NCBI RefSeq assembly: GCF_016862995.1
Contig: NZ_BOOA01000009.1
Span: 1-64,000 of the forward strand
Source of the DNA: Acrocarpospora phusangensis
Lineage (GTDB): Bacteria; Actinomycetota; Actinomycetes; Streptosporangiales; Streptosporangiaceae
DNA length: 64,000 nucleotides
Direction of reading: 5' to 3'
Part shown: piece after piece, positions 1 through 64,000 of the stretch
Position numbering within the stretch: the first letter of the stretch is position 1
How the letters are laid out: each line of letters opens with the position of its first letter
Notes under the pieces: generated by a model
Database searches by the model: none
Seen by the model: only the letters and a program-made list of their open reading frames with translations
What the model was told of the DNA's origin: nothing
Position numbers and translations under genes: made by a program

Positions 1-155
1 CCACGAACCCCAGCCACAACAAGAACGACCACATACATGTGCCGCAAGGGAACACACAAAGACCCCGGAGAAACGCAGAAGCCCGGCGCCCCAAGAAAGG
101 GACGCCGGGCCAAAACAGCCGTGAGATCACTCGCAACGGGCCGACACCCGTGAGG

Positions 156-3005
156 TCACTCCCGACGGGCAGCCGTCGGCTGGGGCAACGGAGCCGTCCC
201 AGGAGCCGCCGGCGCCGTGAACGGATCCACGTTCCCGTCATCCTCAGGGAAGTCGATGTCGCAGCCTTCCCCACCGGGGAAACAATCCTCGTTCCCGTCA
301 CCCTCAGGGAAGTCAGGCGGGAAGTCACCCTCCACCTCAGGCGTCGGACTGGGCGAAGGACTGGGCACGATGTTCTCGGGAGCGCCCGCGTTGGCCCGCG
401 GCGGGAAGTCCTGGACCTCCCAGCTCTTGTGAGCCTCGATCATGAAGTCACGCCAGATCCGCGTCGGCGCGTCCGCACCCTGGAAGCCCAGACCGACCTC
501 GATGGCCGTCGTCTTCTTCGGGCAGTTCGAGTGCTTCGGCTGAACGATCTTGCCGTTCTTCGTCTTGCACTGCTCGCGGTACATCCCCACAGCGGTCGAC
601 AGCTGCGGCGTGAACCCGACGAACCAGGCGTCTTCCTCGCCGGTGTTGGTGCCGGTCTTGCCACCGGCGGGACGGCCGATGTTGCCGTTGCCGGAGGCCG
701 TACCACCGGTGATGACGGCCTTCAGGGCGACGACCGAGTCGGCGGCGGCCTCGGGGGAGATCACCTGCTTGACGGATCTGCGCTCGGGCAGGACGACCTG
801 GCGCTTGCCGTCCTTCATCTGGCTGACCTCGACGATCACGTGCGCGTCGATGTGCTTGCCACCGTTGGCGAAGATCGAGTAGCCGGCGGCCTGTTCGACT
901 GCGGTGACGGGGGCGGTGCCGATGGAGAACAGGTACTTGTGCTCGGCGACGTCGTCGGTCATGCGCTTCTCGTCGAGACCGGCGTCGACGGCGATGGCCT
1001 TGACGGTCTCCAGCTGGCCGGGCACCGCGTACGCCATGGAGGCGTAGGCGGTGTTGATCGACTGCGCGGTGGCGCGGATGACGTCGATCGAGTCCTTCTC
1101 CCGGTGGCTATTGGTGATGCGGGTGGTCCCGTCCAGCGGGTCGGACGGGAAGGTCTTGTTGCCGGGGACGAAGCTGCTCAGGCTGTATCCGGCTTCGAGC
1201 CAGGCGGCCAGCACGTACGGCTTGAACGCGGACGCCGCCTGCTTCTTGGAGTCCCAGGGCTCGTTCCAGGGGTCGCTCACGTAGTCGTTGCCGCCGTAGA
1301 AGGCGATCACCCGGCCGTTCTTGGGGTTGACCGCGGCGAGACCGGTGTGGAACTCCTTGGACATGTTGGAGGTGACGCCGGTGACGGCCTTCTTGGCGGC
1401 CAGCATGAGGCGCCGGTCGAAGGTGGTCACGATCTTGTAGCCGCCGCTGCGCACCATGTCGGGGGTCATGCCGCGGGTCTTGAGCTCCTCCAGGGCCTGG
1501 ATGACCATGTAGCCCTTCAGGCCGCCCTGCTCGTCCACGTTGCTGTCCGGCTTGGGCTTGGGGAACTTGGCGGTGGTGGGGAGGTTGCCGTACTTGGCGG
1601 GGTCGAGCTTGGCCATGGCCGCGATGACGTTGTTGAAGCGGTATTTCAGTTCCGGCGCCTCGGCCTCCCAACTGGGCGTCTGCACTCGTGCCGCCAGGTA
1701 GGCGCCCTCGGCGACGGACAGCTTCATCGCGCTCTTGCCGAAGTACGCCTGGGCGGCCGCCTCGATGCCGTACGCGCGGCCGAAGTTGATGGTGTTCAGG
1801 TAGTTGGCGAGGATCTCGTCCTTGTCCATCTCCTTGTTGATCTTGACCGCGACGAAGATCTCCTTGATCTTTCGCTTAATCGAGACCTCCTGGCTCAGGC
1901 CGTCGTAGTAGTTACGGGCCATCTGCTGGGTGATGGTGGAGGCGCCCTGGAGCTGCTGGCCGGTGGCCGTCATCCAGACCGAACGCGCCATGGCCGAGAG
2001 CGAGATGCCGGAGTCCTCACGGAAGGTGTCGTTCTCGATCGCGATGACCGCGTCCTGGACATGCACCGGGATCTTGTCGATCCCGACGATCGTCCGCTTG
2101 GTGCCCAGATGAGCGATCTTCGTCTTGCCGTCGCTGTAGTACATGACGCTGCCCTGGGCGAGCGCCTCGGCCTGCTGGACGGTGGGCACCGGGGTGTTGG
2201 CGTACGCGACGGCGATCATGCCGAACACACCCGCGGTCAGCACCGTGAACCCGATGATCACGACCTTCCAGTTGGGCAGGAACCTCTTCCAGCCCCGCCG
2301 CGGCTTCTTCTCATCGAAGTCGTCGGGCCCACCAGGACCACCAGGACCACCAGGGCCGCCGGGCGGAGGGCCGGACGCGCGCCTGCGCCGTCCCGGCTGC
2401 ATCGCCTGGGTCTCCCCCGCCTCCGCCCGAAACCCCGTGGGCGGCCCGCCGATCTGCGTACGGTCCCCCGGCCCTGGCGGCCCGCCGATGTGCTGGGTAC
2501 GGTCTCCCGGGCCGGGCTGACCGGGACGCGCACCCGGATGCCCCCCGGGGAAGGCGCCGGTCGGCGGACGCAGCGCCTGGGTGCGGTCGGCCGGCCCACT
2601 CGGGTACGGCACGTTGCCGCCCCGCTCCCGCTCATATCCCCGCCCCATCGGCGCCCCAGGCCGCTGCCCGGGGTTGGGGCCGTGATTAGGGCCGTGATTC
2701 GGACCGTGGTTCGGCGCCGGGTTCGGCACGGCCGAGAGGTGCCGCTCCGGGGGCACGGCCCCCATGGCGGCGGTGTCTTCGAAGGCGGCCTCGCCACGAC
2801 GTGGCTCGCTGCCCGAGGTGGCCCCGGACCGGGGCCCGCTCTGGTAGCCGCCCGGGCGGGCGGGTCCAGGAGGCGCTGGAGGCTCTCCCCAGGAGGCGGG
2901 GGGTTCGCCCGGAGAACGACGGCGCCGCCCTGGGCGAGGGGCCCCGCCGGCGCCCTCACGGGGGCTGCCGGCCGACTCCGGGCCATAGCTGCTGCTGTTA
3001 CTCAC
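156..3005 (-). CDS. Bifunctional class A penicillin-binding protein (transglycosylase/transpeptidase)
   Basis: Polymerises lipid II and cross-links peptidoglycan at the outer face of the membrane. The 949-residue product has a long proline/glycine-rich cytoplasmic tail (about 1-240), one membrane helix (about 247-268), and a GT51 domain with the catalytic-Glu motif ENDTF (E324) and GASTITQQ (354-361). The transpeptidase domain shows SAFK (S592), SIN (649-651) and KTG (783-785). The C-terminus is a proline- and acid-rich tail with a CFPGGEGC pair of cysteines. The start is GTG with GAGGA close upstream. The tail contains three DRTQ motifs (140, 168, 181) and an NHGP repeat (99-110). It sits beside DUF5318, PadR and ino1, as PonA1 does in mycobacteria, so it is probably the PonA1 orthologue. 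Confidence 0.95.
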   Translation of the reverse strand: MSNSSSYGPESAGSPREGAGGAPRPGRRRRSPGEPPASWGEPPAPPGPARPGGYQSGPRSGATSGSEPRRGEAAFEDTAAMGAVPPERHLSAVPNPAPNHGPNHGPNHGPNPGQRPGAPMGRGYERERGGNVPYPSGPADRTQALRPPTGAFPGGHPGARPGQPGPGDRTQHIGGPPGPGDRTQIGGPPTGFRAEAGETQAMQPGRRRRASGPPPGGPGGPGGPGGPDDFDEKKPRRGWKRFLPNWKVVIIGFTVLTAGVFGMIAVAYANTPVPTVQQAEALAQGSVMYYSDGKTKIAHLGTKRTIVGIDKIPVHVQDAVIAIENDTFREDSGISLSAMARSVWMTATGQQLQGASTITQQMARNYYDGLSQEVSIKRKIKEIFVAVKINKEMDKDEILANYLNTINFGRAYGIEAAAQAYFGKSAMKLSVAEGAYLAARVQTPSWEAEAPELKYRFNNVIAAMAKLDPAKYGNLPTTAKFPKPKPDSNVDEQGGLKGYMVIQALEELKTRGMTPDMVRSGGYKIVTTFDRRLMLAAKKAVTGVTSNMSKEFHTGLAAVNPKNGRVIAFYGGNDYVSDPWNEPWDSKKQAASAFKPYVLAAWLEAGYSLSSFVPGNKTFPSDPLDGTTRITNSHREKDSIDVIRATAQSINTAYASMAYAVPGQLETVKAIAVDAGLDEKRMTDDVAEHKYLFSIGTAPVTAVEQAAGYSIFANGGKHIDAHVIVEVSQMKDGKRQVVLPERRSVKQVISPEAAADSVVALKAVITGGTASGNGNIGRPAGGKTGTNTGEEDAWFVGFTPQLSTAVGMYREQCKTKNGKIVQPKHSNCPKKTTAIEVGLGFQGADAPTRIWRDFMIEAHKSWEVQDFPPRANAGAPENIVPSPSPSPTPEVEGDFPPDFPEGDGNEDCFPGGEGCDIDFPEDDGNVDPFTAPAAPGTAPLPQPTAARRE

Positions 3006-3101
3006 GCGTCCTCGATCGGTCGTTGGGGTTGCTCGTCAACGTCTACTCGGCAGGTGGGCGGGGGTTCGGCGGCTTCCTCAGCGGCGTACAGGAGTGCGTA
3101 C

Positions 3102-3494
3102 TCAACCTGGAAGCCCGCCCCGCGCAGGGGGGTCACCTGTTCCGAGAAGGAACGAGACCGCCAGGTGGTTCCAGCCACAACCTTGACAGACCTCGACCAC
3201 GTAGACCCTGAATTCCTCGTATTCATGGGCCATCCCAACAAGGTCTGACGAAGCCTTTACACGGCCGGCACAACGCCCCAGTTCGTCCCCATACACGTAG
3301 GTGACGTGCGTGACGTTCTGACGCTCGCATATCGGGCAGCCGTGCTTGGTGGGTTCCCCGAGCACCCGAGCCGCACGAAGCAGATGGGGGTGAGCGTCGC
3401 AAACGTCCCGCGACTCCACGTGGCCATTGCGGATCGACTGGATCGCCGCCCGCTTCGCGAGGCCGTAATCCACGACCGACCGCTGTGACCACAT
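3102..3494 (-). CDS. DUF5318 family protein
   Basis: A 130-residue protein of the actinobacterial DUF5318 family, function unknown. Its Rv0049-like features include the N-terminal block MWSQRSVVDYGLAKRAA, a CPIC pair and a second CQGC pair near the C-terminus. The two CxxC pairs suggest a structural zinc site (inference). I chose the ATG at 3494 because family similarity starts there. An upstream ATG at 3533 with AGGA before it would add 13 residues. The gene lies just upstream of, and is co-directional with, the penicillin-binding protein, an association conserved across actinobacteria, so a cell-wall-related role is plausible but unproven. Confidence 0.85.
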   Translation of the reverse strand: MWSQRSVVDYGLAKRAAIQSIRNGHVESRDVCDAHPHLLRAARVLGEPTKHGCPICERQNVTHVTYVYGDELGRCAGRVKASSDLVGMAHEYEEFRVYVVEVCQGCGWNHLAVSFLLGTGDPPARGGLPG

Positions 3495-3606
3495 GTGGGC
3501 CAGATTACGACCCTTTACCAAATCATGGCGCATTGATGGCGAGTCCTGTCTGAGACCCGACGTAGATCCCCTCGTTGCGTGATGTAGCGGGGCGACGTAT
3601 CCTCGT

Positions 3607-3627
3607 GATGTATCAGTTCGATACATC
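3607..3627. promoter_or_regulatory. Palindromic operator upstream of padR
   Basis: Perfect 8-bp inverted repeat GATGTATC / GATACATC separated by AGTTC. It contains the ATGT...ACAT arms typical of PadR-family operators and lies 38 bp before the padR start, so autoregulation is likely (inference). The same site could also control the downstream ino1 gene by read-through. Confidence 0.65.
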
Positions 3628-3664
3628 GGTCAGACACACTCAGACATACAGGGAGGTGGTTCCA

Positions 3665-4255
3665 GTGACCGGCCCCCGCGGCAACGTCCTGGAGCTCGCC
3701 GTCCTGGGCTCGCTCCACGAGACTCCCCTGCACGGCTACGAGCTCCGCAAGAGGCTCAACACGCTGCTCGGCATGTTCCGCGCGTTCTCGTACGGCTCGC
3801 TTTACCCCTGTCTGAAAAGTCTCCTCAACGACGGGCTCATCGTTGAGGAGGAGCCGCCGGAAGACGTCGTGCTCGGCCGCCGATCCAAGATCGTTTACAA
3901 GCTCACCGCCGAGGGCAAGGAACGCCTCCAGGACCTGCTCACCCAGGCCGGCCCCTCCGCGTGGGAGGACGAGAGCTTCGGCATCCACTTCGCCTTCTTC
4001 CGCCATACCGAAGCCGAAGTGCGCCTGCGCATCCTGGAAGGCCGTCGCAGCCGCCTGGAAGAGCGCCTGGAAGCGGTTCGCACCGCCCTCGCCCGGACCC
4101 GGGAAAGACTCGACAGTTACACGCTGGAGCTTCAGAGGCACGGCTTGGAATCGGTCGAGCGCGAAGTCCGCTGGTTGAACGAGCTGATCAACACAGAACG
4201 GGCGCAAGCCGTACAAAACCAAGCAGATCGGGATGAAGATCCCGATTCTCAGTAG
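3665..4255 (+). CDS. PadR family transcriptional regulator
   Basis: A DNA-binding repressor-type protein of 196 residues. The N-terminal winged helix-turn-helix (about residues 5-85) has the family block [18 protein letters not shown] and the [11 protein letters not shown] recognition segment. The C-terminal half is a helical, charged dimerisation region (VirR-like domain 4). The GTG start is chosen because GGGAGG lies 8 nt upstream, whereas the longer frame back to 3575 runs through the operator. The gene ends 16 nt before ino1 and probably shares its transcript. Mycobacteria keep the same padR-ino1 pair (Rv0047c-Rv0046c). The effector is unknown. Confidence 0.9.
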
Positions 4256-4271
4256 CAAAGGAGCGAGAGCG

Positions 4272-5351
4272 ATGGGTTCGGTTCGTGTGGCCATCGTTGG
4301 TGTGGGGAACTGCGCCGCGTCGCTGGTGCAGGGTGTTCACTACTACCGGGACGCCGACCCGGCGACACGGGTGCCGGGCCTGATGCACGTGCGGTTCGGC
4401 GACTACCACGTCGGCGACGTGGAGTTCGTGGCCGCGTTCGACGTGGACGCCAAGAAGGTCGGGCGGGACCTGTCCGAGGCGATCGTGGCCTCGGAGAACA
4501 ACACCATCAAAATCTGCGACGTGCCCCCGCTGGGCGTGACCGTGCAGCGCGGCCACACCTTCGACGGGCTCGGCGAGTACTACCGGGAGATCATCGAGGA
4601 GTCCGACGAGACGCCGGTGGACGTCGTCCAGGTGCTCAAGGACGCCCGGGTGGACGTGCTCGTCTCCTACCTGCCGGTGGGTTCCGAGGAGGCCGACCGC
4701 TTCTACGCCCAGTGCGCGATCGACGCCAAGGTGGCGTTCGTCAACGCACTGCCGGTGTTCATCGCCTCCGATCCGGTCTGGGCGGAGAAGTTCACCGAGG
4801 CGGGCGTGCCGATCGTGGGCGACGACATCAAGTCGCAGGTCGGCGCGACCATCACGCACCGGGTCATGGCCAAGCTGTTCGAGGACCGCGGAGTCGAGCT
4901 GCTGCGCACGTACCAGCTCAACTTCGGCGGCAACATGGACTTCATGAACATGCTGGAGCGCAAGCGCCTCCAGTCCAAGAAGATCTCCAAGACCCAGTCG
5001 GTGACCTCGCAGATCCCGCACGAGATGCGCCGCGCCGACGTGCACATCGGCCCGTCCGACCACGTGCCGTGGCTGGACGACCGCAAGTGGGCGTACGTGC
5101 GGCTGGAAGGCCGTTCCTTCGGCGACACTCCGCTGAACCTGGAGTACAAGCTGGAGGTGTGGGACTCGCCCAACTCGGCCGGCGTGATCATCGACGCGCT
5201 CCGGGCCGCCAAGATCGCCCTGGACCGGGGCATCGGCGGGCCGATCCTGTCCGCGTCGTCCTACTTCATGAAGTCGCCGCCGGAGCAGTACTCCGACGAC
5301 GAGGCCCGGGATTACGTGGAGAAGTTCATCCGCGGCGAGGTCGAACGCTGA
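4272..5351 (+). CDS. ino1: Myo-inositol-1-phosphate synthase
   Basis: Converts glucose 6-phosphate to 1D-myo-inositol 3-phosphate with NAD, the first step toward phosphatidylinositol and mycothiol. The 359-residue product shows the Rossmann motif [12 protein letters not shown] near the N-terminus, and the family blocks [26 protein letters not shown] and [16 protein letters not shown]. The length matches the short prokaryotic type. ATG follows AAAGGAG with 8-nt spacing. An in-frame ATG at 4233 lies inside padR and is rejected. It is followed by a strong terminator and is likely cotranscribed with padR. Confidence 0.96.
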
Positions 5352-5398
5352 GCTCTCCTCCCCTCAGCGCGGCCGGTCGCGCCGCGTGAGATATATGG

Positions 5399-5430
5399 AA
5401 CGCCCCGGGCGCCGGCCCGGGGCGTTTCTT
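5399..5430. terminator. Intrinsic terminator between ino1 and idi
   Basis: Twelve-bp perfect stem AACGCCCCGGGC / GCCCGGGGCGTT with a 4-nt loop GCCG, followed by TTCTT on the plus strand. The genes on both sides converge here, so it probably serves both. Confidence 0.85.
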
Positions 5431-5435
5431 CATGG

Positions 5436-6020
5436 TCAGAGCTGCGCGGCTTTCGGCAGGGTGGCCGGGTCGGCGACCGGCCAGCTGAGCGGGTCGGAGC
5501 CGAGGGCGGCCAGCAGGGGCACCTGCTCCGCGGCCCACGGCGAGATCTCCAGTTCGCCGCCGAGCACCCGGTCGGCGAACTCCTTCCACGGCATCCACCG
5601 CGCCGAACCCACCTCCTCCGGGTTCGGCTCCGCGCGCCCGGCCGCGAGCGCCCGGTAGACCGGGCAGAGCTCGTGTTCGACCGTGCCGTCGTCCATGACC
5701 GCCCGATAGGAGAAGGACGGCAGCAGCAGGTCCACCGATTCGACGGTGAGCCCGAGCTCGAAGGACAGGCGGCGGACGACGGCGGCGGCCAGCGGTTCCC
5801 CGGGCAGGGGATGGCCGCAGCAGCTGTTGGTCAGCACCCCAGGCCAGGTGATCTTGTGCGCGGCCCTCGTGGTGAGCAGCACGTTGCCCTCACCGTCGAA
5901 GACGTAGCTGGAGAACGCCAGGTGGAGCGGGGTGTGGGCGCCGTGAACCGTGGACTTGGGGGCGGTGCCGATCGGGTTTCCCTCGCGGTCGACCAGCACG
6001 ACATGTTCGTCTGAGGTCAC
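5436..6020 (-). CDS. idi: Isopentenyl-diphosphate delta-isomerase, type 1
   Basis: Interconverts isopentenyl and dimethylallyl diphosphate for isoprenoid synthesis (polyprenyl carriers, menaquinone). The 194-residue protein has a Nudix-like fold. The conserved NSCCGHP block places the catalytic cysteine at C68, and EHELCPVY places the catalytic glutamate at E117. Histidines for the metal site are at H26 and H32. The start is GTG. It is transcribed divergently from the MFS gene over a gap of about 105 bp. No other isoprenoid gene is adjacent. Confidence 0.95.
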   Translation of the reverse strand: MTSDEHVVLVDREGNPIGTAPKSTVHGAHTPLHLAFSSYVFDGEGNVLLTTRAAHKITWPGVLTNSCCGHPLPGEPLAAAVVRRLSFELGLTVESVDLLLPSFSYRAVMDDGTVEHELCPVYRALAAGRAEPNPEEVGSARWMPWKEFADRVLGGELEISPWAAEQVPLLAALGSDPLSWPVADPATLPKAAQL

Positions 6021-6113
6021 GCGATCGAGAGTACGAGATCATGACCCGTGGGGGGACCTGTATCCGAGATCACCCTGATGTCCTGTTTTGGCGGATCGCG
6101 TTGCCCTGCCGAC

Positions 6114-6126
6114 TAGGCTGTCGGCG
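6114..6126 (+). promoter_or_regulatory. -10 element of a leaderless promoter for the MFS gene
   Basis: TAGGCT (6114-6119) ends six bases before the GTG start and no Shine-Dalgarno sequence is present, so the mRNA probably begins at the start codon. The -35 is unclear; TTGGCG at 6088 is spaced too far. Confidence 0.5.
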
Positions 6127-7412
6127 TGCCCTACGTCTCAGATCTGCGCGTCGTCCTGCGAGGCAGGGATTTCCGGCGCCTCTTCGGCACCCGCCTGGTC
6201 TCGCAGTTCTCCGACGGCATCTTCCAGTTCGCGGTGGCCGGCTACGCGTTCTTCAGCCCGGAGAAGCAGACCTCGGTGGCGGATGTGGCGGCGGCGTTCG
6301 CCGTGCTGCTGCTGCCGTACTCGATCATCGGGCCGTTCGCGGGGGTGTTCATCGACCGCTGGTCGCGGCGGCAGATCCTGGTCATCGGGCCGCTGGTGCG
6401 CGGGGTGTTCCTGTTCGGGGCCGCGGCGGCGGTGGCCGTGCACGCGCCCGACTGGGTGTTCTACGCGGCGGCCTTCGGGGTGCTGGGCGTCAACCGGTTC
6501 TTCCTGGCCGCGCTGGGGGCCTCGCTGCCGCACGTGGTGCCGGCCGACCAGCTCATGATGGCCAACGCGGTCACCCCGACGTCGGGCACGGTGGCCACGT
6601 TCATCGGCGCGGGCGCGGGTTTCGTGTTCCGGTTCGCGTTCGGCGCCGGGTACGGCGGAACCGCCGCCATCCTGGTCATCTCCGGACTGATCTTCGGCTC
6701 CAGCTCCCTGATCGCGGCCACCATGGCGCGGGACCTGCTCGGCCCGGCCTACGACCCGGCGCGCCCGCAGACCAGGGAGGCGCTCAGGAACGTCGTCACC
6801 GGCCTGCGGGACGGCGCCAGGCACGTCCTGCACCGGCGCTCCCCGGCCTCGGCGCTCGGCAGCATGGCCGCGCACCGGCTGCTCTACGGCATGTCGATGG
6901 GCTTAGTGCTGCTGCTCTACCGCTACTACTTCACCGACAACCCGGAAGCCGGCCTGGAGCAGATCACCGGCGTGGTGGCCACCTCCGGGGTCGGCTACTT
7001 CCTGGCGGCCCTGGTCACGCCGTGGGCGACCCAGCGGTTCAGGATCGAGACCTGGATCCCGATGATGCTGCTGGCGGCGGGCGTGCTGGAGTTCGCGCTG
7101 TGCGTGCCGTTCCGGGAGCCGGGCTTCCTGGTGGCCGGGTTCGTGCTGGGCATCACCGGCCAGAGCATCAAGATCTGCACCGACACGGTGGTGCAGCGGG
7201 ACATCGAGGACGCCTACCTGGGCCGGATCTTCTCCATCTACGACTTCCTGTTCAACGGCATGTTCGTGGTCGGCGTCTCCATCGCCGCGCTGCTGCTGCC
7301 GCCGAACGGCCGCTCGGTCGGCGTGCTCGCCCTGATCTGCGCGCTGTACGGCGTGTCCGCCCTCGGCTACCGCCTGATCGCGCGTCCCCGCGTGCCGGTC
7401 ACGGCGTCCTGA
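6126..7412 (+). CDS. MFS transporter
   Basis: Major facilitator superfamily membrane protein of 428 residues with about 12 hydrophobic segments. Transmembrane segments 2-3 are followed by the signature-like loop [13 protein letters not shown], and the N-terminus has the [26 protein letters not shown] block common in actinobacterial MFS permeases. The substrate cannot be read from the sequence. The 3' end overlaps the end of convergent bioA by 14 bp. The GTG start is favoured by the immediately preceding -10 element. Confidence 0.85.
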
Positions 7413-8637
7413 GCGTCCGGGCGGCGGCCACCATGGCCTCCGTGACCATGGCCAGTTCCTCCGGGCCGCAGGCGTACGGCGGCATGGTGTAGATCAGCTT
7501 CCCGAACGGCCGCAACCAGACCCCGTGCTCCATCACGACGTCCTGAATTCTCTGGACATCGACGGGCTCGTGGGCCTCGATCACCCCGATCGCCCCCAGC
7601 ACCCGCACATCCTCCGCGTACGGCTCCGCCGCCGCCAGCCCGTCGACCAGCGCGGCCTCGATCGCCTTGACCTCCTCCCGCCAGGGCCGCTCCGCCAGCA
7701 GTTCCAGCGAGGCGCCGGCCACGGCCGTGGCGAGAGGATTGCCCATGTACGTAGGCCCGTGCATGAGCACCCCGATGCGCTCGGCCACCTCAGCCGTGCA
7801 CAGGGTCGCCGCCAGCGTGAGATAGCCCCCGGTCAGCGCCTTCCCCACGCACATGATGTCCGGCCGCACACCCGCGTGGTCGCAGCCGAACATCTCGCCG
7901 GTGCGCCCGAAGCCGGTCGCGATCTCATCCGCGATCAGCAGCAGCCCGTGCTCGTCGGCCAGCTCCCGGAATTTCCGGAGATAGCCGGGATGGTAGAAAC
8001 GCATGCCCCCGGCGCCCTGGACCACGGGCTCCACGATGATCGCCGCCAGCTCGTGCGCGTGCCGCGCCAGAAGCCCGGCCACCTCGTCGAGGTAGTCCTG
8101 GTCCGGAACCGCCTCGTACCCCAGCGGCGGCGGGGGCGCGAACACGTGCTGCGCCAGCGCGCCCGTGAACAGATGGTGCATGCCGTTCACCGGGTCGCAC
8201 ACCGACATGCACGCGAAGGTGTCCCCGTGGTAGCCGCCCCGGACCGTGAACAGCCGGGTCCTCCCGGTCGCCTGGACGGCCATCTTGATCGCCACCTCGA
8301 CCGCGACCGAGCCGGAGTCGGCCAGGAACACCCGGTCGAGCCCGGTCAGCTCGGTCAGCCGGACCGCGAGCCGGACCGCGGGCTCGTGCGTCAGCCCCCC
8401 GAACATGACGTGCGCCATGTCGTCCAGCTGCGCCCTGATCGCCTGATCCAGCCTGGCGTGCCGGTAACCGTGGATCGCCGCCCACCAGGACGACATGCCG
8501 TCCACGAGCTCCCGCCCGTCGGTGAGCGTGAGCCGTACGCCCTCCGCGCGGGCCACCGCGTGCACCGGCACGGCCGGCGGGAACGACGTGTACGGATGCC
8601 AGACGTGCTCGCGGTCCAGCCGGAGCAGGTCATCCAT
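7399..8637 (-). CDS. bioA: Adenosylmethionine-8-amino-7-oxononanoate aminotransferase
   Basis: PLP enzyme that makes 7,8-diaminononanoate in biotin synthesis, using S-adenosylmethionine as amino donor. The 412-residue class III aminotransferase has the BioA-specific WHPYTSF and [10 protein letters not shown] blocks (W51-W52), GGYHGDT (Y136-H137), the cofactor aspartate in [13 protein letters not shown] (D237) and the Schiff-base lysine in VGKALTGG (K266). Its ATG overlaps the 3' end of cca by 8 bp, so the two are probably translationally coupled. No other bio gene is in the window. Confidence 0.93.
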
Positions 8638-10048
8638 GGGCGGCGGCCCAGGCCAGCAGCCGCTCCTTGGCCGCCTCCTTGCCGATCATTCCCTCGTCCA
8701 TGCGGATGTCCATCATGAACTTGTACGCGCGCCCGACCATCGGCCCCGGCGCGATGCCGAGGATCTCCTGGATCTCGTTGCCGTCGAGCTCGGGACGGAT
8801 CTTGGCGATCTCCTCCTCCTCGGCCAGCCGGGCGATGCGCTCCTCCAGCTGGTCGTAGGTGCGCGACAGGGCCGCGGCCTTGCGCCTGTTGCGGGTCGTG
8901 CAGTCGGCCCTGGTGAGCTTGTGCAGCCGGTCCAGCAGGTGGTCGGCGTCGCGCACGTAGCGCCGGACCGCGCTGTCGGTCCACTCGCCGTCGCCGTAGC
9001 CGTGGAAGCGCAGGTGCAGCTCCACCAGGCGGGCCACGTCGGAGACGACCTCCTTGGGGAACTTCAGCTCGGACAGCCGCCGCTTGGCCAGCTGCGCGCC
9101 GACCACCTCGTGGTGGTGGAAGGAGACCCGGCCGCCGGGCTCGTTCCTGCGGGTCTTCGGCTTGCCGACGTCGTGCAGCAGGGCCGCCCAGCGCAGCACC
9201 CGGTCGGGGCCGGCGCTCTCCTGGGCGATGGCCTGCTCCAGCACGATCAGCGTGTGCTCGTAGACGTCCTTGTGCCGGTGGTGCTCGTCGATCTCCAGGC
9301 GGAGCTTCGGCAGCTCGGGCAGGACGTGCGCGGCCAGGCCCGTCTCCACCAGCAGGCTCAGGCCCGCGCGCGGGTTCGCCCCGCAGATCAGCTTGTCCAG
9401 CTCGGTCTGGATGCGCTCGGCCGAGACGATCTCGATCCGCTCGGCCATGTCGCGCATCGCGGCCACCGCGGCCTCGTCCACGGTGAAGCCCAGCTGGGAG
9501 GCGAACCTGGCGGCGCGCAGCATGCGCAGCGGGTCGTCGCCGAAGGACTGCTCGGGCGTGCCCGGGGTGCGCAGCACGCGGTCGGCCAGGTCGCGCAGGC
9601 CGCCGTGCGGGTCCACGAACTCGTGGCTCGGCAGCCGTACCGCCATGGCGTTGACGGCGAAGTCGCGGCGGGCCAGGTCGCCTTCGAGCGAGTCGCCGTA
9701 CTGGACCTCGGGTTTGCGGGACTTCGGGTCGTACGCCTCGCTGCGGTAGGTGGTGATCTCCAGCTGCCAGTCGCCCTTGCGCGCGCCGACGGTGCCGAAC
9801 TCGATGCCGATCGTCCAGAACGCGTCGGCCCAGTCCCGGACGATCTCCAGGACCTGCTCGGGACGGGCGTCGGTGGTCAGGTCGAGGTCGTGGCCGGCCC
9901 GGCCGAGCAGCACGTCACGCACCGGACCGCCGACCAGGGCCAGCTCGTGGCCACGCTTGGCGAACACCTCGCCGAGCTCGTCCACGACGGGCTCGACGCG
10001 GCGGAACAGGTCGGTCACGGCGCTCTCTACACGATTTGTTGGGGACAA
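8630..10048 (-). CDS. cca: CCA tRNA nucleotidyltransferase with HD domain
   Basis: Adds or repairs the 3' CCA end of tRNAs. The 472-residue product has the class II nucleotidyltransferase head: GGPVRD (40-45) and metal ligands in DLDLTTDA (D54, D56). The [10 protein letters not shown] motif, the [20 protein letters not shown] head/neck block and a C-terminal HD phosphohydrolase motif ([11 protein letters not shown]) follow. This is the pcnA gene (Rv3907c) of the actinobacterial origin region. The start codon is ATG; divergent transcription faces the YbaK-like gene. Some homologues are called polynucleotide adenylyltransferase, but the motif pattern favours CCA addition. Confidence 0.93.
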
Positions 10049-10161
10049 GCGGGGTAGTCCTTCGATTACGGAACAGGTGCCTCTGAGCTAGTACACCTTT
10101 GGCGATCACCAGGTTACGGTCAGTCGCAGATCTGTCGGGGGCCGACGAAGGAGCACAGACA

Positions 10162-10665
10162 ATGCAGGACGCCCTCGCGATCCACCGCCGGCTCCTCGCC
10201 CACCAGATCCACCATGAGATCGTACGGCTTCCTCGTGTCCTGACTTGCTTCGACGACCTGCCGGAGGTATTGGGGGTCCCCGCGCGGACCTGTGTCGGGG
10301 TCACCGTCTTCGAGGTGACCGTGCGATCCGTCCGGGACGCGGTGGCCGTCATCGGCTCGGTCGCGGAACCGCCGAAGCCCGCCGCGGTGGGCGCGCTGCT
10401 GGGCGCGCAGCGGGTCCGGCTCGCCTCGGCCTTCCTCGTGAACGCCGTCACCGACTACGCGGCCGGTCTGGTCGGGCCGCTGCTGCTGCCCGAACGCCTC
10501 ACCGCGCTCATCGATCAGCGCCTGATCGATCACACCGATCCGGACGAATTCCTCCACACCGCCACCGGAGAGCGCAGCACCGTCTTGCGGCTACGGGCCA
10601 TCCATTTGTTCGCCCTCGTCGACGCCAAGCCAGTGGATCTCACTGGTAACGGACGCACCAGCTGA
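10162..10665 (+). CDS. YbaK/EbsC-like aminoacyl-tRNA deacylase domain protein
   Basis: A 167-residue stand-alone protein resembling the YbaK/ProX editing domain that hydrolyses mischarged aminoacyl-tRNA. It has the typical HQIHHEIVRLPR start, a CVGVTVFEV strand and the AAVGALLGAQRVRLASAFLVN block. The essential lysine found in classical YbaK is not obvious, so activity is uncertain. ATG follows AAGGAG by 8 nt. It sits between cca and the DUF6049 gene, where mycobacteria carry a Nudix hydrolase (Rv3908). Neighbourhood with cca hints at tRNA quality control (inference). Confidence 0.7.
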   Translation: MQDALAIHRRLLAHQIHHEIVRLPRVLTCFDDLPEVLGVPARTCVGVTVFEVTVRSVRDAVAVIGSVAEPPKPAAVGALLGAQRVRLASAFLVNAVTDYAAGLVGPLLLPERLTALIDQRLIDHTDPDEFLHTATGERSTVLRLRAIHLFALVDAKPVDLTGNGRTS

Positions 10666-10687
10666 CATCGGCCACATATCGAAGGCC

Positions 10688-10703
10688 TATAGCATTCAGG
10701 GCG
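10688..10703 (+). promoter_or_regulatory. -10 element for the DUF6049 gene
   Basis: TATAGC (10688-10693) precedes the GTG start at 10703 by nine bases with no ribosome binding site, consistent with a leaderless or near-leaderless transcript. Confidence 0.4.
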
Positions 10704-12763
10704 TGCGTCGCCTGGTTTCCCTTCTGACCGCCGCCTGGCTTGTCGCGCCGGGCCTGGCGCACCCGGCGAGCGCGCGCGCCTCGGTGCTGGCCGACGCGCT
10801 GGTGGTGACGGAGATCTCCCCCGAGGCGCCCACCGACCCCCGCGCGCCCATCACGATCTCCGGCGAGGTCACCGGCACCCCCCGCGCCCCCATCAAGGTC
10901 AGATTCCGGTACGGCCTGGGCGGTCCCTTCCAGAGCCGCGCCGACATGGACGCCCACGCCACCGGCCAGGCCGACTACACCAGCGGCTTCGACACCAGGA
11001 TCCAGGGCGGCACCGCGCTGGACGCCGCCGGCAAGCTCTCCTTCACCGTCGACTTCACCCCCGCCCAGCTGGGCCTCATCCGGGCGGGCGTGTACCCGCT
11101 GACCATCGAGGCCCTGGACGGCCTCACCGAGCAGCCCCTGTCGGCCGTACGGACCTTCCTGACCTACCTGCCGGCGGGCACGCAGATCGGCAGGACCAGG
11201 ATCGCCGCCGCGCTGCCTCTGGTCGGGCGGCAGCACCAGGCCGACGACAGCGTCTTCATGAACGAGGACCTGCTCGGCGACGGCCGCCTGGCCGGGCTGC
11301 GCAAGCTGGCCGAGACCGTGGACGGCAACGTCACCTGGTTCGTGGACCCGGCCCTGCTGGACGACGCCCACCGGCTCTCCCAGGCGCACAGGAACAGCGA
11401 GAGCGGCGACGAGCTGGACCGGTCGGCCGACGCCGAGGCGGGAGCCTGGCTGGAGGGGGTCCGCGCCGCGCTGACCGACAACCCGGTCGTCGCCACGCCG
11501 TACGGGGACGCGGATCTGACCGCGCTGGTGCACAACGGGCTGGACGACGCGACCGGGCAGGCCGTCAGCCAGGGCTCGGCCATCGCCAGCCAGCTCCTCA
11601 AACGGCAGATCCCGTCCAACACGGTGTGGCCGGTGGGCGGCGTGATCGACCGGGACGCCCTGGACGAGCTGGCCATCAGCGGCGCCCGCTCGGTCCTGCT
11701 GACCGGGTCGGCGCTGCCGCCGGTCAACCCCGCGGAGGCGGTCACCGCGGCCCCGGCCGCGCCGGTGGACACGGTCAACGGCCAGCTCACCGCGCAGCTG
11801 GCCGATCCGGTCCTGAGCCAGCTGCTGAGCACCGACACCCGGTCGCCGGGGGCGGCGCTGACCGCGCGGCAGCGCTTCGTGGCGGAGACCGCCATGATCT
11901 CCCTGTCCCAGCCGCCGAAGCGGGTGGCCAGCGTGATCGTCGCGCCCCCCGCCCGGCTGTGGAACCCCGACCCGGACTTCGTGGCCGGGCTGCTCAAGCC
12001 GCTGCCGTGGACCCGGTCGGTCCGGCTGGACAGCATCAAGCCGGACAAGACCGCCCGGGGTGACCTCGTGTACTCGCCGCAGGCGCGGCAGGGCGAACTG
12101 TCCAAGGCGTACATGACCACGCTGCGCAAGCTGTCCAGGAAGGTGGACACGGCCACCCAGGTGCCCACCAGCGGCGTACGGGTGTTCGAGACGGCCGTGC
12201 TGCGGCTGGCCTCGGCCGCCTGGCGCGGCCAGCGCAACGAGAAGGAGGCCGCCGCCTACGTCGCCCAGGTCGAGCGGGCGGTGGACGAGCGGATCGCCAA
12301 GGTGTCGGTGGCCCGGCCGGAGGACCCGCGCTCGATCGCGGGCGAGAACGGCAGGATCCCGGTCACCGTCAAGAACGACATGGCGGAGGACGCCAAGGTC
12401 GCCATCCGGGTGCGCTCCAGCCATCCGCAGCTGCTCGCGGTGGAAGCCCGCGACGGCGTCTACCAGACCGACACGGTCGTGGTGCCCGGCGGCAAGACGC
12501 AGTCCTTCGACGTGCCGGTGACCGTACGCGGCGACGGCGGCCAGGCCACGCTCAACGTGCAGCTGGTCACGCCGCAGGGCCGCGTGTTCGGCAAGGCGGC
12601 CAAACTGACGGTCTCCGCGACCGGCTACGGCGGCATCGCCCTGGTGATCGTCGGCGCCGCCGTCGTCATCATGCTGGCGGCCGTGGTGATGCGCGTCCTA
12701 CGCCGCCGCTCCACCAAACGACCGATTCTGCCGTCCCCCATCCGGGAACCCAGCGAGGCGTGA
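10703..12763 (+). CDS. DUF6049 family membrane-anchored extracellular protein
   Basis: Large secreted protein (686 residues) orthologous by position to Rv3909. It has an N-terminal signal peptide (about 1-26, ending ASA), an extracellular region with a beta-sandwich start (ITISGEVTG), a polysaccharide-deacetylase-like alpha/beta middle (FVDPALLDD, VWPVGGVIDRDALDEL), another beta domain near 540-640, and one C-terminal membrane helix (about 640-665) before a short basic cytoplasmic tail. It lies just upstream of murJ in nearly all actinobacteria, which suggests a cell-wall assembly role, but the biochemical function is unknown. The GTG start gives a good signal peptide. Confidence 0.88.
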   Translation: MRRLVSLLTAAWLVAPGLAHPASARASVLADALVVTEISPEAPTDPRAPITISGEVTGTPRAPIKVRFRYGLGGPFQSRADMDAHATGQADYTSGFDTRIQGGTALDAAGKLSFTVDFTPAQLGLIRAGVYPLTIEALDGLTEQPLSAVRTFLTYLPAGTQIGRTRIAAALPLVGRQHQADDSVFMNEDLLGDGRLAGLRKLAETVDGNVTWFVDPALLDDAHRLSQAHRNSESGDELDRSADAEAGAWLEGVRAALTDNPVVATPYGDADLTALVHNGLDDATGQAVSQGSAIASQLLKRQIPSNTVWPVGGVIDRDALDELAISGARSVLLTGSALPPVNPAEAVTAAPAAPVDTVNGQLTAQLADPVLSQLLSTDTRSPGAALTARQRFVAETAMISLSQPPKRVASVIVAPPARLWNPDPDFVAGLLKPLPWTRSVRLDSIKPDKTARGDLVYSPQARQGELSKAYMTTLRKLSRKVDTATQVPTSGVRVFETAVLRLASAAWRGQRNEKEAAAYVAQVERAVDERIAKVSVARPEDPRSIAGENGRIPVTVKNDMAEDAKVAIRVRSSHPQLLAVEARDGVYQTDTVVVPGGKTQSFDVPVTVRGDGGQATLNVQLVTPQGRVFGKAAKLTVSATGYGGIALVIVGAAVVIMLAAVVMRVLRRRSTKRPILPSPIREPSEA

Positions 12764-12869
12764 ACATGGCTTGGCCGCGCCCCACATACGACTAAGAGGG
12801 CGGGCGCCGGGGTGTGCCTGCGGGGATGCTCCCCAGTAACCTCGTGAATCTCTTGGACTGAGGAGTGAT

Positions 12870-14483
12870 ATGAGCCGGTTGCTGCGGGCCAGCGCGATCA
12901 TGGCGGCGGGCACGCTCGTCTCGCGGCTGACCGGCTTTCTGCGGACCGCCATCCTGGCCTCCGCGATCGGCGTGACCATCCTCGGGGACGCGTACAACGT
13001 CGCGTACACGATTCCGTTCGTGCTCTTCGACCTGCTCATCGGCGGGGTGTTGAGCAGCGTGATCGTGCCGGCCATCCTGCGGCACCACAAGGAGGACGCG
13101 GACGGTGGGCGGGCCTACGAGCAGCGACTGCTGACGGCGGCCGTCGTCGGGCTCACCCTCGTCGCCGTCGTGGCCGTGCTGCTGTCCCGGCCTCTTGTCG
13201 TGCTGTACGCCGACGACCTGGCGCCGAGGGGCCTGGACACGGCGGTCACGCTGGCCCAGCTGATCCTGCCGCAGATCGCCTTCTTCGGCGTGGGCGCGGT
13301 GGCCGGGGCGATCCTTAACACCCGGGACCGGTTCGGCGCGCCGATGTGGGCGCCGGTGCTCAACAACATCGTGGTCATCGGGGTGGGCGTCGCCTACCTG
13401 CTGCGGGACGGCACCCACGACGTGGACACGGTGACCAGGTCGGACCTGCTGCTGCTCGGGCTCGGCACGACGGCGGGCATCGTGGCCCAGGCCATCGTGC
13501 TGATCGCCGCGCTGCACGCGGCCGGGTTCCGGTTCCGGCCGCGATTCGACATCTGGCGGGCCGGGCTGGGGGAGCTGACCCGGCTGGCGGTCTGGACGCT
13601 CGCGTTCGTGGCGATCAACCAGGTCGGGTTCGTGGTGACCACCCGGCTGGCCACCGGGGCGGGCAGCCTCGCGGCGGCGGACGGCGTCGACGGGCGGGGG
13701 CTCACGCCGTACTCGTACGCGTTCCAGCTGTTCCAGTTGCCGTACGGGATCATCGCGGTCTCGGTGATCACGGCCATGCTGCCGCGGTTGAGCGTGTTCG
13801 TCCGGGACGGGGAGTTCGACTCGGCGCGGGCGGAGTTCGCGTCCGCGGTGCGCATGGTCAGCTCGGTGATCGTGCCGGCGGGGCTGCTGCTGATGGTGCT
13901 GGGGCCGTCGGTGACCGTACTGATCTTCGGGCGGGGGGCGGTCTCCACCGAGCAGGCGATCTACATCGGGCACGTGCTCCAGGTCTTCGGGGTCGCCCTG
14001 GTGCCGTTCTCGATCTTCCAGCTGCTGCTGCGGGTCTTCTACAGCTTCGGCGACACCCGGACCCCGGCGCTGATCGCGGGATTCAACGTGCTGGTCAACG
14101 CGGCGATCGGGATCACGCTGTACTTCACGCTGCCGCCGGAGATGGTGGTGATGGGGCTGGCCGGGGCGTTCACCGTGACGTACGTGGCGGGGAGCGCGCT
14201 CACCTGGCTGCTGGCCAGCCGCAGGATCGGCGGCCTCGGCGGCCGGCTGGTGGCCTCCGGCCTGTCCCGGATGTACCTGGCCGCCATCCCGGCCGCCCTG
14301 GTCGCCCTGCTGGTCCTGTGGGGGAGCGTACGGCTGGCCGAGATCACGGCGATCACCTCCGCGGTGGTGCTGGCGGTAGGCGGCGGGCTCGGCGGCGCGG
14401 TATACCTGTTCGTCGCGCACCGGCTCCGCATCGACGAGGTCGGTTCCATCATTGGAATGGTGACGAGGCGGGTAGGACGCTAA
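12870..14483 (+). CDS. murJ: Lipid II flippase MurJ
   Basis: Integral membrane protein (537 residues) with about 14 hydrophobic helices that moves lipid II across the cytoplasmic membrane. Family signatures include the N-terminal ASAIMAAGTLVSRLTGFLRT block, GGVLSSVIVPAI, and FYSFGDTRTPALIAGFNVLVN in the second half. ATG follows GAGGAG. Unlike the mycobacterial MviN protein, which carries the kinase-like domain in the same chain, this one stops after the membrane domain and a separate downstream gene supplies it. Confidence 0.95.
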   Translation: MSRLLRASAIMAAGTLVSRLTGFLRTAILASAIGVTILGDAYNVAYTIPFVLFDLLIGGVLSSVIVPAILRHHKEDADGGRAYEQRLLTAAVVGLTLVAVVAVLLSRPLVVLYADDLAPRGLDTAVTLAQLILPQIAFFGVGAVAGAILNTRDRFGAPMWAPVLNNIVVIGVGVAYLLRDGTHDVDTVTRSDLLLLGLGTTAGIVAQAIVLIAALHAAGFRFRPRFDIWRAGLGELTRLAVWTLAFVAINQVGFVVTTRLATGAGSLAAADGVDGRGLTPYSYAFQLFQLPYGIIAVSVITAMLPRLSVFVRDGEFDSARAEFASAVRMVSSVIVPAGLLLMVLGPSVTVLIFGRGAVSTEQAIYIGHVLQVFGVALVPFSIFQLLLRVFYSFGDTRTPALIAGFNVLVNAAIGITLYFTLPPEMVVMGLAGAFTVTYVAGSALTWLLASRRIGGLGGRLVASGLSRMYLAAIPAALVALLVLWGSVRLAEITAITSAVVLAVGGGLGGAVYLFVAHRLRIDEVGSIIGMVTRRVGR

Positions 14484-14641
14484 ACGGTTTCCCGACCCCG
14501 GATCTGTGGTCCGGACGGGCGTGGTGCGGCTCTGTCACGGCACTAGCATGGTGTGGCAGAGGTAAAAACCGGTGAGCGGAGGCAAAGCGTGGGCGGATGC
14601 ACACTGCGTCCCCGGCCTGGTGCGGGAGCGGCCCGGTGAGC

Positions 14642-16111
14642 ATGTCCGCCGTAGAACCCGGCACCCGACTCGCCAACCGCTTCCGGCTTGAGGACCGGGT
14701 GAGCGAATCCGCCGGCGCCACCCTGTGGAAGGCCATCGACGAGATCCTCGCCAGGCCCGTCGCCGTGCACACCTTCAGCCCCGAGTTCCCCCGCGAGTCC
14801 GAGGTCGTCCTGGCCGCGCGGGCCGCGAGCCGGCTGCACGACCCCCGGCTCACCCAGGTGTTCGACGCCGCCGACGAGGACGGCACCGCCTACGTGGTGA
14901 GCGAGTGGGTGACCGGCGACTCCCTGCTCGACCTGCTCGAAGCCGGGCCGATGGACCCGGAGCGCGGCGCCGTGCTGGTCGCCGAGGCCGCCGAGGCCCT
15001 CGCCCACGCGCACGAAGCCGGCATGTGCCACCTGAACCTGACACCCGGCCGGCTGATGTGGACCGAGGGCGGCACGGTCAAGCTGCTCGGGGTGGGCGTG
15101 GACGCGGCCATCCTCGGCCTGGAGGCCGAATCCCCCGAGGACTCGCAGCGGCGGGACGCGGAGGGTCTCGGGCGGCTGCTGTACGCGGCGCTGACCGGAC
15201 ACTGGCCCGGCGAGGACGACTGCGGCCTGCCGCCCGCGCCCCTGGACGACGGCAAGATCTGCACGCCGCGCCAGGTGACCGCCGGAGTGCCCGGCTACCT
15301 GGACACGATCGCGAGCCGCGCCCTCGGCGTCAAACGCGGGGCCCCTCCGCTGGAGACCCCCGCCGCCGTGGCCGAGGAACTGGCCCAGGTCCCCCGCCCG
15401 GTGCCCGCCCCCGCCTCGACCGTGCCGCCGTCGGTGGAGTTGCGCGCCGAGGCGCCCGACACGCTCAACATCCGGCCGGTGGCCGTGCCCCGGCCGCAGC
15501 CGGCCCGCCCGCCCGGCCTGTTCAGCCGGTTCATCGTCACCATCGTGGTCCTGCTGGTGATGGCCGTGGTCGGCATCGGCGCCTGGAGCCTGGGCAAGAG
15601 CCTCGGCACCGAGGCCTCGCCCAGCACCAGCGCGCCCACCACACCCGGCGCGGAACCCGCCAAGACCGTCGCCCTCACCCCCGCCGGGGCCATCGGCTTC
15701 GACCCGCTCGGGGACGGCGAGGAGCGCAACGAACTCGCCCCGCGCGCCATCGACGGCTCGTACGGCACCGACTGGCACACCGAGTCCTACAACGACGCCA
15801 AGTTCGGCGGCCTGAAGAAGGGGGTCGGGCTCCTCATCGACCTCGGGCGGGACGCGCGGTTAACGAAGGTGACCGTGGACTTCGGGGACGTGCCCGGCGG
15901 GGCCGCGGAGCTCAAGCTGGGCGCCGAGCCCACGCCGGAGGCGCTCACCACGGCCGCGTCCACCAAGGAGGCCATGGGCAAGGTCAGCTTCGACCTGGGC
16001 GGGAGCGAGCCGAGCCGGTATCTCATGGTGTGGTTCACGGAGCTGCCGCCGTACCAGAGCCGGTTCCGTGGGACGGTGCTGGATCTGGAGATCACGGCGA
16101 CGGAAGAGTAG
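14642..16111 (+). CDS. Membrane-anchored pseudokinase with extracellular discoidin-like domain
   Basis: A 489-residue protein. Residues about 1-250 form a Ser/Thr-kinase-like fold, but the catalytic lysine is replaced (VAVH for VAVK), the HRD loop reads CHLNLTPGRL and the DFG position reads LLGVGVD, so it should be inactive. A proline-rich stretch, one membrane helix (about 295-320) and an extracellular domain resembling F5/8-type carbohydrate-binding modules (DGSYGTDWHTES...; LLIDLGRDARLTKVTVDFG) follow. It corresponds to the C-terminal half of mycobacterial MviN, whose pseudokinase binds an FHA protein when phosphorylated. The ATG at 14642 is the likely start; an upstream ATG (14597) and GTG (14636) are possible. 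Confidence 0.85.
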   Translation: MSAVEPGTRLANRFRLEDRVSESAGATLWKAIDEILARPVAVHTFSPEFPRESEVVLAARAASRLHDPRLTQVFDAADEDGTAYVVSEWVTGDSLLDLLEAGPMDPERGAVLVAEAAEALAHAHEAGMCHLNLTPGRLMWTEGGTVKLLGVGVDAAILGLEAESPEDSQRRDAEGLGRLLYAALTGHWPGEDDCGLPPAPLDDGKICTPRQVTAGVPGYLDTIASRALGVKRGAPPLETPAAVAEELAQVPRPVPAPASTVPPSVELRAEAPDTLNIRPVAVPRPQPARPPGLFSRFIVTIVVLLVMAVVGIGAWSLGKSLGTEASPSTSAPTTPGAEPAKTVALTPAGAIGFDPLGDGEERNELAPRAIDGSYGTDWHTESYNDAKFGGLKKGVGLLIDLGRDARLTKVTVDFGDVPGGAAELKLGAEPTPEALTTAASTKEAMGKVSFDLGGSEPSRYLMVWFTELPPYQSRFRGTVLDLEITATEE

Positions 16112-16229
16112 TCGAGTGGGGTTGTCCACAAGCGCGACCAAGCCATTTGATCTGGTTTGAGCGCCTTGTAGCCGCTGAGGGGAAGTATGGTGGCACCATC
16201 GTGGACCTGAAGACCCTGGGATCGGCGAC

Positions 16230-16886
16230 GTGACCCCTCCTCCAGAACAGCCGGCAACGCCCGAGCACTCCGCAGTCGCGGGCGCCCGGGCGTCGGTGAC
16301 GGACGCCGACCTGCTCGCCCGTCACATCGGCGGTGATCCGCAGGCCTTCAGTGAGATCGTCAAACGGCACCGGGACCGTATGTGGGCGGTCGCCCTGCGT
16401 ACGCTGGGTGATCCGGATGAGGCGGCGGATGCCGTACAGGACGCGTTCATGTCCGCTTATCGGAAGGCGGACAGCTTCCGGGGGGACGCGGCGGTCACCA
16501 CCTGGCTGCACCGGATCGTGGTGAACGCCTGCCTGGACCGGATGCGGCGCAAGTCCGTGCGGCCCGTGGCCGACGACGAGCTGATCGAGGCGGCCGAGCG
16601 GGACACCCAGCTGCCCGACCAGACCGCCGAACGCGAAGTGTCCATGGAGGTTACGGCGGCGCTCAAACTGCTGCCGTCGGACCAGCGGGCGGCTCTGGTG
16701 CTCGTGGACATGATGGGGTATTCAGTGGAGGACGCGGCGTCTGTGCTTGGGGTGCCCGCGGGGACCGTGAAGAGCCGCTGTGCGCGAGGTCGTGCGAAAC
16801 TCGCCCCGATTCTTTCGCATCTGCGGAACCGAACAGACCTCACTCGCGTCTCATCCGCGAAGGGAGCAGAACTTCGTGACGGGTGA
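16230..16886 (+). CDS. sigM: ECF RNA polymerase sigma factor SigM
   Basis: A 218-residue group 4 sigma factor. Region 2 covers about 30-100 (DPQAFSEIVKRHRDRMWAVALRTLGDPDEAADAVQDAFMSAY is split here by domain, with the aspartate-rich core-binding helix DEAADAVQDAF). Region 4 covers about 150-200 (LPSDQRAALVLVDMMGYSVEDAASVLGVPAGTVKSR). The start is GTG. It overlaps the start of its anti-sigma gene by 11 bp, the usual arrangement for translational coupling, and lies in the murJ-sigM-trxB context seen in mycobacteria and streptomycetes, where SigM responds to envelope or oxidative stress. Confidence 0.92.
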   Translation: MTPPPEQPATPEHSAVAGARASVTDADLLARHIGGDPQAFSEIVKRHRDRMWAVALRTLGDPDEAADAVQDAFMSAYRKADSFRGDAAVTTWLHRIVVNACLDRMRRKSVRPVADDELIEAAERDTQLPDQTAEREVSMEVTAALKLLPSDQRAALVLVDMMGYSVEDAASVLGVPAGTVKSRCARGRAKLAPILSHLRNRTDLTRVSSAKGAELRDG

Positions 16887-17697
16887 TACGCATTACGACC
16901 TGGAGATCCTCGCAGAGCTGGCGGAGGGGTTGCTAGACGACGCGACCGCTCGCCGGGTTCGGGAGCATCTGGCGGTCTGTGATCCCTGCGGGGAGAGCTT
17001 GGCCGATCTGGCTGCCGTGCGGGAGATGCTGGCGGCGGTGCCGGTTCCGGCCATGCCGCTGGGGGTTGCGATGCGGATCGACCGCGCGCTCGCCGACGAG
17101 CCGAACCCCTTCGCCTCCGTGCCGGTGGGTGCCAACGGGTTGTCGAAGCTGTCCCTCGTTCCCGCTCTGGATGCGTCTGCCGAGGTGGACTCGGAGGAGC
17201 TTGCGACTGTCACGCCGATTCGGCGGGGGCGGCGGGTCTGGGTGGCGACGCTGGGGATGGCGGCCGCCGCTGCTGGGGTTTTCGGGGCTTCCGTGCTGGC
17301 GAGCAGTCTGATGTCCGCGCCGGGAGGGACGCTCGCGGAGCCGCCGGCTACGAGTGTGTCGACGCCGGAGAGGTCTCCGCAGCGGACGCTGGCTTATACC
17401 GTTCGGGCCAGTGGGCACAACTACACGTCGCGGGAGCTGTCCGGGCCGCTCGTGGGGTACTTCGGGCCTGAGCCTGGTACGGGGAGCAACAACGACGAGC
17501 AGCTGGATGCTTGCGTGCAGGACAAGGCCAATGAGCTCGATCGGCCGCCGATCGCGGTGGATCGGGCGCAGTACAACGGCAGCGAAGCCACGGTGATGGC
17601 GTTCTGGGAAGACCAGAGTCTCGACAAGGTTCGTGTCGTGGTTGTGGATGACAACTGCCGCGAGCTTCGGCAAGACGGTTTGGCTACCTGGAACTAG
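16876..17697 (+). CDS. Zinc-type anti-sigma factor (membrane-anchored)
   Basis: A 273-residue probable SigM antagonist (RsmA position). The cytoplasmic N-terminus has the anti-sigma zinc motif HLAVCDPC (H-x3-C-x2-C). A linker, one membrane helix (WVATLGMAAAAAGVFGASVLASSLM region, about 118-142) and an extracellular domain of about 120 residues with a cysteine pair follow. GTG start with AGGGAG 9 nt upstream, inside the sigM 3' end. Redox or ligand sensing through the outer domain is inference. Confidence 0.85.
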   Translation: MTGDTHYDLEILAELAEGLLDDATARRVREHLAVCDPCGESLADLAAVREMLAAVPVPAMPLGVAMRIDRALADEPNPFASVPVGANGLSKLSLVPALDASAEVDSEELATVTPIRRGRRVWVATLGMAAAAAGVFGASVLASSLMSAPGGTLAEPPATSVSTPERSPQRTLAYTVRASGHNYTSRELSGPLVGYFGPEPGTGSNNDEQLDACVQDKANELDRPPIAVDRAQYNGSEATVMAFWEDQSLDKVRVVVVDDNCRELRQDGLATWN

Positions 17698-17703
17698 GCC
17701 GTT

Positions 17704-17732
17704 GGTGGTTCTCCCACCCACCCACCTTTTTT
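17704..17732 (+). terminator. Probable intrinsic terminator after the anti-sigma gene
   Basis: GGTGG can pair with CCACC 13 bases downstream, and six T residues follow directly. The stem is short but the T tract is the best on this strand nearby. The remaining bases up to trxB hold only a promoter candidate and no convincing gene. Confidence 0.5.
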
Positions 17733-17954
17733 GAGCTGGCGCTCGGCTCTCCGTCCAGTCGGCGACCGTCTTGAGGGCAGCTTGGCCGGGTATCACGCCT
17801 ACGCGACCCGCGCCGACTCACAGCGCCGGTTGGGCCACGATCTTCGCCTACGACGAGCTGACCCAGCGCTGGCTGGCGAAAGTGGCCCAAATCACGAGCA
17901 GCGGCTCCGGCTGAGGGTGCCGGGCGGGGGCGAGGGCCGTGGGTTCGGGGGGTA

Positions 17955-17981
17955 GGCAATAAACAGAGCCTAGGATCTGTT
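17955..17981 (+). promoter_or_regulatory. Candidate SigR-type promoter for trxBA
   Basis: GGCAAT, then 18 bp, then GTT resembles the thiol-stress SigR/SigH consensus GGGAAT-N18-GTT with one mismatch. In streptomycetes trxBA is a known SigR target. A housekeeping-like TAGGAT lies inside the spacer (17971-17976). Confidence 0.4.
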
Positions 17982-18016
17982 GACGCCCGTGGCAGATGCA
18001 GAGAGAGGCGAATGCG

Positions 18017-18949
18017 TTGAGCGACGTCCGTAACGTGATCATTATCGGGTCGGGGCCCGCCGGCTATACGGCGGCCGTGTACTCGGCCCGTGCCGACCTC
18101 CGGCCGCTCGTGTTCGAGGGCTCGGTCACGGCCGGCGGCGCGCTGATGAACACCACCGACGTGGAGAACTTCCCCGGCTTCCCCGACGGCATCATGGGCC
18201 CGGACCTCATGGACAACCTGCGCAAGCAGGCGGAGCGTTTCGGCGCCGAACTGGTCGCCGACGACGTGGTCGAGGTGGACCTGACGGTCACGCCCAAGGT
18301 CGTGAAGACCCACACCGACACGTTCTACGCCAAGTCCGTGATCCTGGCGACCGGCTCCGGCTACCGGGAGCTGGGCCTGGTGAACGAGAAGCGGCTGTCG
18401 GGCCACGGCGTCTCGTGGTGTGCCACCTGTGACGGGTTCTTCTTCCGCGACCAGGACATCGTGGTCGTGGGCGGCGGCGACACGGCGATGGAGGAGGCCA
18501 CCTTCCTGACCCGGTTCGCCCGTTCGGTCACGATCGTGCACCGCCGCGACGAACTCCGCGCCAGCAAGATCATGCAGGATCGCGCGTTCGCGAACGAGAA
18601 GATCCGCTTCGTCTGGGACAGCACGGTCGTCGACGTCCTGGGGGAGAACAAGGTCAGCGGCGTACGGCTGCGCAACCTCAAGACCGGCGAGGAGAGCGAA
18701 CTGCCGGCCACCGGCCTGTTCATCGCGATCGGCCACGATCCCCGTACCGAGCTGGTCAAGGGCCAGGTCGACCTCGACGACGAGGGTTACATCAAGGTCG
18801 ATTCGCCCACCACCAGGACCAACCTGGACGGCGTGTTCGCCTGTGGGGACGTGGTGGACCACACCTACCGCCAGGCCATCACCGCCGCCGGCACGGGCTG
18901 TTCCGCCTCGCTCGACTCGGAGCGCTGGCTCACCGAACTCGACGACTGA
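18017..18949 (+). CDS. trxB: Thioredoxin reductase
   Basis: FAD/NADPH enzyme that reduces thioredoxin. The 310-residue product has the FAD motif [15 protein letters not shown] at the N-terminus, the redox-active WCATCDG (C135, C138), the NADPH-binding [12 protein letters not shown] and HRRDELRAS block, and the C-terminal [12 protein letters not shown] start is chosen, with GAGAGG upstream. An in-frame ATG at 17996 would add seven residues before the family start. It lies 31 bp before trxA, so one transcript is likely. Confidence 0.95.
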
Positions 18950-18980
18950 TTCATCGAAACATCACGAAGGGGAGACAACA

Positions 18981-19304
18981 GTGGGCGCCATCAAGAGCGT
19001 GACCGACGCGGACTTCGGCAACGAGGTCCTCAAGAGCGACAAGCCCGTCATCGTGGACTTCTGGGCCGAGTGGTGCGGGCCGTGCCGTCAGGTCGCCCCC
19101 ATCCTCGAGGAGATCGCGGCCGAGCACGCGGACAAGCTGACCGTGGTCAAGCTCAACATCGACGAGAACCCGGTGACGCCGCGTGACTACGGCGTCATGC
19201 AGATTCCGACCATGAACGTCTACAAGGGCGGCGAGGTCGTGAAGCAGATCATCGGCGCCAAGCCGAAGGCGATGCTGCTCCGCGAGCTCGACGGGATCAT
19301 CTGA
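18981..19304 (+). CDS. trxA: Thioredoxin
   Basis: Cytosolic dithiol reductant of 107 residues, the usual length. The active site is WCGPC (C32, C35) after VDFWAE, and the cis-proline is in QIPTMNVY. GTG follows AAGGGGAG. It is paired with trxB and followed by a strong terminator. Confidence 0.95.
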   Translation: MGAIKSVTDADFGNEVLKSDKPVIVDFWAEWCGPCRQVAPILEEIAAEHADKLTVVKLNIDENPVTPRDYGVMQIPTMNVYKGGEVVKQIIGAKPKAMLLRELDGII

Positions 19305-19326
19305 CCCGGGCGTCTTCCGCCACAGG

Positions 19327-19358
19327 AAAGCCTCCTCGGCAACCGAGGAGGCTTTCTG
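19327..19358 (+). terminator. Intrinsic terminator after trxA
   Basis: Perfect 13-bp stem AAAGCCTCCTCGG / CCGAGGAGGCTTT with loop CAA. It is also usable from the minus strand, where the acetyltransferase gene ends nearby. Confidence 0.85.
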
Positions 19359-19407
19359 CTTGTCCGGGAATGGTTCCCTATTGGCCGTAGAAGGGGCTGA
19401 GACCGGC

Positions 19408-20025
19408 TCAGACGGGACGCAGGGCGCGCTCTGGACTCATGGAGCCCAGGAGCCTTTCCAGCGCCACCTCGACGTCCTCGCGCCACGAGACGGCCGTCTT
19501 CAATTCGAGCCGGAGCCGAGGAAACCGCAAATGCGGACGAACCGTCTTAAAACCCACCGAAAGTAGATATTCGGCCGGGGCCATGCACCCCGGCTGCTCC
19601 CACTTCAAATCCCCGAACGCCTCAATCGCCCGTACGCCCCTGCGGGTGAGATCCTTCGCCACTCCCTGGACCAGCATGCGCCCCAGGCCGCCCCCCGAGA
19701 ACTCGGGAATGATGTGCGCGGTCATCAGGAGCACCGCGTCCGAACTCACCGGCGACGTCGGAAAGGCGACCGACCGCGGGACGTACAACGGCGGGGCGTA
19801 GAGCACGAACCCCGCCGCCACCCCGTCCACGTACGCGATCTTCCCGCAGCTCCCCCACTCCAGGAGCGTGGCCGAGATCCAGGCCTCCTTCTCCAGCCCC
19901 GGATCCCCCACCTTGGCGGCCCGCTCCCCGCTGACCGGATCCAGCTCCCAGAACACACAGCGCCGACACCGTCGCGGCAGATCGTCAAGGTTGTCCAAGG
20001 TGATACTGGCCAGCCGACGCGACAC
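19408..20025 (-). CDS. GNAT family N-acetyltransferase
   Basis: A 205-residue acetyl-CoA-dependent acetyltransferase of unknown substrate. The core motif A region VLLMTAHIIPEFSGGGLGRMLVQGVAKDL matches the acetyl-CoA pyrophosphate loop pattern (here GGGLGRML), and the C-terminus has the KWEQPGCMAPAEYLLSVGF block. The CRRCVFWELDP motif near the N-terminus is typical of an actinobacterial origin-region family. GTG start. It is convergent with trxA. Confidence 0.8.
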   Translation of the reverse strand: MSRRLASITLDNLDDLPRRCRRCVFWELDPVSGERAAKVGDPGLEKEAWISATLLEWGSCGKIAYVDGVAAGFVLYAPPLYVPRSVAFPTSPVSSDAVLLMTAHIIPEFSGGGLGRMLVQGVAKDLTRRGVRAIEAFGDLKWEQPGCMAPAEYLLSVGFKTVRPHLRFPRLRLELKTAVSWREDVEVALERLLGSMSPERALRPV

Positions 20026-20294
20026 GTGAAACCCCTATCCCCACCCAGGAGTCGTGACCAGAAAGCACGCGAAACCCGCGGCCCCAAACTGGCATAGTAC
20101 TGCGTCTAAAGCCGCACCCCCGGCGCGGCGAGCCCAGTGTCACAGCGCGGCCCGCAGAAGGTCGGGCCAATGCCACAAGTAATTTCAAACCGGGAGATCT
20201 CGCGTAATTAGGGACTCAAGGGATGAGACCGGGGTGTCTGGGGTTCGGTGGGCTGCCTTAGTCTGGATTTCCGGCTACGAAATGGAGGTGGACC

Positions 20295-21620
20295 GTGACG
20301 TACGAATCGGATCACGGTCGGACGCCCGCGGCGCAGGGGTCGCGCATTGACGCTTATGTCGATCGGTATGCCGCACGAGCTACCGGGATGGTCGCCTCCG
20401 AGATCCGAGCTCTTTTCGCCGTCGCGTCGAGGCCCGAGGTGGTCTCGCTCGCGGGCGGCATGCCGTACGTCACCGCGCTGCCGCTGGACGTGGTGGGGGA
20501 ACTGGTCGCGGACCTGGTCGCCAAGCGGGGTCCGGAGGCCCTGCAGTACGGCTCCGGCCAGGGCGACCCCGCGCTGCGGGAGCAGATCTGCGAGGTCATG
20601 CGGGAAGAGGGCATCGAGGCGGGCGCCAACGACGTCGTGGTGACCGTGGGCTCGCAGCAGGCCCTGGACCTGATCACGCGGATCTTCGTCGACCCCGGTG
20701 ACATCGTGCTCGCCGAAGGACCCTCGTACGTGGGGGCGCTGGGCACGTTCGCGGCCTACCAGGCCAAGGTCGTGCACATCGCGATGGACGACCAGGGGCT
20801 CATCCCGGAATCCCTCGCCCAGACGATCTACGCCCTGAAGTCCGCGGGCAACCGGATCAAGTTCCTCTACACCATCCCGACCTTCCAGAACCCGGCCGGC
20901 GTCACCCTCAACGAGGTCCGCCGCCGCCAGGTCCTGGAGATCTGCCAGCGCGCCGGCATCCTCATCGTCGAGGACAACCCGTACGGGCTGCTCGGCTTCG
21001 ACGGGGAGCCACTGCGCGCGCTGCGGGCCGACGACCCCGAGGGCGTCGTCTACCTGGGGTCGTTCTCCAAGACGCTCGCCCCGGGTTTCCGGGTCGGCTG
21101 GGCGCTGGCCCCGCACGCGGTGCGGGACAAGCTCGTGCTGGCCATGGAGTCCGCGGTGCTCTCGCACTCGACCTTCACCCAGCTGGCCGTCGGCCAGTTC
21201 CTGGCCACCCAGCCGTGGCGTGAGCAGATCAAGACCTTCCGCGAGCTGTACCGGGAGCGCCGCGACGCGCTGCTCAGCTCGCTGGAGCAGCTCATGCCGC
21301 CCGGCTGCTCGTGGACCCGCCCCGGCGGCGGGTTCTTCGTCTGGATGACGCTGCCGGAGGGCCTGGACTCCAAGGCGATGCTGCCGCAGGCGGTGGACAA
21401 ACGCGTCGCCTTCGTGCCGGGCACCGGCTTCTTCTCCGACGGCGGCGGCGAGAGGCAGATGCGCCTGTCGTACTGCTATCCGCAGCCGGACCGCATCCGC
21501 GAAGGGGTGCGCCGGCTGGCCGGAGTCATCGAGGAAGAACTGCGCACCCGCGAGATGTTCGGCACCGGCCGGGCGCCCGGCCATGCCGGCGTCGACACAC
21601 CGGGTCCGGACCTCGCCTGA
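20295..21620 (+). CDS. PLP-dependent aminotransferase, class I/II
   Basis: A 441-residue fold-type I enzyme close to 2-aminoadipate/aromatic aminotransferases of the MocR/Aro8 type but without a DNA-binding domain. Visible motifs are SLAGGMPYVTALP, YGSGQGDPALREQIC, the PLP-stacking TVGSQQALDL, VEDNPYG and the Schiff-base lysine in SFSKTLAPGFRVGW. GTG follows GGAGGTG. The amino donor and acceptor are not determined. The same gene occurs near parAB in other actinomycetes. Confidence 0.85.
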   Translation: MTYESDHGRTPAAQGSRIDAYVDRYAARATGMVASEIRALFAVASRPEVVSLAGGMPYVTALPLDVVGELVADLVAKRGPEALQYGSGQGDPALREQICEVMREEGIEAGANDVVVTVGSQQALDLITRIFVDPGDIVLAEGPSYVGALGTFAAYQAKVVHIAMDDQGLIPESLAQTIYALKSAGNRIKFLYTIPTFQNPAGVTLNEVRRRQVLEICQRAGILIVEDNPYGLLGFDGEPLRALRADDPEGVVYLGSFSKTLAPGFRVGWALAPHAVRDKLVLAMESAVLSHSTFTQLAVGQFLATQPWREQIKTFRELYRERRDALLSSLEQLMPPGCSWTRPGGGFFVWMTLPEGLDSKAMLPQAVDKRVAFVPGTGFFSDGGGERQMRLSYCYPQPDRIREGVRRLAGVIEEELRTREMFGTGRAPGHAGVDTPGPDLA

Positions 21621-21681
21621 GATCGGGTACGGCTAGCCTGTTCGGGCTAGCCGTACAGCGATCCTTGGAAAGGCCCTGGAG

Positions 21682-22632
21682 ATGAGCGATCTCGGACACG
21701 TCCTGGTGTTGGCGGGCGGCCTGTCGTACGAGCGGGAGGTCTCCATCCGTTCCGGACGCCGGGTCGCCGAGGTGCTGCGCGCGGCGGGGGTGGACGTGGA
21801 GACCCGCGACACCGACTCCTCGCTGGTGCCGTCGGTGCTCGCCGATCCCCCGGACGCCGTGTTCGTGACCCTGCACGGCGGCGCGGGGGAGGACGGCGCG
21901 ATCCGCTCGGTGCTGGAGCTGCTCGGCGTGCCGTACGTGGGAGCGGCGCCGGACGCCTGCCGGGTGGCCTTCGACAAGCCGACCGCCAAGGCCGTGGTGC
22001 GCTCCTGGGGGTTGAACACGCCCGACTCGGTGGCGCTCCCGAAGGAGACCTTCCACGACCTGGGCGCGTCGGCGGTGCTGGCCCGGATCGTCGCCAGCCT
22101 CGGACTGCCGCTCTTCGTGAAGCCGTCCCGGGGCGGCTCCGCCCTGGGCGCGTCCATCGTGCGCTCCGCCGAGGAGCTCCCGGCCGCGATGGTCGGCTGC
22201 TTCGCGTACGGCGACACCGCGCTGATCGAGAAGTACGTCGCGGGCGTCGAGGTGGCGGTCTCCGTCGTCGACCTGGGGGAGGGACCGATCGCCCTGCCCC
22301 CGGTCGAGATCGTGCCCGACGCCGGCGTGTACGACTACGCCGCCCGCTACACCGCCGGCCACACCGAGTTCTTCGCCCCCGCCCGGCTCTCCCCCGAGGC
22401 CACCCAGGCGTGCGAGGCGATGGCCGTGGCCGCGCACTCGGCCCTCGGGCTGAGGGACGTCTCGCGCACCGACCTGATCGTGGACAGCTCGGGACGGCCG
22501 TACTTCCTGGAGGTCAACGTCGCCCCCGGCATGACGGAGACGTCCCTGCTGCCGATGGCGGCCGAGGCGGCGGGCCGGGATCTCGGCGCGCTCTGCCGCG
22601 GCCTCCTGGAGATCGCGGCCGGTCGTCCATGA
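21682..22632 (+). CDS. D-alanine--D-alanine ligase-like ATP-grasp protein
   Basis: A 316-residue ATP-grasp ligase. It shows LAGGLSYEREVSIRSGRRV at the N-terminus, HGGAGEDGAIRSVLELLGVPYVGA, the ATP-binding KPSRGGSALG and the metal-binding EVNVAPGMTETSLLP. These are Ddl family signatures, though the acceptor-recognition sequence varies (HGGAGEDG rather than HGxxGEDG with the canonical serine), so a different dipeptide product is possible. It lies between the aminotransferase and the threonine aldolase, suggesting amino-acid metabolism, and is co-directional with both. Confidence 0.82.
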   Translation: MSDLGHVLVLAGGLSYEREVSIRSGRRVAEVLRAAGVDVETRDTDSSLVPSVLADPPDAVFVTLHGGAGEDGAIRSVLELLGVPYVGAAPDACRVAFDKPTAKAVVRSWGLNTPDSVALPKETFHDLGASAVLARIVASLGLPLFVKPSRGGSALGASIVRSAEELPAAMVGCFAYGDTALIEKYVAGVEVAVSVVDLGEGPIALPPVEIVPDAGVYDYAARYTAGHTEFFAPARLSPEATQACEAMAVAAHSALGLRDVSRTDLIVDSSGRPYFLEVNVAPGMTETSLLPMAAEAAGRDLGALCRGLLEIAAGRP

Positions 22633-22690
22633 CCGAAGGCCGCCCATGTTGATGCGGTGACCGTCGTCAGGGGTCTTCAGCGGGGCTGGC

Positions 22691-22704
22691 TAGGCTGAGC
22701 CGCG
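22691..22704 (+). promoter_or_regulatory. -10 element of a leaderless promoter
   Basis: TAGGCT (22691-22696) ends seven bases before the GTG start of the threonine aldolase gene, with no ribosome binding site between. Confidence 0.5.
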
Positions 22705-23729
22705 TGATTCATGGGAAGAGTTTTGGGAGCGACAACCACGCCGGAGTGCATCCGGACGTGATGGCCGCCATCGCGGCGGCGAACGTGGGCGACGCCGTGG
22801 CGTACGGCGCCGACCCGTGGACGCGGGACATGGAGGCCGCCTTCCGCACCGCGTTCGGCGAGCACACCACCGCGTACGCGATGTTCAACGGCACCGGCGC
22901 CAACGTGGTCGGCCTCGGTCTGATGTTGCGTTCCTTCGACGGCGTGATCTGCCCGGACAGCGCCCACATCAACGGCCACGAGGCAGGCGCGGCAGAGCGG
23001 GTGCTGGGCACCAAGCTCCTCCCGGTACGGACCGAGGACGGCAAGCTCCGGCCGGCGGATGTGCTGGGGCAGCTGGAGGCGCTGGGGAACGAGCACCACA
23101 GCCAGCCGAAGGTGGTGTCCATCTCACAGGTGACCGAGTGCGGCACGCTCTACACGGCCGACGAGGTGGCCGCGCTCGCGGAGGTCGCCCACGCGCACGG
23201 GCTCTACCTCCACATGGACGGCGCGCGGCTGGCCAACGCCGCCGCCGAGGCGGACTGCTCGCTGCGGGCGCTCACCACGGACGCCGGGGTGGACGTGCTG
23301 AGCTTCGGCGGCACCAAGAACGGCGCGCTCGGCGCGGAGGCGTTGGTCATCCTCCGGCCGGAGCTGGACGCGAGCGCGCTCTTCCTCCGGAAGCAGGGCA
23401 TGCAGCTCGCCTCCAAGACGCGCTTCGTCTCCGTCCAGCTGACCGCCCTCCTGACGGACGACCTCTGGCGCCGGAACGCGGCCCACGCGAACACCATGGC
23501 CCACCGCCTGGCCGACGGGCTCGCCGGGCGGTTCCCATTCCGCTACCCCGTCGAGTCCAACGCGGTGTTCCCGATTCTCAGCGAGAAGGCGATCGTCGAA
23601 CTCGGCCACCGCCACCTCTTCTCGATCTGGGACCGCCCGACCGGCGTCATCCGCTTGGTCACCTCTTTCGACACGACCCCCGAAGACGTCGACACCCTCA
23701 TCGCCGACCTCCACGCCCTCGGCGGCTAG
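22704..23729 (+). CDS. Threonine aldolase / beta-eliminating lyase family protein
   Basis: PLP enzyme (341 residues) that likely cleaves L-threonine or allo-threonine to glycine and acetaldehyde. Family blocks: SDNHAGVHPDVMAAI, FNGTGANV, HINGHEAGA, HMDGARLANAA and the PLP lysine in SFGGTKNG. GTG start, leaderless. It ends beside the parS cluster. Confidence 0.87.
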   Translation: MIHGKSFGSDNHAGVHPDVMAAIAAANVGDAVAYGADPWTRDMEAAFRTAFGEHTTAYAMFNGTGANVVGLGLMLRSFDGVICPDSAHINGHEAGAAERVLGTKLLPVRTEDGKLRPADVLGQLEALGNEHHSQPKVVSISQVTECGTLYTADEVAALAEVAHAHGLYLHMDGARLANAAAEADCSLRALTTDAGVDVLSFGGTKNGALGAEALVILRPELDASALFLRKQGMQLASKTRFVSVQLTALLTDDLWRRNAAHANTMAHRLADGLAGRFPFRYPVESNAVFPILSEKAIVELGHRHLFSIWDRPTGVIRLVTSFDTTPEDVDTLIADLHALGG

Positions 23730-23743
23730 ATCCCCCGCTGCTC

Positions 23744-23759
23744 GGTTTCACGTGAAACA
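23744..23759. promoter_or_regulatory. parS site 1
   Basis: GGTTTCACGTGAAACA, one base from the consensus 16-mer TGTTTCACGTGAAACA that ParB binds to segregate the origin region. Confidence 0.93.
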
Positions 23760-23822
23760 CGGAGAGCGTCGGTGTCTCACCTGAAGCCCGGGGGAGCGTC
23801 ATCGGGTGATCGCCGGAGTCTT

Positions 23823-23838
23823 GGTTTCACGTGAAACA
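23823..23838. promoter_or_regulatory. parS site 2
   Basis: GGTTTCACGTGAAACA, one mismatch to consensus, 79 bp from site 1. Confidence 0.93.
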
Positions 23839-23900
23839 CCGGGGGAGTTGGCGGCAGCCGCGTGGATGAAGACGGCCCGACGGCGGAGTCCCGGCTTCCG

Positions 23901-23916
23901 TGTTTCACGTGAAACA
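23901..23916. promoter_or_regulatory. parS site 3
   Basis: Perfect consensus TGTTTCACGTGAAACA, 78 bp from site 2. The 335-bp gap between the threonine aldolase and parB contains four parS sites and a terminator and no credible gene. Confidence 0.95.
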
Positions 23917-23979
23917 TCGCCTGGGCGTTTCGACGACGAGTCCATGACGGCCAAGAGATCGGCAACGGCGACACCAACG

Positions 23980-24016
23980 AAACAGCCCCCGACCGGATCC
24001 CGGTCGGGGGCTGTTT
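23980..24016. terminator. Bidirectional terminator overlapping parS site 4
   Basis: Perfect 17-bp stem AAACAGCCCCCGACCGG with a 3-nt loop ATC. It lies just past the parB stop on the minus strand, so it ends the rsmG-parA-parB transcript. The last five bases of the right arm are also the left end of parS site 4. Confidence 0.88.
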
Positions 24017-24027
24017 CACGTGAAACA
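24012..24027. promoter_or_regulatory. parS site 4
   Basis: Perfect consensus TGTTTCACGTGAAACA. Its first bases are shared with the terminator stem. Confidence 0.95.
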
Positions 24028-24064
24028 TCGTGATCCGCAAAGCCATGCGAGCGGACCCGTAAAG

Positions 24065-25111
24065 CTACTCCTCGAAGGAGCGCATCTGGTTGGCGGTATC
24101 CGGGGCCATGGTGCCGATGATGCGCTCAAGGTCATCGATCGTGGAGAACTCCACCACGATCCGCCCCTTCCGACGCCCTAAATCGACCTTCACCCGCGTC
24201 TCGAAGTGATCCGAGAGCCGATCGGCCAGATGGCGGAGAGCGGGTGCCGTCGGCTGCTTCGCCCGCGGCTTCCGGGGAGCCGGGCCGGACTTCACGTCCC
24301 CGATGGAGACGATCTCCTCGACCGTCCGCACCGTCATGCCCTCGGCCACGATCCGGTCGGCGAGCCGTACCTGCGCGGCGTGGTCCTCCAGCGGGAGGAG
24401 CGCACGGGCGTGCCCGGCCGTGATCGTCCCTGCCGCCAGGCGCGTCTGCACCTCGGGCGCCAGGTTCAGCAGCCGGAGCGTGTTGGTGATGTGGGATCGC
24501 GACCGGCCGACCTTCTTGGCCAGCTGTTCGTGGGTCGCCCCGAAGTCGTCCAGCAGTTGCTGGTAGGCCGCCGCCTCCTCCAGCGAGTTGAGCTGCTCCC
24601 GCTGGAGGTTCTCGATGAGCGCCTCGCGGAGCATCTCGTCGTCGTCGGTGCTGCGGACGATCGCCGGGATCTGGTCCAGCCCGGCGAGCTGGGAGGCGCG
24701 CCACCGCCGCTCCCCCATGACGAGTTCGAACTGTCCGGCCCCCGCGGCCCGTACGACGATCGGCTGGAGCAGGCCGACCTCGTTGATGGACGCGGCCAGC
24801 TCGTCCAGCCGGTCCTCGTCGAACACGTCCCGGGGCTGACGCGGGTTCGGCACGATGGCCGTGAGGGGGATCTCCTGGAAGTACGCCCCGGCAACCGGCC
24901 GCAGCCCACCGTCGGTGTCCGCCGGGGGAGACTGCGCGACTCCCACGACGCTTCCGGCTCCCCCGCCCCCGTACGTTCCCCCGGGCGCGGACGGACCGCC
25001 GGGCGTTCCAGGGCTTCCGGGATTCCCCGCGGTGGCACCCGGTTCGACGATCGGCCCGGTCGGGATCAGGGCGCCCAGGCCCTTCCCGAGTCCCCGACGC
25101 TGCTGACTCAA
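24065..25111 (-). CDS. parB: Chromosome-partitioning protein ParB
   Basis: CTP-dependent clamp that loads at parS and spreads on DNA (348 residues). A low-complexity Gly/Pro N-terminus (about 17-60) is followed by the ParB/Srx CTPase core with GERRWRA (133-139), the helix-turn-helix DNA-binding region (about 180-215, LAKKVGRSRSHITNTLRLLNL split across it), and a C-terminal dimerisation domain. TTG start preceded by AAGGAG. It follows parA by 47 bp and is probably translated from the rsmG-parA-parB mRNA. Confidence 0.96.
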   Translation of the reverse strand: MSQQRRGLGKGLGALIPTGPIVEPGATAGNPGSPGTPGGPSAPGGTYGGGGAGSVVGVAQSPPADTDGGLRPVAGAYFQEIPLTAIVPNPRQPRDVFDEDRLDELAASINEVGLLQPIVVRAAGAGQFELVMGERRWRASQLAGLDQIPAIVRSTDDDEMLREALIENLQREQLNSLEEAAAYQQLLDDFGATHEQLAKKVGRSRSHITNTLRLLNLAPEVQTRLAAGTITAGHARALLPLEDHAAQVRLADRIVAEGMTVRTVEEIVSIGDVKSGPAPRKPRAKQPTAPALRHLADRLSDHFETRVKVDLGRRKGRIVVEFSTIDDLERIIGTMAPDTANQMRSFEE

Positions 25112-25158
25112 CGATGCTCCTTACCGACCGAACCGCAGGACCCTACGAGGCTACCGGT

Positions 25159-26331
25159 TCACGCGTCGGCAACCGCCGCACCGCGATACGCCATCTCCCG
25201 AGCCGCCTCCATGTACGCCATGGCGCCACTCGAACCCGGGTCGTACGTCATGACCGACTGCCCATAACTGGGCGCCTCGGACACGCGTACGCTCCGGGGG
25301 ATGACCGCGTCGAGCACGGTGGCCCCGAAGTGGGAGCGCACCTCATCGGCCACCTGGGAGGCCAGCCGGGTCCGGCCGTCGTACATCGTCAGCAGGATGG
25401 TGGAGACATTGAGGTTCTGGTTCAGGTGCGCCCGGACCAGTTCGACGTTCTGCAGGAGCTGGGTCAGCCCTTCCAGCGCGTAGTACTCGCACTGGATCGG
25501 GATCAGCACCTCCTGCGCGGCCGCCATCGCGTTGACGGTGAGCAGGCCGAGCGACGGCGGGCAGTCGATCAGGATGTAGTCGAAGTTCATCTTCGACTCG
25601 AAGGCGGCGAACGCCCGCTTGAGCCGGGTCTCCCTGCCCACCATCGGCACCAGCTCGATCTCGGCGCCGGCCAGGTCCAGGGTCGCCGGGGCGCAATAGA
25701 GGCCGGGCATGTCCGGGACCTGGGTCACGATCGACTCAAGGGGCAGGTCCTCCACCAGAACCTGGTAAATCGACGGCACTCCGGCGCGATGCTCAGTCGC
25801 CAGGGCGGTCGACGCGTTGCCCTGCGGGTCCAAGTCGACCACCAGCACCCGCTGCCCGTGCATGGAGAGCGAAGCGGCCAGATTGACGGCACTCGTGGTC
25901 TTGCCGACGCCGCCCTTCTGGTTGGCAATCGTCATCACCCGGCATTTGGGCGGCCGCGGCCAGCCTTCCTCACGACGAGCGGAATATCCGACCGGCGCAG
26001 CCGCCGTAGGTGCCGCAGCGGGTGCGGTTGTTTCACGTGAAACCACAGAACTCAGTGCCTCTCGAACCAGCGGGGAATCACCTGGGTTAAGCGGGGGCTG
26101 GGACACGACTGTCGTCCTTTCATCCGGCTGTGCATCCGGCGATCCATCGGACAGTGCTCCCCATACTGCTAGGTGCGAGTGCTCTTCCGACAGTGCCACC
26201 GGCGGAGTGGCCGGCACATCCGGCGAGACGGAGAGACGTGGCCAGCCGACCCCCGACGACTGTCCCGATCTCGCGTCCGTGAACTTCTCCGGCCATCCCA
26301 AGCCCGTCACCGCACCAGGCACGACCGTCAC
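25159..26331 (-). CDS. parA: Chromosome-partitioning ATPase ParA
   Basis: Deviant Walker ATPase that moves ParB-parS complexes (390 residues). A poorly conserved 130-residue N-terminal extension precedes the core: KGGVGKTT (139-146), DLDPQGNAST, and DCPPSLGLLTVNA. The GTG start overlaps the rsmG stop (GTGA), supporting coupling, although a later start in the extension cannot be excluded. The extension encodes VSRET (97-101) from an internal parS site. Confidence 0.94.
   Translation of the reverse strand: MTVVPGAVTGLGWPEKFTDARSGQSSGVGWPRLSVSPDVPATPPVALSEEHSHLAVWGALSDGSPDAQPDERTTVVSQPPLNPGDSPLVREALSSVVSRETTAPAAAPTAAAPVGYSARREEGWPRPPKCRVMTIANQKGGVGKTTSAVNLAASLSMHGQRVLVVDLDPQGNASTALATEHRAGVPSIYQVLVEDLPLESIVTQVPDMPGLYCAPATLDLAGAEIELVPMVGRETRLKRAFAAFESKMNFDYILIDCPPSLGLLTVNAMAAAQEVLIPIQCEYYALEGLTQLLQNVELVRAHLNQNLNVSTILLTMYDGRTRLASQVADEVRSHFGATVLDAVIPRSVRVSEAPSYGQSVMTYDPGSSGAMAYMEAAREMAYRGAAVADA
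26029..26044. promoter_or_regulatory. parS site 5, inside parA
   Basis: TGTTTCACGTGAAACC, one mismatch to consensus, within the parA coding sequence. On the coding strand it specifies part of VSRET in the variable N-terminal extension, so the site costs the protein little. Confidence 0.85.
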
Positions 26332-27077
26332 CTCTTTCGTCGGCGCCGTGCACCTCGCTTCGCGACCTCATGCCGACCTCTGAGATCACCGTCTCTCGCG
26401 CCCTCGTGCCGACGTCCCGTTTGAGGCTTGGGCCCGGCGATGACTCGGACAAGAGTTGCGGGTGGCTCGACTTTACCGTGCCCGACCGTGACAAGCTCGG
26501 CCGTTCGCGCCCCGGAGGCGCGCAATTGGGACTCGGCTCCGTCCAGTTCCTCGGCGGCCCGCTCCCCCTTCATCGCGAGCAGCATGCCGCCCGTGCCCAG
26601 CAGCGGCATCGCCCACGTCAGCAGGCGGTCGAGGGGAGCCACCGCCCGCGCGGTGGCCACGTCGAACTCGCGCTCACCGGCGACCTCCTCGGCTCTGGCC
26701 CGCAGCACCTCGACGTTGGGCAGCTCCAGCGCGTCCACGCATTCGTTCAGGAAAACCGTGCGGCGCAGCAGCGGTTCGAGCAGGGTCACCCGGATGTCCG
26801 GGCGCACGATGGCCAGCACGATGCCGGGCAGTCCGGCGCCGGAACCGATGTCGACCAGGCGCACATCCGGCGGCACGGCCTCCGCGATCACCGCGCAGTT
26901 GAGCAGATGGCGGTCCCAGATCCGGGGCACCTCCCGGGGACCCAGCAACCCCCGAACCACCCCGGGTCCAGCCAGCAGGTCGGCGAATGCCTCGGCCCGG
27001 CCCATCGCCGCGCCGTGAAAAACCTCGTGGGCCACCTCGGGGGCGGGGGGTAGTTGCTCGCTCATCTCTCCGGTCAT
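26328..27077 (-). CDS. rsmG: 16S rRNA (guanine-N7) methyltransferase RsmG
   Basis: Methylates G527 of 16S rRNA using S-adenosylmethionine. The Rossmann methyltransferase fold shows VDIGSGAGLPGIVLAI, the ligand aspartate region VTLLEPLLRRTVFLNE, and ARAVAPLDRLLTWAMPLL. The product is 249 residues from the ATG at 27077. Upstream in-frame codons extend into a region without family similarity. A basic C-terminal tail (RRHEGARDGDLRGRHEV...) is longer than in E. coli. The first gene of the rsmG-parA-parB unit. Confidence 0.92.
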   Translation of the reverse strand: MTGEMSEQLPPAPEVAHEVFHGAAMGRAEAFADLLAGPGVVRGLLGPREVPRIWDRHLLNCAVIAEAVPPDVRLVDIGSGAGLPGIVLAIVRPDIRVTLLEPLLRRTVFLNECVDALELPNVEVLRARAEEVAGEREFDVATARAVAPLDRLLTWAMPLLGTGGMLLAMKGERAAEELDGAESQLRASGARTAELVTVGHGKVEPPATLVRVIAGPKPQTGRRHEGARDGDLRGRHEVAKRGARRRRKR

Positions 27078-27090
27078 CTCTCGTAGAGTA
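27078..27090 (-). promoter_or_regulatory. -10 element of a leaderless rsmG promoter
   Basis: On the minus strand TACTCT (27090-27085) ends seven bases before the rsmG ATG, placing the transcript start at the A of ATG. With the upstream terminator, this separates rsmG-parAB from the jag-yidC-rnpA transcript. Confidence 0.55.
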
Positions 27091-27191
27091 TCGGCCGGTG
27101 GCGAAACCACCGGCCAGGCGTGCGGGGGCGGTGGTCGGTGGAACCGTCCCCTGTCTGATGCGGTGCCGTAGGCGATTGTCGTACGCAACAG

Positions 27192-27227
27192 GAAAGCCGC
27201 CGATCCCGATGGAGATCGACGGCTTTC
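27192..27227 (-). terminator. Terminator after jag
   Basis: Imperfect stem: GAAAGCCG and CGATC pair with GATCG and CGGCTTTC, with one mismatch in each arm. It lies 11 bases past the jag stop and ends the rpmH-rnpA-yidD-yidC-jag run. Confidence 0.75.
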
Positions 27228-27237
27228 GATGGGGGAC

Positions 27238-27732
27238 TCAGACGGGGAGGATGACGACGAAGCGCCGGGGCTCCTCGCCCTCCGACTCGCTGCGCAGGCC
27301 CACGGTGGCGACCGCGTCGTGCACGATCTTGCGTTCGAACGGGGTCATCGGCTGGAGCGCCTTGGGCTCGCCGCTGGCCTTGACGTCCTCGGCGGCAGCC
27401 GTACCGATCTTCGTCAGTTCGGCGCGTCGGCGTTCGCGGTAGCCGGCGACGTCGAGCATGAGCCGGGACCGTTCGCCGGTCTGGCGGTGGACCGCCAGCC
27501 GGGTCAGCTCCTGGAGCGCCTCCAGCACCTCGCCGCTGGGACCGACCAGGTCCCCGCCCTTGAGGCCGACGACCGACACCATCGCGCGATCGCCCTCGAC
27601 GTCCATGTCGATGTCCCCGTCCAGGTCGGCGATATCGAGCAGACCCTCGACGTAGTCGGCTGCGATCTCACCCTCCTGCTCGAGGGCGGCGACATCGGGA
27701 GCCGCCTTGACGGTCTCCTCAGCTTCGGTCAC
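27238..27732 (-). CDS. Jag/KhpB family KH-R3H RNA-binding protein
   Basis: A 164-residue RNA-binding protein (Rv3920c position). An acidic N-terminus is followed by a KH-like domain with GLKGGDLVGPSGEVLEALQELTRLA, and a C-terminal R3H domain with FERKIVHDAV (R-x3-H). The GTG at 27732 is chosen because GAAGGAG lies 8 nt upstream; the ATG at 27759 has no comparable site. In Firmicutes the KhpA/KhpB pair affects cell elongation; the same role here is inferred. Confidence 0.9.
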   Translation of the reverse strand: MTEAEETVKAAPDVAALEQEGEIAADYVEGLLDIADLDGDIDMDVEGDRAMVSVVGLKGGDLVGPSGEVLEALQELTRLAVHRQTGERSRLMLDVAGYRERRRAELTKIGTAAAEDVKASGEPKALQPMTPFERKIVHDAVATVGLRSESEGEEPRRFVVILPV

Positions 27733-27784
27733 GTCCGAACTCCTTCTCACGTTGCTCATTAGCTAACGCTCGGTATAAACCACG

Positions 27785-28738
27785 CTACGACTTCTTGCTG
27801 CCGGTTCGCTTGCTCCGCGACTGGCGGGTCGGCTGCTGGCGGACGACCTTGGGCTCGGGCGGGGCCGCCACGGGCTCCTCGGCCGTCTCCTTGGTCTTGC
27901 GGAACCGGGACAGCAGGCTGGCCGGCGGCTTGGGCGGGATCAGGTTGCCCTTCGCGTCGAACTGCGGCATCGGGTTGCGGCTGTAGAACCAGTGCTGCTG
28001 GCCCAGCGTCCACACGTTGGTGGTCACCCAGTACAGGATCAGGCCGAGCGGGAAGTTCAGGGAGAAGACGGCGAACAGCGGCGAGATGTACATCAGGATC
28101 TTCTGCTGCTGCGCCATGGGGTTGTCCGGCATCTGCGCCATCGACCGGGTCACGCTCTGCCGCACGGTCAGGAAGGTCGTCAGCGAGCTGATCGCGACGA
28201 AGAGCACCAGAACGATCTTGGCGAGGACGGGGTCGGCGCCGTACTTCGCAATGTCGAGGTCGCTGGTGAAGAAGGTCGCCGGAAAGGGGGCGCCGAAGAT
28301 GTGCGCGTCCCGGGCGTTGTCCACCAGCTCCTGGGTCATGCCGAACTTGGGCTGCCCGTGCGCCATTGCGTTCAGCACGGTGAACATCGAGATGAAGATC
28401 GGGAACTGGGCCAGTATGGGCAGGCAACCGCCGAGCGGGTTCGCGCCGCCCTCCTGGTAGACGCGCATGACCTCCTGGTTCATGCGCTGCTTGTCATTCT
28501 TGTACCGCTTGCGCAGCTCCTGGATCTTGGGAGCAAGCTCCTGCATCTTCTTCGACGAGCGCATCTGCTTGAGGAAGAGCGGGAAGATCAGGATTCGCAT
28601 CAGCACGGTGAGCGTGATGACGGTCAGCGCCCAGTTCAGGCCGCTGTCAGGACTTATGAAGGTGCTGTAGCCCGTGTGGATCCATGTGATCACGTGAGCG
28701 ATGGCCGTATACAGCCAATTCAGCCAGGACAGCTCCAC
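27785..28738 (-). CDS. yidC: Membrane protein insertase YidC
   Basis: Inserts and folds membrane proteins with or without SecYEG (317 residues, short actinobacterial type without a large periplasmic domain). The first helix is at about 10-30, followed by the core with the conserved arginine region (LMRILIFPLFLKQMRSSKKMQELAPK), GGCLPILAQFPIFISMF, helices near 160-240, and a basic C-terminal tail (KPPASLLSRFRKTK...RSKRTGSKKS) that suits ribosome contact. GTG start with AAGGGAG upstream; the in-frame ATG at 28786 lies inside yidD. Confidence 0.94.
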   Translation of the reverse strand: MELSWLNWLYTAIAHVITWIHTGYSTFISPDSGLNWALTVITLTVLMRILIFPLFLKQMRSSKKMQELAPKIQELRKRYKNDKQRMNQEVMRVYQEGGANPLGGCLPILAQFPIFISMFTVLNAMAHGQPKFGMTQELVDNARDAHIFGAPFPATFFTSDLDIAKYGADPVLAKIVLVLFVAISSLTTFLTVRQSVTRSMAQMPDNPMAQQQKILMYISPLFAVFSLNFPLGLILYWVTTNVWTLGQQHWFYSRNPMPQFDAKGNLIPPKPPASLLSRFRKTKETAEEPVAAPPEPKVVRQQPTRQSRSKRTGSKKS

Positions 28739-28742
28739 CGAG

Positions 28743-29048
28743 CTAGCTCCCTTGCTTGTTGTGGGGTCGAGGGGGCACGGGATCAAACCCGCCGGGGTGG
28801 AAAGGATGGCATCGGCCGATACGCCTGATGGTCAACCACACCCCGCGCAACGCCCCGTGAACGGCGATCGCCTCCACACCATATGCGCTGCAGGAGGGGA
28901 AGAATCGGCAGCGTGGCCCGAACAACGGGCTGATGAAGGCCCGGTAGAACTTGATCGGAGCCACCAGAATCCGGGCAGCGGGCGACGTCGGGACGGGTGT
29001 CGTACCCGTGGATCCCGTGGTCACCGGTGCGGGCTGCTCGGCTGTCAT
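28743..29048 (-). CDS. yidD: Membrane protein insertion efficiency factor YidD
   Basis: Small amphipathic membrane-associated protein (101 residues) with the family block [26 protein letters not shown] and the HPGGFDPVP end. The N-terminal 25 residues are a low-complexity Thr/Pro extension. It sits four bases upstream of yidC and downstream of rnpA, its standard place. Confidence 0.93.
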
Positions 29049-29059
29049 GACCGTCCATC

Positions 29060-29401
29060 TCAGGGCCGCCGCAGGAGTCGCGTTAACGCGACATCGAGAT
29101 CGGCGGCCAGGTGCTCGCTGCTCGCGGACGCGGCCGGAGGATTGGCGCGTACCACCAGCAGGCTACCTCTCGGAAGTAGGTGTATACGTGCCCGCATCAG
29201 GTGTCTGAGCCGCCGCTTGACCTGATTTCTGACGACGGCGCCGCCGACTGCCTTGCTGACGACGAATCCCACCAGCGGGGGCAAATCCCCCTCACCAAGT
29301 CGGAAATGTACGACAAGCGACGGGCGTCCGGCGCGGCGTCCCCGACGAATCGCCTCGGCGAACTCGTCACCCCGCCGCATGCGGGAAGCGGACGGTAGCA
29401 C
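29060..29401 (-). CDS. rnpA: Ribonuclease P protein component
   Basis: Protein subunit of the tRNA 5' processing ribozyme (113 residues). It begins [13 protein letters not shown] and has the RNR motif region [21 protein letters not shown] start with AAGGAAG upstream. A hairpin separates it from rpmH. Confidence 0.94.
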
Positions 29402-29422
29402 CGGCTACTTCCTTACAAAAGT

Positions 29423-29440
29423 GGCCCGGTCTCCCGGGCC
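29423..29440 (-). terminator. Attenuator-like hairpin between rpmH and rnpA
   Basis: Perfect 7-bp stem GGCCCGG / CCGGGCC with a 4-nt loop. On the minus strand it is followed by ACTTTTG, a short T run. A second stem (GCCCGCCG, 29464-29489) lies closer to rpmH. They could lower rnpA expression relative to the ribosomal protein. Confidence 0.6.
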
Positions 29441-29513
29441 GATTCAGCCGACTCAAAGGGCCGGCCCGCCGCCGCGGTCGACGGCGGGCTTTCCCTCAGG
29501 CTTCAGCGGTGGG

Positions 29514-29651
29514 TCAGACGGTCAGCTCGGCGCGACCCTTGCGCCGACGCGCGGCCAGGATGGCGCGCCCGGCCCGGGTGCGCATCCGCAGCCGGAAGCC
29601 GTGGGTCTTCGCGCGACGGCGGTTGTTCGGCTGGAAAGTACGCTTGCTCAC
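29514..29651 (-). CDS. rpmH: 50S ribosomal protein L34
   Basis: A 45-residue ribosomal protein, complete and of normal length, too short for most ORF screens. It begins [19 protein letters not shown] and ends [13 protein letters not shown] start. It is the first gene of the rpmH-rnpA-yidD-yidC-jag unit and is divergent from dnaA. Confidence 0.97.
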
Positions 29652-29881
29652 GAGTGGGCTCCAGGCTTGTGTGACACCCGGGACGGTCCTCGGGCGCGGT
29701 ACGGTGCACGATTTTACGGCTCACCGTCGCAGGGCATGCGAAATAGCCGTCACGGATAAGCCGACCGCAACACGTTACGGGGGATCCGCCCAATGGTCAA
29801 ACCGGCGGACTGGGGACATCAGGACTTGGGCGTCTACCTGATCATCAGAGCAGAGCGTGACCATATCAGCGTGCAGCGGAG

Positions 29882-30133
29882 TTGTCCCCAGGCTCGTGAC
29901 CTGGTTTTCCACCGGTGGTTCAGCTGTCCACACCTGTGGGTCGTGACAACCACTAGGCTGTGGACAACGTCTTGAACGCCGGTCGGACGCACCGCTACTG
30001 TCAGGCGTTCAGACCTTCCCTCCTCATCCTGAGGGCTGTGCACGACCTGTGCACAACTTGTGGATCCCCTGTGGATCAAGAAGCGGGGATTGGCGCCGCC
30101 GGGAGGACTCCGGCCGGAAGCGGATGTGGATAA
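29882..30133. promoter_or_regulatory. DnaA-box cluster and promoter region upstream of dnaA
   Basis: The 531-bp rpmH-dnaA gap contains TTGTCCCCA (29882), CTGTCCACA (29924), TGTGGACAA (29959), four same-strand boxes starting at 30037, 30048, 30059 and 30070 (TGTGCACGA, TGTGCACAA, TGTGGATCC, TGTGGATCA), and a perfect TGTGGATAA at 30125. A -10-like TAGGCT (29954-29959) overlaps one box. The layout fits DnaA autoregulation. The part nearer rpmH (29652-29880) presumably carries the rpmH promoter; I see no gene in it. Confidence 0.8.
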
Positions 30134-30182
30134 CGGATCGCGGCGTGCGAGCGGGGGCCGCGTTAGGGAGGAGGGCTCGGCC

Positions 30183-31829
30183 GTGGACGGCATCGACCTC
30201 AACGCGGTATGGGCCCGCGCGCTGGCCACCCTCACCGAGGAGGGCGTTTCGGGGCAGCAGCGCGCCTTCCTGCAGATGACCACCCCGTCAGGCCTGATCA
30301 ACGACACGATCCTGCTGGCCGCCCCCAACGATTTCGCCAAGGAAGTCCTGGAAGTACGGCTCCGCCCGCTGATCGCGCACGCCCTTTCCCAGGAATTCGG
30401 CCGCCCGGTACGCATCGCGGTGATGGTCGACACGACCAACCAGCAGCAGCAAGGTCAGCAGCAGCGCGAAAGTTATCCCCAGGCCCCTGGGCAGAACTTC
30501 CCCAGGCCGCCCGGGTATCCCCAGCCGGTGGACAGCGCATATCCCCAGCAGGGAGGGCCTCAACCAGGCTTCAACCAGGGCTTTCGCCAGGAGTCCACAG
30601 CGCCGTCCACCGATTATCCACAGGGTGGTCCACAGGCCAAGCCCGGTTTCCCCTTTCCACAGGAGGAGCCACAGCCGGCGGCGGAGCCGTACCCGGCCGG
30701 GGGGCAGAAGCCGGCGTTTCCGACCGAGCCGCCCAAGCCGGAGCAGGGGCAGAACCGGTGGGAGAGCCGCGGGAGCCGTACCAGCGGGGAGCCGGCGCGG
30801 CTGAACGCCAAGTACACCTTCGACACCTTTGTTATTGGGGCCAGCAACCGGTTCGCGCACGCGGCCGCGGTGGCGGTGGCGGAGGCGCCGGCGAAGGCGT
30901 ACAACCCGCTGTTCATCTACGGGGACTCGGGGCTGGGCAAGACGCACCTGCTGCACGCCATCGGCCACTACGCGCAGAGCCTGTACGACGGCGCCCGGGT
31001 GCGGTACGTGAGCTCCGAGGAGTTCACCAACGACTTCATCAACTCCATCCGCGACCACAAGGCCGACGGTTTCCGGGCCCGCTACCGCGCGGTGGACATC
31101 CTGCTCGTGGACGACATCCAGTTCCTGGAGGGCAAGGAGCAGACGCAGGAGGAGTTCTTCCACACCTTCAACACCCTGCACAACTCCTCCAAGCAGATCG
31201 TCATCTCCAGCGACCGCGCGCCCAAGCAGCTGGTCACGCTGGAGGACCGGCTCCGCAACCGGTTCGAGTGGGGCCTGATCACCGACGTGCAGCCGCCCGA
31301 GCTGGAGACGCGGATCGCGATCCTGCGGAAGAAGGCCATCCAGGAGGGCCTGGCCGCGCCGCCGGACGTGCTGGAGTACATCGCCAGCCGGATCGCCACC
31401 AACATCCGTGAGCTGGAGGGCGCGCTGATCCGGGTGACGGCGTTCGCCAGCCTCAACCGGCAGTCCGTGGACATCCAGCTGACCGAGATCGTGCTCAAGG
31501 ATCTGATCAGCGAGGACGCGGACACCGAGATCACCATCGCGCTGATCATGTCGACGACGGCCGAGTACTTCGGCGTCTCGCTCGAGGACCTGTGCGGCGG
31601 CTCGCGCTCGCGGGCGCTGGTGACGGCCCGGCAGATCGCCATGTATCTGGCCAGGGAGCTGACCGACCTGTCGCTGCCGAAGATCGGCCAGCAGTTCGGC
31701 GGTCGCGACCACACCACGGTCATGCACGCGGAGCGGAAGATCCGGTCCCTGATGGCCGAACGCCGCTCGATGTACAACCAGGTGAACGAGCTCACCACCC
31801 GCATCAAGCAACGCGGTCGCCAAGCTTGA
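30183..31829 (+). CDS. dnaA: Chromosomal replication initiator DnaA
   Basis: Binds DnaA boxes and melts oriC (548 residues from GTG 30183). Domain I is about 1-85, a proline/glutamine-rich linker (domain II) about 86-205 contains repeated YPQ tripeptides, and the AAA+ domain III has GDSGLGKT (247-254) and [24 protein letters not shown]. Domain IV has the DnaA signature [24 protein letters not shown] split across a helix and [15 protein letters not shown] is chosen because AGGGAGGAGGG lies 8 nt upstream; the longer frame to 30060 runs through the DnaA-box cluster. Confidence 0.97.
30473..30661. repeat. DnaA-box-like sequences inside the dnaA linker
   Basis: Seven box-like 9-mers in the same orientation: TTATCCCCA (30473), GTATCCCCA (30515), ATATCCCCA (30539), GAGTCCACA (30591), TTATCCACA perfect (30614), TGGTCCACA (30626) and CTTTCCACA (30653). 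Several code for the YPQ tripeptides of domain II. Confidence 0.7.
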
Positions 31830-32500
31830 TTCACAGGCTGTGGATATCTCTGTGGATCACCGCCACTACACGTCAGAGCCGTGTTAGCGACGCCCTGAAG
31901 ATCTTTTCACGAGGCGTTTTCCCCACACCCTGTGGATAACTCTGGGGACAAGTTGGGGATAACTTGGGGACAACCTGTGTACGGTCTGTGGACGCTCTGT
32001 GCACAGTGGAAAAATCACCAACCGAGGTGGGCGTGTCTCCCGTGGATAACCTGGGGATAACCTGTGGGTAACCGGTGGATGACGCACCGTTTTCCTGGGG
32101 ATGCCCTGTGCACAACCGAAAGTTCCCCACAGGCCACGCTTCGTCATCCACTGTTTACCCACAGGCACGGTGGATGACGGCGGCCGGGCTGAGCTGCGGA
32201 AACAGGGGTTCATCCACATATCCACAGCCCCTATGAATGTGACTACGTTCTCTCTCACAAGGGAAATCAAGAGCAACAGAAGGGCTCCGCGGAGCGCCAA
32301 GGTGCGGGAGAGTTGACACCTGTGGGCGAGCGACGAGGATGGGCGTTCGCTGCTACGTCCGCCGAGCAGACCGCAGAGAGCACCACCTCGAGCACCACAC
32401 CCCGAGTACTGCCCACTCCCGCCAGGGATGAACCGCGTTCGCCGGACATGCGACCGCAGACACAGCAACAAGCCAAGAAATCCACAGGAGGCTGATCCCC
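31830..32500. other. oriC: Origin of chromosomal replication, oriC
   Basis: The dnaA-dnaN gap holds at least 18 DnaA-box-like 9-mers. On the plus strand they start at 31839, 31851, 31931 (perfect TGTGGATAA), 31943, 31954, 31965, 31976, 31987, 31998, 32041, 32052, 32063, 32074 and 32107. In the opposite orientation they start at 31919, 32123, 32155, 32210 and 32218. Two runs (31943-32006 and 32041-32082) repeat exactly every 11 bp. A less GC-rich stretch (about 32228-32280) is a candidate unwinding element. Two short open frames here are rejected as genes. Confidence 0.95.
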
Positions 32501-33637
32501 GTGATGTTCCGGGTCGACCGAGACGTGCTCGCCGAGGCGGTCGCGTGGACGGCACGTAGCCTGCCCGCCAGGCCCTCCGTGCCCGTGCTCGCGGGTATGC
32601 GGCTGGAAGTGACAGAAGACCACCAGCTGAAGCTCTCCGGCTTCGACTACGAGGTCTCCGCCGAGGTCACCCTCGACCTGCAGACCGGCGAGCCGGGTGT
32701 GGTCCTGGTCTCCGGCAAGCTGCTCGCCGAGATCACCCGCGCGCTTCCCGCACAGCCTGTGGATCTCGTTGTGGAGGGCGCCAAGGCGGTCGTCACCTGT
32801 GGTAGCGCCCGCTTCACCCTGCTGACCATGCCGGTGGAGGACTACCCCTCGCTGCCGGCCATGCCGCCCGCCGCCGGCCGGGTGGGCAGCGACGTGTTCG
32901 CGGCCGCCGTCGCCCAGGTGGCCACCGCGGCGGGCAAGGACGAGACGCTGCCGATGCTGACCGGCGTGCGGATGGAGATCGAGGGCGACACGGTCACGCT
33001 GGCGGCGACCGACCGCTACCGGCTGGCCGTACGGGAGCTGAAGTGGCAGCCTGACCAGCCGGATTTCCAGGCGATCGCGATGATCCCGGGGCGTACGCTG
33101 GCCGACACCGCCAAGTCGCTGGTGACCGGCGCCGAGGTGGAGATCGCGCTCAGTTCGGTGGGCGGCACCGGTGAGGGTATGATCGGCTTCTCCAGCTCCG
33201 GCCGCCGTACCACCACCCGCCTGCTCGACCCCGAGTTCCCCAAGTACCGCTCCCTGCTCCCCACCGAGTTCTCCGCCCACGCCGACATCCCCACCAGCTC
33301 CTTCGTGGAGGCCGTCAAGCGCGTGGCCCTGGTCGCCGAGCGCAACACGCCGGTGCGGCTCGCCTTCCGCGGCGCCGAGGTCGTGCTGGAGGCCGGCAGC
33401 GGCGACGAGGCGCAGGCCGTGGAGGTCCTGCCGGTGGAGTTCGAGGGCGAGGACATCAACATCGCCTTCAACCACCAGTTCCTGCTGGAGGGCCTGGGCG
33501 CGATCGACTCCGACGTGGCCCGGCTGAACTTCACCACCTCCACCAAGCCCGCCATCCTCACCGGTGGAAAACCTGTGGATGAACACGCGATCGCGGACTA
33601 CCGCTACCTGATCATGCCGATCCGGCTGAGCTCCTGA
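32501..33637 (+). CDS. dnaN: DNA polymerase III sliding clamp (beta subunit)
   Basis: Ring-forming processivity clamp of 378 residues, with three repeated clamp domains. It begins MFRVDRDVLAEAVAWTARSLPARPSVPVLAGM and ends YLIMPIRL, as the family does. A GTG-ATG pair opens the gene. AGGAGG (32486-32491) is 9 nt from the GTG, which I prefer. Two DnaA-box-like CTGTGGAT sequences occur within it. Confidence 0.97.
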   Translation: MMFRVDRDVLAEAVAWTARSLPARPSVPVLAGMRLEVTEDHQLKLSGFDYEVSAEVTLDLQTGEPGVVLVSGKLLAEITRALPAQPVDLVVEGAKAVVTCGSARFTLLTMPVEDYPSLPAMPPAAGRVGSDVFAAAVAQVATAAGKDETLPMLTGVRMEIEGDTVTLAATDRYRLAVRELKWQPDQPDFQAIAMIPGRTLADTAKSLVTGAEVEIALSSVGGTGEGMIGFSSSGRRTTTRLLDPEFPKYRSLLPTEFSAHADIPTSSFVEAVKRVALVAERNTPVRLAFRGAEVVLEAGSGDEAQAVEVLPVEFEGEDINIAFNHQFLLEGLGAIDSDVARLNFTTSTKPAILTGGKPVDEHAIADYRYLIMPIRLSS

Positions 33638-33719
33638 CGCCACGTACGGGGACGGACCGTATGATCTGACCCCGTGCCGGGTAGGGCGATCACGATGGAT
33701 CTACTAGGGGGTGGCCTCG

Positions 33720-34664
33720 ATGCAGATCGGCCTGATTGGGCTCGGGAAGATGGGCGGCAACATGGCCGAGCGGCTCCGCCGCGGCGGCCATGACGTGGTC
33801 GGGTACGACCGCGATCGCCAGATCAGCGACGTCGGAAGCCTCAAGGAACTCGTCGAGCGGCTGGCCGCGCCCCGGGTGGTGTGGATCATGGTTCCGGCCG
33901 GTGACCCCACCCGGGCGACGATCAGCGCGCTGAGCGAGCTGCTCGCCCCCGGCGACACCGTCGTCGACGGCGGTAATTCACACTACGGGGACGACCAGCG
34001 CCACGGCGAGGAGCTGGCCGCCCGCGAGATCGGCTTCGTGGACGTCGGCGTCAGCGGCGGCGTGTGGGGCCTGCAGAACGGCTACGCCCTGATGGCGGGC
34101 GGCACGGCCGAGAACGTCCAGCGCCTGATGCCGATCTTCGACACGCTCAAGCCGGAGGGCGAGGACGGTTTCGTCCACGCGGGCTCCGTCGGCGCGGGCC
34201 ACTTCGCCAAGATGGTCCACAACGGCATCGAGTACGGCATGATGCAGGCCTTCGCCGAAGGCTGGGAGCTGCTGGAGGCCACCGACATCGTCACCGACGT
34301 GCCGGGCGCCTTCGCCAGCTGGCGGCACGGCACGGTGATCCGGTCCTGGCTGCTCGACCTGCTGGTCCGGGCGCTCAAGGAGGACCCGGAGCTGTCGGAG
34401 CTGAAGGGTTATGCACAGGACTCCGGCGAGGGCCGGTGGACGGTGCAGGCGGCTGTGGACCACGCGGTCCCGCTGCCGGTGATCACCGCGGCGCTGTTCG
34501 CCCGGTTCGCCTCCCGGCAGGAGGATTCGCCGGCCATGAAGATGGTCGCGGCGCTGCGCAACCAGTTCGGCGGCCACGCGGTGAGCGCCGCGGAAGGCCA
34601 GACGGGGCTGGGCGCGGACGCCCCCGGTGCGGACACCGTGCCGCCCGTGGAGGCCGAAGGCTGA
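33720..34664 (+). CDS. gnd: 6-phosphogluconate dehydrogenase, short (GndA/YqeC-like) type
   Basis: Oxidatively decarboxylates 6-phosphogluconate to ribulose 5-phosphate (314 residues, the short class). N-terminal MQIGLIGLGKMGGNMAERL is the dinucleotide-binding motif; VDGGNSHYGDD and the catalytic-lysine block GAGHFAKMVHNGIEYGMMQAFAEG follow. ATG 33720 is preferred because GGGGGTGG lies just upstream and the alternative GTG at 33711 is inside that site. The gene is located between dnaN and recF in most actinobacteria. Confidence 0.93.
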   Translation: MQIGLIGLGKMGGNMAERLRRGGHDVVGYDRDRQISDVGSLKELVERLAAPRVVWIMVPAGDPTRATISALSELLAPGDTVVDGGNSHYGDDQRHGEELAAREIGFVDVGVSGGVWGLQNGYALMAGGTAENVQRLMPIFDTLKPEGEDGFVHAGSVGAGHFAKMVHNGIEYGMMQAFAEGWELLEATDIVTDVPGAFASWRHGTVIRSWLLDLLVRALKEDPELSELKGYAQDSGEGRWTVQAAVDHAVPLPVITAALFARFASRQEDSPAMKMVAALRNQFGGHAVSAAEGQTGLGADAPGADTVPPVEAEG

Positions 34665-34701
34665 GAAGGCCGAGGGCGCTGAAGATGTCGGTGCGTACCG
34701 C

Positions 34702-34714
34702 TAGCGTGGCGGCA
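34702..34714 (+). promoter_or_regulatory. -10 element of a leaderless recF promoter
   Basis: TAGCGT (34702-34707) ends six bases before the recF ATG; no ribosome binding site is present. Confidence 0.45.
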
Positions 34715-35877
34715 TGCACGTCGCCCATCTCTCGCTCACCGACTTCCGGTCCTATCCCGGGGTGGAGCTCGCGCTCGACCCCGGCGTGACCGCGCTCGTC
34801 GGCCCGAACGGGCAGGGCAAGACGAACCTGGTCGAGGCGCTCGGCTACGTCGCCACCCACGCCAGCCACCGAGTGGCCACCGACGCCCCCCTGGTCCGGC
34901 ACGGCGCGAGCCGGGCGGTGATCCGCTCGGTGATCGTCAAGGACGACCGCAGGGCGCTGATCGAGCTGGAGCTCAACCCGGGCCGGGCCAACCGCGCCCG
35001 GATCAACCGGTCCCCCGTCTCCCGCGCCAGGGACGCGCTGGGCCTGCTGCGGACCGTGCTGTTCGCCCCCGAGGACCTGGCCCTGGTCAAGGGAGACCCG
35101 GCCGAGCGCCGCCGGTTCATGGACGATCTGCTCGTCGCCCGGCATCCCCGTTTCGCCGGGGTGCGGGCCGACTACGACCGGGTGCTCAAACAGCGCAACG
35201 CCCTGCTCCGCACGGGGGTCCTGGCGCGCCCTGGAAAGCGCCGTAGCGCCCGCAGGCAGGACGAGGAGTCCGGATTCGCCGAGGCGGGCGCCGGAGACGT
35301 CCAGAGCACGCTGGCGGTCTGGGACAGCCATCTCGTCCGCCACGGCGCGGAGCTGCTCGCCGCCCGGCTGGACCTGGTCGACGAGCTCCGCCCGCTGGCG
35401 GCCAAGGCGTATGCCTCGCTGGCCCCCGCCTCCGGGGCCGCCCAGCTCGACTACTTGTCCACAGCCCTGGGGACAACCCGCGACGATCTGGCCGGGCAGC
35501 TGCACGCCGCCCTGGCCGAGGCGCGCAGGTCCGAGCTGGAACGCGGCGTCACCCTGGTCGGCCCGCATCGCGACGACCTCCAGCTCCGCCTCGGCGAGCT
35601 CCCGGCCCGCGGCTACGCCAGCCACGGCGAGTCCTGGTCGTTCGCGCTCGCCCTCCGGCTGGCCGCCTACGACCTGCTCCGCGCCGACGGCGGCGATCCC
35701 GTGCTGATCCTGGACGACGTGTTCGCCGAGCTCGACACCCAGCGCCGGCGCAGGCTGGCCGAGATGGTGGCGCCGGCCGAGCAGGTCCTGATCACCGCGG
35801 CCGTCCCCGACGACGTGCCCGCCGAACTGGCCGGCGCCCGTTTCGACGTCACCGAAGGGAGCGTCACCCGTGTCTGA
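34714..35877 (+). CDS. recF: DNA replication and repair protein RecF
   Basis: SMC-like ATPase (387 residues) that helps RecA loading at gaps. It begins [19 protein letters not shown] and has Walker A GPNGQGKT (30-37), the [21 protein letters not shown] block and a C-terminal signature/Walker B region ([18 protein letters not shown]). A perfect TTGTCCACA and a facing TGGGGACAA occur at 35455 and 35468 within it. It overlaps the downstream DUF721 gene by 8 bp. Confidence 0.95.
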
Positions 35878-36391
35878 ACCCCCCGCGGGCGGGCAGTCCC
35901 CCCAGAACTCGGCGGCCAAGGGCGCCGCCCTGGCCAGGGAGAAGCTCGCCCAGGCCAAGGCCGACGCGCTGCGCCGAGGCCAGCTGCCGCGCAGCGAGCC
36001 ACGCCGCCGCAAGAACGGCGTCCGGCGGGATTCCAGTGATCCCCAGCTGCTCGGCGGGGCCATCCGGGAACTGCTGGCCGCCCGGGGCTGGGAGCAGTCG
36101 GTCGCCGTCGGCGGGGTGTTCGGCCGCTGGCGGGAGATCGTCGGCCCGGAACTGGCCTCGCACACCAGGCCGGAGAGCTTCGAGGACGGGGAGGTGCTGG
36201 TCGCCGCCGACTCCACGGCCTGGGCCACCCAGGTGCGCCTGCTGGCCGCCTCCCTGGTCAGACGCCTGAACGAGGAGCTGGGCGAGGGCACGGTCCACCG
36301 GGTCAAGGTGCACGGGCCGAACGCCGGCCCGCGTCCCGGCGGTGGCCTGCGTGTTCACGGCAGCAAGGGGCCGGGGGACACCTACGGATAA
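35870..36391 (+). CDS. DUF721 (DciA-like) family protein
   Basis: A 173-residue protein of the DciA/DUF721 family, which in bacteria lacking DnaC helps load the replicative helicase. A basic low-complexity N-terminus (about 1-55) precedes the conserved domain ([66 protein letters not shown]). GTG start within recF implies coupling. It matches Rv0004 in order. Confidence 0.88.
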
Positions 36392-36490
36392 AGGGCTGAC
36401 GTCCGTCCGTACCAGATCGAAAACGGGCTGTGGAAAAGCTCGCAGTGGCCCGAAATCGCGTCTGACGCGAGAACCCCCGGTCTCGCGGTG

Positions 36491-36573
36491 TTGACATTAA
36501 AAACAAGATCATCGCATTAGCGGGCATCACAGCCCCCGTCAATGCCACCTGAGGTCCCGAAGACCGGTAGAAT
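36491..36573 (+). promoter_or_regulatory. Candidate gyrB promoters
   Basis: The 343-bp DUF721-gyrB gap has no gene. It holds a consensus -35 TTGACA (36491-36496) with CATTAG 18 bp downstream, and a separate -10 TAGAAT (36568-36573) without a clear -35. Two promoters would fit supercoiling-responsive control, but this is inference. Confidence 0.45.
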
Positions 36574-36641
36574 GAAAGCGGACTTAAGGACACGTCCGTT
36601 TGCGTGTCACCCCGGCCTGACGAGCCGACTCCCCTGGGTGA

Positions 36642-38678
<2,037 letters not shown>

Positions 38679-38711
38679 TCGGCCTGCCGTACAGAGCAGA
38701 AAAGGATTGAC

Positions 38712-41227
<2,516 letters not shown>

Positions 41228-41231
<4 letters not shown>

Positions 41232-41950
41232 GCAACTCGGGCAGCGCCAGCGCCAGAACAACGAAGGCTTCGGCCGCCAAGCCGACGTCCTTCGCCATGC
41301 GTGACGGGGTGTCCGAGCGGATCGACGACGAGGGACCGGACTCTCCTCGTCCCGCCGAGGAGGAGCCGAAGACGGACGACTCCACGGTGCGCATCCGCAC
41401 CACGGGTCCGGACCCGAAGCCGTGGTCGCCGGCCGCGCCCGACCTGAACGAGACCAACCCTCGCCCCCCAGCGGTCCCGTCCGTCGGCACGGCGGCCGAC
41501 CTGACCACACCCGCGCCCGCCGACCGGCCGATACTCAAGACCAAACCGGCGGAAGACAAGAAATCGGCCATCCGTGCCCCCCGGAAGGCCCACCTCGTCC
41601 TCCGCCGCGTGGAACCCTGGTCGGCGATGAAGTTCAGCTTCGTCGTCTCCCTGGTCTGCTTCGTCGTCCTGTTCGTCGCGGTCGCCGTCCTGTACGGCGT
41701 GCTCTCCGCCATGGGCGTCTTCGACGAGATCGTCAAGGCCGTCAACCAGCTCACCGTCGGCGAGGGCGCGACCCCGTCCTTCAACGTGGCCAGCTGGTTC
41801 GAGCCCGTCCGCATCCTGGGCTACACCGCCCTGCTGGGCGCGATCAACGTCGTCCTGATCACCGCGCTGGCGACACTGGGCGCGGTCATCTACAACCTCT
41901 CCGCCGACCTGGTCGGCGGCGTCGAAGTCACGTTCAGCGAAGCCGAGTAA
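41228..41950 (+). CDS. DUF3566 domain-containing membrane protein
   Basis: A 240-residue protein at the Rv0007 position. A charged proline-rich cytoplasmic N-terminus (about 1-115) is followed by the DUF3566 domain with two membrane helices (about 138-160 and 195-220), starting [23 protein letters not shown]. Conserved after gyrA in actinobacteria; function unknown, with a link to growth or envelope suspected. ATG overlaps the gyrA stop. Confidence 0.88.
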
Positions 41951-41955
41951 GCCCC

Positions 41956-41997
41956 GTTCCTGTACGGCTCCGCCGGGCGGCGCGGCCGTACAGGAAC
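41956..41997 (+). terminator. Long hairpin after DUF3566
   Basis: Perfect 13-bp stem GTTCCTGTACGGC / GCCGTACAGGAAC around a 16-nt GC-rich loop; no T tract follows. Probably a transcript end before the tRNA promoter (-10 TAAGCT at 42026-42031). Confidence 0.6.
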
Positions 41998-42073
41998 CAC
42001 GGTGCGAGGAACCCCTCGGACACGGTAAGCTTTTCCTCGTCCAGCCGAGACCCGCGGGTCCTGGTTGCGGCTG

Positions 42074-42147
42074 GGGGCTATAGCTCAGACGGTTAGAGCG
42101 CTTCCCTGATAAGGAAGAGGTCCCAGGTTCAAGTCCTGGTAGCCCCA
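42074..42147 (+). tRNA. ileT: tRNA-Ile (GAU anticodon)
   Basis: Complete cloverleaf of 74 nt. Acceptor arms GGGGCTA / TAGCCCC with discriminator A, D-arm AGCTCAGACGGTTAGAGC, anticodon stem-loop CTTCCCTGATAAGGAAG with anticodon GAT, and T-loop GGTTCAAGTCC. CCA is not encoded. Same position as ileT after gyrA-Rv0007 in mycobacteria. Its 3' end is a likely attachment site for the adjacent integrase remnant. Confidence 0.97.
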
Positions 42148-42156
42148 CCCCAGCTC

Positions 42157-42191
42157 AAAGGCCATTTCCCACTAGAGGGAGTGGCCTTTTT
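42157..42191 (+). terminator. Terminator after tRNA-Ile
   Basis: AAAGGCCA pairs with TGGCCTTT, extended by CCC/GGG across a small bulge, and is followed by T residues. Confidence 0.75.
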
Positions 42192-42328
42192 GATCTTCCG
42201 AGTGACTAAGTGAGTGACTAGGGTCATATCTCGTCCGAAGGTCACGAGCTACAGCCGGAACGAGGAGCCTCCCGTCCCGAGGCTCGCCCGGAGGATGAGC
42301 GGTTGTGGGGTCCTGGGGGATATAGGCG

Positions 42329-42778
42329 ATGAAGCACCGCGCACTGTTGTGCTGGATGGGTGCCATCCTGCTGTCTACCCTTCCTAACTGGGCTTTGTTG
42401 CCAGTAGATACAGAGATCTACATCTGCGCCTATTTGGACACAGAAGGCGGATACACCGGTCGTGATGTGCTCGGCCTGGGCTTCGGCGCGATGGCCACTC
42501 TTCTTCCCCTTGCTTTGATAGCGCTGGCTGTGGCCGCACGGCGATCACTGCCCCAAAGGGGCCGACTTCTGGTCTGGGTAGGGGTGGGCGGAGCGCTCCT
42601 GACAGCCGCTTACTACGCGCTATCGACCGTTGCGTTCTTCTCCCCCTACTGTCCGGAGGGTTCGCAGGGGCCTGGGTTCGTGCTCCCGCTCTACGGCGCT
42701 ATTGCTGCGCTTGTCCTGATCGCCGGCGTGCCACGAGCCGAAGACAAGCCCAACGCGGAGGCCGAGACGCGGTCATGA
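42329..42778 (+). CDS. Hypothetical membrane protein
   Basis: A 149-residue protein with about four hydrophobic helices (residues 7-25, 49-70, 81-104, 115-135) and a cysteine-containing outer loop (FSPYCPEG). ATG with GGGGGAT upstream. No family recognised. It lies in the accessory segment right after tRNA-Ile, and its base composition is less GC-rich at third positions than the core genes. Confidence 0.6.
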   Translation: MKHRALLCWMGAILLSTLPNWALLPVDTEIYICAYLDTEGGYTGRDVLGLGFGAMATLLPLALIALAVAARRSLPQRGRLLVWVGVGGALLTAAYYALSTVAFFSPYCPEGSQGPGFVLPLYGAIAALVLIAGVPRAEDKPNAEAETRS

Positions 42779-42784
42779 ACAGCG

Positions 42785-43180
42785 TTAAGCCTGCGGAAAG
42801 ATCTGATGCATCGCCTCGGCGCCTTCCAGTAGCACGGGGCGGAGCTGTTTGCGGTAGACCTTCTCCGTCACGACCGTGCCCCTGTGGCCGACCAGCCGGG
42901 AGATGTTCTCCAGAGCCATTCCGGAGTCGGAGAGCAGCGAGACGAAGCTGTGCCGCATCTCCCGAGGCGTCCACTCATCCTCATTCAGGTCGGTCCTCTT
43001 GAGGACCACCCGGAAAGCGCGGCGTACATTGGCCGCGTCCAGTTCGGTCCCGTACTTGCTGGCGGAGACGAGATCGTTCTCCTGCCACAGGTCACCCGCC
43101 TTCTCCCGTGCGAGCGCCTGTCGCTCGACACCGGGGACAGGATCCCGCTGCGCTACTAGCTCGTGTCTTTGCTGGGCTGC
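42785..43180 (-). pseudogene. Truncated tyrosine recombinase/integrase (C-terminal fragment)
   Basis: The frame open to 43282 keeps only the C-terminal part of a phage-type integrase: GDLWQENDLVSASKYGTELDAANVRRAF, the catalytic R-H pair in TPREMRHSFVSLLSDSGM, the H of VGHRG and the nucleophile region TEKVYRKQLRPV. The arm-binding and core-binding domains and the first catalytic arginine are absent. Similarity stops at a 16-bp hairpin (43171-43209). It points toward tRNA-Ile, as integrases of tRNA-inserted elements do, and is probably inactive. Confidence 0.75.
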
Positions 43181-43209
43181 AACGTTCCTGGATAATGTTG
43201 CAGCCCAGC
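43171..43209. repeat. Strong inverted repeat at the integrase break
   Basis: GCTGGGCTGCAACGTT pairs with AATGTTGCAGCCCAGC through 16 bp with one G-T wobble; loop CCTGGAT. It coincides with the point where integrase similarity ends. The following 43210-43408 stretch contains no recognisable gene. Confidence 0.75.
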
Positions 43210-43408
43210 TCGCCACGGGATAGTGCTTAGACTGTGTTCGCCGTCGAGCTTGCCGTGTACTCCCCTGGTCGCGCAGAGGCATGGGAATTACCTGTCCGCC
43301 GCTTGAGGGCGTTGATCTCTCTTGATGCGAGGTCCGTACCAGCGTCGGAGTTGGCCGCTGTCGTGTGATTACTTCCGAAGCCCGCTATCGACGGCACACG
43401 GCTCCAGA

Positions 43409-43756
43409 TCACGGCCATGTATTGAGGTAGTGGTCAGAGATGACGTATCCCCATCCGCACTCCGCTCGTGACCAACCCGGATTGGTGCGCGAGTTGTAGA
43501 TGTTGCCGTAATCCCAGTAGCGATTTTCTCCACTGATTTCGTCGGCGCATATCGCAGCTGTCTGGTAGTTGAAGGCCTCCCAGCTGTAATCCGTGGTACA
43601 ACGGTTTTCTACCCATGTATTCGCCAGGTTGCCGTGTTGCTGACAATGGGTCCCAGCATGAGCTGGTCCAGGGCTGATGGCGCCGAAGGCGAGTACCGTG
43701 ATGCTCATAATCAGGGCTCGTTTTAACGAGCGCAGTCGTCGGCTTGCCGGATTCAT
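43409..43756 (-). CDS. Small secreted cysteine-containing protein
   Basis: A 115-residue protein with a signal peptide (about 1-33, basic start SRRLRSLKR, hydrophobic core, PAHAG cleavage region). The mature part of about 80 residues is rich in Cys, Trp, Tyr and Asn (CQQHGN, NRCTTDYSW, AAICADE, ECGWGY), suggesting two disulfides. ATG 43756 is chosen because AGGGGG lies 7 nt upstream. No family recognised; similar small extracellular hypotheticals are common in actinomycetes. Confidence 0.65.
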   Translation of the reverse strand: MNPASRRLRSLKRALIMSITVLAFGAISPGPAHAGTHCQQHGNLANTWVENRCTTDYSWEAFNYQTAAICADEISGENRYWDYGNIYNSRTNPGWSRAECGWGYVISDHYLNTWP

Positions 43757-43930
43757 GGACATTCCCCCTATGTGATAGATGCGACACTTCCACAAAGGCC
43801 CCAGCAGGTCCGCGCGCTCGTCAGTGACGGTTGGGCGAACCAGCTGCCGCGCCGCGGTGGCGGGAGTTCCGAGACGATTCAGGATTGAGCCTGTCGGGAC
43901 GCGGGTCAGCTCAGAGCGCGGCAGGTCAGC

Positions 43931-44236
43931 TCAGAGTGCGGCAGGTCCGCTCTCGATGACCTTCGCGTAGCGGCAGTAGACGTAGGAGGTCTGGCCGGTG
44001 GCCTTTCGGAGTTGCCCGTACGCCGGCCACTCGTCGCCAGTGCTGTAGCTCTTGCATGTGGCCCTGGCGGCGAACCAGACATCCCCGCCGTGGCATGTCC
44101 AGGCAGCGCTGCTTTCGTCACCCGTGGCGACCCTCGAACAGGGTGCGATGTCCGCTGCCGCCGCTTGTGAGGCCGACCCCACGAGAGCGGCCGCCGCTAA
44201 CGTGAGGCCGGCGAACAGCGTCGAGATTCTACGCAT
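43931..44236 (-). CDS. Small secreted protein
   Basis: A 101-residue protein: signal peptide (MRRISTLFAGLTLAAAALVG to SQAAAA, about 1-28) and a mature part with four cysteines (APCSRV, WTCHGGDVWF, ARATCKSY, YVYCRYAK). ATG chosen because the signal peptide starts there. No family recognised. Like the neighbouring secreted protein it is on the minus strand with its own gap. Confidence 0.65.
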   Translation of the reverse strand: MRRISTLFAGLTLAAAALVGSASQAAAADIAPCSRVATGDESSAAWTCHGGDVWFAARATCKSYSTGDEWPAYGQLRKATGQTSYVYCRYAKVIESGPAAL

Positions 44237-44626
44237 GGTGATCCCATCCCTTTGAAACAGTGGGTTTGGTCTGGAGGTCCATGCACGACGCACTGAGCCG
44301 GTCCTGCGATGTGCCCCCGTTGTACGAGCAGGTGATCGGCGGTTGCCTGCCCCTGCTGCTACGACCCGGTGTAGTGCGGGCGGACGTTGTCCGGCAACCC
44401 TCTGCGGCCAATGCCGGACAACGTCCGGACAAAGCCGTCTACCTTTACTCCATCACGGCCGTCGCCCGTTGACATGTTGCGGCACTCTCCGTGCGAAGCA
44501 CGGCTTAGAAGGAACGTGCGTAGCGCTTTCATGCAGTTTTCGCGGGCCCCGGCCCCACTCGGAGATGGGAGATCTGTGGTTGAGGTCCTTTGGGGCCCCT
44601 TCCTCGGGTCTCCTTCGTCGTTTGTA

Positions 44627-44679
44627 CGGGGGGACGACCCCCCGAGCCCCCCGGGGCGAGAGGGCTTTCGCCCCCTCGC
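44627..44679. repeat. GC-rich tandem hairpins
   Basis: CGGGGGG-ACGA-CCCCCCG (44627-44644) is followed by GCGAGAGGGC-TTTC-GCCCCCTCGC (44656-44679, one mismatch). The gap 44237-44756 has no supported gene besides these stems. Confidence 0.7.
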
Positions 44680-44756
44680 GCTCCCCCGCAGGATGCGGTG
44701 GTTGTCGTATCAAAGGGGACTTTTCAGGTGATCCACTAGTGTGTCAAGGTCATCGC

Positions 44757-45050
44757 ATGGCAGATGAACTTGATGATGTAGAGGGCTTCCGTCCCAAGCG
44801 CGGCGACTGGCCCGGTTCCGTTTGGATCAATGTGGTTTTGATTGGCGTCGGCCTGCTTGCCCTCATCGGCTTTACGGCCGACCTGATCCGGGTTCGACGC
44901 CCGGCCGCCTTGGAGTGGCTACTCGTGTGGGATATGGGTTCATGGTGGTGGGTGGGGCAGCTCGTTGTGATCGTGGGTTGGTGCGCCATCGTCTACGCGT
45001 CTGCCCAAAGCCTGATGCGGAGCCGCCGTCACAAGACTCCAACCAAATGA
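44757..45050 (+). CDS. Small two-helix membrane protein
   Basis: A 97-residue protein with an acidic start (MADELDDVEGFRPKRGDWPG) and two membrane helices (about 24-44 and 62-84), ending in a basic tail. The ATG at 44757 is chosen because the upstream part of the frame is low-complexity and crosses the GC hairpins. No family recognised. Confidence 0.6.
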   Translation: MADELDDVEGFRPKRGDWPGSVWINVVLIGVGLLALIGFTADLIRVRRPAALEWLLVWDMGSWWWVGQLVVIVGWCAIVYASAQSLMRSRRHKTPTK

Positions 45051-45102
45051 CGTAGACCCAGACCAAGCGCGCCCGACTTGGCCAGGCGGTGGCTGTACGA
45101 CC

Positions 45103-45414
45103 TCAGTGGGGGCGGGAGCGGGTGCGTCGGGTTGCCAGGACGATCAGCCCTATCTGGATGACCAGCATCACCAGTGCGAGCAGTCCCGATGCCGCGGATG
45201 TCGCTTCCTCCGAGAGCCCGCCGCCGCATTCCGTTATGTTGCCGCCCTCGTATGGCACGACGCAGCCGTGTCCCAGGATCGTGGCGACGATGAACCATTT
45301 GGCGAGCAGAAGAGGGACCGCGCCCAGGACGAGGGCGAGCGCCTTGCCGTTTGCCGGGTTCATCTCTGCTGGAACGGGTTCCAGACGCCTGTTCGTACCC
45401 GAATCAGGGTTCAT
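45103..45414 (-). CDS. Small hypothetical membrane protein
   Basis: A 103-residue protein with two hydrophobic segments (KALALVLGAVPLLLAKWFIVATIL and ASGLLALVMLVIQIGLIVLA regions) separated by a loop with two cysteines. The start is uncertain (GTG 45423, ATG 45414 or ATG 45363). No recognised family. Confidence 0.5.
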   Translation of the reverse strand: MNPDSGTNRRLEPVPAEMNPANGKALALVLGAVPLLLAKWFIVATILGHGCVVPYEGGNITECGGGLSEEATSAASGLLALVMLVIQIGLIVLATRRTRSRPH

Positions 45415-45497
45415 CCCGAACACGTAAGCATGAGCGAGCGATCACGACAAGGCCGATCAAGGTCCGGGGTTTTCGCTTTGCGTCGGCCGGGGGTTGG

Positions 45498-46703
45498 CTA
45501 CTTCAGGGTCAGTAGGCGTTGGGCGGTGGTTTTGGTGCCGTCGGTGCGTACCTGGGTGGAGAGGGTTTGGGCTTGGGCTGTTGTCTCGGGGTGGAGGGCT
45601 TGGGTGAGTGCGGTGGTCAGGGAGTCGGGGGTCGGGATGCCGGGGGCGTGGGCGGTGCCGATGCCGAGGGTGTGGATGCGGTGGGCCCAGTAGTGCTGGT
45701 CGTAGAGCTGGGGGACGATGACCTGGGGGGTTCCGGATCGGGCGGCCGCGGTGGTGGTGCCGGCGCCGCCGTGGTGGACGATGGCGGCGACGCGGGGGAA
45801 GAGGGACTGCTGGTTGATCTCGCCGATGGTGAGGCAGTCGAGGTCGTTGTCCACAGGTGGCAGGTCGGCCCAGCCGCGGGACACGATGGCGCGGCGGCCG
45901 AGGGCTCGGGCCGATTTGCCCACCACCTGAGCCAGATCTCCTGGTACGCGCATGCTGCCGAAGCCGAAGTAAATGGGTGGTTCGCCGGCTTCGAGGAATT
46001 CCTCCAGTTCGGGAGGGAGCGGACGGGAATCCGGCAGGATCCAGGCGCCGGTCTGGACGACGGCCGGATCGGCCGGTTCGGGCCACGGCCCCAAGGTGGG
46101 GTCGGCGGAGAGCCAGGGCTGGTCGGTGAAGACGTGGCTGCGTACGTCGGTGACCGGGGACAGGCCGAGCGAGGCCCGATGGGTGTTGAGGGCGTCGCCG
46201 AACATGGCGTTGAAGCGTGCCGCGTCCTCGGCCCAGAGAGTGAGGTTGTCAGCCGTCGCCGGCGGCTGTCCCGGCATGGGCGGCGGCGCGTGATGGGGTG
46301 AGGGCAGGACCGCCGGGCAGTACGCGGCGAAAACGTAGGGGATTCCCCTGAGTTCCGCGACGGAACGGGCGGCGATCTGCAGGGCGGTCGCGGCCACGAT
46401 CATGTCGCACCCTTCGGCCGCCGCCGTGAGCGTCTCGAATTGGGCGGTGACCGTGGCCTGCGCGGCCAGGCGCAGCTGTTCGGGCGAGGGCGGCCCCGAC
46501 GCGGCCGACGGTACGGCGGCGGTCGCCTTCCGCAGTTCGGGGCCGATGGTGACGACCCGCATGCCGAGGCCGTCGATCCAGTCGCGGAAATCAGGCGGTA
46601 CGCACAGTCGCACATCCTGTCCGAGATCGCGCAACTCCAAGGCCAGCGCCACGAGCGGCTGGACGTCGCCACGCGTTCCGATTGTGGACAGCAGCAAGCG
46701 CAT
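45498..46703 (-). CDS. Glycosyltransferase, MGT/UGT-like (GT1)
   Basis: A 401-residue GT-B enzyme that likely transfers a sugar to a lipid, polyketide or glycopeptide acceptor. N-terminus MRLLLSTIGTRGDVQPLVALALELRDLG is the family start; the donor-binding C-terminal block reads FPRVAAIVHHGGAGTTTAAARSGTPQVIVPQLYDQHYWAHRI. ATG 46703 with GGAGAG upstream. It stands alone without a biosynthetic cluster, so detoxification or a scavenged role is possible. Confidence 0.88.
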   Translation of the reverse strand: MRLLLSTIGTRGDVQPLVALALELRDLGQDVRLCVPPDFRDWIDGLGMRVVTIGPELRKATAAVPSAASGPPSPEQLRLAAQATVTAQFETLTAAAEGCDMIVAATALQIAARSVAELRGIPYVFAAYCPAVLPSPHHAPPPMPGQPPATADNLTLWAEDAARFNAMFGDALNTHRASLGLSPVTDVRSHVFTDQPWLSADPTLGPWPEPADPAVVQTGAWILPDSRPLPPELEEFLEAGEPPIYFGFGSMRVPGDLAQVVGKSARALGRRAIVSRGWADLPPVDNDLDCLTIGEINQQSLFPRVAAIVHHGGAGTTTAAARSGTPQVIVPQLYDQHYWAHRIHTLGIGTAHAPGIPTPDSLTTALTQALHPETTAQAQTLSTQVRTDGTKTTAQRLLTLK

Positions 46704-46897
46704 CTGAACTCTCCGGTGGGGGGATTGGACCATGGTCGAATGACGGCATGGTGAACGTGAGCCCAGGCAGATCAGGGCCGGTTCAGCTCACGAGCCCTGA
46801 TTGTGGGCCACCACCGGGGCCTTGCCGCAAGCCCCACCCTCCGCTATACGTTGAAAGTGGCGAGGTGATCCGCGTGCCAGCCTCGACCAAAATCATG

Positions 46898-46927
46898 TTG
46901 TTTTGGTAGGAAAAGTGTAGATATGCT
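46898..46927 (+). promoter_or_regulatory. Candidate promoter of the nucleoside transporter operon
   Basis: TTGTTT (46898-46903) and TATGCT (46922-46927) with 18-bp spacing, in an AT-rich patch 36 bp before the lipoprotein ATG. Confidence 0.5.
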
Positions 46928-46962
46928 CTCAGGGCACCTGTAGCACCACGGAACCAGGACCC

Positions 46963-47991
46963 ATGAGAATCACCCCAGCTCTCGCGGCCGCCGCCACCCT
47001 CCTCACCCTCGCCGCCTGCGGCACCGGAGAGAGCGGCACCGCAGCCCCCGAGGACGCCCCGGCGAAGTCCGTCATCCTCATCACCCCCAACCCGGTCGGC
47101 ACCAACAGCTTCCTCCAGCTGGGCGTCAAGGGAGCCGAGACCGCCGCCAAGGAACTCGGCGCCTCCTTCAAGCTGTACGAGAGCAAGGACCCCACCTCCA
47201 TCGCCCAGAACGTGGACGCGGCCGTACGGGCCAAGCCGACGGTCATCGTGGGCATCAGCTTCTCCTTCGACGACGTGTTCACCACCGTCCCGAAGCAGCA
47301 CCCCGGCCAGCAGTTCCTGCAGGTCGACTCGTGTGCCAAGGAGCAGGCCCCCAACCTGGCCTGCGTCTCCTTCAAGGAGCACGAGGCCGCGTACCTGGCC
47401 GGTGTCGAGGCGGGCCTGCTCAGCGAGAGCGGCCAGATCGGCGTGGTCGCGGCGCTGGACACCCCGTTCATCCACCGCTGGATCGAACCGTTCTTCGCCG
47501 GGGCCACCTCGGTCAAGCCGGGCGTCACCGGCACCCCGCTCTACGTCGGCGGCGCCAACCCGTTCAGCGACCCCGCCAGGGCCAAGTCGCAGGCGCAGAC
47601 CCTGACCGGGCGCGGTGTGGACGTCGTCGCCGCGGCGGCCTCGGCTGGCAACCAGGGCGTCTTCGAGGCGCTGGCCTCCTCGGGCGGCAAGGGCTTCGGC
47701 GTGGACGTCAACCAGTGCGCGCAGAGCCCGGGCGCCATCATCGACAACGTGCTCAAACACGTGGACGTGGCGACGACCGCGGCCGTCAAGGAGATCGCGG
47801 GCGGCAAGACCGGCGGCGTGAAGGTCTACGGCCTGGCCGAGGGCGGCGTCGGCGTGAACGCGCTGGCCGACGACGTGGCGACCTCCGGCTGCACGGTGGC
47901 CGCGAGCCCCGAGGTGATCACCAAGGTGAAGCAGGTCCGCGACGACATCGTGGCCGGGAAGATCACCGTCGCGGACCCGCTCCAGGGCTAG
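46963..47991 (+). CDS. BMP family ABC transporter substrate-binding lipoprotein
   Basis: A 342-residue exported lipoprotein: signal peptide with lipobox LAAC (cysteine at about 19), then a BMP/PnrA-like periplasmic-binding fold (NPVGTNSFLQLGVKGAE; VSFKEHEAAYLAGVEAGL; VDVNQCAQSPGAIIDNVLKHVDVA). This family binds purine nucleosides. First gene of a five-gene operon with ATPase, two permeases and a nucleoside hydrolase. Confidence 0.92.
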   Translation: MRITPALAAAATLLTLAACGTGESGTAAPEDAPAKSVILITPNPVGTNSFLQLGVKGAETAAKELGASFKLYESKDPTSIAQNVDAAVRAKPTVIVGISFSFDDVFTTVPKQHPGQQFLQVDSCAKEQAPNLACVSFKEHEAAYLAGVEAGLLSESGQIGVVAALDTPFIHRWIEPFFAGATSVKPGVTGTPLYVGGANPFSDPARAKSQAQTLTGRGVDVVAAAASAGNQGVFEALASSGGKGFGVDVNQCAQSPGAIIDNVLKHVDVATTAAVKEIAGGKTGGVKVYGLAEGGVGVNALADDVATSGCTVAASPEVITKVKQVRDDIVAGKITVADPLQG

Positions 47992-47994
47992 CGG

Positions 47995-49479
47995 GTGAGC
48001 GAGTTCGCCGCCGAACTGGTCGGCGTGAGCAAACGGTTCGGTCCCGTTCTCGCCAACGACGGCATCGACCTGGCGGTCGCCAGGGGCGAGGTGCACGCCG
48101 TCGTCGGCGAGAACGGGGCAGGCAAATCCACCCTCATGTCCATCCTGTACGGCCTGCACCGCCCCGACGCGGGCCACATCCTGCGCTCCGGAACCCAGAT
48201 CAGGCTGCGCTCCCCCGCCGACGCGATCCGCCACGGTCTCGGCATGGTCCACCAGCGCTTCCGCCTCTTCCCCGGCCTCACGGTCGCCGACAACATCGTC
48301 ATCGGCGCCGAACCGGTCACCGGCGCTCGCCTCGACCGCGCCGCCGCCCACCGCTCCGTCACCGACCTCTCCGACCGGTACGGCCTGCGCGTCGACCCCG
48401 CGGCTCTCGTGGGCACCCTCCCGGTCGGCGTACGCCAGCGGGTGGAGATCCTGCGTGCCCTCTACCGCCACGCGGAGGTCCTGATCCTCGACGAGCCGAC
48501 GGCGGTGCTCACCCCCGGCGAGGCCGACCGCCTCTTCGAGGTGCTCCGTACGGTCGCCGCCGGCGGGGTCGCCATCCTGCTGGTCACCCACAAGCTGACC
48601 GAGGTGCTGGCCGCCGGCGACCGCGTCACCGTGCTCCGCCAGGGCCGCGTGACCGGCCGTTTCACCACGGCGGACACCACCGCCGACGACCTGGTCCACG
48701 CCATGGTCGGCCGCTCCCTCCCCACGCCCGTGCCCCGGCGCGCGACGCCGGACGCGGCCCCCGCGCTCGACGTACGCGACCTGACCGTGCGCGACGCCGA
48801 CGGCGTGACCCGCCTGTCGTCCGTCTCGTTCTCGGTACGCCCCGGCGAGATCGTCGGCCTGGCCGGAGTGGCGGGCAGCGGCCAGCGCGAACTCATCGAC
48901 ACGATCACCGGCCTGCGTGACGGCGGTGACCGCGTCCTCCTGGACGGCACGCCGATTCATCCCGGCCGCGACCCTCGTGTCGCGTACGTGCCCGAAGATC
49001 GGCACGCCCGTGGCACGGCGCCGCAGATGTCGCTGGCCGAGAACCTGCTCATGGGCGAGCAGCGCACGCTGGCGACGAGGTCCGGCCTGCCCAGGGCGGC
49101 GGTGCGCGAGCGGGCCCGGGACCTGGTCGCGCGCTTTTCGATCAGCGCCGCCTCCGTGGACGTGCCGATTTCCGCGTTGTCCGGCGGAAACGCGCAGAAG
49201 GCGGTCCTCGCCCGCGAGCTGTCCCGGGGCTCCCGGGTGATCGTGGCGGAGGAGCCGACCCAGGGCGTGGACGTGGCGGTGCGGAGCCGCGTCCACGCCC
49301 TGCTCATCGAAGCCCGCGACCAGGGCGCGGCCGTGCTGGTCCAGTCGAGCGAGCTGGCCGAGCTGCGCGAGCTGGCCGATCGGGTCCTGGTCCTGTTCGA
49401 GGGCCGGCTGGTCGCCGAGTTCGGCGGCGACGCCACCGAGGCGCAGCTGGGCCAGGCCATGACCGGAGTGAGCGCGTGA
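47995..49479 (+). CDS. ABC transporter ATP-binding protein (nucleoside type, duplicated)
   Basis: A 494-residue protein with two ABC domains. The first has Walker A GENGAGKS, signature-like LPVGVRQRVEILRAL and Walker B LILDEPTAVLTP. The second has the degenerate GVAGSGQREL and signature LSGGNAQKAVLARELS, then VIVAEEPTQGVDV. This layout is standard for BMP/ribose-type importers. GTG three bases after the lipoprotein stop. Confidence 0.94.
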   Translation: MSEFAAELVGVSKRFGPVLANDGIDLAVARGEVHAVVGENGAGKSTLMSILYGLHRPDAGHILRSGTQIRLRSPADAIRHGLGMVHQRFRLFPGLTVADNIVIGAEPVTGARLDRAAAHRSVTDLSDRYGLRVDPAALVGTLPVGVRQRVEILRALYRHAEVLILDEPTAVLTPGEADRLFEVLRTVAAGGVAILLVTHKLTEVLAAGDRVTVLRQGRVTGRFTTADTTADDLVHAMVGRSLPTPVPRRATPDAAPALDVRDLTVRDADGVTRLSSVSFSVRPGEIVGLAGVAGSGQRELIDTITGLRDGGDRVLLDGTPIHPGRDPRVAYVPEDRHARGTAPQMSLAENLLMGEQRTLATRSGLPRAAVRERARDLVARFSISAASVDVPISALSGGNAQKAVLARELSRGSRVIVAEEPTQGVDVAVRSRVHALLIEARDQGAAVLVQSSELAELRELADRVLVLFEGRLVAEFGGDATEAQLGQAMTGVSA

Positions 49480-50489
49480 AGGTTCTGTCGCCGTCCGTCG
49501 TGGCGGTCGCGGGCGCGCTCGCGCTGACGACGCTCGTCATGCTGGCGGTCGGGGTCGACCCGGCGCTGGCCTATCCCGCCCTGGTGCGGGGCGCGGTCGC
49601 GGACGGCAACCTGGAGTACACGATCGCCGCGTTCGTGCCGACCCTGGGCATGGCGCTGGCGTTCGCGCTCCCCCTGCGCGCGGGCGAGTTCAACCTGGGC
49701 GGGGACGGCCAGCTGGCCGCCGGGGGGATCACGGCGGCGGCGTTCGCGCTGCTGGTGCCGCTGCCGCCGGTGCTGGCCGTGGTCGTGCCGCTGGCCGCGG
49801 GCACACTGGCGGGCGGCCTGGTCGCCGCGCTGGCCGCGCCGCTCAGCACCAGACTGCGCATCCCGGCCATCGTCAGCACGCTGCTGATTAGCGCCCCGGC
49901 CGTCTCGCTCGCCTCCTACCTCGCCCGATTCCCGCTGGCCGAGCAGGGTACGGGCATCGCCCAGACGCCGCGGCTGCCCGAGCACGCCCATCTGCCCGCG
50001 CTGACCGAAGCCGGTTACGTCACGATCGGCCTGCCGCTGATCGTGCTGCTGACCGGGCTCTGGCTGTACGCGGACAGCCGTACCGTGCTCGGGTACGAGA
50101 TCCGGGCCACCGGCCAGAACCGCGAGTTCGCCTGGTACGGCGGGGTCCGCGTCAACCGGGTCGCCGCGTACGCGCTGGCCGGTGGGGGCGGGGTGGCCGG
50201 GCTGGTGGGCGGGCTGATCGTGCTCGGGCCGCCGTACCGGTTCGTGGACGGGGCGTTGACCGCGCCCGGGTACACGTTCACGGCGGTGGCGGCCGTGCTG
50301 CTGGCCTCGGCGCGGCCGGTCGTGGTGCCGGTCGCGGTGGCTCTGCTGACCTTCCTGCAGGTCGGCGGGCAGGGCATGGAACGGGAGGCGGGCGTGCCCA
50401 GCCAGCTCACCCAGATCGTGCAGGGGCTGATCATCGTGATCGTGGCCGTGCTGGCCACCGTACGGGCGCGGCGGGGGGCACGGGCGTGA
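49476..50489 (+). CDS. ABC transporter permease (nucleoside type)
   Basis: A 337-residue membrane protein with about nine helices and the family motif GEFNLGGDGQLAAGG. GTG overlaps the ATPase stop (GTGA). Pairs with the following permease. Confidence 0.9.
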   Translation: MKVLSPSVVAVAGALALTTLVMLAVGVDPALAYPALVRGAVADGNLEYTIAAFVPTLGMALAFALPLRAGEFNLGGDGQLAAGGITAAAFALLVPLPPVLAVVVPLAAGTLAGGLVAALAAPLSTRLRIPAIVSTLLISAPAVSLASYLARFPLAEQGTGIAQTPRLPEHAHLPALTEAGYVTIGLPLIVLLTGLWLYADSRTVLGYEIRATGQNREFAWYGGVRVNRVAAYALAGGGGVAGLVGGLIVLGPPYRFVDGALTAPGYTFTAVAAVLLASARPVVVPVAVALLTFLQVGGQGMEREAGVPSQLTQIVQGLIIVIVAVLATVRARRGARA

Positions 50490-51385
50490 ACATCGTCGAA
50501 TGGTCCCTGCTGGCCGGGGTGCTGACCGCCACGGCGCCGGTGCTGCTGGCCGCGCTCGGCGGGCTGATCTGCCAGGTCGCGGGCGTGTTCAACATCGCGC
50601 TGGAGGGCCAGCTGCTGTGGGGCGCGTTCACGGCCGTGGTCGTCAGCGATCTGACCGGCAGCGCGTGGGCCGGTGTCCTGGGTGCGATCACGGCCACTCT
50701 GCTGTTCGCCGGTCTGCTGTCGGTGGCCTCGGTGAGCCTGCGCGCCGACCCGATCGTGGTCGCGGTGGGGCTCAACCTGCTGGCGCTCGGGCTGACCGCG
50801 TTTCTGATGCGGCAGATCTTCGGTGTCGGCGGGACGTACAGCTCGCCGGATCTGGCGGGGCTGCCGACTCTGGCGGAGCTGGGGCTGGACCTGCCCGTGG
50901 TGGGGCCGCAGTCGCCGCTGGTGCCGGTGGCCCTGGCGCTGGTCGCGGCGGCGGCCTGGTGGCTGGGGCGGACGCGGTCGGGGCTGCGGGTGCGTGCCGT
51001 CGGGCAGCATCGGGAGGCGGCCGAGGCCGTCGGGCTGCGGGTCGGCGGATATCAGCACGGGGCGACGCTGGTCGCGGGCGGGCTGTGCGGGCTGGCCGGG
51101 GCGCAGCTGGCTCTGGGCAATGTGACGCTGTTCAGTGAGGGCATGAGCGCGGGACGGGGGTGGATCGCGGTGGTGGCGGTGATGCTGAGCGGGGTACGGC
51201 CCGGCCGGCTGCTGCTGGCCTGCCTGCTGTTCGGGGTGGCGGAGGCGATCGGATTCCGCCTTCAGGGCGTGGGGCTGCCGCAGCAGGCGGCCGACGCCGC
51301 GCCGTACGTGATCACGCTGGTGGCGCTGGTTCTGGCCGCGGTGGCCGGGCGGAAGCGGCGCGGGAACGAAGGAGAGGCGCTGTGA
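50486..51385 (+). CDS. ABC transporter permease (nucleoside type)
   Basis: A 299-residue membrane protein with about eight helices and the family pattern VFNIALEGQLLWGAF. The Asn-Ile-Ala-Leu-Glu-Gly segment is typical for the second BMP-type permease. GTG overlaps the previous stop, and its own stop overlaps the hydrolase start. Confidence 0.9.
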   Translation: MNIVEWSLLAGVLTATAPVLLAALGGLICQVAGVFNIALEGQLLWGAFTAVVVSDLTGSAWAGVLGAITATLLFAGLLSVASVSLRADPIVVAVGLNLLALGLTAFLMRQIFGVGGTYSSPDLAGLPTLAELGLDLPVVGPQSPLVPVALALVAAAAWWLGRTRSGLRVRAVGQHREAAEAVGLRVGGYQHGATLVAGGLCGLAGAQLALGNVTLFSEGMSAGRGWIAVVAVMLSGVRPGRLLLACLLFGVAEAIGFRLQGVGLPQQAADAAPYVITLVALVLAAVAGRKRRGNEGEAL

Positions 51386-52338
51386 CCGAGGTCCGGCGGA
51401 TCGTGGTCGACACCGACACCGGGATCGACGACGCCCATACCCTGCTTTATCTGGCCGGCCGGGCGGACGCGGAGATCGCCGCGATCACGTCCGTCTTCGG
51501 CAACTGCGTCGAACCGGACGCGGCGCGCAACATCGGCTACGTGACCCGGCTGCTCGGCTTGGACGTGCCGATCGCCCGGGGTGCCTCGGCGCCGCTCACC
51601 GGGACCGCCCACATCGCCGGGTATGTGCACGGCAAGGACGGGCTCGGCGATGTCGGTTACGAGCGGCCTCTGCCGGACGTGACCGGTGAGAGCGCCGCTG
51701 AGCTGCTGGTCCGGTTGGGGCGGGAGCATCCGGGTGAGCTCGATCTGCTGGCGCTCGGGCCGCTCACCAATCTGGGGCTGGCGTTGCGGCTGGATCCCGA
51801 GCTGTTCACCCGGTATCGGTCGGTGGTGCTGATGGGCGGTTCGGGGCCGTACGCGCCGCCGGGGACGCTGTTGATGGTGGACGCGAACATCAACAACGAT
51901 CCGGAAGCCGCAGAGGCGGTGTTCGCCGCGCCGCGCCGGGAGCTGGTCATGGTCGGGGTCAACGTCACCGCGACCACGATTCTGGACGAAGTGGCCATCG
52001 GTGCTCTGCGGGCTGCGTCGAATGCCCGGTTCGCGACTGAGATTCTGGATGCGTACCTGGACTTCTATCAGGAGGAGTGGGGGCGTCGGGTCATTCCGTT
52101 GCATGATCCGCTGGCGGCGGGCATTCTGCTCGATCCCGGGTTCGCGACGGCCTGGATGGAGGGTCCGGTGAACGTGCGGACGAACGGGTTCATGTCGAGG
52201 GCGCGGCTGATGCGTACCCATGACGGGTTGCCGCCGGCCTTCCCGTACCGGGCTGCTCCGCCGACCAAGGTCGTCACCGCGGTGGACTCGGCGCGGTTCG
52301 TCGCCGATTTCGTGGATGTGCTGACTCGAGGAAATTGA
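51382..52338 (+). CDS. Nucleoside hydrolase
   Basis: Cleaves N-ribosyl bonds of nucleosides (318 residues). The calcium-binding motif DTDTGIDDA opens the protein, and GPLTNLGLALRLDPEL plus MVDANINNDPEAAE follow. The C-terminal metal/substrate segment includes IPLHDPLAAGIL. GTG overlaps the permease stop; AAGGAG is 8 nt upstream. An upstream in-frame extension to 51160 lies within the permease gene and is rejected. Placement shows that imported nucleosides are split to ribose and base. Confidence 0.92.
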   Translation: MTEVRRIVVDTDTGIDDAHTLLYLAGRADAEIAAITSVFGNCVEPDAARNIGYVTRLLGLDVPIARGASAPLTGTAHIAGYVHGKDGLGDVGYERPLPDVTGESAAELLVRLGREHPGELDLLALGPLTNLGLALRLDPELFTRYRSVVLMGGSGPYAPPGTLLMVDANINNDPEAAEAVFAAPRRELVMVGVNVTATTILDEVAIGALRAASNARFATEILDAYLDFYQEEWGRRVIPLHDPLAAGILLDPGFATAWMEGPVNVRTNGFMSRARLMRTHDGLPPAFPYRAAPPTKVVTAVDSARFVADFVDVLTRGN

Positions 52339-52411
52339 TGGTGGCGGACGTGTAGAGAAGCGGGCGTCCGCTCCGACTAACTGGGAAAGCAGCCAATCCG
52401 AGGAGTCGGTG

Positions 52412-52963
52412 ATGAGAAAGATCTTCGTGTTCATGATGACGAGCCTTGACGGCTACTACGCGGGGCCCAACGACGAGATCGACTGGCACAACGTGGACGA
52501 CGAGTTCAACGTGTTCGCGGCCGAGCAGCTGGACGAGGTCGACACCCTCCTGTTCGGCCGGATCACGTACGAGGGGATGGCGTCGTGGTGGTCGACCGAC
52601 ATGGCGAAGGAGGAGGACCCGATCATCACGGAGAAGATGAACAGCATCTCCAAGATCGTCGTCTCGACCACGCTGGAGTCGGCCGACTGGAACAACTCCA
52701 GGCTCGTCAAGGGTGATTTCGCGGAGATCGCCCGCCTCAAGCAGGAGCCGGGCAAGGACATCGCGATCTTCGGCAGCTCCGTGCTCGCGGCCGGCCTCCT
52801 GCGTGCGGGCCTGCTCGACGAGGTACGCACCATGGTGGCCCCGGTCGTGCTCGGCGGCGGCAAGTCCTTCCTCGGAAGCCTCGGCGAACGCGCCGGCCTG
52901 GAACTGCTGAAGACCAGGACCTTCGCGTGCGGAAACGTCCTTATGTATCACCGCCCGGTGTGA
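52412..52963 (+). CDS. Dihydrofolate reductase family protein (RibD C-terminal-like)
   Basis: A 183-residue protein with the DHFR-like fold of the RibD C-terminal family. It begins RKIFVFMMTSLDGYYAGPNDEIDWH and has LLFGRITYEGMASWW, IAIFGSSVLAAGLLRAGLLDE and the VAPVVLGGGKSFLG block. Substrate unknown; NADPH-dependent reduction is inferred. ATG follows GAGGAG at 7 nt. Confidence 0.85.
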   Translation: MRKIFVFMMTSLDGYYAGPNDEIDWHNVDDEFNVFAAEQLDEVDTLLFGRITYEGMASWWSTDMAKEEDPIITEKMNSISKIVVSTTLESADWNNSRLVKGDFAEIARLKQEPGKDIAIFGSSVLAAGLLRAGLLDEVRTMVAPVVLGGGKSFLGSLGERAGLELLKTRTFACGNVLMYHRPV

Positions 52964-52966
52964 ACG

Positions 52967-53004
52967 GTGAACCCCACGACAGCGATCGCCGTCGTGGGGT
53001 TCAC
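52967..53004. terminator. Bidirectional terminator, near-perfect palindrome
   Basis: The arms GTGAACCCCACGAC and GTCGTGGGGTTCAC flank GCGATCGC; 18 of 19 base pairs match. It lies between two convergent genes, and its right arm contains the methyltransferase stop codon. Confidence 0.8.
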
Positions 53005-53633
53005 GTCAGGGGCCGGACGGCCAGTACCCGGAAGCAGACGCCGGCCGCCGACCGTCTGACCTCCTCGATCCGGAAACCCGCCTCCTCCAAGTATGGCCGG
53101 GGGTCGCGGGTGAGATAGTCCGCGTCCTTGCGTACCGTGAGGGGTTCGATCAGCCGCATGGCCGTACGGAGAAGGGGATTGCTGGACGGCCCATGTTCGG
53201 CAAGGACAAACCGCCCACCCGGCTTCAGCACTCGATGGGCCTCGCGGGCCGCCGCGGCAGGGTCCGGAATCGTGCACATCGTGAACGTGGACAGCACCGT
53301 GTCCGCGACCCCATCCGAAAGCGACAGGCGCTGCGCGTCCCCCTGCACCAACTCCACCCTGTCGCCAAGCCCCGCCCGTACGGCCCGGCGCCGCGCCAGA
53401 CTCAGCATGCGCTCGGACAACTCGACCCCGACCACCGTCACATCGCCCGGATAAAGCGGGATATTCAACCCGCTACCAACCCCGATCTCGACGACATGAC
53501 CCCGGACCTGCCCAACCGCCCACTCCCGGGCGCCCTTCAACAGCCGCCGCTCCCATACCGCCATCTGCCGGTCGTAGTCATCGGCGACCCGATCGAACAC
53601 CCGGCGCACGTCGTTCTCGGTACTGGCCCGCAT
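53001..53633 (-). CDS. Class I SAM-dependent methyltransferase
   Basis: A 210-residue UbiE/COQ5-like methyltransferase. Motifs: VVEIGVGSGLNIPLY (motif I), GVELSERMLSLARRRA, LVQGDAQRLSLSDGVADTVLSTFTMC and VLKPGGRFVLAEHG. Substrate unknown. ATG 53633 preceded by GGGAGGGG. The ORF could extend to 53678 but the extra residues are low-complexity. Divergent from another methyltransferase. Confidence 0.87.
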   Translation of the reverse strand: MRASTENDVRRVFDRVADDYDRQMAVWERRLLKGAREWAVGQVRGHVVEIGVGSGLNIPLYPGDVTVVGVELSERMLSLARRRAVRAGLGDRVELVQGDAQRLSLSDGVADTVLSTFTMCTIPDPAAAAREAHRVLKPGGRFVLAEHGPSSNPLLRTAMRLIEPLTVRKDADYLTRDPRPYLEEAGFRIEEVRRSAAGVCFRVLAVRPLT

Positions 53634-53743
53634 GCTGCGATCCCCTCCCGCAGACGATGTGCCTCCATCATTAATCACAAGCCCGGACAGTGCGGACGTC
53701 TCCGCCGACGGGATTGTCGGTGGCGGTTGAGAGGATCGTCGCC

Positions 53744-54397
53744 GTGACCGACCTCACTGCCACGATCGTTGGCTACTGGGATGCCGTGGCGCACGCGTTC
53801 GATGACGAGCCGGACCATGGTTTGCGAGCCGAGGTCACGCGGGCCGCGTGGGATCGCCGGTTGCGCGCGTGGGCTCCGCCCGGGCCGGCGGATGTGCTGG
53901 ATGTGGGTTGTGGAACCGGTTCCCTGGCCGTGTTGCTGGCTGCGGCAGGACATCGGGTCACGGGTGTGGACCTCGCACCGCAGATGATCGAGCTGGCTCG
54001 GGGCAAGATGGCGGCCGCGGAACTGGCGGGTCGGTTTCTGGTGGGCGATGCCGCCGTGCCACCCACCGGGGACGAACGGTTCGACATGGTGCTGTGCCGG
54101 CATCTGGTGTGGACGCTGCCTGATCCTCACCTCGCGCTGCGCGAATGGGTTGCTCGGCTTCGGCCGAACGGTCGGCTGGTGTTGGTCGAGGGATGCTGGG
54201 GTGAGGCCGGGCCGGTCGTGCCTTATGTGCCGGGGGCGGAAACACTGGTGTGGGGCGGTGGAGTGAGGGCCTCCGAGTTGGCTTCCGCGGTGCGTCCGCT
54301 TGTCTTTGACCTGCGTGTTGAGCGGCTCAGCCAAGATTCTGAGTTGTGGGGTGGGCCGGTGGGTGATGAGCGTTATGCACTTATCGCTTATACCTAG
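53744..54397 (+). CDS. Class I SAM-dependent methyltransferase
   Basis: A 217-residue small-molecule methyltransferase with VLDVGCGTGSLAVLLAAAGH, VTGVDLAPQMIELARGKM and LRPNGRLVLVEGCWG. GTG 53744 is the likely start, with GAGAGG upstream; an upstream ATG at 53690 would overlap the divergent gene's promoter. Not similar enough to its neighbour to be a recent duplicate. Confidence 0.85.
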   Translation: MTDLTATIVGYWDAVAHAFDDEPDHGLRAEVTRAAWDRRLRAWAPPGPADVLDVGCGTGSLAVLLAAAGHRVTGVDLAPQMIELARGKMAAAELAGRFLVGDAAVPPTGDERFDMVLCRHLVWTLPDPHLALREWVARLRPNGRLVLVEGCWGEAGPVVPYVPGAETLVWGGGVRASELASAVRPLVFDLRVERLSQDSELWGGPVGDERYALIAYT

Positions 54398-54475
54398 AGG
54401 GCTGTAACGCCGGGCGAGTCATGATCAGATGTAACAGGGCACCGGGTTGATCCTCCGAGGTTTGGGACGCTCTCT

Positions 54476-55585
54476 TTGGACAGAAAGATTCTTTCCTGGT
54501 TACCGCGTTCGTTTAAGTCTGTGCGGCGGTTTGTGGGTCGGTCGGGGTCGCTTGTTCTGGGTGCGGCTGCGGTTTTGGTGGCTGTGGGATTGGTGCTCTT
54601 TGGGCCGCATATTCTTTATCCGTCGGTGACTGAGGAGCAGTTGCGTGCGGAGAAAGTGAGCGGTCAGGCGAGGTTTCAGGTTGAGAATGACCGGTACAAG
54701 CTCCAGAATGAGGCGCGGGGGGCCTTGTTGCAGGGGCTGGCCGGGCTTGCGGTTCTTGTGGGAGCCTTCTTGGGGTGGCGGCAGATCGCCGTATCGAGGG
54801 AAAGTCACGCCACTGATCGGTTCATTCGGGCCATCGATCAGATGGGGCAGAAGGACAGTAGTTTCGAGATCACCTTGGGCGGGATCTATGGTCTGGAGCG
54901 TGTGGCGCGGGATTCTCCTGGGGATCGTCGCAGCATCGGAGAAATCTTGACCGCTTATGTTCGGCATCACTCGGGTGAGTTCGCGCTGCTGGATGATCGA
55001 TCCCCTGAGGACGATCTGATGAATGATCGATCTATGCAGGTGCGGTTGCCGGGGGTTCAGGCCGCCCTGACAGTGCTGGGGAGGGGGAGATTCACGGATC
55101 TGGCCCTGCTCGCCGAGAAGGATGTGCGACTGCTCGATTTCCGTAGAGCTGATCTCCACCGAGCCGATCTCGGCGATCTCAATTTCGCGGGCTCGGGCAT
55201 GTCCGGCATCTGCTTGGATGGAGCTGACCTGCTCAAAGCGAATCTGTCGCATGCGGATATGATGTACGCGAGCCTGTGCGAGGTCATCGCGAACGGCGCG
55301 GACTTCTCCGGCGTCTGGCTTCACGATGCTTGTTGTGATGGCGGGCACTTCTACAACGTGAGTTTCCGGCGCGCGGTTCTGCAGAGAACGAAATTCAGTG
55401 GAGCGAATTTAGCGGCCTCGGATTTCTCGGGTGCGATCCTGGTGGAGACCGATCTCACGGGAGCGAATCTGGAAGAAGCCCGCTTTGATGATGCGTTCTT
55501 CAGCAAGGTGTCGGCGGACTCCCGCACCGTGTGGCCTGAGGGTTTCGACCCGGAAGCGCATGGGGTCATCTTCAAGTCGGATTGA
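54476..55585 (+). CDS. Pentapeptide-repeat membrane protein
   Basis: A 369-residue protein with two membrane helices (about 27-44 and 84-100) and a cytoplasmic region that ends in a right-handed beta-helix of pentapeptide repeats (A-D/N-L-x-x pattern, about 215-335: FRRADLHRADLGDLNFAGSG, GADLLKANLSHADM, GANLEEARFDDA). The region between holds a helical segment similar to STAS-like scaffolds of actinobacterial pentapeptide proteins (SFEITLGGIYGLERVARDS). TTG start at 54476, weakly supported. Function unknown. Codon use is less GC-biased than its neighbours, suggesting transfer. Confidence 0.75.
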   Translation: MDRKILSWLPRSFKSVRRFVGRSGSLVLGAAAVLVAVGLVLFGPHILYPSVTEEQLRAEKVSGQARFQVENDRYKLQNEARGALLQGLAGLAVLVGAFLGWRQIAVSRESHATDRFIRAIDQMGQKDSSFEITLGGIYGLERVARDSPGDRRSIGEILTAYVRHHSGEFALLDDRSPEDDLMNDRSMQVRLPGVQAALTVLGRGRFTDLALLAEKDVRLLDFRRADLHRADLGDLNFAGSGMSGICLDGADLLKANLSHADMMYASLCEVIANGADFSGVWLHDACCDGGHFYNVSFRRAVLQRTKFSGANLAASDFSGAILVETDLTGANLEEARFDDAFFSKVSADSRTVWPEGFDPEAHGVIFKSD

Positions 55586-55901
55586 AACGTCCTGTGCCGG
55601 GCGGCTCCCCGATTAAAGGCGGGGGTAAGTTTTGATGGGCTGTTCTGGAGCAAGTGCTCTCTGACGCCGTGCGTAGGGGCGATGGAATTCCTGCGTCCGC
55701 AGGGGAATGCGGGCTGACACGACTGATCTACCTCTGGCTACATGCGGTCGTCACCTAAGGGCGGATTCCACTTACCTGGTCCGTGATCGGGTCGTTATAC
55801 CAGGAAGAGCCACGTACGCCAGGTCCATGCAATGGGCTGCGCCGCAAACTCGCGAGCGTGGTGTGGACCCGTACGCGTGAGGGAGAAAGGGCGAGGCGGT
55901 C
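55586..55901. promoter_or_regulatory. Upstream region of the hydrogenase operon
   Basis: No gene seen. It contains CCTGGT (55775) and ACCAGG (55799) as an inverted repeat spanning 30 bp, and a -10-like TTATAC (55795-55800) inside it. A smaller inverted repeat GAGC-AAGT-GCTC lies near 55650. Plausible operator and promoter of the operon below, unconfirmed. Confidence 0.35.
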
Positions 55902-57512
55902 GTGGCTCCGGAGCGCATCGATTCTGTCCCTGGTTTCCAGGACGCCCAAGCGGTCGCCGACGCGATTCTGTACGAGGGCTACCTGCTGTACCCGTACCGC
56001 CGATCCTCGGCCAAGAACCGGGTCCGGTGGCAGTTCGGCGTGCTTCTGCCGGAGCCGTGGGCGCGGGCGCATGGGCTGGGCGACACCGACAAGGGCGTTG
56101 CGGGGTCGGCTGAATCGTGGTGGCAGCAGACCGAATGCCTGCTCAGAGCCTCGTCTGAGGTGATCGTGCACTGTCGGCTGCGGTTTCTGCACCTGCGCCA
56201 CAGGTCGGTGGAGGAACGTCTTCCCGACGGCGGGCATCGGGCGGTCGATCAGGTCGAGACGGGCGCGCGGACCGCGCTCAGCTTCGACGAGGCGATTCCC
56301 CGCGAGTTCGACGTCCAGGTGTCCGTCGGCGAATTGCTGTCCGGCGGACGGCGATTCGAGGTCGAACTGCCCGGCGATTCCGACATGGAACCGCTCCTCG
56401 ACGACCAGGGCTCTCCCATTGGCCGTATCCGATGGGAGGCATGGCCCCTGCACGCGTCGCTCACGCTGTCGATGGCCCCCTGCGATGTCCCGGGTCCCCT
56501 CTTCAAATTGCGTACGCGAGTCGAGAACGCCGGACTCACACCGCCACCAGAAGCCCCCCGTGACGAGGCTCTCCGGCACGCCCTAATCGCAACCCACCTC
56601 CTGCTGGCCGTCCCCGGCGGCTGCTTCGTCTCCCTACTCGAACCCCCAGAAGAAGCCGAGGCAGCCGCCCGCACCTGCGCAAACGTCCGCGCCTTCCCCG
56701 TACTCGCGGGTGCCCAAATCGGTGGTCAGCCCGGCGCTCAGGTTGGTGCTGAGACCGGTGCCCAGATTGGTGTTCAGGGTGGGACCGAAGTGGTTCTGTC
56801 CTCGCCGATCCTGCTCTACGACCACCCCCGGGTCGCTCCGGAGAGCCCGGGAGACCTGCACGACGCGGCCGAAATCGACGAGATCCTTTCACTGCGCACG
56901 CTGACCCTGACCGACGCCGAAAAGAGAGAAGCACGCGCCACCGATCCCCGTGCCGCCGCGATCCTGGACCGCATCGAGTCGATGCCACCAGACGTGCTGG
57001 CCCGCCTCCACGGAACCACCCGCGTGCCCGGACCAGCATCTCGCACGACTCCAGTCAGCGAGCAGACGCGCGTGCTGCTGGCCAGCGACCCGACGTCCGC
57101 GACTCCCGCCGATGAGCAAGGGCCCGAGGATCCAGCCCGCGAGCGGGCTCGTGAAACGGGAGCAGGTGGGCGAACCTCCCGGGCTTCCGCGGCTCAGGTT
57201 CCGTGGTGGAATCCCGAGGCGGATGCGGCGGTGGCTCCGGAGAACAACAGCGTCATGGTCGGCGGTGAGCTGGTGCGCCGGGGCAGTCGCGTACGCCTGC
57301 GCCCTCGGCTGCGCGGAACCGACCCCCAGGACATGTTCCTCGACGGCAAAGCCGCCCGGGTCGAAGCGGTCCTGCTGGACGTCGACGGTTCCCACCACCT
57401 TGCCGTGGTCATCGAAGACGACCCAGGAGCCGACCTCCACCAGTGGTACGGACGATTCCGCTACTTCTCCCCGGAAGAGGCCGAACCCCTGGCCGAAGGG
57501 GAAACGGCATGA
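55902..57512 (+). CDS. Hydrogenase-operon protein of unknown function
   Basis: A 536-residue protein with no catalytic motif I recognise. The N-terminal half (about 1-370) is a soluble alpha/beta region with a WWQQTECLLRASSEVIVHCRLRFLHLRHR core and SSPILLYDHP near 300-309. Residues about 268-296 are a repeat of GAQIG/GAQVG. A disordered Ala/Pro/Glu linker (about 375-430) leads to a compact C-terminal domain (WWNPEADAAV to the end; GDSRVRLRPRLRGTDPQDMFLDGKAARVEAVLLDVDG). GTG start with GAGG upstream. Its stop overlaps the endopeptidase start (ATGA), so it belongs to the hydrogenase operon and is probably an accessory or maturation factor. Confidence 0.8.
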   Translation: MAPERIDSVPGFQDAQAVADAILYEGYLLYPYRRSSAKNRVRWQFGVLLPEPWARAHGLGDTDKGVAGSAESWWQQTECLLRASSEVIVHCRLRFLHLRHRSVEERLPDGGHRAVDQVETGARTALSFDEAIPREFDVQVSVGELLSGGRRFEVELPGDSDMEPLLDDQGSPIGRIRWEAWPLHASLTLSMAPCDVPGPLFKLRTRVENAGLTPPPEAPRDEALRHALIATHLLLAVPGGCFVSLLEPPEEAEAAARTCANVRAFPVLAGAQIGGQPGAQVGAETGAQIGVQGGTEVVLSSPILLYDHPRVAPESPGDLHDAAEIDEILSLRTLTLTDAEKREARATDPRAAAILDRIESMPPDVLARLHGTTRVPGPASRTTPVSEQTRVLLASDPTSATPADEQGPEDPARERARETGAGGRTSRASAAQVPWWNPEADAAVAPENNSVMVGGELVRRGSRVRLRPRLRGTDPQDMFLDGKAARVEAVLLDVDGSHHLAVVIEDDPGADLHQWYGRFRYFSPEEAEPLAEGETA

Positions 57513-58234
57513 CCGACATCCAGCGGGTCCTCGTGGCCGGCATCGGCAACATCTTCCTCGGCGACGACGGCTTCGGCGTCGAGGTGGTCAACCGGATCAA
57601 CGCGTCCGCTTTGCCACCATCCGTCGACGTCACCGACTACGGCATCCGCGGCGTACACCTGGCCTACGAACTGCTGAACGGCCGCTACAACAGCTTGATC
57701 ATGGTGGACGCTGTGCCCATTGAAGGCCCTCCGGGCTCCCTGATCGTCCTCGAAGTCGACCCGACCGAAGACGACCCCGACACCTTGGGCCCGGTGCCGG
57801 TGAACGGCCACGGCATGCATCCCCAGGCCGTCCTCAACCTGCTACGCGACCTGGGCGGCGGAGTCGAACGCGTCCTGATCGTGGGCTGCAAGCCAGCAGT
57901 GATCGACGAAGGCATGGGCCTCTCCGCTCCGGTCGCCGCCGCCCTCGACGACGCGGTCCGCCTGGTCGCGGACCTGGCCCGCCACGAGGCGGAGACCCTA
58001 GCCACATCAGCGATCAGGCAAAACGCCCGGCAAGAGATCCAGCGAGGGGTCCAGGAAGGGTCCCGTCTGGAGAGCCAGCAAGGGACCCGGCAAGAGGCCC
58101 AGCGGGAGGCCCGGCGGCGGAGTCCGCGCGGGATCGAGCAAGAGGCCCGGCAGGCAACACGGCAAGAGACGCAGCAAGACACCAAGCAAGCCTCAGTGAG
58201 ACGACCAGTGGACGTGGAGAGTGCCGATGCATGA
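57509..58234 (+). CDS. [NiFe]-hydrogenase maturation endopeptidase
   Basis: Clips the C-terminal peptide of the hydrogenase large subunit after nickel insertion. The HyaD/HybD-like core (about 1-165) starts VLVAGIGNIFLGDDGFGVEVV; D20, D67 (MVDAV) and H101/H104 (HGMHP) are in the positions expected for nickel contact. Residues about 174-233 are an Arg/Gln/Glu-rich tail made of three 20-residue repeats with a 60-bp DNA period, not seen in typical members. ATG overlaps the previous stop; its stop overlaps hypA. Confidence 0.9.
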   Translation: MTDIQRVLVAGIGNIFLGDDGFGVEVVNRINASALPPSVDVTDYGIRGVHLAYELLNGRYNSLIMVDAVPIEGPPGSLIVLEVDPTEDDPDTLGPVPVNGHGMHPQAVLNLLRDLGGGVERVLIVGCKPAVIDEGMGLSAPVAAALDDAVRLVADLARHEAETLATSAIRQNARQEIQRGVQEGSRLESQQGTRQEAQREARRRSPRGIEQEARQATRQETQQDTKQASVRRPVDVESADA

Positions 58235-58712
58235 GACGGGTTTGTGTGACGCGATCGTTCAGGCGATCCTGCACCGCGCCGAAGGCCGCCGGGTGACCTC
58301 GGTACGGGTCCGCGTCGGCGGCCACGTGGGCGGACACGAGATCGATCCGGCCGTCATCGACCAGGGCTTCCGCGTGGCCGCCGCCGGAACCCCGGCCCAG
58401 GACGCCGACGTCGAAGTGGTCATCGAACCGCTGTCGGTGCGCTGCCGCGGCTGCTCCCGCGAGGCCCCAGCTGTGGACGCCTCCACCCTGGTCGCCTGCC
58501 CCAGATGCGGCGGCGTCGACATCGAGGTCAACGGCGGCACCGAAGTCCACCTGGAAATGATCGTTTTCGAACCCACCGAAGGCAAACCCGCCAAAGCGTG
58601 CGCGCTCAGCCACGGTTTCGAGGACCTATTCGTAGGCGAACGCCGCGTCCACAGCCACAGCCACAGCGGCGCCCAGACATGCGGCCGCGGAGACGACGGA
58701 GGTGCGACATGA
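58227..58712 (+). CDS. hypA: Hydrogenase maturation nickel metallochaperone HypA
   Basis: Delivers nickel to the large subunit (161 residues). The mature N-terminus MHE with the nickel-binding His2 requires the ATG at 58227; GTG 58221 would block it. The zinc site is CRGC...CPRC. A C-terminal extension has the run HSHSHS, a possible extra metal site. GGAGAG lies 8 nt upstream. It overlaps the endopeptidase stop by 8 bp and the small-subunit ATG (ATGA). Confidence 0.92.
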   Translation: MHETGLCDAIVQAILHRAEGRRVTSVRVRVGGHVGGHEIDPAVIDQGFRVAAAGTPAQDADVEVVIEPLSVRCRGCSREAPAVDASTLVACPRCGGVDIEVNGGTEVHLEMIVFEPTEGKPAKACALSHGFEDLFVGERRVHSHSHSGAQTCGRGDDGGAT

Positions 58713-59755
58713 CCGCTCCAGTTCCCGACACCGGATTCGAGGAGATGCACATCCTGTGGATCTCGGAGGGCATGAGTTGCGACGGTGACACCGTCTCGGT
58801 GACCGCCGCCTCCCAGCCCGCGATCGAAGACGTGATCAACGGCCTGGTCCCGGGCCTGCCCAAGGTGCACCTGCACAACAAGGTGCTCTCGCCCACGCTC
58901 GGCGGCGAGGACTTCCTGGCCCCGTTCCGCGCGGCCGCCCGCGGCGAACTCGGACCGTTCATCTTCGTCATGGAAGGCTCCATCCCCAACGAGAAGATCA
59001 ACGGCGACGGCTACTGGACGTCCTTCGGCAACGATCCGACGACCGGGGAGCCGATCCCCGTCAACACCTGGATCGAGGCGCTGGCCCCCCGGGCCTGGGC
59101 GGTCGTCGCCATCGGCACCTGCGCCACGTACGGCGGCATCCACGCCATGGCCGGCAACCCGACCGGATGCATGGGCCTGGCCGACTACCTGGGCTGGGAC
59201 TTCCGGTCGGCCGGCGGGCTGCCCATCGTCAACATCCCGGGCTGCCCGGTCCAGCCGGACAACTTCATGGAGACCCTCACCTGGGTGCTTTACCACGCCG
59301 CCGGCAACGCCCCGCCGCCACCGCTGGACGAGATGCTCCGCCCCCAGTGGCTGTTCGGCCGTACGGTCCACGAGAGCTGTGACCGGGGCGCGTACTACGA
59401 GCAGGGTGACTTCGCGAGGGACTACAACTCGCCCAAATGCCAGGTCAAGGTGGGCTGCTGGGGGCCGGTGGTCAACTGCAACGTGCCCAAGCGCGGCTGG
59501 ATGGGCGGGATCGGCGGCTGCCCCAATGTGGGCGGAATCTGCATCGGCTGCACCATGCCGGGCTTCCCCGACAAGTTCATGCCCTTCATGGACATGCCGC
59601 CCGGCGGCAGCCTCTCCACGATGTTGATCAAACCGTACGGCGTGTTCGTCCGGCGGATGCGCGGCATCACCAACCACACGGCCAACAGAGAGCCCCGGTG
59701 GCGGCACAACCGTGAAGCTCTGACCAGCGGTTTCAACCCGCACTGGCGTCCGTAG
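58709..59755 (+). CDS. hhyS: [NiFe]-hydrogenase small subunit, group 1h type
   Basis: Electron-transfer subunit of the high-affinity hydrogenase (348 residues). The proximal cluster motif reads SCDGD: C24 is kept and D27 replaces the usual second cysteine, as in the actinobacterial-type enzymes with a 3Cys-1Asp cluster. Further ligands are in AIGTCATYGG and GCPVQPDNF; the medial/distal clusters use CDRGAYY...CQVKVGCWGP and GGCPNVGGICIGCTMPGF. No twin-arginine signal is visible, so it is cytoplasmic or membrane-bound by other proteins. ATG overlaps hypA. Confidence 0.95.
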   Translation: MTAPVPDTGFEEMHILWISEGMSCDGDTVSVTAASQPAIEDVINGLVPGLPKVHLHNKVLSPTLGGEDFLAPFRAAARGELGPFIFVMEGSIPNEKINGDGYWTSFGNDPTTGEPIPVNTWIEALAPRAWAVVAIGTCATYGGIHAMAGNPTGCMGLADYLGWDFRSAGGLPIVNIPGCPVQPDNFMETLTWVLYHAAGNAPPPPLDEMLRPQWLFGRTVHESCDRGAYYEQGDFARDYNSPKCQVKVGCWGPVVNCNVPKRGWMGGIGGCPNVGGICIGCTMPGFPDKFMPFMDMPPGGSLSTMLIKPYGVFVRRMRGITNHTANREPRWRHNREALTSGFNPHWRP

Positions 59756-59784
59756 AGATCACCGAGACAGACAGGAGCACGGGC

Positions 59785-61572
59785 ATGGTCATGGAGCAGG
59801 AAGCCGCCGAGGAGGTCGGCCGGCTGGTCGAGATGTCGTGGGATCCGATCACCCGCATCATCGGGAACCTCGGCATCTACACGAAGATCGACTTCGCCAA
59901 CCGGGAGGTCGTGGAGTGCCACAGCACGTCCTCGCTGTTCCGTGGCTATTCGGTGTTCATGAAGGGCAAGGATCCGCGGGACGCGGGCTTCATCACCAGC
60001 CGCATCTGCGGCATCTGCGGAGACAACCACACCACCTGCTCGGTGTACGCGCAGAACATGGCGTACGGCATCAAGACCCCCAAACTCGCCGAGTGGATCA
60101 TCAATCTCGGCGAGGCCGCCGAGTACATGTTCGACCACACCCTCTTCCAGGACAATCTCGTCTTCGTCGACTTCTGCGAAGCGATGGTCAAGGACACCAA
60201 CCCCGGCCTGCTGCGGCGCGCCAGGACGACGGAGGCGCCGAACGCCGCCATCCACGGCAAACGCACGATCGCCGACATCATGGAGGCGTTCAATCCGTTC
60301 GAGGGGGACGTCTACAAGGAGGCGCTGCGCGTCAGCCGTACCACCCGGGAGATGTTCTGCCTGATGGAGGGCAGGCATGTGCACCCGTCCACGATCTATC
60401 CGGGTGGGGTCGGGACGATGCCGAGCCCGACGGTGTTCACCGACTACCTGTCCCGGTTGCTCGGGATCGTGGACTTCGTGAAGAGGGCCGTCGCGCTCAA
60501 CGACGACGTTTTCGACTTCTTCTACGAGGCGCTGCCCGGGTACGAGGAGGTCGGCCGGCGGCGGGTGCTGCTGGGCTGCTGGGGGGCGTTCCAGAATCCC
60601 GAGGTCGTCGACTACCGCTACGAGACGATGAACGACTGGGGCAAGGCGATGTACGTCACCCCCAGCGTGATCGTGGACGGGCAGTTGGTCACGACCAACC
60701 TGGTCGACATCAACCTAGGCATCCGCGTCCTGCTGGGCAGTTCGTTCTACGACGACTGGATGGCCGAGGAGCCGTTCGTCACCCATGACCCGCTCGGCAA
60801 CCCGGTGGACATGCGGCATCCGTGGAACCAGACCACGCTGCCCGCGCCGCAGAAACGTGACTTCAAGGGCAACTACAGCTGGGTGATGAGCCCGCGCTGG
60901 CTGGACCCGCGCACCGGCGACCACCTGGCGCTCGACACCGGCGGCGGGCCGTTCGCCCGGCTGTACAGCACGGCGCTGGCCAACCTGGTGGACACGCCCT
61001 ACGTCAAATCGACCGGTTCGTCGGTGCAGATCTCGCTGCCGAAGGGGAGCGAACTGCCGGAGACCGTGCTGGAGTGGCGGATCCCGCCGTGGTCCAACGC
61101 CATCGAGCGCAACCGCGCCCGCGTCTACTTCGTCGCGTACGCGGCGGCGATGGCCGTCTACTTCATCGAGCAGGCCATGGGGCGGGTCCGCGGCGGCGAC
61201 ACGAAGGTCTTCCAGGACTTCGAGGTGCCGGACGAGGCGATCGGCGCCGGATTCCACGAGGCGGTACGCGGGGTGCTCTCGCACCACCTGGTCATCCAGA
61301 AGGGCAAGATCGCCAACTACCATCCGTACCCGCCGACGCCGTGGAACGCCAGTCCGCGGGACGAGTTCGGCACGCCGGGGCCGTACGAGGACGCGGTTCA
61401 GGGGATGCCGATTTTCGAGGAGAACGGGCCGGACGACTTCAAGGGCGTCGACATCATGCGCGCGGTGCGCAGTTTCGACCCGTGCCTGCCCTGCGGCGTG
61501 CACATGTACCTCGGCAAGGGCCGCACCCTGAAGAAGCTCCACTCGCCCATGTTCGGGGCCGGCCATGGGTGA
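59785..61572 (+). CDS. hhyL: [NiFe]-hydrogenase large subunit, group 1h type
   Basis: Catalytic subunit that oxidises trace hydrogen (595 residues). Nickel ligands: RICGICGDNH (C75, C78) and DPCLPCGVH (C567, C570) near the end. A 22-residue C-terminal peptide after H573 (MYLGKGRT...GAGHG) should be removed by the endopeptidase. AGGAGC lies 7 nt before the ATG; a second ATG lies two codons later. It overlaps the following small gene by 8 bp. Confidence 0.96.
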   Translation: MVMEQEAAEEVGRLVEMSWDPITRIIGNLGIYTKIDFANREVVECHSTSSLFRGYSVFMKGKDPRDAGFITSRICGICGDNHTTCSVYAQNMAYGIKTPKLAEWIINLGEAAEYMFDHTLFQDNLVFVDFCEAMVKDTNPGLLRRARTTEAPNAAIHGKRTIADIMEAFNPFEGDVYKEALRVSRTTREMFCLMEGRHVHPSTIYPGGVGTMPSPTVFTDYLSRLLGIVDFVKRAVALNDDVFDFFYEALPGYEEVGRRRVLLGCWGAFQNPEVVDYRYETMNDWGKAMYVTPSVIVDGQLVTTNLVDINLGIRVLLGSSFYDDWMAEEPFVTHDPLGNPVDMRHPWNQTTLPAPQKRDFKGNYSWVMSPRWLDPRTGDHLALDTGGGPFARLYSTALANLVDTPYVKSTGSSVQISLPKGSELPETVLEWRIPPWSNAIERNRARVYFVAYAAAMAVYFIEQAMGRVRGGDTKVFQDFEVPDEAIGAGFHEAVRGVLSHHLVIQKGKIANYHPYPPTPWNASPRDEFGTPGPYEDAVQGMPIFEENGPDDFKGVDIMRAVRSFDPCLPCGVHMYLGKGRTLKKLHSPMFGAGHG

Positions 61573-61891
61573 GCGTCTGGACGACCGGACCGTGTCCGTA
61601 CGGCTGGAGGTGCTGGAGGAGCTGCTCGCCGAGCTGGAGGCGGCGTCGGCGGAGACGGCGCTCGACGCCGTCGCCCTGCTCGCCGAGGTGTACGGCGAGG
61701 CGCTCGCCCGGGTCATGGACCGCGCGGACCCGGAGCTGCGTACCGGCCTGACGCGTGACGTCCTGCTTGCGCACCTGCTGGCGCTGCACGACATCCAGCC
61801 GGAGAAGGACACGAAGACGTTCATTCCGGCTGACGCGCTGCTGCGCAAACCGCCCGCCAAGGCCGGGGGGACCGCGTGCTGCAGCAAGTGA
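61565..61891 (+). CDS. Hydrogenase-operon small helical protein
   Basis: A 108-residue acidic, helix-rich protein (SVRLEVLEELLAELEAASAETALDAVALLAEVYGEAL; DVLLAHLLALHDIQPEKDT) with a C-terminal TACCSK. No family recognised with confidence. It starts inside hhyL and its stop overlaps the DUF5947 gene start by 16 bp. Likely a dedicated assembly or electron-transfer partner (inference). Confidence 0.75.
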   Translation: MGERLDDRTVSVRLEVLEELLAELEAASAETALDAVALLAEVYGEALARVMDRADPELRTGLTRDVLLAHLLALHDIQPEKDTKTFIPADALLRKPPAKAGGTACCSK

Positions 61892-62484
61892 TCAACCGGA
61901 CGGTCGTGCGTACGCGGCAGGCGCCCGAGCCGTGTGAGCTGTGCGGCGCTCCGCTGGCGGGCGTCCACGCCCACCTGCTGGAGGAGCGGCACAAGCAGCT
62001 GCTGTGCGCCTGCCGGCCGTGCGCGCTGCTGTTCGAACGCGGCGGCGCCGGTCTGGGCCGTTTCCAGCTGGTTCCGGACCGCCGGATCCAGCTCACCGGC
62101 CCGCCGCCCGCCGACCTCGGCGTCCCGGTGGGCCTGGCGTTCTTCGTGCCGCAACCGGACGGCTCGGTGCTCGCGCACTACCCGAGCCCGGCCGGAGCCA
62201 CCCGCGGCGACCTGGACGCCGAAATCTGGGCGAACCTCGTCGGCCAGTACGAGCCGCTGCGCTCGATCCGGCCCGAGGTCGAGGCCTTCCTGGTGGCCGC
62301 CGTCCGCGGTCTGGACGAGCGCTGGCTCGTCCCGATCGACGACTGCCACCGGTTGGTCGCACTGGTACGCGGCGAATGGAAGGGCATGTCCGGAGGTCCG
62401 GAACTCTGGGCCCGGCTGCCCCGATTCTTCGCCGAACTGTCAGAGAGGGGAAAAGGTCATGGGTATCCGCGTGGGCAAGCCTGA
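61876..62484 (+). CDS. DUF5947 family protein
   Basis: A 202-residue protein of the hydrogenase-associated DUF5947 family. It has two CxxC pairs (CELCGAPLAG; CACRPCALLF) near the N-terminus, a likely metal site, and a conserved C-terminal half (FFVPQPDGSVLAHYPSPAGATRGDL; WKGMSGGPELWARLPRFFAEL). GTG start within the upstream gene. Its 3' end overlaps the next small gene by 26 bp. Biochemical role unknown. Confidence 0.8.
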   Translation: MLQQVINRTVVRTRQAPEPCELCGAPLAGVHAHLLEERHKQLLCACRPCALLFERGGAGLGRFQLVPDRRIQLTGPPPADLGVPVGLAFFVPQPDGSVLAHYPSPAGATRGDLDAEIWANLVGQYEPLRSIRPEVEAFLVAAVRGLDERWLVPIDDCHRLVALVRGEWKGMSGGPELWARLPRFFAELSERGKGHGYPRGQA

Positions 62485-62665
62485 CGTGAAACCTGACACG
62501 ACCGCGCACGTCAAGGGCGTACGGCAAGGCAATCAGGGACGCGCGCACCGCTTCCAGGCAGGCCACCACAAGGACGGCAGCGCCGACGCGCGCCGCTCGA
62601 CCGGCGTGCGGCCCAAGAAGGAGAACCCCATTCTGCCGGTCATGCCGAACCTGCCACCGGGCTGA
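62459..62665 (+). CDS. Small basic hydrogenase-operon protein
   Basis: A 68-residue, glycine- and lysine-rich protein (MGIRVGKPDVKPDTTAHVKGV; RFQAGHHKDGSADARRSTGVRPKKENPILPV). Probably unstructured alone; may be a nucleic-acid or protein tether. GAGAGGGGAAAAGG lies before the ATG. Conserved small partner of this hydrogenase type (inference). Confidence 0.6.
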   Translation: MGIRVGKPDVKPDTTAHVKGVRQGNQGRAHRFQAGHHKDGSADARRSTGVRPKKENPILPVMPNLPPG

Positions 62666-62678
62666 GAGGAGGTGTGAC

Positions 62679-62786
62679 ATGCGGAACAAGAAGATGCTGG
62701 CCCTGCTCGCCGGAGGCCTGCTGCTCGCCGTGTTCTGGCGGGAACTGCCCGCGCTGAAGCGGTACATCAAGATCGAACGAATGTGA
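62679..62786 (+). CDS. DUF6893-like small membrane protein
   Basis: A 35-residue protein with one membrane helix (MLALLAGGLLLAVFW) and the conserved end WRELPALKRYIKIERM. AGGAGG lies 7 nt before the ATG. Too short for the usual ORF screen. It could anchor the otherwise soluble hydrogenase to the membrane (inference). Confidence 0.65.
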   Translation: MRNKKMLALLAGGLLLAVFWRELPALKRYIKIERM

Positions 62787-62807
62787 CACGAAAGGGCGGC
62801 ACGGCCG

Positions 62808-63080
62808 ATGTGCCTGGGCATTCCCGGCGAGATCGTCGAACTCATCCCCGGACAGACCGACCTGGCCACGGTCGACGTGGTGGGCGTCCGGCGGGCCATC
62901 CACATCGGCCTGCTGGGCGACCAGGGAGTTCGCCCGGGCGACTGGGTTCTGGTCCATGTGGGCTTCGCCATGTCCAAGATCGACGAAGCGGAGGCGGCGG
63001 CGACGCTCGCCCTGCTGACCGGTCTCGGGCAGGCATACACCGATGAGCTCGAAGCGCTCGCGGAATCAGATATCACCTGA
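62808..63080 (+). CDS. hypC: Hydrogenase maturation chaperone HypC
   Basis: A 90-residue HypC/HupF protein. The essential Cys2 is in MCLGIPGEI and the second block is VRPGDWVLVHVGFAMSKIDEAEA. With HypD it carries the Fe(CN)2CO unit to the large subunit. Located just before hypD. Confidence 0.95.
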   Translation: MCLGIPGEIVELIPGQTDLATVDVVGVRRAIHIGLLGDQGVRPGDWVLVHVGFAMSKIDEAEAAATLALLTGLGQAYTDELEALAESDIT

Positions 63081-63092
63081 AAGGCGGGCGTT

Positions 63093-64000
63093 GTGCGGTT
63101 CGTCGATGAATATCGCGACGCGGAGAAGGCCAAGCGGCTGGCGTCGCAGATCCGGGAGCTCTGCGAACCCGGTCGGAAGTACACGTTCATGGAGGTGTGC
63201 GGAGGACATACGCACACCATCTACAAGCACGGACTGGAGGACTATCTGCCGGAGGCCGTGACGCTGGTGCACGGCCCCGGCTGCCCGGTGTGCGTGATCC
63301 CGATGGGACGCGTGGACGACGCGATGGCCATCGCCCGCCGGCCCGAGGTGATCATGACCTCGTTCGGGGACATGATGCGCGTGCCCGGTGGAAAGGGATC
63401 GTTCCTTGACGCCAAGGCCGCGGGTGCGGATATCCGCATGGTCTACTCGCCGCTGGACGCGTTGAAGATAGCCCGGACGAATCCGGATCGCATGGTCGTC
63501 TTCATGGGCATCGGGTTCGAGACGACCGCGCCGTCCACGGCGATGACCGTGCTCCGGGCCGCCGCCGAAGGGCTCACCAACTTCTCCGTCTTCTGCAACC
63601 ATGTGACGATCATTCCGGCGATCAAGGCGATTCTGGATTCGCCTGACCAGCGGCTGGACGGGTTCATCGGGCCCGGGCACGTGTCGACGGTGATCGGGTG
63701 CCGGCCGTACGAGTTCATCGCGGGGACGTACGGGAAGCCGCTCGTGTGTGCCGGGTTCGAGCCGTTGGACATTCTGCAGTCGATTCACATGTTGCTGCGG
63801 CAGTTGGCCGACGGCCGGGCGGAGGTGGAGAACCAGTACACGCGGGTGGTGCCGTGGGACGGCAACCGGCGGGCGCTGGAGGTGATCTCCCAGGTGATGG
63901 AGCTGCGGCCGTACTTCGAGTGGCGGGGGCTGGGGTTCATCTCGCGGTCGGCGCTGCGGATGCGGGAGGCGTACGCGGCGTACGACGCGGAGGCGCGGTT
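63093..64000 (+). CDS. hypD: Hydrogenase maturation protein HypD (partial, open at right edge)
   Basis: Iron-sulfur scaffold on which the Fe(CN)2CO cofactor is built. It begins with GTG 12 bases after hypC and has CGGHTHTI, GPGCPVC, GDMMRVPG and GFETTAPS. About 302 codons are inside the window; the family is about 365-380 residues, so the C-terminal cysteine motifs lie beyond the edge. Confidence 0.95.
   Translation, partial: MRFVDEYRDAEKAKRLASQIRELCEPGRKYTFMEVCGGHTHTIYKHGLEDYLPEAVTLVHGPGCPVCVIPMGRVDDAMAIARRPEVIMTSFGDMMRVPGGKGSFLDAKAAGADIRMVYSPLDALKIARTNPDRMVVFMGIGFETTAPSTAMTVLRAAAEGLTNFSVFCNHVTIIPAIKAILDSPDQRLDGFIGPGHVSTVIGCRPYEFIAGTYGKPLVCAGFEPLDILQSIHMLLRQLADGRAEVENQYTRVVPWDGNRRALEVISQVMELRPYFEWRGLGFISRSALRMREAYAAYDAEAR

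Follow-up and report, generated by a model that had tools for sequence, protein, structure and literature searches.

Gene-end parS sites that share sequence with predicted transcription terminators in Acrocarpospora phusangensis and other actinomycetes

The DNA uptake sequences of Neisseria are arranged as rho-independent terminators (PMC2397512) and, by analogy, are the nearest precedent in working for the parS sites described here, since in both cases a short genome-maintenance motif would double as a rho-independent terminator. The motif is an uptake sequence in Neisseria and a ParB site here, and the construction also differs. Neisseria uses, in the portion of that report available to us, pairs of separate inverted uptake sequences, whereas here a single palindromic parS is extended or lends a half-site to a neighboring stem. 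The stem at the Acrocarpospora phusangensis locus repeats only the parS half-site and does not consist of two inverted copies of the motif. The nearest case of a parS merged with a transcription signal is found in Mycobacterium, where, according to the accessible text, a parS upstream of gidB overlaps a promoter and its -10 element (PMC2346475). Both mergers lie in the par region, but the Mycobacterium site involves the -10 element of a promoter and the sites described here involve a gene-end hairpin.

On plasmid RA3, a demonstrated rho-independent, unidirectional terminator ends the stability module and is followed by a centromere-like parS (PMC7414963). Like the predicted terminator of A. 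phusangensis, it stands at the end of a partition operon and near parS, but the available part of the RA3 report describes the two as separate elements and does not mention base sharing there, whereas the A. phusangensis pair shares six bases. ParB of Pseudomonas aeruginosa represses promoters next to intergenic parS (PMC5521831, as excerpted), and parS affects nearby transcription in that system too, but through promoters and with no terminator overlap in the excerpt. Clusters of Bacillus subtilis ParB were no roadblock to Escherichia coli RNA polymerase in vitro, with more long pausing at 200 nM ParB (PMC10681803, accessible portion). Words beginning with "terminat" or "hairpin" are absent from the main text, as accessible, of a review of ParB roles (PMC7022226). 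A fusion of parS with a terminator was not described anywhere in the literature searched, which was available in part, included few subscription papers and did not extend to the early Streptomyces parS papers.

The window, meaning the whole 64,000-nucleotide stretch that was analyzed, carries parB (24065..25111; Pfam ParB_N, HTH_ParB, and ParB_C) and parA (25159..26331; Pfam AAA_31 and CbiA) as open reading frames on the minus strand, where rsmG and jag are also found. A plus-strand open reading frame with a Beta_elim_lyase domain (22704..23729), a threonine-aldolase-like gene, converges on parB. Among the best 80 titled loci listed, ParB is closest to that of Microtetraspora glauca (76% identity), followed by Nonomuraea and Streptosporangium, which marks the organism as an actinomycete of the Streptosporangiaceae type. 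The 335-nt gap between the convergent genes holds four parS sites. Site 1 (23744..23759), 14 nt past the stop of the converging gene, and site 2 (23823..23838) match the 16-mer with one mismatch and the 14-mer exactly, site 3 (23901..23916) is an exact 16-mer, and site 4 (24012..24027) is TGTTTCACGTGAAACA with 0 mismatches. Site 5 (26029..26044) lies within parA codons and, like sites 1 and 2, has one mismatch to the 16-mer and an exact 14-mer. The sites thus have the form of chromosomal parS, a 16-bp palindrome, TGTTTCACGTGAAACA, clustered by parAB, and with the ParB domains encoded alongside they are predicted ParB-binding sites. At up to 3 mismatches the 16-mer occurs 5 times in the window, compared to a shuffle mean of 0.06. 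The 9.1-Mb draft assembly has 5 exact 14-mer parS in total, all of them in the window, and 1 further site with 1 mismatch. These five exact sites are packed within 2.3 kb (23744-24027 and 26029-26044), four of them in the one convergent gap.

An inverted repeat at 23979..24017, a probable bidirectional intrinsic terminator, starts 47 nt beyond the parB stop codon. Its arms (23979-23996 and 24000-24017) form a perfect 18-bp stem with a 3-nt loop, so the first-pass annotation had located a real hairpin and given it one base pair too few (17 bp). For the 46-nt stretch around the hairpin the predicted folding energy is -39.3 kcal/mol on each strand, and none of 200 shuffles folded as well on either strand. 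A strong, G+C-rich hairpin follows soon after the parB stop codon, as in an intrinsic terminator. The remaining inverted repeats found in the convergent gap are the parS palindromes. A terminator scan of the window recovered only a 5-pair fragment of the hairpin, and no known RNA family was found at the locus, where the two matches (mir-492, in parB codons, and P15) were far below gathering scores. The last six bases of the hairpin and the first six of parS site 4 are the same TGTTTC (24012..24017). Five shared bases had been claimed, which is the count with the 14-mer core; the 16-mer site gives six. The T bases are carried by the base of the stem itself, and the sequence that comes next in the parB sense is GTTGGTGTCG, which is not a T-run.

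We consider it likely that gene-end parS sites also act as terminators and that the window hairpin is a bidirectional intrinsic terminator with parS as a part of it. Placed between convergent genes, the hairpin would work in both directions, with the parS half-site GAAACA/TGTTTC supplying a stem base rich in A and U. Transcripts of parB would cross parS 4 and be released at the hairpin, which would shield parS 1 to 3 from parB traffic, and transcripts of the opposite gene would cross parS 1 to 3 and then be released at the same hairpin.

The arrangement is not unique to this genome. The genus comparison comprised the window and the four other genus genomes searched, and in all four relatives a parS or its remnant abuts a hairpin past parB. 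In the roughly 190 nt read past parB, three of them (L086, L087, and L088) have an exact parS followed at once by a G+C-rich hairpin, and the fourth (L089) has a two-mismatch parS remnant before an imperfect hairpin. The L089 stem was missed by our script and folds at -20 kcal/mol, with none of 200 shuffles as good. What recurs in the genus is the abutting, not the exact six-base sharing: parS and hairpin overlap by 1, 1, and 2 bases in L086, L087, and L088. Conservation of the six-base overlap is ruled out, as only the window has it among the five genus genomes. In all five sampled genomes of g33 the parB stop is immediately followed by a parS, and a hairpin starts within or directly past this parS, an adjacency that was read by eye; the script caught three and the other two (L111 and L112) were confirmed by folding.

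Across the family, 41 genomes have a non-central parS as well as a separate hairpin, and in 14 of them, representing 8 genera, the two overlap or lie no more than 2 nt apart. The expectation under uniform random placement is 5.6 for genomes (P 0.0006) and 5.2 for genera (P 0.12), and compact placement, restricted to that part of the gap which is occupied, left no excess of such abutting (P 0.24 for genomes and 0.84 for genera). Overlaps of 1 to 6 bases, present in 10 genomes and 6 genera of the family, exceeded uniform placement (P < 0.0002 for genomes, 0 of 5000; 0.005 for genera) and gave P values of 0.005 for genomes and 0.14 for genera against compact placement. The abutting form is kept within genera; its independent recurrence across genera is not firmly shown, because compact placement by genera gives no clear excess.

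These placement tests bear on an alternative, which is that a terminator and a parS cluster are crowded into one short convergent gap and have come to share a few bases here without being functionally coupled. Four parS sites do fill the 335-nt gap, and window-type abutting is not above compact random placement when counted by genera (P 0.14 to 0.84, depending on the definition). Even so, parS and hairpin are adjacent in all five genus genomes, once as a remnant, and in the five sampled g33 genomes, and the stem base AAAC/GTTT was found in none of 20 hairpins from parB 3' regions without parS. Crowding also leaves the extended palindromes found elsewhere unexplained, and we regard it as possible but rather unlikely.

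In many relatives parS sits at the center of the hairpin and not beside it. We scored each site by how far complementarity runs outward past the 14-mer and called it extended at a score of 11 or more. The family set comprised the 145 genomes with a ParB match, of which the window and 140 fetched genomes (141) were used; G007, G017, G038, and G061, with parB near a contig end, were left out. Sites were counted at up to 1 mismatch, skipping those closer than 30 to 60 bases to the end of a locus. Forty-two of the 519 parS sites near parB were extended, compared to about 2 expected from the rate for flanks mixed across genera (0.0036). They were concentrated in the first 150 nt past parB (21 of 108 sites, 12 genera), whereas between 150 and 400 nt there were 2 among 51 sites, beyond 400 nt 7 among 136, upstream of parB 12 among 221 and in the parB zone none among 3. 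When each genus was counted as one site, the first 150 nt had 7.6 sites with at least 5 perfect pairs among 39 genera, compared to 0.32 after shuffling, and the parA 5' region had 0.44, compared to 0.72, among 53 genera. In 104 of the 141 genomes a parS is found no more than 400 nt from the parB stop, and in 22 (13 genera) an extended one. Neither parS nor hairpin was found in the 400 nt past parB in 19 family genomes, and parS only in 45. The best 80 titled loci of a longer list, which partly overlap the family set and were not added to its counts, gave, with the window, 14 of 232 exact sites with at least 7 perfect pairs, compared to a rate of 0.00011 for flanks mixed between loci. Nine titled loci (L002, L004, L006, L007, L010, L012, L026, L049, and L061) have extended sites within 400 nt past parB. 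Away from parAB, no extension was found at six loci (L295, L296, L297, L300, L301, and L302) in six of the eight family genomes searched; these loci are part of the 12-mer-core sites, and L300 is not an exact 14-mer. The 12-mer core occurs at 4 to 9 sites in each of the eight genomes.

Extended sites were found mainly at the ends of genes. In the family, 21 of 167 sites between convergent genes and 11 of 85 in same-strand tandem gaps were extended, compared to 2 of 175 within coding sequence (p 5e-6), with 1 of 12 in opposite tandem, 0 of 6 in divergent and 7 of 74 in undecided edge positions; these contexts carry some error, because the gene calling was simple and located the stop of parB correctly in 173 of 205 loci, and the counts ignore relatedness, genomes within a genus not being independent. 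The contrast between coding and gene-end sites is by itself weak against neutral mutation, because the protein constrains coding sites. Where an extended parS lay in the first 200 nt past parB, a second hairpin was seldom present there (2 of 21 genomes), compared to 47 of the 120 other genomes (p 0.011).

Outside the family, we used 64 of the 114 genomes of the class with a ParB match, ten of them from family f16, which is probably Streptomyces. Around parB, 7 of 145 sites in the 64 class genomes were extended, five of these in codons. Four of these ten f16 genomes were counted over the whole genome and have 20, 8, 22, and 18 exact parS (68 in total). Ten of the 68 are extended, the longest by 20 perfect pairs; mixed flanks within f16 gave a rate of 0.011, or about 0.7 extended sites. 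Every extended site is in a convergent gap (10 of 23), with none among 26 coding, 5 divergent, 11 tandem, and 3 edge sites. The comparison with the 42 other classified sites (p 6e-6) may count some orthologous sites of the four genomes more than once. The f16 extended stems are mostly without a T-run after the stem.

In the family, 33 of the 42 extended sites lie within 400 nt past parB or upstream of parA, and 23 of these had more T after the stem than A before it, with 5 reversed and 5 ties (p 0.0009). Taken by themselves, the 10 upstream sites gave a sign-test p of 0.18, and no bias was present at 7 family sites more than 400 nt past parB (2.0 T vs. 2.14 A). The bias past the stem is thus a property of family sites near parB and jag. 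An extended parS directly follows jag, in the jag-rsmG (gidB) gap before rsmG-parA-parB, in g40 (4 genomes), g42 (1 genome) and three of the four g46 genomes sampled. In the available account, the Mycobacterium parS upstream of gidB overlaps a promoter instead. In L222, an extended site lies some 0.8 kb after the jag match. The post-jag extended hairpins of L207, L179, L193, L209, and L215 are some 2960-2990 nt before the parB stop, and in L207 and L179 they are followed by a T-run. Because extended parS hairpins follow jag and lie between other convergent gene pairs in f16 as well, the fused pattern is not specific to parB.

This wider distribution bears on the model proposed in the first-pass annotation, in which ParB bound at parS alters termination or the 3' end of the parAB mRNA and so forms a feedback loop. 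The overlap is physical, P. aeruginosa ParB represses promoters beside its intergenic parS (PMC5521831, as excerpted) and RNA polymerase paused more in vitro at 200 nM ParB (PMC10681803, accessible portion). ParB clusters were no roadblock in that same in vitro study, as far as accessible, and extended parS hairpins also follow genes other than parB; on these two grounds ParB feedback on termination is possible but not favored, and we rate it as improbable.

Comparison within genera showed that pairing in the extended stems is kept. Among the five sequences of the g40 and g42 post-jag site, 6 of 19 pairs had double changes, and none of 500 shuffles reached the covariation score. At the parB 3' site of g6 (5 genomes) and g44 (4 genomes), double changes affected 9 of 17 pairs; the covariation score was 0.583 vs. 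0.186, reached by none of 500 shuffles, and slid controls gave at most 0.167. Further pair types were not significant in either covariation test (93 and 75 of 500 shuffles). Compensatory double changes were thus found in four genera, and stems that differ in sequence and length between the genera tested have kept their pairing through such changes. The covariation counts test pairing within genera and not how frequent it is, because the genera were chosen for having the hairpin, and they, too, ignore relatedness.

These changes also weigh on the idea that template switching at parS copies one flank to the other and lengthens the palindrome by neutral mutation, without selection. Stem sequence and length do vary between genera, and some extensions lie within codons (2 in the family and 5 of the 7 extended sites outside it). 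Template switching by itself does not account for double changes that repeatedly preserve pairing. Nor does it explain why usually the first parS past parB alone is extended (21 of 104) and seldom the later ones in the same stretch (2 of 55; p 0.004), or why extension in f16 is limited to convergent gaps (10 of 23 sites there, none of 16 elsewhere between genes; p 0.002). Divergent sites numbered only 6 in the family and 5 in f16. We rate neutral lengthening as improbable. It is very improbable that the long palindromes work as DNA, by cruciform formation or stronger ParB loading, and not as RNA, since, although they are perfect or near-perfect and centered on the ParB site, their stem letters change while pairing stays, the T-bias near parB is strand-specific and the palindromes stand at gene 3' ends.

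The reading of gene-end parS as terminators can thus be extended beyond the window. Elsewhere the parS palindrome itself would form the top of the stem, and one stretch would serve for both ParB loading and transcript release. In this family, and in one or more further families of actinomycetes, gene-end parS have probably been made into terminators repeatedly, mostly by extension of the palindrome. Judged by their sequences, these predicted terminators would terminate RNA polymerase. The benefit might be that ParB loading sites are kept where transcription ends, or perhaps that intergenic space is saved. A broader and tentative proposal is that actinomycete gene-end centromeres were selected as two-way terminators, so that ParB would load and RNA polymerase be released at the same base pairs, and that the occupancy of ParB and the end-points of transcription act on one another throughout the origin region. 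The observations bear on whether transcription disturbs ParB loading and on what determines the positions of parS. Because many gaps contain parS both with terminator-like arms and without them, nature provides a series of sites that makes both questions testable in laboratory Streptomyces, with the caution that scrambling parS in such strains may delete a terminator.

Individual loci show the range of these structures. The longest extended palindrome (L135, G142:C1), 133 nt past the parB stop, is perfect, has 31 paired bases per arm centered on parS and folds at about -70 kcal/mol. In L290, and in L031, which is probably the same genome, a parS within parB codons, about 888 nt before the stop, has nine perfectly complementary flanking pairs, and this site is hard to explain as a terminator. 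The structure in L220, 122 nt past the parB stop, is nested, with a parS-centered hairpin and outer arms that contain parS half-sites, one of them from a second parS. In L105, an extended hairpin 22-60 nt past the parB stop is centered on the variant GTTCCACGTGGAAC and adjoins a GTTCCACGTGAAAC site.
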